Assembly (NCBI RefSeq): GCF_964204865.1
Contig: NC_135257.1
Coordinates: 5,726,151-5,790,150, forward strand
Source: Styela clava
Taxonomy: Eukaryota > Chordata > Ascidiacea > Stolidobranchia > Styelidae
Direction: 5' to 3'
Length of the DNA: 64,000 nucleotides
The position numbers were made by a program, and so were the translations under genes. Positions within the stretch are counted from its first letter, which is position 1. Each line of letters opens with the position of its first letter. The notes under the pieces are model-generated. The model saw only the letters and a program-made list of their open reading frames with translations. It did no database searches and was not told the DNA's origin. This document shows positions 1 to 64,000 of the stretch, one piece after another.

Positions 1-1487
1 GTATTCCATGTGCACAACTAACTTGAATATTTATAAAGTCACTCTCTTAATCTTGGCGCGAGACAACGCCGTCAGAATACAGAAAAACGCAGAACGTCGC
101 GCGATAATTTTCGGAGCAATTATGTGTCTGAACCTCGTCGGGCATGACGGCGAATCCAACATCAGGACCAAATATTCGGAGTTACTATTGCTATCCTATA
201 AAAAAGTCGAAATAATTTCAATTCCAACACAAAATATATACCAAAATACAAATAATTTTGCAACGAGTTCGCGGCCCACCATGAGATGCTTGGCAGCTCA
301 CCAGTCGCGGGCCACCGGTTGAGAAGCGCTGTTGTATTTCATATGATTTTATTAATAGCGCTGTTGTATTTCATATGGTTTTATTAATAGACACTAGAAT
401 AGACTTTAAAAAAGCCAAACGGAAATTCTGACGCCAAACATGTTTGAAAAAAGCCAAAAATGTAAAATTTGGCCTTTAAAAGCCATTATGGCAATTGGCA
501 ACCCTGTGGTGACGTGGCGCGGTATCATGAGAGTGCACTTGAGAGGGCTAGAAAAAACGTAGACGAGCCATTAGGCGTGACGAAACTATTGTTACGTCAC
601 AACCTTGCTTCTGGTAGTTTAAAATCCTGTGTTTGAAGAAGAAGATCGTTATGAAAATCGCTTCCTTTTTAATTACAGGGACATTCGCCTTTTATCCAAA
701 TTTATGCGATAGCAAACAACAACTTCGCGCGACCAAGGTATTGCGCTCATATTTTAGCTTTTATTTGTGTTTGTCTCTCATGATGTTTGGAAATGCGTTT
801 TTGATATTATTACCAAAGCCTCAATAGGATTATGTCCTCGTTAACGCCTATATAAAATTACCCAGGGAAAACAAACACTTGGTGTGTAATGATTTACAAT
901 ATATCAACCAAATTCAAAACAGAGAATATATAAATAGTGGCGTTGCGAATTTTTTCATATATATATTAATTTTCAATAATTAACGTCGTGTTGGCGACAA
1001 ATGCAGACCATAAGTTACGACCAGCTCTAGAAATAATCTGTAATTTTGCTACGATATACCTGATAGTTACTAATATTACCAAAGGCTGGCAACATTCGAC
1101 TCATTACACAGGATTTAGTTTTGTTACATCATAGAATAGGAACTGATTGAAGTATGCTCTTCCATGACTAGCAGTCTACTATGTTGGCTAGCATATTATT
1201 CAAAATAAAAAGAAATCAAAGCAATTAGTACAAGATGTTATATAAGTCTATAGGTAGGATTTTCCGAATATAAACACGTAATAACGAGGTGACGTCTGCA
1301 ATGTCCCTACTCTGTATGACTGTATCTATTATTAGTATTGTCATATTTTTTGAACCACTGGTATAGATTTTTGAAGAGAAAGGTTAACGCGCACAGGGCT
1401 ATATAATATTATGCATTCATATTTATAATAATATACCTATCTAAGTATACGGAAAAAATAAGATATTTATTAATCATCGAGTACATT
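1..1487. other. Intergenic, upstream of MS4A-like gene A
   Basis: I see no supportable gene in this stretch; its open frames are short and match nothing. It holds a 32-bp direct repeat in two adjacent copies at about 327-391 (core GCGCTGTTGTATTTCATATG). At about 490-508 there is a GGCAACCCTG end whose reverse complement, CAGGGTTGCCAATTG, looks like an hAT-type terminal repeat. Its partner end is not in the window. A TATA-like stretch lies about 85 bases before the gene A start. Confidence 0.5.
1400..1408 (+). promoter_or_regulatory. Candidate TATA box of gene A
   Basis: The sequence TATATAAT lies about 85 bases upstream of the ATG at 1488, with only short AT-rich sequence between. Position and sequence fit a core promoter. 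No transcription start evidence is available, and AT-rich DNA yields such motifs by chance. Confidence 0.35.
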
Positions 1488-4400
1488 ATGGAATCTCGAA
1501 ATTCCCGAAACCGACAACTTCAAATATCCTCTGTCAATAAAAGTTCTTTGATTGGAATTGGGGTAAGAAACTCAAGTATAATCATATTAAATAAAATCTT
1601 GATATCTATACTGATGAATACTGTTTGGATTCTTTTTTTTCGAATAACGCTGGAATATAAAACAGTTATCGTTATAGAAGAATATCATTATAGTTCCGAA
1701 TTAAAAGGTTCAATTTAAATTATTTACTCGAAGCGCGCAATAACGAAAATGAACACATTCGAGATTTTTTCTTCTTTTTTCATGTTATTTTGTACACTTT
1801 GTGCTCATTTAAAAGAGAATTCAAAATTTTCATAATCTGTTTATTGCAAAAATGAACAAACTTAAAACAGCGTAATGGTTTTGTTGTTTCTGCTCAGTTA
1901 ATCTTGGAATGAATCTTTATATTATTTTCATTCTTCATACATCGAATATATTACTCACAGGTTACTGAAATTTTACTTGGGCTATCTTCCATCGGTTGTT
2001 GTATTGCAACAATACTCTTTGCCGCGGACAGATACTGGGATTGCTACTGGGACATTAAATATCATTACCATGATGATTCTGGTTACCATTACATTGATTG
2101 CGATTTGCCACGATTTTCGTTGTCTGCTCAGGGAATATGGGCTGGAACTTTTGTGAGTCTTTCAAATTTGTTTTGTTCATAATATGCAAAATAGCTTATT
2201 GCTATATTCGCCAGAATGTTTTGTTCAGCTCATAACATTTCAACAAAATAAACCTTGTATTCTAAATTTTTGTACAAAATTGAATTGCTGCAATATCGTC
2301 AAATTTACCGTATTTCATTGAAAAAGAACCGTATAGAATATAGATGAAATATATTTGAATGCGAAATACTTGAAAATCACAAAAAATATTTCTTATTATA
2401 ATTTAGACTCTGTTTGCTGGATGTATCAACATTGATTTCGGAGCGAATCCGTCGAAAAAACTAGTAAGTATTATTAGGCAAAGTAGTACTGTCCAGATCC
2501 TCTTCCACCGCTAAATAACTCACATGTCACTTTTGATTTACTTTCTTCTTTTTTCAATATGACAAGTTAGTAGGAGAAACAGAAGGAATGTCTTTTGTTG
2601 ATAGGTATAGTTTTTTAAGACTAGCGCTGGGGCAGACAGTTAGAGGTTAGAGCTATATTTGTTTGAAACCGAACAAAATTAGTTATGTTTGATTATGTGT
2701 CTGTCAGCTACTACTTTGTATTGTGTTTGAAACAGTTTTCTCATTGAATATTTTTTCCCAGGCCTCCTATAGCACTGGATTTTCAACATTTTCTACTTTG
2801 TTGAATTTGGCCATGGTTTGTTTGGAAGTGTTTGCCGTTTCTGACAGTTACTATTACTATTATTACTATAGCGTGAGTGTATTAATATTTTTTTTAATCA
2901 GTATATTCGAATTTAGTTCTTTTGTTTACACGCCTTAAGTAAATTTAGACTTTTGATTTAAATTTGTTTATTCCAGAATAAACGCTCCAAATATTTGAAA
3001 ATCAGGGCTACCCAAGCAATTACTGGATTCGGATTTGAAAATTTGCCCATTTTGGTAGTGGTTCATTCATTTCCATATAGTCCTGCATCCAGCTCATAAT
3101 ATGATTATTTATTAATTTAACGAATTTTCAAATAGTCGTTTTGTAATCTAACTGGAGATTTCTAGAATGTGGAAACTATTTTAGACTGATCAAACATAAT
3201 CAAAATAACTCTTAACGTTTTTAATTCTGACTTGCAGTGGACATTACAAAATCTACACATAGCTTTGCTATCGATTGCCAGCTTACAAGTCATATTTACT
3301 TTTACAACATCTGTTTTATCATGTTGTGTTGGAGGATGTGGTGAGTGCTGTGGCAACGAGCAAGTAAGTGTTCATGTGAGGATTTTTAGATAGAGTGATA
3401 CATCCGGTTATCTATGATTTCATTTTGATCACATTTTTAGCGGATTAAATTGAGTTTTACGCTTTACTACCCTAAAATGTAATGAAAAAAACTCTGTACA
3501 AATCCCCTTTTAGATGTTATCAATGTATTACGTGGATGTGTTACCACAGGGCACTCATAAATATATTTAATCAACTCTGCTTTATAGGTCAACACGGTGG
3601 TTATTCCAATGACTTCAACAGCATATCCTCAACAAGGCGCAGTCAACAATGCTTATATGGCAGAGCAACAAACGAGATACTTGCAGCCTCAACCTCAGCA
3701 AATGTGGGGTAAATACTGACAGCGGTGGTATTAGGTAGATAAGCTGATCAAACTAGTACTCAGTTCTCAAGCTTGTGTGCAGCAGAATGAACCAAAAAAC
3801 ATTCGCATCCGAATTAATAGCATGTAATTTTATTTCTTTGGCCTCTCGCTACTGTATATGAAATTACTTTTGCGTGAAGTATTGTTTGAGTGAAATTATG
3901 GTTGCCAAATTAAAAAAGCCTATCTGGCATTTCACGATATGTTCCCGATGGTATAAGGTGTATAGTCACACTTCACACAATTTGTTTGACTAGAAACTAT
4001 AATTCGCCCAAACCAAGATCATGATTTACTAAGGGAGTAATGGCGGCTCTGGCCTTGATGGGTCCTAATACTGTGATGTGTATAGGCAAGTTTTGCTTTC
4101 GACCTCGGATACCTGTTATCATTCTGAACACTCTGAAATATAAATCATTATTAATATTATGGCGATCAAAATTTGCATGTTACGAAATTTACTAAATATT
4201 CCCCTTAGACGGGTAGTATATATATTTAAATTACTAGTGAAAATATATTACCACTTATTTATTTTAGGACATCAGCCTTCAGCTGTGAATGAGACAACAA
4301 TGACATCTAACGCCATGCATTTGCCTGGAGCTGTCCAGGCAAATCCACCGTCATATGACAGAGGAACATGTAAGTTGAACTGAAAGTGTATTATAGGGGA

Positions 4401-7400
4401 TGGTTGACCAATCCAAATACAGATATATTGAAATACACTCAAACTCGCAAAATCATAAGAAACACTATATTTCAACTCCCGAACGAATGCCGAAAAAATA
4501 CGTCATCCAAATTGGTCAATACGAAAAAGGCCATGGACACAAAGCTAATGATCAAAGCTGTCGTGATAGTAATTTTCGAGGTTTTCCTTCGTGACTACTT
4601 CACGTTCACATTATTTGCCATTATCATAACTTTCCTATATTCAGAGCTGTCACGACATTTCATAATATATGCTTCATCGTTTAACGATTACTTTGAGAAT
4701 TTTAATGTTTGTAATAAAATAAAGCAAGCGTTGTCACAAACCGCAAACTGATAACTTTCATTCTCATGTTTGAAAAAGCTAATCACTAATAAATATTACT
4801 TTTCAGCGAGGCAACCTACTCAAATGCCGGAAACGAGCATGCAAGCAAACGAGAGACACATAAATCACAAACCGACACATTTACCAGGGAATGTCGCTAT
4901 GAGTTCACCTCTCGCGTACCCTGGTCATATAGGTAATCATGAAGCTGTACAATGATTTTAACACAGGTATCACAGTACCATTTATATGATTGAAATCCAA
5001 GCACCTCATTGGATCCCAACTCTCGGGGTTGTCCATGGTAAACGTCCCATGGGATGGGACAGCACACATTTGTATTTCTCATAAGACACAAAAACCGTAC
5101 TATTATCGGGGAAATGATGGTGAAACATTTCGTAATGGAGTTCGTGTCCATATATTTGAGCATAGCTTTCTTGTTATTTATGAAGGGCAAAATATATTCA
5201 GCAATAACAATATACTTCGTGAAGAGGCTGATGGACACATGTATAATAGTTGAACATAAGGTTATCACAAGTCCGTGAATATTGTGGTTTTTTATGTGTC
5301 TTCGTACATGTAGTCCTATTTAGTGGACGCCAAACCTAAATTTACCACTTTTGTCGAATTGTATTCCAATAGGAATCCCATGGGATGGGATGGGGCAGGC
5401 ATAATTGCTAAGGGATGGGAATGGAATGGGACAGAAAATATGTCCCATGGACAAGCCTGCCAACTATACAAGAGGGCCAAATGGATGAAAAGTCAAATTT
5501 GATTGATGTTCACTGATAAATTAGTATTTGTCATTGATTAATTCCTGCTTCAAAATCGTTAAATTTACTGATGAATTACCATAGAAAAAATCGTTTGTAA
5601 ATTTTACACTTTAGTAAGGCAACATACGCAAATGCCAATGCCAATTTCTATGGAATCACAAATAGGAAACACAACATCTCCAGAAACGGACCAGATCAAT
5701 GGTATAGTAACATTTTTCACAAAGTGCTTTACTAAAAACTACAATTCGCCTAAACCAAGATCATGATTTCCTAAGGGTTTCACGACTGGTCTGGCCCTGA
5801 TGTGTCTTAGTGTGATATGTATAAGTTTTGCTTTCGACCTCGGATACCTGTTATCATTGTGAACACTCTTTAAATATAAATCATTATTAATTTTATGGCG
5901 ATCATAATTTGCATGTTACGTAAGTTACTAAATGTTTCCCTTAGAAGGGTAGTATATTTAAATCAGTAGTGAAAAAATATTATCACCTATTTACTTAAGT
6001 ACATCGGCCTTCAGCTGTGAATGAGACAACAATAACATCTAACGCCATGTATTTGCCTGGAGTTGTTGAAGGAAATCCACCGTCATATGGCAGAGGAAGA
6101 TGTAAGTTGAACCGAAAATGTATTATAGGGACGGTTGACCATATCTGCGCGTTCACTCGCGTGCTATTGGGTTGACACACGTTTAATAGAGTGTAACTCC
6201 GGTCTGAACTCCTCGGAAGTCAATGAGCATACAATATATTCAATGCCAAATGTTCGTATATATATAGTAAAGTTTACAATCCAATCGGAATACAGATCGT
6301 TCAAATACAATACGTTCAAATTCTACACCATTCTCATAACTTGCTATACTTTAAAGCTGTCACAACGTTATAATATATATGCTTCAATCATTTAACGATT
6401 ACTTTAAAAACCGTAATTTTGTAATAAAATATAATCTGATATCAAAAGCAAGCGTTGTCTCAAACTGCAAACTGATAACTTTCATTCTCATGTTTGAAAA
6501 AGCTAATCACTAATAAATATTACTTTTTAGCGAGGCAACCTACTCAAATACCGGAAACGGTTATCATGAAAGCAAACGAGAGAAACATAAATCACAAACC
6601 GACACAGTTACCAGGGAATGTCGCTATGAGTTCACCTCTCGCGTACTCTGGACATATAGGTAATCGCGTAGCTGTGTACAATGATAAGGATTAACACAGG
6701 TACCGCAGTAGAATTCTATATGATTGAAATTTGAGTAACTCATTGGAGTCCAACTCTATACAAGAAGGGCAATGGATGGAAGGTCAAATTTGATTAATGT
6801 TTATGGAGAAGATGTGCAAGTCTTAGGGATAAAGACTGTTCACCCTAATATTCAAAGTTCGATTCCCACGTTATTAATTAACACGTGTTATGGAATGTGA
6901 CTCCAATCTGGATTCCCTTAGACGATAATAAGCACACGATGTTGAATATCGAATTGTTGTATGTTATTGAAAAGATGCGCGATCCAAATTTTAAATACAG
7001 ATAAAATTGTACACACTTAATTCTAATGCAGTAAGATCACGGTCAGATCCCAAGTGAAACAAAAAGCACAATATTATAGAGTCATCTCGGCAAACCGGAA
7101 ACGATACGTCATCAAATTGGTCGAAACGAGAAAGGCAATACATGGAACGAATGCATTATCGCTGGAGCGAAAACATAATGTGGCCTATTTTGTGAAATAT
7201 TACATGCTATCAATGTGAAAGGGTTAAAAACATTATAATCCATAGTTACACAATGCACATTCGCTACAAATGTTTACTGATAAATTAGTATTTGTCATTG
7301 ATTAATTCCTGCTTTAAAATTGTTAAATCTACTGCTTGATTATCATAAAAAAATCATTTGTAAATTTTACACTTTAGTAAGGCAACCTACGCAAATGCCG

Positions 7401-7715
7401 ATGCCAGTTTCTATGGAATCACAAATAAGAAACACAACGTCTCCAGAGGCGCAGTTATCGGGGAACGCTGAGATGAACTCGCCTCCCTCATACAGTGGAC
7501 ATACCGGTAGGCCTCAAATATTATGTTGATTTCCGTTTCAATACCAATTTAGTGATTATTGTATACATCTATGGAAAAAAGACTTGCAGTGAACCGAAAT
7601 TGCAACATTGACATGTTACCTTTTTTCAGAGTTACCAGAACCAGAGACAAACGTTCACACATTAACTTCATTGGAAAACAATGAGGCAAATGAAATGGAA
7701 TACATACAAGAATAG
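1488..7715 (+). CDS. MS4A/CD20-like four-span membrane protein with repeated PPxY tail (gene A)
   Basis: Predicted exons: 1488-1562, 1961-2152, 2407-2463, 2762-2872, 3238-3363, 3588-3708, 4268-4369, 4807-4932, 5615-5701, 6000-6101, 6531-6659, 7378-7506, 7630-7715. All have GT/AG borders and join in frame to 480 residues. The first five join in phase 0 and encode a cytoplasmic start and four membrane spans. The run WAGTF...GANPSKKL resembles the TM2 end of vertebrate MS4A proteins (WG...KNPTKCL). Loop 1 is rich in Tyr, His and Asp with two cysteines; loop 2 carries seven consecutive tyrosines. Tail exons are all phase 1 and carry three PPSY and two PLAY motifs, PPxY being the ligand of WW domains as in NEDD4 ligases. 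Family members are multimeric membrane proteins tied to signalling or trafficking; the role here is unknown. The 5615-5701 exon is short and may be skipped. Family call strong, exact tail splicing less so. Confidence 0.8.
3998..5725 (+). repeat. Tail-exon duplication unit 1
   Basis: This unit of about 1.73 kb is matched by the next one along nearly its whole length, introns included; both begin with an AATTCGCC(C/T)AAACCAAGATC stretch. It contains exons 4268-4369, 4807-4932 and 5615-5701. The third exon diverges from its partner after about 5690, which places the duplication junction near 5690-5730. The unit contains a MITE absent from unit 2. Confidence 0.85.
5024..5459. mobile_element. hAT-like MITE, 436 bp, in a gene A intron
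   Basis: Terminal inverted repeats are CGGGGTTGTCCATGG on the left and, read as reverse complement, CAGGCTTGTCCATGG on the right. The left flank is CCAACTCT and the right flank starts CCAACT, consistent with an 8-bp target duplication that lost two bases. The homologous site in duplication unit 2 (around 6751) is uninterrupted, reading CCAACTCTATACAAG, which is direct evidence of insertion. There is no transposase; the open frames inside are not genes. Confidence 0.8.
5730..7520 (+). repeat. Tail-exon duplication unit 2
   Basis: Second copy of the exon trio (6000-6101, 6531-6659, 7378-7506). All three exons stay open and keep phase-1 borders, so the tail was lengthened without a frame change. 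Compared with unit 1 it lacks the 5024-5459 element and carries an extra insertion at about 6804-7268. Its third exon keeps the PPSY end that the unit 1 counterpart lost. Confidence 0.85.
6804..7268. mobile_element. Inserted SINE-like element, 465 bp, in a gene A intron
   Basis: The insertion is flanked on both sides by AATGTTTA. The matching place in duplication unit 1 (about 5505-5515) has no such sequence. Near its start are blocks resembling RNA polymerase III boxes (TGTGCAAGTC, then AGTTCGATTCCC), suggesting a tRNA-derived head. Parts recur diverged at about 4420-4650 and 6130-6330, so it belongs to a local repeat family. The SINE label is an inference; the insertion itself is well supported. 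Confidence 0.6.
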
Positions 7716-7785
7716 TATTCTTCTGTGTAATTTTATAAATATTGAAGTTAATTCATGCCTGCCTATGTATTTTAAGGCTTAAAAT

Positions 7786-7791
7786 ATTAAA
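7786..7791 (+). terminator. Candidate polyadenylation signal of gene A
   Basis: ATTAAA lies about 70 bases after the gene A stop codon. It is the common variant of AATAAA, and no better hexamer is closer. Confidence 0.4.
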
Positions 7792-8796
7792 CTTTAATGC
7801 AATTACAACAGTCATGTATGTTTGTTAGTAGCGAGATGGGAGATTTCAAGCTACCCGTCCAGAAAATGTTGTGAATATTTTAATTTTGCCTTAAAATAAT
7901 TTAATATACGTTCGATTTTGCTTTATAAAAATATTACTATCACATACGGTTAATGAAGAATCGTTTTTGTACTGTAATGCTCGATCAGATTTTTCTATTT
8001 CATTTGATTCGTAGTGTTACACTCAGAAATGTTCAGTTATTCCCATTTCTTACTGCATTTTAGTAAAAATTCTTCCGTTTTGAGAAAAATGCGAGTTGCC
8101 GTGTTAACAAGCCCCAAAACAACCAAACTAGAAGTGTTCGATATCTATGTAAGCTCGATAGATGGCACTTTTATTTTTGAAAGAAAATACATGGAAAACT
8201 GAACATACTTTCAAGATGAAATTATTTTTTTCATCTACTGAAATCAGCAAGATTATATGTTTTGAATTAGAAGAAATATGTAGAAAATTATGACAGGTGT
8301 GCATTTTATTCCAGAGACTCATTTTGTTTCATATTATTTCCTTTCATTTTATTTTAATTCGCCGTCAGTGAAAAACATGAAAACGATTCATTTTGCCAAA
8401 CATCAAGCATCAAAATAAATAAAGTTCCTCTAAAATTATCGACCATTTAACTATGAAAATTGAGTTATCGCAACATATTTATTGTTGAAAAGCAATTAGT
8501 TCAATTCCCAAATAGAATAGCTTCCCATATCCGTGTAGTGACATAGTTAATAAAAACAGAAAGCAAATATTTTATTTTATTCTTGCTTTACTCTCTTTTA
8601 TCCACGTATAGCTCAAATTAGCTATTCAACTGATCCCGAGTAATTACCATTATTTGGTTTAGTATGATGAGACGAATTCAGAATTGCAAAGAACATTATC
8701 GCCATTACATACATATCTATCATGCGATACCGGCACGATGATGATCACAACACGCTTCTTTACGACGACACTGATATTCCATTTTTGTGAATTATT

Positions 8797-9945
8797 AGGC
8801 TTCCCGCTGCTTGTCAGCAGGGAACCTATTGTATTCCTGTGTTTTATTATTATTATTTATTATTATTATTATTTATTATTATTATTTATTTTTATTATTT
8901 TTTTTTCAAATTGGTCCTACAAACTTGAAATTCACCTCAAATGTGCAGAAGTTCTCAACTAGCAATAAAATGCAAATTTTATGCATGACTGACCACGCTT
9001 TCACGCTCCAGTGCGCAAAACGCGTTTTCAGTTTTTTTGCGATTTCTCAAAATTGATACATGCTATTGGGTTGAAAATCATAACAATGATTAATGGACTT
9101 GTTCCGGATACGATATGTCAAGGATACGCATGAGTGGCCTCGGCGATACGCTCCAGTGAGCAATATAGGATTTTACATTTTCATCTTCTTCTCGTGAACG
9201 ACACTACTTAGAGACTTGAAATTTACAGCACATGCAGATAATAAGTCCCCCATCATAAATTGCAAATTTTATGCATGACTGACCACGCTTTCACGGTCCA
9301 GTGAGCAAAACGCGTCTTCAGTTTTTTTGCGATTTCTCAAAAATGATACATGGTATTGGGTTGAAATTCATAACAATGATTAATGGACATGTTCCGGATA
9401 CAATATGTCAAGGATACGCATGAGTGACCCCGGCGATACGCTCCAGTGAGCAATATAGGATTTTACATTTTCATCTTCTTCTCGAGAACGACACTACTTA
9501 GAGACTTGAAATATACATCACATGCAGGCAATAAGTCCCCCATCATAATTTGCAAATTTTATGCATGACTGACCACGCTTTCACGCTCCAGTGAGCAAAA
9601 CGCGTTTTCAGTTTTTTTGCGATTTATCAAAATTGATACATGCTATTGGGTTGAAATTCATAACAATGATTAACGGACATGTTCCGGATACGAAATGTCA
9701 AGGATACGCATGAGTGACCTCGGCGATACGCTCCAGTGAGCAATATAGGATTTTACATTTTCATCTTCTTCTCGAGAACGACACTACTTAGAGACTTGAA
9801 ATTTACATCACATGCAGATAATAAGTCCCACATCATAAATTGCAAATTTTATGCATGACTGACCACGCTTTCACGCTCCAGTGAGCAAAACGCGTCTTCA
9901 GTTTTTTTTACGCGGGAAGCCTGTTAAAGCTGCACGCAGCTCTAG
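8797..9945. mobile_element. Helentron/HINE-like element with tandem-repeat core
   Basis: From left to right: AGGCTTCCCGC, a TTA/TTATTT microsatellite (8845-8895), an array of about 290-bp repeats, and GCGGGAAGCCT (an 11-base inverted match to the left end). A hairpin AGCTGC-AC-GCAGCT follows at 9928-9941, then CTAG. Helitron right ends are known for a short hairpin followed by CTRR. Non-autonomous Helentrons (Drosophila DINE-1, oyster pearl elements) are known for subterminal inverted repeats, a microsatellite and a satellite-like core. No Rep/helicase gene is present. Element class is inferred from structure alone. Confidence 0.55.
8895..9910 (+). repeat. 290-bp tandem repeat array
   Basis: The block TGCAAATTTTATGCATGACT starts at 8971, 9261, 9551 and 9841, an exact 290-bp period. 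There are three full copies, a diverged partial copy before the first and a truncated one after the third. Copies are nearly identical, implying recent homogenisation. No open frame runs through the unit. Confidence 0.95.
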
Positions 9946-12601
9946 TTAAGATTTAATTTCGAACGTCAAAGTTCACGTAATAATTTCGTGAAGTATCATA
10001 TTCAATATTGGATATTCAAATGTAAATTACCATGCAAATTTATTAAAAATGATGAATTGTAAAATAATCTTGATATGCATGCACATATCATATACGCATA
10101 AAGCCGTAAGAAAAAGGGTTTTCGCGGTTGAATTCATTTTCTGCTCTGTTTGTAAAAGATTCGGAGTTCAGAGCAAAACTGTTTCAACTAGAAATATCCA
10201 AATTTTACCTGCATGCTTTGGTGAGAACTTTGCCTTATTCCAGAGCTTATGTGTTTGTGTTATCATTCATATTTTCTAATTTATACCTGTCGTTTCCGTT
10301 AGAATTAGGGAGTTCAGAACTTAACAGTTTTTTGCACTATGACAATGACAATACTCACCTGACTAAATGAATTAAAATAGAAAGTGAAGTGGTAACATGA
10401 ATTAAATTAACCCACATGAGTTTGATTTTTTATTTCATCCTAATCAAGAGTTTTCGTACTCAAACAATGATATTCTAACGGAAAATAGTTTTTACCTGCC
10501 TTTCAAAGGTTGTGATTGTTCTTAGTTGCTTACGTAAAGTACGAATACATGAAAAATACGCTTATAATTTTAAACTGGCTTATAACTGTGGCGAACGCCG
10601 TCAAGAATCGTATTGTTATTTAACGCCCGTTTTTAGAACTTGCACAATAAAAAAATAATAATGTAAATCATGAGAAATCAATTTTCACAAAACTAGGTGC
10701 AATTAAATGTAAATTGCAGTAAATTTCAATAATCATTATAAATTGTGTCTGTTTTGTTGGCGATATGTGATTAGGAAACCATAGTAGTACTTCTATTAGG
10801 CAAGGGAAATACATTAATTGCAATGGCTGAATAAAATATGATTGCTCATTTATGCTCGATACAAGTTTGAAACAAGATTTAAGTTGCTGGCCGAATTTCA
10901 AGACTAATCAATATAGTTTTTGCTGGAATGTGGGATTCGGAATGAGACATAATTAATAATTTGTGACCTTAAATTGGCGTGGCTATAAAATGTTAGTTTC
11001 AAAGTTTATTTGGCTTTTCATAGAAATAACGTGACAGCGTATCTGCACGAACTCTATTGGGAACGACCAGTATAATTGCAATTCAATCAATATATATTCT
11101 GAATATAAGAGTCGCGTATTAAACCCGTGCCATCTAAGGGTTATTGATAAGCTCCGTGTGTGGCTCATGTATCTATCAGTTATAATTAAATATTACTGGA
11201 ATATTTCTTTAAATTAGACACGATTTGAGCGACAGATCACGCAGACTATTTACATAGCTGAGTTAAACACAACAAATCAACGTTTGCTACGTCAGCAATC
11301 AACTGTGATATGATACGGGATCAATGGATTTCTAAGATCAAAAATTTTGCGAAATAAGCATCAGCTGGGTATAAAGTTAGGCTTAATATGGTAGAATTTC
11401 ATACTTTTCTCTAAATGGATCTGGATAAAACGCTAATAGACTAACTTTGTTGCTGTTGTATGATTTGGATTTTAGCTGTGGTGCGTTTAAATCTGTATTC
11501 AGAATTTATTTTTTATTCAATCTTATCCGTTTTGCAATGGTAATCTAGACGTTTTAACGATTGATTGGGGTTTATGTTTTGCCAAAAGTTTCCTCTGCGT
11601 TATCGTTCGGACACGGACGTATGTACTCATTTTTGATACAATATTTCGGGTCAAGCAGATAGGATAGATGTATAGCGGGTAATATGTTAAAATTTGAGTA
11701 ATTTCGCAAGAATTGTGTTAGTCATATCTTCTGAGCTTGGTTAGCCCTCGAGTCTGAGAAAAGTTGCACGTGATTTTATTCGGCGAACGATTTATCGTCA
11801 CAACATTCTTTCTTGTCATAATCTTCCTAAGAAGGATAACTTTATGTCGTCATAGATAAACGATGTTATTCATATCTGGATTTTCACATTATAAATCTGT
11901 TCTTGTCCTAATAGTATGAACTAAATAAACTTGACTGTGTTTGTTACGCGTGGTTACTCAGGCTTTTTCGAGTAGACTACGGTAGGCTAATATTACCAGC
12001 CAGGTTCTTAGTCGGAGAAAATCGTACATTTGAGCAGGATTAGGATTTTAGACATTTGATAGTTGTTTATATTTAGTGTATATATATCTATTGTATTTAT
12101 TCTTCCTTTCCATTATAGTATTTCGTTGGGCATGTCATATACAATAGCTAAAGGATTTATAATTGTTTGGATGCCTCACGATAGCAATTCCCAAGTGTTT
12201 ACTGCGAGAGAGCAACGAAAATTGTTGAATATTGTCAATTCAGGCCACAAAAGTGACTTCTTTCCGGTTCCAGATCGGGTTAGAGCGTATATTTTCTAGT
12301 CAGGCCTGTATAAGTGAACCTGATCACTATTTGAGGTTTGATACCCAAAAACAATGGGGATTTCTGACATTGTACTAAGTTAAATATAGTAAAAATACCC
12401 GACCGTTGCCAGCAATTTTTCAGTCTCAGTTATGTAACTTATACAATGATGCCAATTAAGGACGATCGATGGTTATCCCACAAGAATTGATTTTGGTCGG
12501 GCCACTTTACTTCTTTCGAACATCAATAATTTATGAACATACCTATTTATTTCAAGCTTTGATCTTAGTCATAGAAAATTGTTTATATTTTACGTCAAAT
12601 C

Positions 12602-15600
12602 ATGAATGGAATTCATACACATTCTAACGGTCACAGACGAAGTCGTCTGCAGGAACCACCACCGAAAAGTAACGGACTTTACGTCAGGATTCTCGTATGT
12701 GTATTATGATATATATTAACTATATTTCATTATCACATTGAGTGAAAAAGCAACTCGAAGACCCAGAACGTATCGTAGACCGTCTCAGTATACTGTATGG
12801 AGTATACGCGTTTGAAAAGCTATATTTTTTGTTTTTTAAAAACCAATTGCTCAATAAGAGCAACATAAGCTCTTAATCGACAAGATAGACTGACATCACT
12901 AACAGTGATGAAATATTACACGAAAAGCGAACAAAATACGCCTGCAATCCGATATAGCGCAAGAGGATTCCTAAGCGGTTTGATTCTACCACGATTATCA
13001 AATAGTTTCTGAAATAAAGAAGGCTTTACACAATTACTCTAATACCAAATTTGTTTCATAACAGAATCATATATTTTATATCAGAACATTAATCGACTCG
13101 AATCTAATAGTATATTTGACACCTAACCATGCCAACATCAACGCCTTCCCTTCCAGATTATGGTTTCCGTAAAATAATAGCCGCAAATTTAAAGTTGAAA
13201 AATAGGGCAGCAAATTTATACCGTATCCCCAAAGGGGCGGGGGGAACGTATAAATTAAAATACCTATTACTTACACTGAAATTCATAATTCATGGTCTCA
13301 ATAACGTCCTTTACAATGACGTACTCAAAGAATCAATATGAATTTTGTATTAAGTAGTTGCATCTGCGGTTGATTGCAAATTAAAGAACCTTATATTCTA
13401 ATCTATAACAATCTTTTTGAATATATACAACTTATTTCTAGGTTGCTCAGATCGTTTTCGCATTGTTTGCCGCTTTCATTGGTTTGGCTCTTTATACTGT
13501 TTGTACGTACAGTCTTCATTGCAACACTGTTAATTGGGATTGTGAATGTAATACGTGGACAAATGTCAGTGCAAACCTATGGGGCAGTATTATAGTAAGT
13601 ATAAACCAGTAATATTTTACGTGCGTTTCAATACAAATAACTGAAATTCAGTCAACAACTAGTAAAAAATATCTTTAATTTTGTAATATTATCTGGTATG
13701 CCACACAGGGAGAAAACTAATCTCACAGCATGCAAAACTTCAATACAGCACCCCTATAAAATTCACAAGTTTATTGTGATTTGTCGTTAAATCTATTAAC
13801 CCATATGGCAGGTTGTACTAACTATGATTGAATATATAAATTTGATGTCAACGAGAATAGTTCAGTGAAAATAGTTTCTGATGTTTTCGTAAATGGTTCG
13901 CGAATGCCTACAGGTAGGAGTGCAAAATATTTCATACAGGTTTTTGTAATTGGAAACAAATGCTATCTTTTTGTGTGATGTTAATTTTACATTTACACTT
14001 ATTTAGGTGGTGATAGCTTCAGGATTTGCGTTATGTAAAGCAAAAAATCCCAGCAAACTTTCAGTGAGTTATTTATTTATTATACTGTTGTAACTTGTGA
14101 ATATTGTTATATAAATCTCACGCATTATTTTTATTTCTTACACGCAAATCAGATAGGGTAGGATTTGCATATTTATTTCAAATGAACGAACTTGGCTCTG
14201 GCAATATCGAATCAATATTTTCATACGCATGACAGTGAAAGAAGAGGTATCCGACCGACCAGCGGTTACTTAACTTACCCACTGCGGTGATGCTGTGAAC
14301 AGTCGTCACAAATAATTCTTCTTAGCAGGGTCCTATTTTCCCATAGCCTGTATTGAGAAATGGGGTTAACAATCTTGTCTTCAATTCATCATATGGTGAG
14401 GCAACCACTGAAGATTTTAATTAGTGCGTATAGGCAAAAATTGACTTGCATCGCATACCAAACGAAGCGAAATTCACTAAAATTGTAATATCAAAACGAG
14501 ATACGTAGATCAAAATAGCTGCATCCAAATTTGTACCACGATCGACATGTAAACTGTATTCTAGTATGCAAAACGACGTATAATAGGATATTTGCATCAT
14601 TCGTCTTCACAATAATCTATAATTTCCAATATTATTTAAAGTCTGGATAAACTAAACATCATTTCGGCACAAATTTTTGTGGATCTTCTGCATTAATTCA
14701 CATGCAACACGACTATTATATTTATCGCATAGTATACCTATACTCGAAATAAGACATCTTTGCAAAGTTCGTTTTGAGTCACGATTCATTTATTTTCAAA
14801 TGGGCTATTACCATTTTCAATTTCCAATTTTATATTCGTAAAACGTATTCGAGTCCTTGCAAAAATGTTTGGGAATATTTGCGACATTATCGCCAAACAA
14901 AGCCCAGTATTTATTATCAGTCATTTCAATAAAGTACGATAAAAATATTTTTCAATTTTTTTTTGTTACGACATTTTTGTCGCATCATAATTAATTGTTC
15001 TATTTGAGAAGGATGCACACAAACCAGACATGACTCGTATGTTTGGAAGCCTTGCGAGCAAACTAATTACGCACGATATTTGGCACCTGCTGTAAAAACG
15101 ATATTAATTTAAACATTTATATTGCTTTATGCAGAAACATACAAGTCTAGTGACGACGTTAGTCGGGACGTTGGTGTGTGCCATAGCCATCTGCCTGGAG
15201 GCGATGGCAGCAACTTCTAAATTCAAATTGGTAAGATATAATGTTAACCTTGCATTCCGCTAAACAAAATTGAAATTTTAGGACAAATTTCATGCTACTA
15301 TTATGACTTTGGTGTTAATTTTGTTCAAATAGCAAAAAAAATAGTTTTGAATATTCTTCTACTTATTTTTTTGTCTATTTGTCTATTTGTCATGTTAATT
15401 GTTTCGTTTATTTACCATAGTTGATTTTGCATATGGAATTGATATGCAATGCATTATTTATATAAAAAATATATAAATTTCTGTTTTTCAGTTCGTGGTT
15501 GCTCACAAAGTTTTCCATTCCCTTGGTTGTGTTGTATTCTGCATTATTTTGTTACTTTTTATATGGGGATTTCTCATCGACAACACAGAGCAGTTATGTT

Positions 15601-18081
15601 CTACTGTACTTGTGGTGAGTTAACAAAGTCTTCAGTTAAAAAAATAAAAATAATGGGAATCTATTCATTGCTATATCGTCCAAACAGCATTTTCATTCAT
15701 TATTAACTTCTTAGTATCCTTTCAAATAAGTGAAAAACTCTAGTAGGCAACAGTACACTTCATCATTAATTATGCTGATTTACTGTCATAATGATTTAGT
15801 GGCGACACAATGGGAGCTGAGAACACAAATTGAACTGGTCTCAACGGCTTGATGACATTTTAGAAAAAAAATACTAAACACGGCCTATCACTTATATTTT
15901 GCTCGATAAAGTTATATATCAATTAATATATTAGTTTGTATATAACCTTGTGGAAAATTTAGTCATCATAATATAAGTTACTAAAGATACAATGAAGTGA
16001 GAGGTATTGTAAACAATAAAAAGCGTGGCTACTCAATATTTACTTTGCGTTGAATTAAATGTATTTTTAGGTTTAATCAGAACAATGGTATTTTAATATT
16101 GTCTGATAATTGAGCAGTACCGAGACATTAAAATTTTCCACAATGTTAGGAATATAATTGAGAGGCGTTATAGCTACCACATTACGCCAATAAAATTGGT
16201 AATCTGGTTGGTCTGGTGGTTGAATTGAAATGAAAAGTGAGAAAGCTCTGGCTATACAAGTCATAATTCCAGTCAGACATACCCCTTTCCAAATTTAGTA
16301 TAACTTTGAAATATATGCAATTGCTTCGTACAAATAATTGATGTGACAATATACAAATATAGGATCTTGATGTGACAAATTTGTTTTGGATATGCAGTAA
16401 TATGTTGACAGATACCTATTGATCACATTCATGTAAATCAAATCCACCTTTCCATGCTTTGTAAAAAAAACGATTAATAACTATTAATAATTTTGCATCA
16501 ATTGCAACACCTAATAGTTCATTTTGTTATCAAAAATGATTAAATCAGCCAATTTTTCATTATAGGAATACCGAAACTGTCTCGCCCACACGTGTGTTTG
16601 TAAACCATATGATAAATTGCAATGCTCAAATAGAATTGGAAAATCATCCTAACCTTAGTGCACCAGACAGCTTTTTTTTTATCAATTATATGTTATATCT
16701 TTGCTTGGTGCCATGCCAACTATACTAGATAGAGAGCATTGTACGTGAAACAGAGATTCTCACTGTAAAATTACCTCAAATAATACCAGTTGCTTCAAAT
16801 TACTTGAGATTTAAACACAATAAACAACAAAAACAGAGTTATTAGTTCTTTTTCAAATCATGGTCCCATATCCAATTCTTTAAATTTGGTACTTAAAGCA
16901 ATCCTTCGTCTACAATGGCATTTGTGATCACCGCGAATAGATTGATGAATATTTCTTTAATAAATAATAAACTATTCACAACCAATAGTCGCCATTTTAA
17001 AATCAGTTAAAATTTTACTGATACAAACTTATATTTATTTCATTTCGTGTTAGACTTTTACGACAATATAGTATTGATTTTATTCAGACGCGTGACCTGG
17101 TGCAAAAATGACAACATAATGAATAATAATTAAGGAAATTGAATTTTGACATTACTATTAGTTTTTATTGTAAATTTTTTGTTACAAATAATTTTATATT
17201 ATTGTAACGCAGTAGGCGGAATCATTATTTAGTCCTAATGACGATAGTTGAAATGTGTTCAATTTATAAGAATAAGAATAGAAGGCTTTTATCACAAGTC
17301 ATTAAATTTCAAATCGATGCTAATAGGGTTTTCCACATTAAAGGACCATAAATATCGTATTTTAGAAATATAATATGCTGCTATCCCAACCTTTATCGGC
17401 GAATTATATATCTTTGACAAACTCTTTATATAATCCGTTGGACACGGTGCTGCATTGCACGTTATATATCACATTAGTGTCAATTTCTTCATGTTTGTCA
17501 CTTTTAAAGAAAAAAAACTCAGTATCATTAATAATATAATATATTGTCGATGTCAGTATAATTTGTCTTGAATATCTTCTTACTGTTATTTTTTTTTTGA
17601 AATCTTTGAAATTTAATTTCAGTATTTTTTCGTTCCATTTAAACTTTTTTAAATACTGAGATGACACATTTTCACTTTTTTCAGAAAAGATTGCGGCCAA
17701 ATATTTTAAAAAGAATAGTAGAGCCATTTTATGCAGTTTTTGTAACACATTATGTTGATATTTCAGAAAGTGCAGCCGTCAACCAACTACAGTGTGAGAC
17801 GGGCAACTCAGGAAGCTCAAGAAGATCTTTCAAAAAGTAAGACATTCAAATAAAAACTCGTTAATAATGTCTCTCAAAATTACATATGTATATATCACAA
17901 TGTGAATTAATTCGCATTAGTCGGGATAACATCTATGAACAATTGCCAAATTACTAGCAATAAATTCACAAATATACATAACTTCATCAATTTGATCTAA
18001 ATCTATGCAGGCAAATCACGAGGCAGTCAAGATTCTTTCCCGACGACTTCCGGTCAATATGCCGGAATTCCGGCTGTATAG
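12602..18081 (+). CDS. MS4A/CD20-like four-span membrane protein (gene B)
   Basis: Seven predicted exons: 12602-12694, 13442-13594, 14007-14063, 15135-15230, 15492-15614, 17767-17836, 18011-18081, all GT/AG. They join to 220 residues; the first five join in phase 0 and the last intron is phase 1. The protein has a 31-residue cytoplasmic start, TM1 (AQIVFALFAAFIGLALYTV), a loop with four cysteines, and TM2 ending AKNPSKLS, which closely matches the vertebrate MS4A motif KNPTKCL. TM3 and TM4 follow, then a short Ser/Gln-rich tail ending AGIPAV. The 57-nt third exon is the same length as in genes A, C and D. The first exon was chosen because its donor joins in frame and its ATG opens a clean 31-codon frame; an alternative upstream start is possible. 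Molecular function unknown. Confidence 0.83.
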
Positions 18082-18394
18082 CTTGAATGGAAATTTCGGA
18101 AAGTAGTCAATTTTGCAACAGATTGCAAGGCTCATTTTAGAAAAAAGGGAATCAAGAATGCTAAATGTCAAAACCTGACGGTACAATAGTGGGCGGTACA
18201 ATAGTGGAAAAGAAAAAGTATTTTTCCATGTAAATAATCCTGTAAACTATTTCTGTAAATTCAAACTGAATGAACTTTATTATCTAGGTTTAAACTTTAA
18301 TATTTGATTGTTTTTACGATTATAATAACATTGCAAATAATTCGAACGTTTGGAATATTTGTCCAGACTCTTTCTAATACGGGACATTTTATTC

Positions 18395-18614
18395 GGTACT
18401 CCCGTAGTGTGTGTACCAGGTTAGGGTTAGGCCATAATTTTATTCCGATTTCCCTTATTTTAGTTCTATTACGAGTTCGAAAACTGTTTTTGTTAGCTAA
18501 GTAAATATACCCCCTGTCCGAAGGTTTCAGTCCCTTTATATAAATTGATGTGAAGTAGGCGATCAAAATTAGTTACCTCCATATCAGTACATTAGTACAC
18601 ACTTCTGGAGCGCC
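18395..18614. mobile_element. MITE of the CTCCCGAAGTAT family, copy 1
   Basis: The left end GGTACTCCCGTAGTGTGTGT and the right end (reverse complement GGCGCTCCAGAAGTGTGT) match those of the copies at 29703 and 38103. The interior block ACCAGGTTAGGGTTAGGCC is also shared. Flanks TTTTATTC and TCTTAATC agree at six of eight bases, as for an old target duplication. Confidence 0.7.
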
Positions 18615-20667
18615 TCTTAATCAGCATGTAATGAAGGTTAACCTTGAAATTGCGAAACGTATGTACTACATGTTTTTTGTGTCTTTAATATCGGTAACAA
18701 AAATGTGAAAAATAAGCTCCTGCACTTAATGTTGGTTATCTTATTATCTTCACAGATAGAATAAAAAAGTGCCAATCGTTCCATTCCGATTTTGAATATG
18801 CAATAAAAATAATTAACAAAAAAACGGGATGGTAGCATCGAAATCTTTTCGAGAAGAGTTGGAAATAATTGATATTTGATTAATCAATAATAATCTAAAT
18901 ATAAATTACGTTAATAGTATTTCTAGGAGCGATTACATTGTTCTTGTCATTAAGTGACTCGCATGCTTAAGAAGTGTTACATATTATATATTTGTGGTGA
19001 TTTCCAGGTCATTTTATTTCGATGATATAATATTCCTAACTCTGTTTAATGCTTTTTTTTTATTTTTTAACATGTTTTAATGTTAATTATGATTTATTAC
19101 TGTAATAAAAACTCACTTTTCTCATGACACGTGAACAACTTATGATGTTAGTCTTCTGGAAAGTCGTTTGTTCACTGTAAATGTAATTTTAATGATGGTT
19201 CGCGATATATGAATTAATCAACTGGGACACCAATTTACCAATTTTCTGTGACAGCTAACAGTTTAAAACGCAATGTGGTAACCTGTATATATTCTTCAAA
19301 CGAGTAGATTATATGTTTGCTTAAATCCGATGTTAATTATTGATCAATATATTATCTTGGGAATTTTTGCGTTTTAATTTGAACTCGAACACAATGGATG
19401 GTAATAATTACTATCTTTTAAATATTCATATCATTTTAAGAAACACTTGTTTTCAATTACATAATGACTCTTTCGCGTTGTATTATTAAGTAATCCAACA
19501 GGGGTTTTCTAGCCAAGTATAGTATAAAATTAATTTTATTTTTTTTATAGACATGATTCTCGCGACTATCATTTCAACATATGGAAGGGGCTTTAATGTC
19601 TATCGAATCGAGCTTATAAAATATTCCTGCACCAGACATTTGTTACAAATCATGATCGATAGTATAATAAGAAATATAATTGGCAATTAGGTCTTTGATA
19701 TTGCGTAATTCCAACATATTGCAGTCGACGCATTACAATCTATAGTTATAGGACACGAAATTGTTGTTGTTGTTGTTGAGGTGACATTTGTTGTTTGAAA
19801 AAATCGCTTTCTCCGCTTATAATAGACTAATCGATCAAGTACTTAAAGATTGTCGAAGCCACTGGAAAGCTATTTTGATTCGAATTTTCCATGAGTTCTA
19901 TATGGAGCTCGCTGAATCGCCCACTTTTTTTTTTAATTTTTATGCATATTGCGCTTTCACGTGGCAGTGCGTGTCGTGATTGCGGTCAGATTAGTTCGAA
20001 ATCTCCCCGACAAAGCTGGTGATCACTGCTCGGCATGGGATCCTATACCCGTACCGATGTGAATTGCTGCTGCGATGGAACTTAATTTGCGTTTCGATTT
20101 GAAATTTCGGTTGATCATATTAAGATTTCAGCGCAAGTAGAATGATCTACCGGTACTGTGATTAGTATTTCAACATCCGTGTCCGTGTATTTGGGAATTG
20201 CTCTGCTGTCTGTCTAATCTTAATTTTGCGGTGGTAAAACCTGTCAAATGACACGGCTATGAAATCTCGTAATAGTAATAATTTTTTATCCGGGATGAAA
20301 TCATCCAAAATGATATATCGTCACGGTCTTACAAAATATTTTGCCTCGTGGGTAGGCTATTTGTGAATACCATGCGAATCATACGTTTAAAGCGCGTGTG
20401 TACCTTGTCACTATTTAATTGAAGTTAAGAACAGGACAGTGCTAAACTCATGCATAAGCAGTTCTTTCATACTTTTTGGCTCTAAATTTGGCAAGAGTGA
20501 TCGAATTCATACCATATGTAACCTTCATGGCAAATAATTTGATCGGAATCGTTTTCACGTGCCTGACTGAGTTGACCTATCTTCAAAGATCGTACGTCTC
20601 GTTAGTGTCATTCTTATATGGCCCAGAAACGTTTCGTATGATTGAATACATCTTTTTGACTGTAGAT

Positions 20668-22302
20668 CAGTGGTTCTTAACCTTTTTTGAATAATTTACC
20701 CCTTTATCAAACAAGGTTACAAGATTTACCCCCAATACATCTGATATTAAAAATTCGTCAGGTGAAATATAAATAGCTCGAAATTTAGACGCGAAGTCTC
20801 TCTCTCTCTCTCTCTCTCTTTCTTTTTTATACCCCGTCTTCGCCTCTGTATTGGGCTTCAGTTCGGCGTGAAAAATAAGAGAGTGGGGCTCGGTGGGAAA
20901 AGAGTGGTGTGGGAGGGGGGAAATGTATGCGGGGGGGGGGGGGTATTGAGGTGATAGAGTTGGGAAAATAGTTCGGAGTGGGGAGATGAAATCATCGATC
21001 ACAAAAAGCTTTCAAGATGATTTCTCCAATCGTATGTGCCTTGTGCACAGAACACTCTGAGGAATATAAAGACCATCCTGAATAAGATACGTCAACTCAA
21101 AATATAAAAAATCGCTCTGATTAGGGGCGCAGCTAAGATTTAGACACAGGGTTAAAATCCAATCCCTTCTGAAACAGTCGTCGCGATTACGCGCTCGTTA
21201 AAAGACCCCACTTTTGAAGCCGACTTTCCTCAATTCCCTGACAATTATGAGAATCTAAAATGTCTTTCTATAGTAATTTAATTGTGTTCAACGTAACTTG
21301 CAATTGTTTCTTCCTGCGGCAAAAGAAAAACTTTACTACTCTAAAGTCTAAATTACCAAGGTAATCTGTGAACATGAAAACATGAGATGAACTGCCCGAT
21401 TATATTTAGCTTTGATCCTTTTTTTTAGATCTTGCGAATTCGTTTTCGCCGCTAGAAAAGATCTGATATAAATTCACATAAATTACAATTTAATTTAGGG
21501 CAATAAAAATACACATGAAATATATTAGTAAATCAAAAATACATATTCCTCGCCTCGAAATTCCTTACGAAAGGCTACTGAAATTCCTTCGCCGCGAATA
21601 CGCCACTTTCTCAGCAGGCACAATTGACTGTATTTCAATTTCATCGACGCTATGGATTCCAACGCCGACTGAACATCATGTCTGCTATAGTATGCTATAG
21701 CTAGAGTATAGACACACGAAATTTCGCGATTTACAATGGACAATGAGGCGTTTTTAATCGTCGCCTGACTCCTATAACGAAACTTCTATTGTTTTGGGTT
21801 TTATGTTTAGTATTTTATATTGCCGCCTGTCAACCAATAAATTAGCGTTACTAATTAAATGATATACTTGAGCATATTCCCGCCGATGAACATACGACAT
21901 AATTCTGTCGAAGGAAATATGTGATTTAGCGAAAATAAACACCGACGTTAAGGTGTTTACGACCAAAATAACAAGCCACGCTGACGAAAAATATCGGCGA
22001 TTATAGTAAATTGCAATCGCACACGTTACTAACGATTTTTTGAGTCTTCCAAGTCTTTTAAAGAAAGGGGGTCAAAATTTAATGAAAAGAACTCGACTTA
22101 TTTATGTGTGTTGGTTTTCAATTTTGTTTGAAATATGGCCACTATTAATAAATAATACGCTGACACTGATTTCTCGTAACAAAACAAGCAAATAGATATG
22201 TTTTGTGTTTGTTTGAAATATTTTTTACAATAACGAAATTTACCCCCAAGAATGAAGAAATTTACCCCCAGGGGTAAATTCACCCCAGGTTAAGAAATGC
22301 TG
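20668..22302. mobile_element. Non-autonomous hAT-like element, 1635 bp
   Basis: The left end CAGTGGTTCTTAACCT and the right end (reverse complement CAGCATTTCTTAACCT) are terminal inverted repeats, with further inverted similarity in TTTACCCC blocks. The perfect 8-bp direct repeat CTGTAGAT flanks both sides (20660-20667 and 22303-22310), the duplication length typical of hAT transposons. Inside are a CT microsatellite and a 13-base G run near 20930. No long transposase frame remains, so it depends on a source element elsewhere or is dead. Confidence 0.88.
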
Positions 22303-23133
22303 CTGTAGATAGAATAGGCTACATGTATACAACGCATAAAACTAATTATCAGTTTACACATTCAACATATATTCACATTACAGTTTACATATAAACATTG
22401 TATATATATATATCATAAAATATCGGTATTAATGTTTCATTTTTGAAAAAAGTTAAAAAACCGTTTCAACCTTGAAGCTGAACATAGTAATACTTTATTT
22501 GATGGTATAGAAATAAGGAAAAAATGGATATTTGAAATATACTTAATATTAAAAATCAAAGCAATGTAGATAGTATTTATATAAAAAAAAGGAAATTAGA
22601 AATGAAAAAAAAATTGTAAAAGAAGAACTAACTGTTTATGAACGTACTGCACATATTTTCATTAGGGTGTGAAGGGAAAGGAGAAAGGTGGATGCAAACA
22701 TGGCTAATACTACAAATAAAAAACCAAACACGTAATTTGATTTGCAGTTGACGAATGGTGGTTTCGGTTTCTATGACACATGACACTTGAGTTAAATATA
22801 AGTATAGCTATTTCTAGAAGCAACGATATAGAAAGAATTCAAAATCACAAAATCAAAACATGTAAAATTGCAATGAAAAAATTATAGGATTGAGTCGAAT
22901 TGATAGGTTTATCAAGTCGTTTTCTAGTGAAAAAGTGATCTAATTCAACAAACTTACTTAATTCCCGATGTATAATAATAGTGTGCTTGAAACATGAAAA
23001 AGACACAAAAGCTCAACTTCAACGGTAAATCGGTTACCAACTTTACAGATAGAGAAAAAGTTTGTCTCTTATTTATGATGCAATTTTTTTTTATAATATT
23101 CAGGTCTGCTAAAACTGTGTTTTTGCTTCAGAA

Positions 23134-26100
23134 TCAGGTTGTTACTTTAGGGAGATAAATAACGCTGATGGTACTTCCGCGGCGTTCTTCTCTGTATGCT
23201 ACTTTTGGGGTTCCAGGCGCGCTGGCAGGTTGTTCTGAAACAACATATGTATGAAAATATATAAGCACCTGATAAAAATATCTAAAGTTTCTTTGATGAA
23301 AAGATAAAATGAATTGGAATTGGATATCTAAAAGTTTGTCGAGTAGCAAAAGAATCATCTTGAAGTAATTTCACCAAAATAAAGTATATTTAATGAAATA
23401 AATGTATTATATAATGTATTTGAATTTCTAGCAACATCTTTTGCAACGTAACAGCATGCCGTAAGATGGGAACAGTGAATGACCAATATCATTGTGTTGA
23501 ACCGAATACCGAATTTTAGAAATTATATTAGAAGGCAGTAAATTTTGAAAATAAAATGTGTTTTGTCGTGAAACAACGAACTTACATAATATGATATAAA
23601 CGCAAGTATTAATGCACAAAATTAATCAAAACTTAATTAAACTATGATCACAATTGTTCGTTATAAAGCATCAGGAATCTACATCTCATTCAAGACAGAA
23701 TATGATAGCCTATGCCCTATAGTGTGCATCAATTTTTTTGAATAGTTGTCTGTGAAAATACTACTAACCTTCAATAACAATAGTTTGACCTGAAGGTAAC
23801 ACTATCTGTGGATTAGCAATAGTTGTCTGTGAGCTACTTGTCTTCACCTGAAATATTTTGTAGAAATAATCATATACATGACAGATGATCATATATTTAA
23901 CGATGTTGGAGAGAATATCATTTATAAACTCATTCAATTGAAAAAGTTTTGTTAGTTTAATTTCAAAACATCATTATGATTTCGATTCACATATATATAT
24001 AGCATGATATTTTTTGGCAAACTATTGTGCATCAGGCATATAAGATTAATAAGAGGCAATCTTAACACAATCTCTGTTAGCATGAAAGCTGCTATGTTGC
24101 GTGCCAGCTGACCAGAAGCTTCTTATGAGATTAGTAAATTAACATGGTATGCACTGGGGTAGGGTATAGATATGAAATTTGCGAAAAATGGTTGGAATAA
24201 GTAAGCAGGGCAGATGTTAAAAGCTTCACGTATTACCTATAAACAATTTAGTCAAAGCATAATATTACTACAGATTTATTACCTCTATTTCTTCCGTTGT
24301 GTTTTTTCCGCATTTGCATTTGCATTGAAGATGTACAGAATATAAAATGTCGATCAAAAAAACAATGAGTAAAATGAATGAGAGAGATGCTGATATTGAG
24401 TGAACGATCATCAACGATTCACATTCCTAGAATAATTTTGAATTTACAATCAAATGTTATTTGAAAAACCCTAATTAAACGACATTTATTTCAATCAGAA
24501 CTTTTTAAAAATATAGCTTCTTTCATTACTTTGACTTTATTTACTTATGTACTTAACAAATGGGCACATTCGCCAGTAACCCTGGTTTCCCAACGCGACG
24601 TGCAATGAGAGGCTGCAGTATGATGAGATCTCATGATCGTTCCTTTCTTATACCTGTATGCCATTGAATGGGAAGAGGGCCTGGTAATAGATGATAGATG
24701 GAGAGTTTTGCGTTTTTTTTTTACAGTTGTCAATGCATAAGAGTCCAGAGATGCTATCTGTCGCCTATGGACCTTTCCCCGACCTTTGACACTCGGAAAA
24801 TTCTCCCTATACTTTACCATTGCAAAATTGTTAGGTCTATTTTAAGAGTGCTTTTGCGAGTTGGCGCCTGTAAAATGGTATGTGTTTCAAATCATCATTA
24901 TGATTCATCGCATACAACAATCTGTTTTTTAAAAGTACCGGTAAAGAATTTCAGGCTTGTCTATCACAGCTATTTCTACACTAATTTTTATTACTGCAAT
25001 TAAATTAAAACTTCTAGAAAGACAGAGTTATCATTGAATAATCTGATTTTTATTTAAGTTCCCAAAACACAACTGAAAACTAACGAATAGAGTTCAAAAA
25101 CGCGAAAACGAGGTAATGTTTACATTCAATGTTTACTTGAAATCTGTCTGAGTGAAAAAAGTGTCTGAGCGGATGCGAAAAGGGGCATTGTTACGTCACT
25201 TTTTGCATCTTGCTGATTGGCCAATGTTACGAAGTAAACAAGGAAGTCGATGCTCGGGGAAAGGTCCATTATGCCCACTTTATTTGTATAAGATACGCTT
25301 GTGCACAAAACACGAAGAAGCTCACTGTTTTTAATAAGATAACTGCGCACTGTGAGATCTTCAGTAAACGCCCCTTATCTCGCCGTAATCTTACAGTAAT
25401 CTGTATATTGCAAGTATATTCTCACGTAAATCCATGAATTTTTAAGGCGGTAACGCATTGATAATGATTTACGAATGTTTAAACAGAGCTAACCAAGACG
25501 CTTTTCATGCAGAAATGACTAAATTTTCTTCCACGTTCACAACAGATTCATTCTTTTGTTGGGTTAAGCCTTATATTATAATTCATTATACTAAAACCTT
25601 GTCCAAGGTTTAATTCTATGTCAGAATATTACTTCGACAAATTTCAAACTCTGTCATTGAACACAAAGTGCACCTATGCATTTTTCTTCTAAATGGATTT
25701 GCTTCGCAATTAATGGACCAATCAATCTCAAATTTTTCGTACTGGAAAATGGCGGAGCCGTCAGGCGTATATCACCTTCCCTTTCACTGACTTCTATGCT
25801 GGGACACGATATTTAACCAAACATCCCGTTGTTTTAATCCAGGAAAAATCTTTCAAATTGCGTAATTGAACACTTATTTTTGACATTTGACTTTCGTGCT
25901 CAATTATGTGAGCATTGCGTTCTTCTTTTTCATCAATTGAAGTTTCATATATTATTTCTGGATTTGGCCAGATTACGTACAACCCTGACATACGTAATTA
26001 CTAAGCAATAGGAATTGTGCAGTCCCATGTTGACGACTAAAAACAATAGTGCATCGATCTGCGCTCGTAGGCTTCGCAGCCACCAGGCATACATTGAAAA

Positions 26101-29100
26101 TGAGCTCTATTGCTATACAAAGCTGACTACTGCTAATTCATTAATGAACTGAAAGTTATATTTATTTATATTGTAATGCACATTTCTTTGTTTGATGAAA
26201 AATAACAAAAAAAGGTAAAAAAGAAACTGAACAATGAAAGCAGGACATGGAAAAAAATGAAAAAATAGATTATTAAACTGTTTGTTTCAAAGAAACAGAA
26301 GAAGTACGATGCTTTGAAAAGACAAAAAATATTATATAGTACAAATATTTTCAATAAAGTGTGCTTGTATAACAACAAAGTATATTTTGTAAAATGTGCA
26401 GATTTTCGAAAGCCAAGAGAAACAAAATTTGTTTGCTAAATAAGTGTGTATTTGGATGGTCTAAATTTTAGACTCTAAAAGAAGTCAGCGATTACCAGAA
26501 ACTATTACTTCCAGTCCATCACTTGCAGTATTTCCACTTGCTGGATTCACCCGACCCGATTGTCGCCACGGTAACAATATGGATTTCCAATTTGGAAAGT
26601 AGAACACGGTTGAAAGAATTTTAACTGCAAGGTTGGCATTATGAACTGGGGGAAAATCATATTTCACCGCTTTCAGGGAAAGTATTATGATTGCAGATAA
26701 TATAGTAACCACAAGAAAGGATACAGATACCCGAAGGGAACGTTTTATTAAAGATATGCTATAAGCTCTAGCACCGTAACTTTCTCTTTCAGTATTTTCA
26801 TCTTTCTCGTGCTTTATGAGAGGATGGGCAAACAAAGCCAGAAATATAAAATTTTCTATAAGACGTGCAGTTAAAAAAATTAACGAGATTTCTACAGAAG
26901 CAGATTGTCGGCTACTTGCGCATTGGCTGGATATGTTTCTAACTAATCCAATGAAAGAAACTTGGCACAATAAGATAAAAACTCCACTGGTCTTGCTCAG
27001 AAATCTCATTACTCCATTTGTTAGCTGCCTGATGAACGGATTGCTATATATAGTTCGTTGGGTACACCACATGGAACCCATGGCCGCCAAATTGGTGAAA
27101 AGTATACCGTAAAGATATTTAAGAATCTTGCAGTTTTCCCACCGGAAATATTCCAACAGAGTTTGAATTGAACTTACAAAAATCAGGCCTAGTAGAAAAG
27201 CAACCGCAATGAGAATGGAAATTCTTGCTCGCCTATTCCAATCTGTTAAACTGATGTTGTTCATTGCTTCCAATCGGTGTCGTTCATTATTTCTTTCGTA
27301 GAATCGCGCGATCACGAAAAGAAAGTAAGAACACAACATAAATGTTATCATGTCAAGGAATAGACTACCAAATAAAATCCAAATATTTGATTTATCATGT
27401 TGAATATTGTTAGTTTTTGTGACAGACATTTCCGACATGATGTTTTCAGACGCATTGATCAGGAAAATGTTGCTTATATTTTGTCTCTCCATTTTGAAAC
27501 TGCTTGAAACGATATCAACTTTTATAGACAATACTACAAATACACAAAACCGTCAAACGTTATATCGTAGTACTAAATAGAGGAATACCTTGTCCAAAAG
27601 ATGCAACACCATACGGACTTAAACCCGATGCGAATGGCAATATTAATAGTGTTCATATGTATATTTGATGAATCCAATAGTGTTAAATACATAATTGTTT
27701 GGCAGATTGGTGAACCTAAACAACAGATGCTTTGGAAGATTTACATATCTTAAGAGACACCTTTCCTTTGCACCAAATAGGTATATCAATTGAAATATTA
27801 ATAAGTTTCATAATTCCCAATATTGATAATTTTAAAAACGAAAGGCATATTCATCCAATCTCTCGGTAATCACCGCATTTTATGCGTCTAAATCAGTATT
27901 TCCCAACCCCTGGTCCGCGAATATCTTTTGTTATTTTTCTGCCACGGTAACCGTTGTGCTTATAGTTGAGTGATCGATACATATTAGCGTGTTCACTCTT
28001 ATAGATAATCCGAACAGACGACGATGTTTGAAACACTATCGCCGGAATAATGTAGCCTACTAGTGGCGAGATGTACTCATCCGAGAACTTCCTACACCAC
28101 GGGTCGACAGCCTTTACATTAAAAGAGCCATTTGGCATCGTTTTCTTACAACTCAAACCTGCTCGGAGTCGCAACATCGACTCTAATGTCTATCAAAATT
28201 TTACAGTTACACGGAAACAAACGTTAGTGCGTTTCCTTTATTATAACTTAGGATAAATTGAACTGTTCTGGCTGATCACTTATGATGCAATAATGTATTC
28301 CTTACTGAGAAGATCCCAAATGAAATATGAATGTCAGCATAGGTTGCGCGAGACTAACTTCCGATCCTTCCCCAATGCCTTTGCGCTAGTGGATCCGTAT
28401 GCGTATAATGCAAGGATGCTGTAGCAGGAATAAAAATACCATAATATGCAATTCAAAAGTCCTGCTGCACACTAACACAAATGTATTTCTGTAACGTTTC
28501 GTCTGAACAAAATAGGACTTTCTCAGACAAGCAGATTACAATAAATATTGTATTGTTTTCAGTAGGCTACTTGCTGTTGAAAAAGTCGCTGGAATACTAT
28601 CACTATACTTTTCTTTCTTAGCTGAACAGAACAGCGACTCTTACCCAATAAAAAGTGACTCAGCAACAAGACTAACTACACCAACAACAACCATTTTGTG
28701 TAAAGATTCACGTAACCCAAAGATGGGCAATCATTTTTATATTCTGGGAAAATTTTAAAAGATGCCCGAAACTGATAGCATATCTCAGCTTTGGAAATTT
28801 GTACGAAGACTACTGACCGCATATTTCCTAATAATACATAGGCCTACTACATACCCATGAATATATGTCGGCAACAATTTCCAGTCCAACTATTGTTCCT
28901 GTTGTCATGCCGGCAACGAATTTCAATACGAATTTTGTCATCACCTGAAATAAAAAGTAAAACGTATGACTATATTCTATTGTATATAGTAGGCCCACAG
29001 TAAATAACGAGCTTTCAGTTTTATAGCCACTGAAGCAGCTACGGAAATGTATGCAGATTCTGAGTTTGGGAAAAGTTTTATAGTTAGGCTAAGCCTACTC

Positions 29101-31402
29101 AAATCACATCATAGTAAGTTGATATGACACGTTAGGGTTGAACGATTGATGATCGAATGTCGCGATTCCTCCTATTTCTATGTGTATCCCTTAACGTAAA
29201 CACCAGAATGATTGCTCATTTTTAAACAAATACAAGATATGAAACTAGAAAAATAAATAAACTGTGAACAGGAGGAAGTAGATATTTTAACATACCATGC
29301 AGCTTGCATTGGCATCATCTTGACAAAGGCTGAATATAGCGCAACCAATCACCTGTTACGTAACGTTGGAAAGTGGTTATTCTCGCAATGTAATATTTAA
29401 ATGATGGATAATTTTTGATGTGATGAGAAAATGAATTGTAATGATATAACATCTATTATGCTTACTTAGACCATTCCAATTTTTCTAATTGCTAAGTTTT
29501 TTAACTACCAAACTGAGGGAATCGACGATCGATATTTCAACATCATCTATAGTGCAGAATAAGCTTCCATCGCTCATCCGTTCATATACGATTTTTTATC
29601 ATTAACTTACAATCTCTTTTGTCAGACTAGTTTATTCACTTAATGAAATTATTTTCTATATATATATATATATATATAACTCGTTTGACAAAACACAAAC
29701 ACGGGTACTCCCGAAGTATATGTACCAGGTTAAGGTTGGGCCATAATTTCATTTCGATTTTCCTTATTGTAGTTCTATTACGAGTTCGGGGACTATCTGT
29801 GTTAGCCAAGTGAATATCCCCTTGCCCAAAGGCATCAGTCCCTTTACACAACTTGCTGTAAAATAGGTGAACGAAATTAGTTATCCATTTGGTACACATA
29901 CTTCTGGAGCGCCCAAACACGGAGGTAATATGCCATGACTTCAGCACAAAGTTAAAAATATTGGGAAACAACAAACCGAAGGCTCAATAGGCAATTTAAT
30001 CTTAATAATATTCAACTTTTTTAATTGCCACTTACCAAAACTCCACCCCATATAGTGGCTGCAACATTTGTCCACCTTCCTTCATCTGTTACATAGCAGT
30101 AATTTTCTCCGCACGTGAGAGAATCGTCACACAAAACTAAAGCCGCTATTCCACATCCAATGCACGCGCTGCCCAGCATGATTTGAATTATCTAAAGCAG
30201 AAATGAAAAGAAAGGTTAACGCCCAGTTCACAGGTACCGTCTAAATTGAGTGTGGAAGGATAAGAAAGATATGTCAACTTATTCTGTTAATTAAATTTAA
30301 TTACATATTCAAGTTAAAAACATTTGCTTGCAAAAGAAAAGACCCGGAGTTATTTTACTAAGCACCTGCTATCCATGCTTAGAAGTAATCCTACTTGTTT
30401 TGAACAAAATTTGGTGTCTTTCGGCCTAAAGCATCTTGTGTGGAGCCGTCAAGTATTCTGACAATCTCAAAATGTACTGTAAATAGTTTATTGTTTATTT
30501 CGATGAACTTTGGCTATGTGGGCGGGGCTGGAGTCAAAATGCTGATCTGAACGGAAATAGTCGGAAAAAAAGTTTTTGTAGAAAAATAAATGCTAAACCC
30601 CGAGGCTTATGTCATACGTTTTTGAACCATATGGTCATCCACTCAAGTCATACGTTACTTTATTGTTTGTTTTTCTCGGAATAATACATTGGCAAACAAG
30701 TTGTGTTTCGGTAATTAGGGTCACTGAGGTTCGTCTAGCGTAATATTCAAAAATGCCAATATATTGCTCTCTGGCTATGGCTAAAGAACTTTGGCTTTAA
30801 TTATATATATATATTTATGTATATTATTTTCTGCAGATTTTTCAAGCAACATCGAAATATTGTTTTTCATAAAAATTGTCTATAACTGAAAAATATTTTG
30901 GCATACATTTTACCACACAACTCTAATCAAGTAATTGGAATACTAGGAAGAATTTTCTCACTTAATTTCGTTAAATTGCTATACAATCAGGAATAAGGTG
31001 GAACTTCAGTAAAACCTAATAAAGGTCAAACCCGGCGTTGTCAGTATTTCATATACCTGTAAATAGTCATACTTGACACAATATTTGAAACATTCTTTCG
31101 GATGAATTCATATTGCAATTATTATCCAAATGTAAGTTTGAAAACAAAGCTCCTATTTCAAGAAGTATACATACAAAACAATAGTTTAGGAAAGAGACAA
31201 ATAGGCTACTTACAGCTAAATTTCTGAAAATGCGACGATCCTTTTCGCTCAAAACAAAACCAGATTGCTGCGTTTCCACAACTGGTACAATATACACAAT
31301 AGTTGTGTTTGCATCCTCTTCCGTTATTTCGCTTTCACTACTCCTTTTCGATTCAGTTTCTTTGTCGTCTTTTTCGATGTTATTAGAAAAATTCATCTCC
31401 AT
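23134..31402 (-). CDS. MS4A/CD20-like four-span membrane protein (gene C)
   Basis: Minus-strand exons in order: 31402-31214, 30191-30036, 29352-29296, 28944-28855, 24426-24283, 23847-23769, 23234-23134, all GT/AG. They give 271 residues. The in-frame codon at 31411 is TTG, so the ATG at 31402 is taken as start. The first 63 residues are acidic and Ser-rich, hence cytoplasmic. TM1 (IIQIMLGSACIGCGIAALVL) leads to a loop with several cysteines; IWGGVLVIGCAIFSLC is TM2 across the exon 2/3 join and matches the MS4A pattern WGG...; TM3 and TM4 follow. After TM4 comes a CKCKCG cluster, a plausible palmitoylation site, then a tail ending YLPKVTT. The 4.4-kb intron 4 contains a separate intronless gene on the same strand. 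Confidence 0.83.
24767..25269. repeat. Inverted repeat pair in gene C intron 4
   Basis: ATGGACCTTTCCCCGA at 24767-24782 recurs as its exact reverse complement at 25254-25269. A 16-base perfect match about 470 bases apart suggests the ends or subterminal part of an unclassified element. I could not define target duplications. Confidence 0.45.
26485..27492 (-). CDS. Intronless seven-span, rhodopsin-like receptor candidate
   Basis: One uninterrupted frame of 335 residues. An in-frame TTG lies further upstream, but the first ATG (27492, context AAAATGG) is a good start. The N-terminus has two N-glycosylation sites (NIS, NAS). Seven hydrophobic segments can be drawn. A cysteine precedes the third (ENCKILKY) and another lies in the loop after the fourth (SSQC), the usual class A GPCR disulfide pair. 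Counting the first as position 3.25 puts an arginine exactly at 3.50, in TQRT instead of DRY, and a proline follows near the usual intracellular-loop-2 position. CWxP and NPxxY are not visible, so it is divergent and its ligand unknown. It lies wholly inside intron 4 of gene C, same strand. It could instead be an unrelated multispan protein. Confidence 0.6.
   Translation of the reverse strand: MERQNISNIFLINASENIMSEMSVTKTNNIQHDKSNIWILFGSLFLDMITFMLCSYFLFVIARFYERNNERHRLEAMNNISLTDWNRRARISILIAVAFLLGLIFVSSIQTLLEYFRWENCKILKYLYGILFTNLAAMGSMWCTQRTIYSNPFIRQLTNGVMRFLSKTSGVFILLCQVSFIGLVRNISSQCASSRQSASVEISLIFLTARLIENFIFLALFAHPLIKHEKDENTERESYGARAYSISLIKRSLRVSVSFLVVTILSAIIILSLKAVKYDFPPVHNANLAVKILSTVFYFPNWKSILLPWRQSGRVNPASGNTASDGLEVIVSGNR
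27893..28255. mobile_element. hAT-like terminal fragment
   Basis: CAGTATTTCCCAACCCCTGG at about 27894 has the form of an hAT terminal repeat, followed by GC-richer sequence unlike its surroundings. No matching right end was found, so this is probably a truncated copy. The right border is approximate, and the frame inside is not treated as a gene. Confidence 0.35.
29703..29913. mobile_element. MITE of the CTCCCGAAGTAT family, copy 2
   Basis: The left end GGGTACTCCCGAAGTATATG is matched by the right end (reverse complement GGCGCTCCAGAAGTATGTG). CAAACAC flanks both sides. The interior is clearly the same as copy 1 (ACGAGTTCG, CAGTCCCTTTA). It lies in intron 2 of gene C, beside a TA microsatellite. 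Confidence 0.75.
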
Positions 31403-32533
31403 TTTGTTCAATTTATCATTCAGTTAATAACATAAGCCACCATTGATAGATCATCAGAATGATATTGACCATTACCACGATTACATTAAAGCAGCTAGAA
31501 AAAAATACAAACTTAGACTCAATGAACACAAACGACGAATTACTAGCCATGCGATTCATAATAACAGACAATAAATTTCTTGATAATTCTACTGACCAGA
31601 CCATACACTATTTGTTTTGCGTGCATTGAAAACCCATCATCACAATCTCCCCAACTTTCGTATGACACTAAGCTTTCTGCTCCATGCCTATATTATAAAT
31701 AACTATAACATATTGACATCTATACAATTTCACGTTACTATCGTAATTGTTTGACAGGCGAGATGAAAATATGAACTTTTATAAACTCCTAAACAGCGTG
31801 GTATCCACAAAATAAATGTTTATGGCCTTGTATGCTTTTTGGTCCAGCCAAATCTAGTAACACAAACCACAACGCTGTTTCGAATCGCATACTCACATTT
31901 ACGGGCATTATAAACAAGATATTGTTGGGCATAGCCGACGTTTTGAACGTGTTTTGAATCGTATAATTGCACCACGGTCGTTTAACTTAGGTTGTGTAAA
32001 TTTACCTTTATTAACATTAATCAAACAATATCCGATGACGCAGGGCGGGTTCGTCAATAAACTTTAAAACAAAGGATTGGTCGTCCTTGGATCGGATATT
32101 AAAGTGCTGCGCTGTCGTCATTGGCAAACTTAGATTTGAGTCGTAAGCTAAAATAAACTGCACGTTTACGAGAAAATTTTGATGTCTGAATGTTTATTGC
32201 AACTTACTGCAGCATATTATTGATGAATCATTAAGATTTTATAAAATATTGTTCATTTATACTTACAAGAACGTAACTTAATAGTGATTTGTGAACCTAA
32301 GTAGATAAAAGTGAACAATATTACAGCACATTGTATGAATGTCTTTATCCAATTGTACGATTCCGGGAAGAAAACATTATCTGGTACCATTCTATTATCT
32401 TCCAATTGAATGTATTTGAAACCAGATAAAGGTTCGCCTATTTGTTTTCTAATCTAAATAGTAACAGTGACCATCTTCAGTTTATTCTCAAATGTATTGA
32501 AGGTCGTCAGGGCCGGATTTGCTAATAGGCAGG

Positions 32534-32727
32534 GTAGACTGAAAACGACATTACGAATTCCATGGCCTCAAGATTCAATTTTGAATAAGTCATTTATAAT
32601 CTATTTTTAACTTTTAAAGAAGTGTTCCGGGTAGGCTGAAAACGACATTACGAAGTCCATGGCCTCAAGATTCAATTTTGAATAAGTCATTTATAATCTA
32701 TTTTAATCTTTTAAAGAAGTGTTCCGG
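32534..32727 (+). repeat. 97-bp direct tandem duplication
   Basis: Two adjacent copies start GTAGACTGAAAACGACATTA and GTAGGCTGAAAACGACATTA and end GTGTTCCGG. They differ at only a few positions, so the duplication is recent. Confidence 0.9.
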
Positions 32728-33243
32728 AATTAAAACGGTTGGTTTAACAAATTTTGGTGAAATATTATGTTGCTTTGTCAAAATATACGTTTGATTTTGT
32801 ACGTCGATAAGGTTCGAAAAACACACTTTAGTATCGGCTCTTTTACTTACAATCCTGCTTCTATTCGTTGTCTCCGTTCCTAACATTACTGGGCATCGTT
32901 CTAGTACGTACAAGTCAATTTAATTTTATTTGCCGCTTGCTTATGAATTTTTTTTTTTCGAATTATCATTTCAGTTGCAAAAAGTGCTCCAACTTTTCTA
33001 ACTTTTATTTTCTGGTATATATTTCACTTATTTACTCTGCTTATTTCTCGTCCCAGTAGTGTGAATACACAATTAAACTGAAACTATGAAATTTACACCG
33101 ATTATCTTGCAAAATCAGTTACTTCATACGGATATTTTTAATTTAGTACCAGATTACCATCGTTCAAAATAAGCTTTGACTGCATGTTACGATAAGGACG
33201 TCGAGTGATAGAAACCAGATTGTCTGTCGCGACACGGGAATGT

Positions 33244-33251
33244 TGACGTCA
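33244..33251 (+). promoter_or_regulatory. CRE (TGACGTCA) upstream of troponin T
   Basis: A perfect palindromic cAMP-response element lies 27 bases before a TATATAT stretch (33271-33277) and about 120 bases before the troponin T start codon. CRE-type sites are known to contribute to muscle gene enhancers in Ciona, together with MyoD E-boxes and Tbx6 sites. One E-box-like CAGTTG is at about 32973. The assignment rests on position and motif only. Confidence 0.5.
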
Positions 33252-33270
33252 GATTATAAGAATTTTGAAG

Positions 33271-33277
33271 TATATAT
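33271..33277 (+). promoter_or_regulatory. Candidate TATA box of troponin T
   Basis: TATATAT lies about 100 bases upstream of the start codon, just downstream of the CRE. This spacing is compatible with a short 5' leader in the same exon as the coding sequence. Confidence 0.45.
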
Positions 33278-33373
33278 GTCAGTTATACCCATACCAATGT
33301 CCTTATATCAACACAAGTTCGCGTAGGTTGCAATAGGTTCCTAGATTCCAACACTGTTAAAAGACAAGTTATA

Positions 33374-34351
33374 ATGTCTGAAAGCGAAGAAGAATATTCG
33401 ACGGAAGATGAGTCCGAGGAATCTGGAACTGAAAACGAAAAAAATGAGGAATCTGGAACTGAAGACGAAAAAAATGAGGATTCTGGAACTGAGGAAGAAA
33501 AAGAAGAGAATAATAGCGAAAAGCACAATGGACATGAAGATGAGGAAAATCCTCGCAATGGTGATGTTTCAACTAAACCTACTAATAAAAGCTCAAATGA
33601 TCACGACAGTGGGTATAAGACTGATAAAGAAAACAATGTTGAAAAAACTGAAAACAAGGTCGTCACACCAATACTTGTCCCTCCAGAAGTTCATCCTGGC
33701 GAACAATCACTTCAGTTGGAAAGTATTTATAAAAAGCGAATGGATAAAGATATGACAGAATTACAAACATTGATCAACTCGCATTTTGAAGCAAGAAAAA
33801 AAGAAGAAGAAGATCTCGAACTACTCAGAATTAGGATTGAAAAAAGAAAAGCGGAAAGAGAGGAACAGATGAAAATAAGGATGGAAATTGAAAAAGAACG
33901 ACAGGCTCGCGAAAAAGAGGAAAGGAAGAAAAGAGAAGAGGAAGAAGACCAAAAAAGGCAGGAAGATGAAGTGCGTAAAAAGGCTGCAATTGGCATGTCA
34001 TTACACTATGGAGGTTACCTTGCCAGAGCTGAAAAGAACAAGCCTAACAAAAGACAAACCGAGCGTGAAAAAAAGAAGAAATTTCTTGCCGATCGAAGAA
34101 AACCCCTCAATATCGATCATCTCAGCACAGAAAAAACACAAGAAAAAGCTCGAGAACTGTGGAATTGGCTCTATAAACTCGAAGAAGAAAAATATGATTT
34201 TGAGCAAAGAATTCAGAGACAGAAATATGACATCTCTCACCTGCGTCATAGAGTGAACGAGTACATGGGGAAGTTTTCGTCAACAAAAAGGCAAATGACT
34301 GCCATAGGACCAAGATCAGGAATAGCTGCAAAATCGAGCGTTTTTAAGTAG
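33374..34351 (+). CDS. Troponin T, single-exon
   Basis: This 325-residue protein is the tropomyosin-binding subunit of the troponin complex, which places Ca2+ control on striated-muscle thin filaments. Residues 1-60 are an acidic repeat (SGTENEKNE, SGTEDEKNE, SGTEEEKEE), the usual hypervariable N-terminus. About 120-205 is a charged helix (KKRMDKDMTELQTLI...) matching the conserved tropomyosin-binding segment. HYGGYLARAEK, KRQTEREKKKK and ADRRKPLNIDHLS are the family's most conserved stretches. About 255-300 (ELWNWLYKLEEEKYDFEQRIQRQKY) is the troponin-I-contacting coiled coil. The C-terminus is basic. The reading frame has no interruption and no intron, whereas vertebrate troponin T genes have many. 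The frame is intact and has promoter-like sequence, so it is probably functional. No poly(A) tract or target duplication was seen that would prove retroposition. Confidence 0.95.
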   Translation: MSESEEEYSTEDESEESGTENEKNEESGTEDEKNEDSGTEEEKEENNSEKHNGHEDEENPRNGDVSTKPTNKSSNDHDSGYKTDKENNVEKTENKVVTPILVPPEVHPGEQSLQLESIYKKRMDKDMTELQTLINSHFEARKKEEEDLELLRIRIEKRKAEREEQMKIRMEIEKERQAREKEERKKREEEEDQKRQEDEVRKKAAIGMSLHYGGYLARAEKNKPNKRQTEREKKKKFLADRRKPLNIDHLSTEKTQEKARELWNWLYKLEEEKYDFEQRIQRQKYDISHLRHRVNEYMGKFSSTKRQMTAIGPRSGIAAKSSVFK

Positions 34352-34412
34352 AAAAAATGAGCATTTATATTTATAAATATTTCTGCTTCACGAGAGTGTT
34401 CAATCAAGTATC

Positions 34413-34418
34413 AATAAA
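34413..34418 (+). terminator. Polyadenylation signal of troponin T
   Basis: AATAAA occurs about 60 bases after the stop codon, with a second AATAAA around 34427. The spacing is normal for a short 3' untranslated region. Confidence 0.65.
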
Positions 34419-34537
34419 ACGACAAAATAAATACATGCACACACCAAGTGACCACGCTTGCTTAGTATATTCTGTAATTATATCTGTTTTACTCATTGTT
34501 TCAACTGAAAAAATAGCAGCTAAATAAATTTTTATAG

Positions 34538-34670
34538 AAGCAAATGTCCGTGAATGAAAATGTACACAGGTGCAAATGTACGTGGGTGTAAATGTCCGCG
34601 GGTACAAATGCCTGTAAATGCAGAGGTCCGTGGGTGCAAATATCTCAGGGTGCAAATGTATGTGGGAGCA
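34538..34670 (+). repeat. GGGTGCAAATGTACGTG minisatellite, locus 1
   Basis: About eight imperfect units of roughly 17 bases built on GGGTGCAAATGTACGTG lie between troponin T and gene D. The same unit forms a second array in an intron of the guanylate cyclase gene. Confidence 0.85.
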
Positions 34671-35376
34671 TAGTTAATGGATCCCGGGATTACAACTCTA
34701 AGATGATAGATCTTTGTCTTAAAGATCAATTTCACGTTTTGATTTCACGATCTATTTCAATAGTTTGTCGACATCTTAGTTTATAGTCTGCTGTTTTGCG
34801 AGGTATTATATACGTAAATATGGCCCAATGGAATACTCGACAAATGTTTAGTAAGTCGTATCACTATATCCCCTTTCCTGCATGATCTGGTATGATCTAA
34901 AACTATTGGGTTGCTAAGGTAACGAGACTACAAACAACTTTCTTGTTGTTTGACAACCGATATTTCATATTTTATTGAAAACCCACATCCAGCAAAGACT
35001 AAAAAAGTAAAATATCAAAATAAGCTGATTGACAACAAAAACCTTGAGATGTTGCCAGTACTAACTATGGGAAGATTCAATCGCTTGATATCACCAGAAC
35101 AGAGCCATCTCTTTCACTGAGACGATTTATGACGTTATTATTCTGTTAAAGCGTTCTTCTTTCTTAAATTGAAATACTACATCTTGTGATTTCATCAGTA
35201 TAATGAGGTAATCGAAATTCACAAGGCGTTTTATGGATGTTGATATTCAAATGTCTAAGAACCAACCACTACTTCGAACATTATTCCAAAAATTGTACTG
35301 AATGCCATTCTTGCATAACAACATCAGTACTCTAGTCTGAATTTAAAACAAGTATAACATGAAGATTGACTCTCAA

Positions 35377-38300
35377 TCATGTCTGTCGCCTGCGAGCTTG
35401 CTCACATTTCAGTTGCTCATTCGCGTCCTGAAATGTAAGAACGAATTTAATATAAATAGGTCTATATATATTTCTTCAGAATATAAATTTGAATTCGAGC
35501 ATGTAAACGTTTTGTTTTTCTTTCTTTATTCACTACCCGCAAAAAAATGCCAATAGCGTCACAAATATATCACTCTCATACACATTTGCGAGAATTCGCG
35601 GCAAAACAATGATTTAAATCAACTTACATTCAGCGGTCTGCAACATTTGTATGCAATGGAAACTAAGAAAAGGTTCATTTGCAATATACCAATGGCTGTG
35701 AGAGTCGAGTGAATTGCCATCATTGTTATCTGAAGCAAAGAGGCAAAAATAATTCAGATACAAAAATAAAATAAAATGTATTTGGAAATAACTAAGTGGA
35801 GCTGAAAATGAATGGGGGAGCTCGAATAATAGTCAATCGCACAATCATAATCTGTGGCCAAGATTTCTTTTCACAAAAGAACGATACTGTATATTACTAT
35901 AAGATACATACCTTTAGTTAACATAAAGCAGGTATCTAAAATTTTGTTCAACTAGCAATAACACAGCCGATTAAAAATGGGATATCATAATTTTACAATG
36001 TGCTACATCGGTAAACCTATTATCCTATATAGTATATACTATTATACTATTGACTTCTTAAGATTTTTAGACATACATGATAGTTCGTTCGATCGTGTTG
36101 AAAATAATTATCAATGTAAACAAGTATTTTCGCTAAGATTCTTTGAGTGATTTCTGCCTCTGGTTAATTTTGTTATTTACATCATTATGCCTTATGGTTT
36201 AAGTTTGTTACAACAACAACAAAAATTTATCCATTTTTCATATAAAACTGTGATGCTTACTTTCAAAGAATTGTCGCCCTCAGCAACAATCGGAGATATT
36301 GCATGCGCCGACACAAGTCCAAATATATTCATCATAAGAAGAGCAAACGATAGCAAAATAGAAAACAATCCCAGACGAAAATACGCACTTGCCTGAAATG
36401 CATTAAATTGACGTTACTTCCTATGGTTTAATTGGATTTCGTTGATATGTTTTATGGTATGCTACTCTGTCTCTTTAAACTATTACATGAGATTCTTTTA
36501 TTGCCATATGGTAGAACAGTATTCAAATTCGCTCGTGTTCAACCTTTGTCACTTTTGTACAATCGCCGCCACATATTTTATCAAATCTATTTCCATCTCG
36601 AGAGTTCGACAATCAATGTACCGTAAACAAGTAACAAGATAGTGTATTCTTCAAATTAGAGTTGGCCTTCTTTATGTTTAGAAGATTGAATGGCTATAAT
36701 TTTCGACAACAAACTCACCAAAGTAGAAGAAGGATTTTCTTTAGTTGCAATTCCTATTCCGCCAGTGATGCAAAACTAAATGTGATGTTTTTATAGTTAT
36801 GTTTACTGATATCGTCACGCTAATAACCGAACTGCGTAAGTCATTTTTAGCAGTTTCGAGAAAAACTTCCTGATGATATTGTTATGCCATTGAGAGTCAA
36901 TAATTTGCCATGGTTCAATTTTTTGATCGTAGCCGGATTTAAGTTAATTTGTATGACGCAGCTAAGTTACGTCATAATGGCGAACCGTGACTTAGGCAGA
37001 AGTGTGTCTATGACTTGGGGACATACGCAATTTTGCAACTTTGCTATATGCACCAGTCCTGAAAACGAAACATTCCAGAAACGAATGTAATTCTCAGTAT
37101 CTCTAATGTCTAATCCTCAAAATAGCTAATCAGTTTCAATTACATTATTTTTTATGTTTAAAAATATATATTTCATCAATATAACACGTTCTGCACACCC
37201 CCCGGAATAGGACTAAGATTAAATATAAAGAATAAAACAGCAATGCACCCAATATAAAAGCCAACCAAGGTGAATTGGACTCGGACAGTGAATATCACAA
37301 GTGCACGTCTTCCCATACTGTAGTATAAATTCAAATTAATACGCGTTAAGCTAGAATCCGAGCTGCAAAAACTCGAAAATACTTCGCTGAGGTTATTTTG
37401 CCTAGTCCTGCGGTAACAATGATAATTCATTATGACGAAACAATTGCACAAATGTGCATGTCATACTAAATCTCCATTTTTAGGGGTTTCGGAATTCTTA
37501 AAATAAAATCTGAGTGAACAGACAGGTGCGCAGCATTACATAAATACCTATTTTATAAAAAACTCAAAATCGCCGAATATGACTTACGCAATTCGGTTAT
37601 TAGCTTGACGATATGCTATATTACTGTCTGGCTACTACTTTGCTATTGGTCAAACTGCTACTAGAACAAACTGCTATTATCATACAAGTCAAAGTTTCTG
37701 AAAGGAAAAAATGTGGAGAATAAAAACTATTGTAAGCCTATGTGTCAAGTTATTTCTACAAACAATCTGGTCACACAAGCTTACCACAAAGTTACTCCAA
37801 ACATTCATATGTGAAGACATAATCAAGAATCCCTCGGTATCATGTATATGACGAATTGATAAGGAAATGACACCCAGAACAACGGCTAAAATTCCGAAGA
37901 CAACTTGCGCAACCTGTAAAGAAAATCTCATTTTTTACTACTCGATGTTTAATTTTAGTAGGTTTGCTCAAAACATGACACTCTCAACATGCTGTGATTG
38001 TCCTCTAATTGAAGTGATAAATGCAATCAATGTACTTAATTTTAATGAGTTCAAACCTTCCACAACCCACGGAGAATTGATTTCAAATTAAGTGGTTATT
38101 TGGGGCTCCCGAAGTATGCGAACCAAGATGGCGGACATCGGAATATAATATGTGTACTAGGTTAGGGTTAGGCCATAATTTTAGGTATAAATACTACGGG
38201 AGGCTCTTGGCTAGTCTTCGAACTGATAATATGACTAAAATAAGGAAAATTGGAAAGAAATTATCGCCTAACCCTAACCTGTTACCCATGTTACGTTCCG

Positions 38301-38600
38301 ATGTCCGCCATCTTGGTTCGCATACTTCGGGAGCACCGGTTATTTAGTACCCATCACTGACTGTCGGTGGAATTATTGCGAAACAAAATAACTTTGACAT
38401 ATTTGTTTTATGTATAAATTTTTACCTACAGAATTTTGCATTTAATCATTTGTATCTGCTTTATATTTTAAAAGGATATATAAAAATTAATGTATCTACA
38501 TATTTAATATTTGAATTTCGGTTTTACTTACCCCGGTTTTAAAAAATCCGCGCACCATTTTTTGATGGCGTTTAAACTCATAGGCTTGCAGTTGATTCAT
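35377..38600 (-). CDS. MS4A/CD20-like four-span membrane protein (gene D)
   Basis: Minus-strand exons in order: 38600-38532, 37913-37785, 36775-36719, 36392-36261, 35729-35628, 35427-35377. All are GT/AG and phase 0, giving 179 residues, the shortest of the four paralogues. The start exon is 23 residues. TM1 is VAQVVFGILAVVLGVISLSI. The loop reads RHIHDTEGFLI and lacks the cysteines of genes A-C. TM2 spans the exon 2/3 join and ends ATKENPSSTL, matching the MS4A motif KNPTKCL. TM3 and TM4 follow, then YKCCRPLN, a juxtamembrane cysteine pair that could be palmitoylated. The tail is only 16 residues (last exon, 51 nt with stop). A TATATATA stretch about 90 bases upstream is a plausible core promoter. 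Intron 2 holds a terminal-inverted-repeat element. Biological role unknown. Confidence 0.83.
36809..37620. mobile_element. Unclassified element with 34-bp inverted repeats, gene D intron 2
   Basis: The left end begins ATATCGTCACGCTAATAACC and the right end, reverse-complemented, begins ATATCGTCAAGCTAATAACC; similarity continues through GCGTAAGTCAT. TTACTG flanks both sides if six extra bases are allowed on the right. No transposase is visible. The superfamily is undetermined. Confidence 0.6.
38103..38337. mobile_element. MITE of the CTCCCGAAGTAT family, copy 3, 235 bp
   Basis: Almost perfect terminal inverted repeats of about 38 bases (left GGGGCTCCCGAAGTATGCG, continuing AACCAAGATGGCGGACATCG). 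The perfect 8-bp direct repeat GGTTATTT flanks both sides (38095-38102 and 38338-38345). It shares the AGGTTAGGGTTAGGCCATAA block with copies 1 and 2. An 8-bp duplication fits an hAT-type mobilising enzyme. It lies in intron 1 of gene D. Confidence 0.88.
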
Positions 38601-40838
38601 GATGTTCGTTTATCCTCACTTTAAACGCTGATCCTCTTTTCAACCCACGCTGGTATTGGATTCAAGTATTTGATCGCATGCATGCCTATATATAATGCTT
38701 TGCTTTGGAATATGCAAATATGTTCCAATATACACGCAATCGTAATATGAGTAATCGTTCATATATATTAATAAACGCGGGCATTGTTGATATCCTAATT
38801 TACATATTCAATTCTCGTAGCGAATAATATTTAATTGCTGGAAATGGTTATTTTAGTTAGCTCTGAACATGCTAATACCACTCGTGCAAGTAAACCATTT
38901 TTAGTCTTCTTTATAACTACTACATAGTGAAATATTTAAATGTAGCTTAGACAACGGAGAATTTATTTAGAATGTAATAAGCATTTTTCTCACTCAGAAT
39001 GCTATATAAAAATCATTGGACGACAAAGAATTTTGAACTCTATTAAATATATGAGATATTCCATTCTACTACATTCTATATTGGAATACGATCACTCAAG
39101 AACGTGGTTGAAAACAAACAACACGTGATCTGATTCGAGCGAGTCATAAAGTGGATGGTTTTCCAACAATACAACATTGCTTACAAATCTTTTTTGTTTC
39201 TCTCTTTCCTAAATTAGAAATTTGTAATAGACAAAACAAATAGTCCATGATATTTGTCATGACTTTCCAACATAACAAAGCCAAAAATTCAAATAAGGGG
39301 ATATTAAATTGATGAATACATCCGATGCAGTCTGAACCAAACTGTCAAGGCCCGTTTTTATGTTAGGTGGAGGTAACGACAGAAACATATGCCTAACCAC
39401 AACCACCATTTGCACAATTGCATTATGTTTTATTTTTAGTTTGTGAGTTATTTTGGCACTACATATGGTAAAAGTAAGAATAGCAAACCATAGTTATTTT
39501 TATAATATCTCGGCACGAAGGAACTTTTAGCCTAATACCTCAGTATAGTTAAAACAACCGTAGAATATGACTAGACTCATTTTTGCAGGAGAAGTGACAA
39601 TTGGTCTATCACCCAACGCAATCTTTAGTTCATTTTTACCCTGCTCTGTATTTGGATGCGGTTGACGGACTCTTAATGCATGGTTACAACAATCTTAACT
39701 GAATATCAATAAGGAAAAGTAGTGTTCGATACCAAGTTTAACGGCTTCGAATTATTTGTTTATAGATTTGTTCACAGAGTTATTATTCGTGCTGTTTGTA
39801 ACCTTTGTATGTTTCCATGCATATAAACTAACGGATTATGCTGATGCTAAAGGAAAAACTACATAGCATCTAACAGACCATGGGAATGACTTCGGTAATA
39901 CGGAAGGGGAACACCAATAAGTGATGCCCAAGTGCCGTCTGATGGTTCTTATAAAGGCGTCTAATTCGATTTGTTTACGTCATGCGCCCACTCATAACCG
40001 TTCTGTTTGATTCATTGTTCTAGTATGGGCCACGTCAGGTGAGTTGCGACAAATTTGTATTTAAATGAAATTTGCTAGTGTTTCTAGTGAGAAATATACG
40101 TAGGTAATCATTGGTAATAGTGATATGATCCCGTTAATCCAATATACCGTCAATTGATTGTGGTTTCTAGGAAAGTTCCACTAAAAATTTTGATTTAAGA
40201 CTGGGAAATAGTTGTGCCCGTCATCCAATTTCGCTTTTATTTTTTATTGTATTTTTTTTTGTATTGTTGTGAGGAATCATAATATTAAGAATGCAAAGGA
40301 TAGTGGATACCGTTTTTCCAAATCAGAATCGTGATTTTGTGCTAGATTCGCAAATTGATGCCTGGTTGTTGTCATCTTATCTAAACACTGCGTGGGTTGA
40401 GTATTGTTTAATGCATTACTAAAGTTTATATCTGTGCAAATTGAAAAGGACAATGATATAGAACCCGACTCAAATATTTACGTATGAAGTTGACAGTATT
40501 CATGCAGTATGTGCAAACAAAGAGACAAAGGTGTGTTGCTATGTAGTTTAAATTAAGAAGTCTAGGATTCAATAGGCTTTGCTTTGACGTTACGTAAATT
40601 AGAGTGTCTGAATATTTTAACTTAATTTCTCATGTTATGAATCGGCTAAAATTGATTTCGTAAAGTTATATTTATACGTGCTTCCAATTTGTTACCGTTA
40701 TGAATATATGTTAATGTTTGTAGGTTGACAAGATTTTGTTTTGTTTGTATTAAATTTTGACAACTAGCTCAATCCTGATCGATTGACATTCCGAATACCT
40801 AATTTATGCTAATAGTTTATGTTGTGATAAAAGACACC
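38601..40838. other. Divergent intergenic region between gene D and the kelch gene
   Basis: I see no gene or clear element in these 2.2 kb. The minus-strand promoter of gene D should be at the left end (TATATATA at about 38688-38695) and the kelch promoter at the right. Non-coding kelch leader exons could be hidden here. Confidence 0.45.
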
Positions 40839-41786
40839 ATGGGTGTGTCATCTTCTAAATCGCAGCATCAGGGTGAAGAGTCGGTTATTTGCTATAAAAA
40901 GAGAGCTAGCTCCAATTTGTCTACTCGAAATGAATGCATTGCTGTGCTGAATAGACAAAATGGAAAAATAAGCTGCTATGACCCTACAGTCGATGCTTGG
41001 AGTTTCTTGGTGGAAACGAGGTCGACCACATTTATGCGGATTTGTAATCTGAACGGAAATTTGTATTTGGTAAGCGAAAACAAACTTTTGAAGTTTACAA
41101 AAGAAAAAGGTTTTATAGATGCAACCTCTCTACGTCATTCTCCGGAAGAAAGTCTTGCTCAAGTTGTTGTATTTCAGGGACATATATACTTAATAGAAAA
41201 CGTCATAATGTCGCGCTTTGATCCCGATCTGGACAAGTGGAATGAAAATTTGCCTGGGTGTAGATTTGGTGTTCCAGGAGGGTTCTGCGTAACTGCGTCA
41301 GCTAAAAACATATATGCATTTGGATTTGCAGCGTGCGAATTTTTGCATCCTTGTCATGTAGTCAAAATATATGACCCACAGACTAATTTGTGGTGTGAAT
41401 TGAATCTTCCAACACCAAATCACACAGGACAGGTGTACGGGTCAGCGTGCCCTTTGCAAAAGGAAATCTACTTTCTTGGTGGTGCTTTCGGATCCGCAGT
41501 ACGAACTGTCGACTGTTTCTCAATTAAAACTAATAAATGGATCAACAAATACGATTTTTCAACATTAAAACTACCGAGACACCGTTTTACGGCATGTGTA
41601 GCAAACGGAAAACTTTATGCAGTTGGAGGTGCATTTTCAAAAGAAAATCTTACCGACCCTGTGCAAGAAACGGAAGACTCGATTGAGGTTTACGACAGCA
41701 AAACTAAAGAGTGGACGTTGGTTACTTATTTAGAAGGTGCGAACGGCTATGTCTCCGCATGCGCGCTGCCGGCTGATTTTTGTTAG
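40839..41786 (+). CDS. Kelch-repeat protein with N-myristoylation signal, single exon
   Basis: A 315-residue protein from one uninterrupted frame. An in-frame ATG is 11 codons upstream (40806), but the ATG at 40839 sits in an optimal context (GACACCATGG) and gives MGVSSSK, a textbook N-myristoylation signal (Gly2, Ser6). The rest is about five to six kelch blades, each with the hydrophobic-Tyr-Asp...Trp pattern: CYDPTVDAWSF, RFDPDLDKWNE, IYDPQTNLWCE, CFSIKTNKWIN, VYDSKTKEWTL, with GG or G doublets as in YFLGGAF and YAVGGAF. This predicts a beta-propeller, a protein-binding platform. No BTB or BACK domain precedes it, unlike KLHL ubiquitin-ligase adaptors, so a membrane-anchored scaffold is more likely. 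The substrate is unknown. An AATAAA occurs near 42354. Confidence 0.85.
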   Translation: MGVSSSKSQHQGEESVICYKKRASSNLSTRNECIAVLNRQNGKISCYDPTVDAWSFLVETRSTTFMRICNLNGNLYLVSENKLLKFTKEKGFIDATSLRHSPEESLAQVVVFQGHIYLIENVIMSRFDPDLDKWNENLPGCRFGVPGGFCVTASAKNIYAFGFAACEFLHPCHVVKIYDPQTNLWCELNLPTPNHTGQVYGSACPLQKEIYFLGGAFGSAVRTVDCFSIKTNKWINKYDFSTLKLPRHRFTACVANGKLYAVGGAFSKENLTDPVQETEDSIEVYDSKTKEWTLVTYLEGANGYVSACALPADFC

Positions 41787-42352
41787 CTGTTGTTTCAGAT
41801 GGTATCACAATCATTCATCCTTCCTAAACTAGCCTACTCAATTTTTCATAGTTTGAGAATAGTTTGTTTATTTTGTTGCACATAATCAGTCAACTAAAGT
41901 ATGGCATCTGGCGTGGTAAATTTCATGTTGTATTCAATATATTACATGGACCATAGCATTCGGAAGCGCTTTTTATATCTCTCTCACTCTTGTGAATAAT
42001 ATACCCAGAATTCCATAACATGTGCAGATGTATAAATGATACATTTTATCACTATATTGCATTACACAAGACATATTTTTAGTACTATGCTAATATTCTT
42101 ATTTTGAATCGCTAAAATCTTTTTCAATCTAATGAGTGAAATCTTCAATTTTTACTTACTCAGGAGGGGTGACGACGAATTTGTCATAAGGATTACAAAA
42201 TGACATATAGATCTGAATTATCTCGCGGTATTTTTAAAAATATAACGAGAAATGTCTTGTGCATTTGTGTCATGTTTAATACCTTGTTCAATAGTAGTTA
42301 CAGCTGTTTCAGATTATTCTTTGTTTCTATCTGTAGAATGCCATATTTTAAT

Positions 42353-42359
42353 AAATAAA
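42353..42359 (+). terminator. Candidate polyadenylation signal of the kelch gene
   Basis: AATAAATAAAA lies about 570 bases after the stop codon. It is the best hexamer downstream of the gene before the convergent guanylate cyclase gene. Confidence 0.45.
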
Positions 42360-43243
42360 ATCTTCAATGAAAAAACTATATAACATATTTTGTAGTTAAT
42401 CATCGCTCGTGGTTGTATATTATCCGTGCAATATTTTTATCTATTACAACTTGATCATTTAAACGAATATTATTCAGGAATAAGAGGTAATAAGATCGCC
42501 ATTATAAATAGTCTTTTGACTGGCTTCGTATGCTATAAAATACACGCTTTTTGTCTATTAAATAAGTTAGAACATGTTAAATGTTACCGATCGTTCTGAT
42601 GAATGGAACATTATCTGCCGACATGGCCACGGTATTGCACAGTTGCGAAATTTTCGACAATGTTTCACGTGGTTGTTAAGCGTCCAGAACATCCAGAAAA
42701 TTAGAAGGAATACCTCATGCTAACCTAAGTTTGCTAGATAAATCATATATATATATATATATTGCTCAATGGTTGGGTTTAAGACGTGTAACTCATATAG
42801 GTTACCGACCGACACTTCAAAAATTATTAAAATAAAGCACTGGAACTTATATATTTACAAAATTCTAAAAATAAAGGCAATAAAAGCGGCACAAGACAAG
42901 AAAAAGCAACAAATATAAATAGCAAGGATAAAAGGGCATTTCAAGTTGCGTTTTAAAATATAGAATGGAAAAATGATTTATTTTCGGATAGACAGAATGT
43001 TTTTTGGACGACATAATATCATCGTGGACAACAATATTATTTATAATATTAGTTCACAAGGCTATTTGAATGTACAATCCGCATCCGTACGTTAGTCAGG
43101 GATTAATTTCAAATACCGTCATATATGATTTCGTACTCTTGCCAAAACGTAATTATCGTGGAAGGTATTGCTGCTTACAACTCTTAAATCGTATATATTT
43201 TTTTTATCTTATTATTTATTTATGGCATCAAATACTCTCATCT
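42360..43243. other. Convergent gap between the kelch and guanylate cyclase genes
   Basis: AT-rich with an AT dinucleotide run at about 42748-42762. No gene is seen. The minus-strand AATAAA of the guanylate cyclase (plus-strand TTTATT at 43215-43220) lies about 25 bases past its stop. Confidence 0.5.
43215..43220 (-). terminator. Polyadenylation signal of the guanylate cyclase gene
   Basis: On the minus strand AATAAA begins about 25 bases after the TGA stop codon. The 3' untranslated region would be very short. Confidence 0.55.
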
Positions 43244-46200
43244 TCAGAGCCTTGTCGTTTCATCATTTGAAGATAAAGAGTCATCGTAACCTGAGTTTTG
43301 AAATACATTTACTATTTTTGATTTTCTGAATTTTTTCTTCTTCGTACGGGGAGAATGAAAACTATTTTCGTGACCATCGCTGTCTTCAAACTTGACCTTT
43401 CGTTGAGGCCTAACGTCTTCCACATTGTCAAAAACAGCTCCAGGAGTAGCAGGCTTAAAGGGTTTTACACCGCTACTGTGTCTCTCATGTTGCAATTGTC
43501 GCAATCTAGGCAGTTGCTCGGCTAATTCATGCGGAAATCCTTCAACTGATATTCGTCGTTCTCGATGATTTTGATGTTCACTGACAGTTATTGTTTGTCG
43601 GTTTCTTGTTGTACGATCTTTGCGACACTGTGTAAGCGGTGATGGGTATTTGCTGGGTCGCTCACATTCTGATTCAAATGTGACAACACTGGGAAGACTC
43701 GACTCTTTATATGGTTTGCTGACACAATCTACACGGGCGTCCACTTCATCTTCAACTCCCGTGACTGACACCCTCATTCTCCCGACTTCAATGCTGGTTC
43801 GTGCTGAACTATATCCGGATGAAGCACTAATCCTCTTGTTTGAAATAGTCTCCAGTTCGCCTACATAATTTCCATACGATTTTTCTAATTCTTGAACAAT
43901 ATCAATTTCAACGTCCTCTGCTTCGAGCCACCAAGTTTGTAAAGTTCCGAGGCCCTGTCGACAATAAAAGTATGGAGAGCTATAAGTTGGTAAGTATATA
44001 TAGGTAATACCGGAAATACACAATGCAATAACTAGGATTATTAAAACATGTCTCTCATAAACCAATATAAATATATATATTTAAATCAGCGCAAATCTTA
44101 TATATAAAGCAAATAGTACTCAAACGTAGTAGAATAAGTTTACCTTCATAGGGACCATAGTGTCACGCTTTTCAATAATGAAATTCCCAAATTCATCTAG
44201 GAGACTTTTCGTATTCGGTGAAACATGAATCCGAAGTGCTGAAAAACAGTATTTGAATATACAGAAGAAAAGAATATATATTCTATACTTTAGTCGTAGA
44301 ATAAGAAAATAAAATAAAAATAATATATTGAAACACACGAAAAAGCATAACAGGCTAGCTATACTTGTATAAAACAAGAGAGCTATACTCAAATATATGG
44401 ACACAAAAGCCAACTCGTAGTAGTACGGGTATGCAATACGTCAAAATAGGCTAACGGTGCAGCAGTGTTCACGACTAAAGCGATCGCGCATCCGTCACAA
44501 GGTGCACAACTTTTAATGACGTCATTGCACACAAACCGAATCCCATAGAGCGCACAAAATTTTTTGAAGTACATAGCAACAAGAAAAAGCACAACAACAA
44601 CAACATAATACCAAAACGATCCATATGATCATTTTGTGTCCAATAAATTTTTTCAACATAAACATGAACAATGTAGCTCGTTTTACCACTACCGCTGGTG
44701 TAGTGTGTCATGACAGATTTTTCATTTGCAAGTCAAGAAGAAGCTTAAGGAAATCATCACTCACCTTCACCATTCTGTTCCATTCTTGCTGCAGTATTAA
44801 CAGTATCTCCAAACAAACAATATCTGGGCATTTTTTGTCCGACTACTCCGGCTACAACCGACCCACTATGAATTCCCACGCGAAGTTTCATTTTTCTGTC
44901 GGGCATGTGCCTTCAATAAATTTTTAAAATATGTTTTGAAGGCTTACATAGTTTTTATTTCAAATGTTTGATTGGACATTTGCCGACATTTATCGAATAT
45001 TTTTGAATGAACAGTATTTTTGAATAAAAAAAATTTAAATTGAATATTCCGCAGTTTGTCCACTTTGGTACGATTTTACTTAAGTATTAAACTCACGGTA
45101 TTTCAAAATGTTCCACTCCGTTGATTAATGCAAGAGACATTCTGGCAATCTGGCGAACATGTTCTTTTCCATTTCTGTCTGGTAATCCAGATACAACCAT
45201 ATATGCATCTCCGATAGTCTCAACCTATGATCCCAAAGCAATGTTGCAAAATGTTATTGAAAACGAATCACGCTTTTTCCTTATATATATATCAAATTAA
45301 AAAATTCTGGCAGACGGATTTACGATATTTTTTTCTGTCCTATTCTTCGAACGGAAAATGAAGAACAACAGAATATGAGCTTTTTAATTAGTAGTTTTCG
45401 TCAATTCGATTAACTTTTATGGTATTCTAATATACGATTATTTCATTATATATATCCAAACGAATATATTGTTTTATATTTATACAAAAAGAAAAAGCAT
45501 ACAACATGAAATTTGAGTGAGTTTTTTTTCATTTAATTGAGTGTCTTTTTACCCAAATATCAAATGAGTGTCATAGTAGTGTAGTAGTAGTGATACAGTA
45601 GAGAATGAGTGATAGAGTAGTCTAAAAATGTATAGACGAATCAAGTTTTTGCAAGTAAATAGTTCATTTAAGATCAACACCTTGTACACATCAAATTTAT
45701 CCGCAATTTCATCAAACATTGTGTAAAGATGATCCAGCATCTCAACTACTTGAAACGGTGTACTTTCATGACTGATTGCAGTAAATCCAACAATATCACT
45801 AAAATATATTGTGACGCTGTCAAATTTTTCTGGCAGCACATCCTGTAAAACATAATATGATAAAATTATATGCCAGTAGGTCTCATAAAAACATGAGAAT
45901 ATTTTAAACTTGCCTCTTTTCAAAATGCGCAAAGACATTGGCATTTGACGGCAATATATTTTATTCACATTGTCAAAATTGCTTAGCTCATGAAGAAATA
46001 TGTTGAACACGAGTATAATAGGTTTGTTATAATTTTATAATCAAGTGTAAATGATGTTTTCATACTTTAATTTACTCACTTGTCCGCGTTTTAATCTTTC
46101 TGCAACGCTCTTTGGAAGCATTTGGTATAATAATGTATCTGCACGTTCTTTTTCTGCTTTATATTGGTCTGTTCTTTCTTCAACTTTTTCTTCAAGATTA

Positions 46201-49200
46201 TTTGAGTATTGTTCTAGTCTTACAAGAAGGCTGTCGACTAAATTTTGTTTTCTATAAATAAATTTTATTAAGTCGTTACTTTAAAGTACAGAGTGCCGCA
46301 AAGAACTTTTACTATCCAACAGGACAACCAGTCATAGTCGTAACAGCATTAGATATATTATAGCTCATGTTATACTTATTTTGGATATATATAGTAAAAT
46401 TATTAATTAGATATACAAGGATTTTTTAGAATTCATTTTATTCAAATTGCAGAATGTTACAATATTATTCTGTAATGCAGTTTTTCCCGAGTTTGTTAAT
46501 TGTAATGTAGAAATAGATTTAGAAGTTATTATCCATTTTATATATTTGCGTCCTATTTCATTCATCATCCGGCGTATTCGCAGTAGAGTAATACAAAACG
46601 GGTTTGTTCACTAGTGGGTGATGATGTTTGCCGTAAATTTACACAAAATACTTCAAGGTTTTCATGAATGCATTAAATATTTAATACAATGACGACTAAA
46701 TAGCGTTTTCATGATAAGTAAGTTCTCCATAAGCAGGGAGTGCGGTTAAATAAAATTTAAATTTCACGTACATATGTATTTTCAACATATGTAAAAACTC
46801 ACTTCTTTGCTTTGAATGCATTCAATATTTGTGAGAATCCTGGCCTTGACTCTGGGACTTCTCCCCAACATTCTGTGACGAGTGTTCGTAGTTTAGTTTC
46901 AATTATCACGTCATCATTGTCAGCAAGTGTTGGTCGGAATGGATTGTTGAGTTGTACCAGCTTAACTCGCTCGCAAATGTCTAAATAATGGAAGGTTTAA
47001 AAACGTAGTATGAGTAAATATGAATGAAATAGTGTAAAAACGAACAAAAAGTGTAATTGTTTTGTGTTTATTATGCTTTACTTAATTAACGTATTAAATC
47101 ATAACGTTTTACCTCTTGGCGTCCAACTATTCTCTTCTGACTCGCCAAGATAAAATGCCCCTTTTCTGTACAATATTTCTTGCACAATAATTGCAAAACT
47201 GTAAACGTCTCCTTTCTGCGTTCCCTTCAAAGATGCATTGTCATCCCTGAGTAACTCAGGTGCCGTCCATACCATGTCTGAAAATTGGAATAGTTCGATG
47301 TAGGATATCTAAGTGAGCTTGTTGTTTTGAACAGTTGATTTATTTAAGGTCATTGATAGAAAAAAGGATTTGCATTAAAGAAGTCTATACATTTCAAATG
47401 GTTATTAGAGCCACTAAATCCCTTTAAAGTGTTTGGTAGCATTGCCCGTTTGCCCAATAAGATATATATATATTACACGCATCCATACAACGCTTTGATT
47501 TGGATGTTAATAAAATGTTTTGTGCTTTTAAGATGAGTACACCTGTGTGCAATTATCATCCACCTATTTCTAAGCACGCAGATTGAGGTATCACTATAGC
47601 AACTAACCCCCAAATGTACCCCATTTCATGTTGAAATCATCAAAACAAAGTTAATTTTTCCCAAAATTTGAACAAAGACTTTCGTAGAAATCAAATTACA
47701 CCAGTTTTAAGAACATAACATGTTCCACCCAGTCATTATCAAATTAAAATTTATATTCTTAAGACCTTTGGCACTGATTAAAATAATTATATCTAAGTTT
47801 CCATCCGTACGATGTACACATCCCTTATTGAGATAATTGGAGTTTCTGTTTATAACGTGAATCACGAGCTCACGTTTATAGTATTTAATAAGATTTATGA
47901 TCGACGTATAAATACGACTCGATATCTCTCAATGTGAGGATGTAAACCATTCTAATCTAAGCTAGTGTGGATAAATGTTTTAAGATTTGTATTCTGTGTG
48001 TTGTGGAAATTTACGAATAAAAACATATAGAGATTTTTAACGTATCTTCATTCACGTGGGCGTTGAAGCTGAAGGGTGAACGGGTGACTTGCAAGTCAAA
48101 GACAATCTACAAATTAGCAATATACGGTGACATCACATTCATTTACCAATTATATATGCTATATCACCACCTATAGAAAATTGAATACCTTTCCAGTGAT
48201 CGTATCCAACTACGCTGTCTCTTCTTTCCCTGTTACGAAACGACGTCAGCCCAAAGTCTGTAATCTTTACCACAAATCTGCTATCGACGAGGCAATTTGA
48301 TGACTTTAAATTACCGTGTGAATGAATTGTACTCCGGTGAATATGCTGCATGCCATAGGCAATATCCATTATCAAAGAAGTCCTATAATACAATAAGCTT
48401 GACTAATGTAACAATCTAGTCAGAAGATATGAAGACGAATTACAAATTTTAAGTAACCCTCATTCCTGGTGCGAGTCGCTACGTTTTTACTGTCATTGCA
48501 AGTACATGAGTGCAAATGTTTATGGGTGCAAATATACGTGGATGCAAATGTACATGGGTGCAAATGTCCTGGGGGCAGTTTACGGGTGCAAATGTACGTG
48601 GGTTCAAAGGTGCTATCACCGATAGATGTATATCGTAATGCGAATTTAGATGTATTTATAGTAAATATAATGGATATATATTGCTAATTCGTTGACTGTC
48701 GCAGACCTGCCACTGTAGGGTTGCCAACCGTCCTTTATTTCAAAGGACAATCTTCTATATGAGATTTTTGTCCTTGTCCTTTTTAGGATGATAATTTGTC
48801 CTTCATTTTTTCCAACGTCGTTCTGCCCGATAGTTATAGTACTGTGTTTGATATTGTTTCGTTTGTAAATCGCCTCCTTTTATGTATTTGCAAGCTTTTA
48901 ATTATTCTTTGTAATTTCGCTTTGGTACGGCTCAAATAGCCAAGATATACCAATTTTATTAACAATTTCAAATATTTTACATTAATTTTCCGAAGAAGTC
49001 AAGTTGCAACACTCCAAGATTTGAGTGAATTCTAGTTCAATAACTGAAAATTCTACGTATAATTGGTCTCTAAGATTTTAGATTATTTCTCAACTCTGCG
49101 ATAACGTATTTGGAAAAAAGATTTGACTTTGGAAAATTATCTCTTTTAGATAATCTTTCTCCAAAATATCAGACACTTGTAAAATTGTAGAGCATTTGAA

Positions 49201-52200
49201 GCTAAAAGACAAACTTAATTTGAATATGTTTGACCTATTTGATGAAGTTGTACTCATCCAAAAAAAATTTTGCACGATTCAAAGCACTAAACTGTTCACA
49301 GAATGCAGCTTGATTGGGTCAATGTTAAATAAACATTAAATGAAAAACACATGAGGATGTTTTTGATATATCTTTTTAGCTTGGATATAATTTGTATTTC
49401 ATTGCTTTATATTGTTCTTTCCTGCAAGTTACAAGATAAATGGTGACGGTAATCTATGTCCTTTATTAAGACTTTTCATAGTTGGCAACCCCACCTGCCA
49501 GTCGCCCGTTCACCCTTCAACGAATTAGCAATATCCATTACATTTGCAATATATTTATTACGTCAATTAATTGCGCAATATATTTGAAGCCTCTCAATAG
49601 TGTGCATATATATTTAGAGTATGAGTTTCAAAGTTCATTATAAAAATATTCTCAAATTCCTTAGCTGTCACGAACTCAAGTCAAGAGCGTTTGAAATAAA
49701 GAAATGCGAGGCGTGAGTTCCAAAGGCTACGGATAGTTAATCATTGCCACAAGACATCGCCAGTCGTTTGAGGTCACTATCACTATATACGCTATATTTT
49801 GAGTGGGACAAGCTGCCTCTGTTTGTTTCTGTGACCACTTGACGGTTATTAAGTGGGGTCGATAAGTCAAACTGAATACTTCTATTTACCTAAAAATGAA
49901 ACGCGTTTTAAAATTATTTGAAGCATGCAGACTTTGAAATGTTGTAATTTTCCATTGTATTCTGTGAACTCCTAATGAACTTTGAAACCGTTTTGCTAAA
50001 TTGTTGTTTGAAATGAATCGAATGCTCTCAAATTTCCATTAAATTAAAATGGTTGGAGTTATTTTAGATTTTTCTCGGCTACGTATGGCTCGTTCTTTCA
50101 CCTTAACATTTGCGCCACCACGTGAATATTCTAACGATCGATCAACGGAGTGGCTCAACAAATGGCGCCGGGGAAGTTTAGCAGACATCCAGTCGTATGC
50201 GAAGAATTGCAAAATATCGTCATATTTAGATTCGCTGCGACATCCAGGATACGAAAGCATGAACTGTTCGACTTACTAACCAGTACTCGAATCAGGAACC
50301 AACAACTTGGAGCCTTTATGCAAACGCTGAAACGCTTTTACTGAGCCCAATCATATTTCTGTTTATAAATTAGCAAAGTCAGCAAATATGCAATGGGTGA
50401 GTGTGCGAGATTACTTCAAAGTCTATAAATATAGCTTCAGGTGTCGTGTGTGGAATTTGTTTGAATTTAGAGACCATTTCAAGAATAGCCTAATGGCGCT
50501 TGCAAATTGCCATCTTTAATTGCATAACGGTAATATATATAATAGTACGTAACTACCGGTACCATAAATAGGCTACTCTAAATTGTGAAAAAATATGATA
50601 CCCCGAACCTTGATTGATATTATTACGCCGGTACTATGGCGTAAATAATAAATAGATATATATCATTGATATTGCCGGAACCAAAACTACCGGTAGGGTA
50701 GATTACTGCAAAAGGTTGAAATTTATGTTGGTATCAGCCAAAGAATCATATTATAAAATTCGTAATACGCAGACGAATTTCGTCCCGGGGAAACAATTTT
50801 ACCGTAATTTGGAAAGCACTCTAGTGATAACAAGCGCTGTATACCTGAAAACATCATCTACGTCCACCCAGTCAGTATCGCCTTCGAGAAAATCTTGCAA
50901 CGAACCTCGAGAACAATATTCAGTTAAAATCGTGACTGGAGAATCCACACTTGCTCCGATGAATTTGCACAAATGTTCGTGTTCCAGAGATAACATCTTT
51001 AGATTGGAAAAAAACATTGAAAAAATAGTCATGATTATATAGGCACGTTACTATTATTGGCATGGTATGTATCAGGAATAGCTATTTGCATAGCTGTCCT
51101 GAACTGGTGAGCAAATTTGGCGGGAATTTTTAAATTTGACAGTTTTTTTTATAATATTTTTGGATAGATAATTGAGAATCTGTACATAATATGGATGGGA
51201 ATTAAGTCTAGATAGTCTAGGACTAGGAGATACAGCAATTGCATTGCTCATCTTTACTAAAGAGGATGATACTTGGTTTTATGATGTAGTAGGCTATAAA
51301 TGCGTTTGTATTCATAAATATACCTCCAAGTGTATTCGATTTGATGTTTATACCTTGCTCGTTTAGCAGACGGACATGTGAAATACTAGGATTACGAAGC
51401 TTAGTCTGGGTAAAGCGGTTAATAGAAAAACCGTAATCCATCAAATAGGTGTTGAAAAATGTTTTTATCAACTGTTTTGTTTACCGTTTGCAGTTCGACT
51501 AGAATATTTCTATCAAGTTGAATTTTCTGTCTGTGGAACACTTTCACAGCAACAAAATGATTTTTCCATCGCGCTGTCTTAGTAAAAACTTGTCGCCCAT
51601 GTAAATTAAGATGTGAGGTAACAGTGGCTTCGCTGGATTGACTTATTGTTGATCCCTGTAGATGGAAGTGTTAAGCATAATATACAGTATTATACATCTT
51701 GAAGTGTAGTTTTAATATCCCTGGGTTATCGTCGAAATCTTGAAAAAAAAAAGATACTAGTTGTTATTTATTTGAAAAAAAGATATGGCTTAATCACAGG
51801 ATACTAGACAAATTTCTCTCGGATATGAAATAACCCACAAAACCTTGAATCAAGCCTGGTAAAATGTGCTTTAGGTCCCTCAGTGATACGTGGTGATTTT
51901 TTTTTAGGGGGGGGGTTGGGCTTTCCGAGTTTAAATGACATTCGCAAATAGACTATATTTTTCTGTGATATCTCATGAGCTTCGGGTAAATTCAAGCATA
52001 GTTGATAAATATACATAATACTGTTTAAAATCATATCTTCTACCAGCTCACCGATTGCCTTCTTTGCCTCATGTTATAATCAATTTCTTCTGGTTTCACT
52101 CTCCACGCCATGTTACGCAATTTTCTTTCTTTCACAATACGTCTACAAAATTATCAAATAGTGATTGTTCGTACATTTTTGTGGATTTCATACACAGCAG

Positions 52201-55200
52201 GTGAAATTTATGTTAGAAATGAAACTTTTCGCCAAGTTTGGAACTCCCATAAACAGAAAAAAGTAATTGATAGGGAATTTAAATTTTTCTATTTACACAT
52301 TTTATGAAATTCAAAGATGGAAAGCCGTATCAAGTTATTTTTAAAAATTCTCATCTCGAACTTCAGCCAACTTATTTAATTTAAAATACGAGTATACAAA
52401 ACAAGTAAGCAAAAGTGCAGAAGTTTGATAACAATTGACACCAGATGTAAATCATTCAACATTTTGAAAGTATTTACTTCAACTGATTGGCCAAACCGTC
52501 AACCATCCCAGCATTCATGTCCACTTATCTATATTACAGTATCGATATAGTCAATATTACATGTTATCAATTCAATATTAAACTATAAAGTATAAACGAT
52601 CGTCCAAAAATACGTAGAATAAACGTAGATTGCAAAGTAAATTATGACTCACCTATGCGCGATGAAAAGAGTAACGATAAAACAAAGCAGCAGCACGACA
52701 AACGTTCCAATGAGAGCTTTGACAACTGAAAACAGAAGTAAGTATTACTCATTTGAATGGTAAACATTGCTAAAATTAATTTAACTATTTCTACGCATTA
52801 CTTCTCAACGTAAAATAGGATAGATCCTGGGGTCACAATATTTTATTATACAGTCCTATAAAACAGAGACAAAGTTATATCATCAGAACAAAAAACTAAC
52901 AATTCCTAGAATAGGATGAAAATCGCAAGTAGCCTCAAACGAATTTCTTTTAATTTTATCTCTTAAACTGGTTATAGTCTTTTGTTCAGTAAATTTAATA
53001 ATATCGGGTAGGTTTGTAATGATCACGTAAGATTGTTGTGAGAATTAATGAGATCCTTTTGTTTAAAAAAGCTACCTCATATATATTTATATATAAAGAA
53101 AATATGAAAACGATTGATAAAATAACTTTTACATACGAGTAGACACACGATGTTCTTCGCAAGGTGTATACCCGCAATCTGGTTCGTTCACAGGAGGCTC
53201 ATTACCAGGCCAGTCTATCGGTACAACTTCTACATACGTTTGATTTTCTCCATAGTACACGACTGCTTCCTGCAAAAACAACAAAAGTAGTCATATCATC
53301 TCATATAAATTATATGCCTGTGATTTTGTGTGTGAACTGTTACTCTGTTAGCATCACAATATTCAATATATATATATTTTCTTGAATACCGGAGTTGAAA
53401 ATTTTTGTTTTTGTGTCTACAAAAGGATGATCCCAACCAGTAAAGATTTTACATGCTTCTGTCAAACAATAGTCAATTCTTCAAATAAAAATCGCCCAGT
53501 TGCGGTTTCGCGCCTCATAGATTTCGCTGATTTACTTAATCTAGCAAACAAATGGAAACTCGCCTGAAATTTCTGAGTCGCATTGTTCATATCCATCAGA
53601 GTATAATCCATAACTCTATCCCCTGTTTCAGTTATTTTTACCAAGCCATCAACGCTTTCAAATGTTATATTCCATAGCAGCCGAGTAAATGATCTCCCAT
53701 CTGATAAATCAGTTATATTTCCCTTTTCAATACTCCTGGAATAATTGAACCAGTGCTATATTTTGTGTTTAAAACTACAAATTTATTCTTATCCAATTAA
53801 TTCTGAACTAACAACTAATTCTGGAAATGTTCAAGTGGTAAAGCATGTGATTAAGATGAAGAAGTTACATGTTTTAAATTGAGAACGATCATGATATTAT
53901 ACAGCGTTATTCCGATAGTCCTCGTATTTGTCTGAGCCTGGCTTACTTGTTCACTCCGTGAACTAGAAGTTTTACTGCATCGTAGTATTGAGCAAGAAAC
54001 GGATTGACGAATTGTTCGTCACCCGATATCGCGGATCCCATTTTCTTTTTCATAGAATCTGAGAAGTTTTTATATTTTTCTGTTTTCGATTGACGAAGTG
54101 AAATTACTTGAAGTGCTCTCATTCCATCACTAGAATTTCCAACGTCTTTCGTGCAATAATCTGGAATGTAATTTATAGTTATGGTTACAAATAAAATAAC
54201 AGAGCATCGCGTTAGAATAATTCTTGTATTTCTATAGAAGAAATAGTCTGGAATGTAAACATAAAAGTTTGTGTTTATTGTAACTCTAATGGGCCAAACT
54301 GTCATATTCAAAATATCAACGAAAGTTTTCATTAGCAAGAAGTCTTGGCTGTTCTTGGAATCTCTGATCTCTTCTAACATTTGTTTAAAAACGGCGGCTA
54401 TGACGTATGATATTGTATTAACAATTTGTGAATGTACTCAATTTTTAAAACTTGAAACGTCTTTTCCTAATCTGTCTATATTAAATGTATATTGCTAATA
54501 ACGTTCGATAAACTCACCATTGTTTCCCAGCACTAATTCACAATTTTGATCATCTTCATTGCTCCACTCATATGAAATATTTGTGTTATAAATATCAAGA
54601 TATAGAAACGCATAATCCCCTCCTGTCATTCTCTTTTCCTTTGCTTTATTCATTATATACCTCATCGCTTTTCTTCCAATACACCAAATCGAGACTGGAA
54701 ATAATAAAATATTATAAATACACTTTATTTTTATACTTTGGCTTGTGAAAAATATTATATATATTTGATATTTATTTCCATAAATATTACAAATATGTCC
54801 TGGGATGATTCGCATTAAAATACTTTTTCGTCATTTGTTTGCCCGAAAAAGATTTTATAACTCCCCAAACAGTGTTCAATTTACCACTATGGTCAAGTGT
54901 CAAAATAGTATGATAAATGTCGGTTTTTCGTGCAAGTGTTTTGAAAGAATTGTTTGATCGGTCATGTAACAAGTATTTTATTGTTCCATAAAGCAAGCAA
55001 ACTACGTAGATTCTGGGTTGCTAACATTCGTGTGATCATGCAGAATTTCGTTTTTTTGAGGATACTTATTCAAATAAAACATATTGGCTAATGGTACTGT
55101 TATAAGAACTTATAAAAGTTATATGTGCGATACTATGCTACTATGATACTCTACATCAAGAAGTAGCCTTCTTCAGAACTAAAAACATAGCATTTTAACG

Positions 55201-58200
55201 TTTTAATAAATTTACCAAGAACTTTTTGACAATATTCGACGCATTTGCGGTCAACGCCAGCTTAAAAATTAACTTGAACTTAAACAGAAACTCAAAACGA
55301 TAATGAGTTTACACTTTGACGCTCGCAAACTTTCCTTTTCTAAAATGCAAACAATCCACAACCCTCAATCCAACAAACATTTTATGCAAACGAATTGAGG
55401 GGGTATTACATACAAGACGGATAATTAATTATCCTTAATCGCGATGCTACCAGAAAGTTGGCAGGGGATTGGCAAATAACATTTTTGACAATTTTATAGT
55501 TTTCAAAACGGAATAAAAGTAAGAGTAACTGTTTCTGAAATTTGGTTCGCATTGTCTTTTTTATATCTGGAAATACAATCAGTATGATGGTATCATATAG
55601 CTCACCCACGAACAAAATGAAACTGCGAATCCAAAAAAGGTTTATCTGGCTTCAGCTCGCGGCTAGTAATCTGAAAATTTCGATTACATAAATTTGGCGC
55701 TAGTAATAATCTTTGACTCCGACCCAGAGAAGGGAAGAATAAGAATCGGATCGTCTTTCAACTTTATGGAAAAATACCCTACTAAAAATATTCAAACAAT
55801 ACTTTCATGGTATTACCGCTTCAGAATCACTCAGCTTCCATTTTTTATTCGGTCTCCTAGAGTTTTATATGGTGTAAAAAAATAACCACTCGCTATGGAC
55901 ATGTACGAAATAACAATTATTTAAAGTTCTGCGTCAGGATAAGAAATTAGGTCGTCTTATTTCTGCTTGGTAACGCAAATTAACATTTTCTTCAAAAATT
56001 ACCAGAAGAGACAACATTTTTGGTAAATATTACTATACTTTGGTTATATTTTTGTGCGTGAAGTGTATGAAATTGTAGTTGCGGCGACTCCGGTAGCAAC
56101 CGGGTCGAGAAATTTGAATCTCTCACTATTTATTGGATTCGTCGGACTTGCTGGGCTTGGTTGAATACCAAGAATAGCAACTGCGTCATTTTGTTCATAT
56201 CATATGTTCAATTTAACGTATGACTTGGAAGTAAACAACTTGTTATTAAAGTACTCGAAAATTTCCGATCATTCTGGAAACTAAAATTTGTAGTAATTAA
56301 TTTAATTTAAAACTATCAAAAAAAAAATAACATTTGATGGTCGGAGCGAACGCGTTCTGTCGTCGTGCTTTAGCGTGGCTGTTCTGGAGTGTTTACATTT
56401 CTTCCAGTTCCGGGAATCACCGACTGCGCGGAAGTATCACGTTAAATTTTAAAGTAGTTCAATTGGACAAACATTGACGTAATTTTGTCAGCATTACTTT
56501 AACGTCCAGATAAATATGATGACACTTGGCGGGACATTTTTGTTCATTTCTACAGTTTGTTCGCTCAAACTTCTATCCAAAACGAATATCTAGCCTGGCA
56601 CTAGCGAAAATGAAATTCAAACCCACTATTGAGAAATCTCATATGGGTAATGTGCTTACTCCGTAATCAATAGTCTTCCTGACACGGTATTAACTTCTTG
56701 AACCCCTCACTTAATATACAAGCCCCACATAGGCCCACTGGCACCCCAATAGGCAACAATATTGAATCATTTTAATCCGAAATATTTTTCCCAAAGATGT
56801 TAGCAGAATAGTATGGGGCATTTGATATTAAACTTGTGTAATTGTTTATTTACAAGTGACATCATCTTTTCCGTAGTTGCGTAATCTATTTCCAGTCAAA
56901 TTCTATTACCGTCATCTAATCTCAGAATTTGCTCGTAAATATTTCGTAGGGGCTTGTACAGGGAAAGTATAATGAGGTTGTAGTAAAATTTCCAGTAGTC
57001 TACGTAGTTAAATATTTCCAGCAACCCCTGCTTAACAATTGTAAAGTTGGTAATGCATCTTTGCATGCGTTCTGAAACATGAACAAAATCGATGCCGTAC
57101 AGTTAACGTGGCGACGCGTAGTTTGATCACACAAACGACGCAATCGATTGATGATGCAAAGGTGACGCAAAATTTACCTATATGTTTACATTTAAATATA
57201 GTCTGGACAGCAAACAATATCCGTATCAAATATCAATATATCGTATTCGGATTGTTTATTGCTTATGATAAAGAATTAGGTTGTATGTAATAACCTTTGA
57301 TGTGACATATGATGCCAGTTATCGTACAAATAGTATTATCATATGGACTAAAAGGTTATCCGAGACATCAATTTGTCTTCATATCAAAATTTCGTTATTC
57401 TTAGTCAAGTATTTTTATTAGAGGAGATGTGACTGACACGCGATCCCACGCAAGTAGTATTTGTTCTTAATTTTAGTGAGCCCCTTCGTAGCCGCGAACA
57501 ATTATTTGTATTTTTACACTATTAAAATAAATTAATGACAAATTCTTACCACGTGCATTATTTTTTATGGTATCTAATATTTTATCCGCGTTATTAATAA
57601 CTCCATTATCATCGTTTTGCGCTGAAATGTTATAGTGTTTTCCATTCTGCCAACCCTTTTCTCCTCTGAACTGCGCTGTAACTCCTCCCATAAGGGTAGT
57701 ACAGTCGGATCGCGTCGTTGTGTCCACTGGTGCGCCGTGATTAGTGATACTAAAAAAACATAAAACGAGTTTTGAAGTTGCAAAAAGTTATTATTATTTT
57801 TGAAGGCCATAAAGAATATGTATTTGCCAATATACATTTTAATATATGCTACACATTCCATTATGTAGTAGAGGTAACTGTCATAAAAGCAAATGGATCC
57901 TTAGTTTTTCACAGAAGTATCAAAAGTTGGGCTGAAAAATTTCATTCAGAAGTTCCCTATACACCAGCTTATTGCATAAGGACTTGATTGAAGGCGCAAA
58001 GTGAGTCATAAAATTCATTAATTCTTGCAATATATAATAATTATGATATGAAGAATGTAAATATTAAATACGTGATGATCATCTAGAAATATCTTATTCT
58101 CGATACAAATATTCATTTGCATCAGATATTTCTTTCATTTACCTTTATAACTTTACTCAATAAAATGCATGTTCTATTTTATTATTTTACTGTTATGTTT

Positions 58201-61194
58201 ATTATATTTAATATGCAACAACGATCAATTAAATTAAATAAATTCAAAAAACATTTTATTACGGTCAGTATTATGCATGTACAATTTGTACATGACTATC
58301 GACTTTTATGAAATAACAAAAAATTTATCTGCACTGCCTGGTAAAGCATTCCAGTATTAATTTTATCAACTTATACTTGATCGAGTATAATTAAAACAAC
58401 TGTTTTATGTTACTGAAATCATTTTTCCATTTCAGATCAAGTGTGGTCAGCAATATTATTAGTCAACGTCAAAACATTCGCATGAATTAATCTTTAACAA
58501 ACTTGCTATTTGACTCCATTTTGTCAGCGAAGACTCCATTTTATATTGCTTAAGTGGACAAATAATATTGACGGACCAATGGTGACCAAAATGCCAATAA
58601 CGCAAGCATTTATTTTACAAATCTTTGCACCGTCAAATGGTGTGTTGTAAAAGTAAAATATTTAGTTGAAATTATATTTTGAATAAACATTGTATATTTT
58701 TTATACCGACTCAATTTTAAAATACATGATATCAAAAGACTCCCTCTCATTACTGATATAGTACCGTTCAACGATCGATCGACTATATCAACTACAATTG
58801 GCAAAGTTATGTTAAAATATATTTTTTCGTAAAGAGAAAGAATTTGTATAACATAAAAGCAGAGAACACTAAATTATACTTCCAGCAACTAACTTTATAT
58901 CATGCACAATTCAGAACTACTATTTTTAACTTGGCAAAAATACACAAAATTATTACTATACTATGAATACAATATGAAAATAATACTATTCAAAATGAAT
59001 TAAAACATGGCTTACTATGAATATATGACATATGAGTTTGTCCAGTTATATTCATTGTAAATACGGACAACAAATTTCCCAATGTCAGTAGCTGTATGAC
59101 CAGTTCTCGTCAATGTTTCACAACATCCTTGATTTTTATTATCAAAAATTGTTGTCCTGTAAGAGTATTTATGGTTAAAGTCACAACATTTGCATACAAT
59201 TCGTTGTATGAATTCGTTAGTCATGGTGGTTGAAGACATTTTATGTACACTGATGCTAGGGAGTGCTAGCTCGATAGAACAAGTTCGTACCAGTTTGTGC
59301 ATACAGTCACAATTAATTTTATGAGTTTTTCGAAACAGATTATTGATTAATAAAGTACAGCCATAAAGATGGAATCACCCTATCAAATATTAATAATAAA
59401 AAATATACATGATATAAAATTCATCAAACAAAGTTTCGAAATATTTAGGACTAATCGAAAACACATCGTACCGAAGAAAAGAATCCCAATTTTGGAAAAA
59501 ATCTTGTTATACAGGAGTATCTACAGCAAGCTGCGTGATCTCAGTTCACATAGTAGTCAAGTTTAGTTTCACTTTATATTTGTTAATAAAATAGAGGCAA
59601 TTTCAAAATATTTGAACGGAAATGAATGTCTATCAATATCAAAAATAAATGATGAAAATAGTCGCGTGGTTCCAATTGCTTATCTAATGTTAGTATAGGT
59701 CATTCTCTGTGAGAACAAAAGTTTCTTAAGTAAAATCCACAACATTTGATATAAGTCTGTTTAAATTAGTTCGTTAGAATGGTAATAAAAACATGTAGGC
59801 TACTTTTATGTAAAGAAGAAAAAATATCACAAGATGAAAAACTTCTAACATGCGTTTTCAAATCAAATTCCAATTACCTTCGATCATTTCTTGTTTTCTA
59901 TTGTATTTTAAAATATTTTAAAAGTTTTCCACATCTAAATCTGATTAAAAGTAATGTAACACATTATGTTTATGTGCTGAAATGTATGAGGAAAGTTCTA
60001 TCCTACCTTGTTCCAGGAAAAATTGAAGGCCAATCCCAATTCGTAGCAAGAGCACCTACTCTACCCGCTGCATAATCGCACGTCATTCCTATAAAAACGT
60101 TCATAGTTTCAACTCCAGCTAGAACATCCACAGAATTACATTGTTCTGCAATAATTCTGCTGTCTTGAATGTCAACCGCTTGTGTCATGGCAAAATCGGC
60201 ATTACATCTCGAATCATTTGCGCTAACAGTAAAACATGTGTGCTAGATGAAAAAGTAGATATTGTTAACTGCGAATATTACTAATACAGGTAATTTCGAT
60301 AACAATCTGACATAGAATAGGATTTACCTATTTATCCCGGGGAGAGGAAAGTTAATGAGACGACTTATTCATAGGCCAAATCACGGTTACCAGTCGATGT
60401 TGGGTATAGAATTAGCCAGTTATTTTTGGTCAGAAGCACGGACTTGATGTTGGAGGAAGCCGTAACCGACCAGTGGTTACGTGAACCACCCTAAGGCGCA
60501 AGGAGTCAGCAATCCTCTCACTCATAACTGCACTCGAATGGCATTCGAACCCGCCAGCCCACGCCTGGTATCACAGGTGCAGTGGCGAGCGTATTTGGAA
60601 GGCTTAGCACGATGCGACACACCGCCGAACCGCTGATTTACACATAATTTCTGGTCAGTCCCGTCTTTGAGTTGAGCGTTGTAAAGATCAAAAATATATA
60701 TTGAAAAAATGACCAATGCAGGTTTTAAATTGCAATCACAGCCATAAAAGTCGTTGAATGTCGGCCATATGAAGCATTGAAAGGGACGAGACTTTTTCGT
60801 ATATTACCTGTGGATATTCCCCTCCGTTTATTGTATAATTTTGACATAAAACTGCTCCTGTGTCTTCAAGTGCTTGATAAATAGCTGGCATAACGTGGTT
60901 TTTTGAAAACATGTAGGAATCGTCGAAAGGAACAGTTACCCAAATATTAATTTCGTATTTTGTTGTTGAATTTACTTCTTCATCATGAATAAAACTTGCA
61001 TTCACAATTTCGCTGATAAATGTTTTTAATTTGAGATTGTTAACGGGAATAATTGACTGATGGCAATCGCTTAATTGTCTTCCATTTGTTAGATTCAGGC
61101 AGCCTGATGTTTTGTTGATTTCATACGATCTTGCTTTTATTATTGTAAAAGCAAATAGACAAATAGCAAATGTGAAACTGTTTCTGGAATACAT
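43244..61194 (-). CDS. Receptor guanylate cyclase, natriuretic-peptide-receptor type
   Basis: Minus exons: 61194-60808, 60242-60007, 59156-59016, 57749-57550, 54694-54518, 54160-53947, 53735-53564, 53269-53137, 52725-52653, 52142-52052, 51655-51485, 50996-50845, 48382-48189, 47277-47113, 46980-46803, 46251-46080, 45842-45681, 45224-45097, 44910-44765, 44238-44144, 43954-43244. They total 4098 nt, 1365 residues, in frame. A signal peptide (1-22) leads to a ligand-binding domain to about 520, the TM span is at about 555-577, and the pseudokinase is at about 610-890: Lys in FVAVKVF and DFG kept, but HGNLKSSN replaces HRD. A coiled coil (895-945) precedes the cyclase (955-1145). Both metal Asp (FSDIVGF, ETIGD), the GTP-selecting Glu and Cys (VETIGD, YCLFGD) and the catalytic Asn/Arg (VNTAAR) are present, so it should make cGMP. 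A long C-terminal tail of about 220 residues ends DETTRL. Intron 7 uses a GC donor. Confidence 0.93.
48500..48609 (+). repeat. GGGTGCAAATGTACGTG minisatellite, locus 2
   Basis: About six imperfect copies of the same 17-base unit as at 34538-34670 lie in the intron of the guanylate cyclase between the exons at 50996-50845 and 48382-48189. Confidence 0.85.
48713..49492. mobile_element. hAT-like element, 780 bp, in a guanylate cyclase intron
   Basis: The left end CTGTAGGGTTGCCAACCGTC is matched by the right end (reverse complement GGGGTTGCCAACTATG). The perfect 8-bp direct repeat ACCTGCCA flanks both sides (48705-48712 and 49493-49500). GGGTTGCCAAC is a typical hAT terminal repeat. A short minus-strand frame inside does not amount to a transposase. 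Confidence 0.82.
53562..53564 (-). other. Non-canonical GC splice donor
   Basis: Guanylate cyclase exon 7 ends ...AAATTTCAG followed by GCGAGT. No GT donor keeps the frame. The next exon (53269) starts in the matching phase, and the joined protein ([14 protein letters not shown]) aligns with the family. GC-AG introns are a known minor class of the major spliceosome. Confidence 0.75.
60330..60640 (-). mobile_element. tRNA-derived SINE-like element
   Basis: On the minus strand an A-box-like TGTCGCATCGTGCTAAGCC is followed about 50 bases later by the B box GGGTTCGAATGCC, the layout of an RNA polymerase III promoter with a long spacer. A body of about 200 bases follows, including ACCACTGGTCGGTTACGG. 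A diverged piece resembling this body occurs near 14245-14280. It is too long and irregular to be a tRNA gene. It lies in intron 1 of the guanylate cyclase gene. Confidence 0.45.
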
Positions 61195-61806
61195 ATTTAT
61201 TTTAGATTTTTATAAATATTTTAACTGTAAAATATAAAGACACAATTATTGACAAAATATCCCTAAATGGGTCCGGGTGTTATGGTAACCATTTCAAAAA
61301 CAGAGGTAAATCACTGTGGTTGATAAATCTATTTTTATTTTCATCATTTTACATTAAAACCAATATGGTGATAAACTAAAGTCTGATTGTTACGATATTG
61401 ATTGCCAGATTCTGTTAAATAGTCTGAGATATTGACCCGAACCTTGTCCTCATGTACAAAAGCAAAGTTTAAAAAAAAGAAAATGATTTCTGCAAAAACA
61501 TTCACTATTTTTGTAAACCCGTATGTTTGACCATGATGATTTTGCGGTTTACTATTGTAATTCATTCACCAATAAATGTCAAAAGTGAATTGATTCGTGT
61601 TGACAATGGGATTACTAATATACACAATTACACATCTATTAAATACGACTATATCTGATGTTTGGCAATGATGTTTTGATCAGAAAGTTCTATTATTGAA
61701 CGATTCATCTCCTCCAAAAAGCCGTCTTCCCATTTCTACAAACTAAAGTTTCTTCTAAACTCGAAAGTGATGTCATTATATTAGCTAGACAAATTGAGAT
61801 CTAGAG

Positions 61807-62902
61807 CAGGGGTCCTCAACTTGGGGTACGCGAACCTCCAGGTGTTCACGAGAAGATTTCCAGGGATACTTGCATGACAGTTGAATTTTGATGTGTTGCT
61901 ATTTTTAATGTCCCTTACTATCTGAGGAAAATGCGTGCAGTGGATTATTCCTAATCTTGCGTTGTTGTGACTCAACAATGTGAAATCCACAGATTTGCAG
62001 CCAAACTGTAAAATGACAATGTGTTGTTTGTTCCTCGAAATGAGAAACTTATTTGCAATAAACAGGGACAGCCTTCACACTAATGTTTTGTATAAATGAA
62101 ATGAATACTTTTGTTTAAAACAGTGGTTTCCAACCTTTCAGGCGGACCGGGAGAATTAAATATAATGTGCATAATGTGCTCGCGGCCCTGCAAAAAAATT
62201 GAAATAACTAGATCAAACTTTCTCCTGAAGAAACCTGTTCTCTTCGTTCTTATTAAAAAATATCGAAATACTTTGTTTGTTAACTGATCTCATATGACCC
62301 TTCTGCAGTTAACCAACGCATCAAACAAACCTACAGGGTCGCAACAAGCTCATATTTTACTGGATGTCATGCCGAAGCCCTGGAATATTATACTGTCCAT
62401 GACTGTTTTCTGGTTTGAACAAAGAAATATTCATAATCTTTTAATTGGAAGTTCATATTAGGCAGGAAACGCATGCAGAACAGAAAAAATACATGTGTCG
62501 ATCATTGACTTTCTGAATCTTGCCAGATTTGACGGGCGATTCGCGATGAATCGGAACCGAAAAAGTGATAAGTGTGATTACTCGGCGCCAAGACGTCGTC
62601 GGGCCATTGATACCGCAAACAGAAATATGTTGGCGAAAGCGAAATTGCGTAATAAACAAACACAACGTCGTTAATTGGGGTTCGGTAAAGCGATTGAGAC
62701 AAATGAAAAACAACAAAAGTTTTCGCAGACTGACAAAAAAGCTTCCAGTGCATGTCCGCGGACTAGGGGTTAGGAACCACTGCTTTAAAACACAGTTTAA
62801 AAATTATTAGTTAAATATATTACAACTTGGTGATTACTGGGGGTTCGTATTGATTATTTCAAGACTCGGGGTACTTAACAGGAAAAAGGTTGAGAATCCC
62901 TG
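61807..62902. mobile_element. Outer hAT-like element, 1096 bp
   Basis: The left end CAGGGGTCCTCAACTTGGGG and the right end (reverse complement CAGGGATTCTCAACCTTTTT) are inverted repeats with GGGGTACG/CGGGGTAC blocks inside. The flanks ATCTAGAG and ATCTAGAA match at seven of eight bases. It is interrupted by a second element at 62121-62782. Confidence 0.82.
62121..62782. mobile_element. Inner hAT-like element nested in the outer one, 662 bp
   Basis: The left end CAGTGGTTTCCAACCTTTCA is matched by the right end (reverse complement CAGTGGTTCCTAACCCCTAG). The flanks GTTTAAAA and CTTTAAAA agree at seven of eight bases. Its ends resemble those of the 20668-22302 element (CAGTGGTTCTTAACC), so the two may share a mobilising enzyme. 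No intact transposase is present. Confidence 0.82.
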
Positions 62903-64000
62903 ATCTAGAAAGAGCAATGATTATTTGAAATTTGTCTGAATCTGTTTTCATGAAAACCAACCATTCTTGGACCTTAAGGAGACTCGGTAATCGTTTCAGT
63001 AAAGCTTTCCCCAAATCATGATGCCGATATAGACGTTTTTCATAAATCATTATTACTATTTGATTGCTTCATAACATACCGTTTGTAGTATATCTATGAG
63101 AACCTTCAACACAATGAAAACTTCTTTTTATTATCCCCTTCCCCCTTTAAATTGATGGAATTTTCAAATTGAGAATCAGCGACGATTGGTTACCAATGCC
63201 TTGATATATTCAAGACATCATATTCTTGTAATCAAATTTAGGAAATCATACTTAACTAGTGCACAATCGTAGCTGGTAGATATAAGTCTATTAAAATTTA
63301 CAACATAGTAGTGGTAATTCGATTAATTTCTTTATAGACAAAAATCTATAGTTTATCAAACTCCGGTGAATCCATACAACTGAGGTTTATGTTTTGTTCG
63401 TTCCTGAATCATCGACACTCTTACTTTCCCTTAATTTTATTGAATACGTGTATTCCAAGTTGAGAAAGTTGAAATAGTAAATCTATCTATATTTCTTACG
63501 AAGTAGCTGAAACTTACAAAGATTGATAGCGGCGCTACAGAAAGAATAAACATCCGAATACTTCATAATTCGACATAAACAATCATTGTGTACACACACA
63601 CTCACACAGAAATATTGGAAGACTTAGTTAGAATTACAGCGTTTCTTTTCTACGTTCTATATATACAATTTTATATATTATAGATACCACAACAAGTTTT
63701 AAATTACTAAATAGTGAAAAATCTAGACATATACAACTACGTTTTGACGGAGTGTAAGATGAATTGTGGTTCACGATCCAACGAATAAAAACCTTCGGAA
63801 TTTAGAAATTGAATGAAATAGGTCTAAAATTTCAATTCTAACGCAACACGAGATGAAAATAAGTTAGCAATTGATACACATTTAAAACAAATAAACAACT
63901 TTCACGTCATTCAAAATAAAAGTAAATTTAATTTATAAAAATTGTGCGCGGAGAAAAACATGTGTCATCATTTCTATTCAAATTACTCCATGTATAAATG

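Follow-up and report, generated by a model that had tools for sequence, protein, structure and literature searches.

A tandem duplication within the PPSY-bearing tail of a predicted MS4A-like gene of Styela clava

The MS4A/CD20 family (PF04103) includes FcepsilonRI beta (MS4A2) and CD20 (MS4A1), and a 2010 survey concluded that invertebrates are without MS4A genes (PMC2826416, in the portion of its text accessible to us). A Ciona gene named Ms4a15/2 (Pem-7) is described in the accessible part of PMC11094015 as a maternal postplasmic RNA and germline marker; its likeness to the gene treated here is that of an MS4A-named ascidian gene, compared by name. We analyzed a window of 64,000 nucleotides of Styela clava (C9:5726151-5790150, where C9 is contig NC_135257.1; positions given without a contig are those of the window) and searched the genome of 376.6 Mb in 379 contigs. 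This genome also gave one partial match to the GH6 family (E 1.5e-6), which among animals is not known outside tunicates, in agreement with an ascidian source. The gene under study, gene A, and two predicted paralogues, A' and A'', resemble the MS4A/CD20 family in their core profile matches and in a GIW.G segment held in common, and differ from it in their sub-cut-off Pfam scores and in a long exon-built tail.

In tandem exon duplication with symmetric (1-1) exons, same-phase copies stand head-to-tail together with their intron flanks and the reading frame is unchanged. The duplication in gene A is an event of this familiar, already known kind, and it differs in that one breakpoint lies inside an exon. 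The lysosomal proteins LAPTM4 and LAPTM5 bind Nedd4, and the PY motifs of LAPTM4 are required for Nedd4 binding and partly responsible for sorting (PMC3214061, from the part of the article available). Gene A, known from sequence alone, is likened to them as a membrane protein with PY motifs and by its proposed action, with no sequence relation claimed. In the open-access literature on MS4A together with PPxY, as far as the accessible parts of the texts go, PPxY occurs in PMC4815072 solely inside a reference title on WWOX.

Duplicated exons in the tail of gene A

The predicted model of gene A runs on the forward strand from 1488 to 7715, with 13 coding exons and 480 aa. Exons 1-6 (1488-1562, 1961-2152, 2407-2463, 2762-2872, 3238-3363 and 3588-3708) form the membrane core and are separated by introns of phase 0, while all introns from 3708 onward are of phase 1; exon 13, the last coding exon, is placed by the gene model at 7630-7715. 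The tail is presumably on the cytosolic side, and the splicing of each of its exons is predicted.

Self-comparison revealed ten two-copy families of direct repeats (D3-D12) that span the tail region with a spacing of 1710-1764 bases, and an eleventh family (D13; spacing 1291) that is out of register. The main blocks pair 3960-4410 with 5702-6141 (85%, E 2e-142), 4602-5023 with 6312-6757 (83%, E 2e-129), and 5506-5684 with 7270-7447 (92%, E 6e-67), so that the repeat alignment sets unit 1 at 3960-5701 and the part of unit 2 homologous to it at 5702-7447, both on the forward strand. The six tail exons on this strand are a1 (4268-4369; LPGAV...PPSY), b1 (4807-4932; LPGNV...PLAY), c1 (5615-5701), a2 (6000-6101; LPGVV...PPSY), b2 (6531-6659; LPGNV...PLAY), and the full-length c2 (7378-7506; LSGNA...PPSY). 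Each exon starts and ends in phase 1, and none of the six contains a stop. The initial annotation had proposed a tandem duplication of phase-1 exons with all copies open, and both points are borne out by the repeat blocks and the gene model. It had also given every copy the pattern LPGxV...P(P/L)(S/A)Y, which holds for a1, b1, a2, and b2 (four of the six), whereas c2 reads LSGNA...PPSY and c1 has neither part. The middles of the introns align poorly between unit 1 and unit 2, and since the fillers between the repeat blocks differ, the raw unit length is partly made up of unlike sequence.

The copied stretch is not the clean exon trio that had been described, as it comprises two whole exons and a piece of a third, with c1 cut at about 5684-5702. 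In a clean exon set both breakpoints would lie in introns; here, the identity of c1 and c2 stops at 5684, within exon c, and the start of unit 2 matches the start of unit 1 from 5702 (= 3960), with 17 bases between 5684 and 5702 that are not clearly alignable. Exon c1, truncated at the breakpoint, is the first part of exon c without LSGNA...PPSY; it lacks any PY-like motif, its end is in phase 1, and GTATAG, the donor that it requires, stands at 5702, the start of the match to the left breakpoint. With a breakpoint inside an exon, the exon copy at the end of the unit must borrow its donor from intron sequence, and c1 may often be skipped because its donor scores worst of the 30 compared. The acceptor of a2 is AAG; its score ranks 10th from the bottom among 30, inside the spread of the other acceptors, and an in-frame CAG follows 15 bases downstream. 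As all tail exons are of phase 1-1, the inclusion or skipping of any of them leaves the frame intact. A single tandem duplication took in sequence from ~3960, in the intron that precedes exon a, as far as the interior of exon c, and left the order a1-b1-c1(truncated)-a2-b2-c2, in which the truncated c1 has to use a poor donor that chanced to sit in the copied intron. Gene A is a readable case of tail growth, with same-phase exons in tandem, a breakpoint within an exon, and a donor from an intron.

The unit alignment also delimits a stretch in the b-c intron that is found in unit 1 only (5024-5463, +; DNA fold z -3.2), with GTCCATGG and CCATGGAC near its ends. In unit 2 the counterparts of its flanks (5023 and 5464) sit side by side (6757/6756), and downstream of A' there is an 86% match to 5040-5089. 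The stretch is possibly a mobile-element insertion.

Paralogues and relatives in the MS4A/CD20 family

Both paralogues are predicted on the same contig, A' outside the window at C9:5716705-5720408 (+) and A'' at C9:5708033-5700977 (-). The core exon lengths of A and A' are identical (75/192/57/111/126/121), and those of A'' are nearly the same (84/183/57/111/126/124). An extra core exon that was first drawn at 2977-3054 was dropped, since the lengths in A and A' are identical without it; its DNA is 86% alike in A', where a one-base gap shifts the frame, and in the A'' intron it meets no resemblance beyond 10 bases. The tail of A' consists of one exon a, with one PPSY, and a last exon of its own, and exons b and c were not found in A'. 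The tail of A'' has five internal phase 1-1 exons of other sequence and a last exon, and PPxY is absent from the predicted A'' protein. Judged by these two tails, a tail of small phase-1 exons is probably older than the unit duplication. The duplication and the split between A and A' form a trichotomy whose order is not separated in 260 shared columns (unit 1-unit 2, 40 differences; unit 1-A', 42; unit 2-A', 46).

Divergence between A and A' is uneven. Window positions 3266-3715 differ from A' (about C9:5718500-5719000) by 3-6%, against 8-26% over 1466-3265, and intron 5 differs at 12/210 positions against 72/365 in intron 4. The low-divergence patch at 3266-3715 is likely the product of gene conversion between A and A'.

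The membership of gene A in the family was traced through intermediates. Against PF04103 (CD20), A (residues 1-228), A', and A'' scored 17.4, 18.4, and 13.7 bits, which do not reach the Pfam cut-off of 27.9. Intronless CD20-like relatives occur elsewhere in the genome, and 14 of the 17 matches listed pass this cut-off. Alignment with hhalign of the A/A'/A'' core profile to that of 13 of the 17 intronless relatives gave 99.0% and E 2.2e-18 (a single comparison). Searched against PDB sequences, the profile of the 13 relatives in turn matched FcepsilonRI beta with E 5.5e-7 and CD20 with E 3.6e-4, its sole other match being SecE at chance level (E 0.74). Homology of the A/A'/A'' core to accepted MS4A/CD20 members was thus found through intermediates. 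The MS4A-like label of the initial annotation is upheld by the profiles of the relatives, although gene A itself stays below the Pfam CD20 cut-off. For comparison with the four transmembrane spans of the MS4A/CD20 family, simple hydropathy with a threshold of 1.5 gave three spans in A, three in A', and four in A''.

About half of the relatives examined carry PPxY in their tails. Among the places listed, PPxY follows the last predicted span in 11 of the 21 intronless MS4A-like frames that are 200 aa or longer, and a tail PPxY is lacking in the other 10. The motif lies no more than 14 residues from the C-terminus in 10 of these 11 frames and 46 residues away in one. Shuffled tails of the 21 frames contained PPxY in a mean of 2.2 and a maximum of 8 frames, and none of 2000 shuffles reached 11, with the reservation that several of the frames are close paralogues, so that they do not represent 21 independent cases. 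The 21 frames are the 27 distinct places listed, which are a lower bound, minus six frames shorter than 200 aa (L041, L043, L055, L057, L058, and L063, of which L041 and L063 are one and the same frame); the dropped frame L057 carries two PPxY. A PPxY tail had been considered unusual for an MS4A-like protein, a view contradicted in this genome by the 11 of 21 intronless relatives and by A' with its one PPSY. The presence of PPxY in many relatives is a more interesting lead than the duplication itself, and the count of 11 in 21 offers a testable cell-biological role for a family that the 2010 survey judged to be missing from invertebrates (PMC2826416, in the part of the survey available). A large intronless CD20/MS4A-like family is located at C14:3089302-3953781, C18:15073969-15088221, and other places, and many of its members end near NPPEYTAH or NPPSYD.

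PPSY motifs, proposed WW docking and alternative readings

The motif count first given for the tail of gene A, three PPSY and two PLAY, was confirmed, with PPSY in a1, a2, and c2 and PLAY in b1 and b2. The PPSY motifs stand at residues 254, 359, and 445 of the 480-aa model, after the membrane core. In 20000 shuffles of the 300-aa tail, three PPxY occurred at 0.00025 and at least one at 0.118; one PPxY is not rare by composition and three are unusual, with the caveat that a1 and a2 are copies. The net gain from the duplication was one PPSY and one PLAY, and PPSY rose merely from two to three because the breakpoint removed the PPSY end of the first c copy. The PPSY series would run from one in A' through two in pre-duplication A, barring other losses, to three now, and PLAY probably predates the duplication since it is present in both b copies. 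Peptides of b and c2 are clearly alike (b1-c2, z 13.4; b2-c2, z 18.4) and those of b and the truncated c1 weakly so (z 1.8 and 3.2); by this likeness, b and c arose from a single exon by copying. Peptide a resembles b weakly (a1-b1, z 4.9; a2-b1, 3.0; a2-b2, 2.6; a1-b2, 2.4) and c2 with z of 2.1-2.4, and given this weak likeness the descent of a, b, and c from one exon is merely suggested.

PPxY and LPxY are the canonical WW-binding forms, according to the accessible part of PMC8509885. PLAY, initially annotated as a degenerate docking motif, is indeed present in b1 and b2, but it falls outside these two forms and is therefore unlikely to bind WW domains. The same text, again in its available portion, states that 11.7% of human proteins contain PPxY (PMC8509885), so that a single motif is weak evidence. 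In the S. clava genome, four places have WW and HECT matches as neighbors on one strand (C17 ~0.25 Mb, C9 ~7.61 Mb, C19 ~17.32 Mb, and C18 ~3.55 Mb), and of the 40 WW matches listed, 12 have a HECT match no more than 20 kb away, by position and not by gene models. Judged by their position, these matches probably mark genes for WW-HECT ligases, so that suitable ligases probably exist. The PPSY motifs of gene A would most likely bind WW domains, with NEDD4-type ligases as the leading candidates, and such docking would help to sort or turn over the gene A protein or its partners, as reported for LAPTM4. We infer WW binding, the recruitment of a NEDD4-type ligase, and sorting by the gene A tail, and regard the docking idea as plausible. 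On balance, and with moderate confidence, we favor the explanation that the gene A product sits in the membrane as a distant relative of MS4A/CD20 and bears a long tail of small phase-1 exons that underwent one duplication, can be skipped in frame, and docks WW proteins, perhaps of the NEDD4 type, through PPSY for sorting.

It is highly improbable that the repeat is an assembly artefact or an allelic copy set in tandem. Nothing was found in favor of this reading, and the aligned introns of the two units differ at 96/740 positions (13%) with 37 gapped bases, compared with 25/300 in the aligned exons (Fisher p 0.042), a divergence that makes an assembly echo hardly likely. The intron fillers are also unlike between the units, and a tail-protein search of the genome placed each copy of gene A once, on a contig of 23.8 Mb, the remaining matches being the single exon a of A' and a match at chance level (E 6.7). 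These results counter the collapse or expansion error that the initial annotation had named as what would refute its reading. A second reading concerns c1, which would be a dead exon, skipped since the breakpoint had taken away its own donor, leaving five block exons and 451 aa. When the donors of A, A', and A'' were scored by a leave-one-out matrix, that of c1 came to -3.8 bits, the lowest of 30 by 8.5 bits (next worst, 4.7), although this matrix is built on just 30 predicted introns from three related genes, and the end of c1 falls where the repeat identity is already over; against this, c1 is open and in phase 1 at its end. We judge the dead exon slightly the more probable state of c1, and it is a refinement of the favored explanation, compatible with it.

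Two further readings concern the function of the tail. Growth by drift, in which the copies stay open at no cost, the extra PPSY are functionless, and the ancestral PPxY alone matters, or none, appears somewhat unlikely. Between the tails of unit 1 and unit 2, pN is 0.084 and pS 0.105 over 98 codons (a ratio near 0.8), while the cores of A and A' give 0.038 and 0.107; with pN near pS, residue constraint on the tail after the duplication was weak, and A' manages without b and c. A neutral simulation that took the unit-1 exons as start, 13% divergence, and the intron gap rate gave a probability of 0.24 for no stop in six exons, which by itself agrees with drift, and of 0.003 for no stop together with no frameshift. 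The exon pairs contain one gap (3 bases) in 300 aligned bases, hence no frame-breaking gap, against 12 gaps in the aligned intron blocks, 11 of which are not a multiple of 3, and PPSY is intact in a1, a2, exon a of A', and c2; both observations argue against drift. YAP, WWOX, and MAGI are WW scaffold proteins outside the NEDD4-type ligases. The PPSY motifs might serve WW proteins of this kind (YAP-, WWOX- or MAGI-like scaffolds), in scaffolding and not in ubiquitin-dependent sorting, and 28 of the 40 WW matches listed, more than 20 kb from any HECT match, are consistent with such a role. However, LAPTM4 proteins have been reported to bind Nedd4 through their PY motifs (PMC3214061, in its available part), and we regard the scaffold role as unlikely. 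The favored explanation could also be extended, in a manner that we find rather doubtful, to C-terminal PPxY as a signature of WW docking throughout an expanded MS4A-like family of tunicates, with gene A made into a splice-tunable in-frame array by repeated tail-exon duplication (b and c as copies of one exon, a perhaps older) and alternative splicing setting the number of sites. If true, the MS4A-like proteins of animals other than vertebrates would have a basic function, ubiquitin sorting guided by PY motifs, that has so far escaped notice.

Other features of the window

Rfam (gathering threshold) and tRNA searches across the window gave no matches. Just downstream of gene A, a tandem array at 8965-9908 consists of 3.3 copies of a 290-base unit, which is itself made of two related 145-base halves. 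An open frame at 33269-34348 contains a troponin domain (E 2.7e-23), and a 30-base tandem repeat of 2.9 copies (33416-33502) stands in front of the domain. A Kelch-repeat open frame is located at 40803-41783 (+). Two places on the minus strand, 45552-46034 and 53946-54437, gave a catalytic stretch of guanylate/adenylate cyclase and an ANF-receptor match that falls short of the cut-off, and these perhaps belong to one receptor guanylate cyclase gene.
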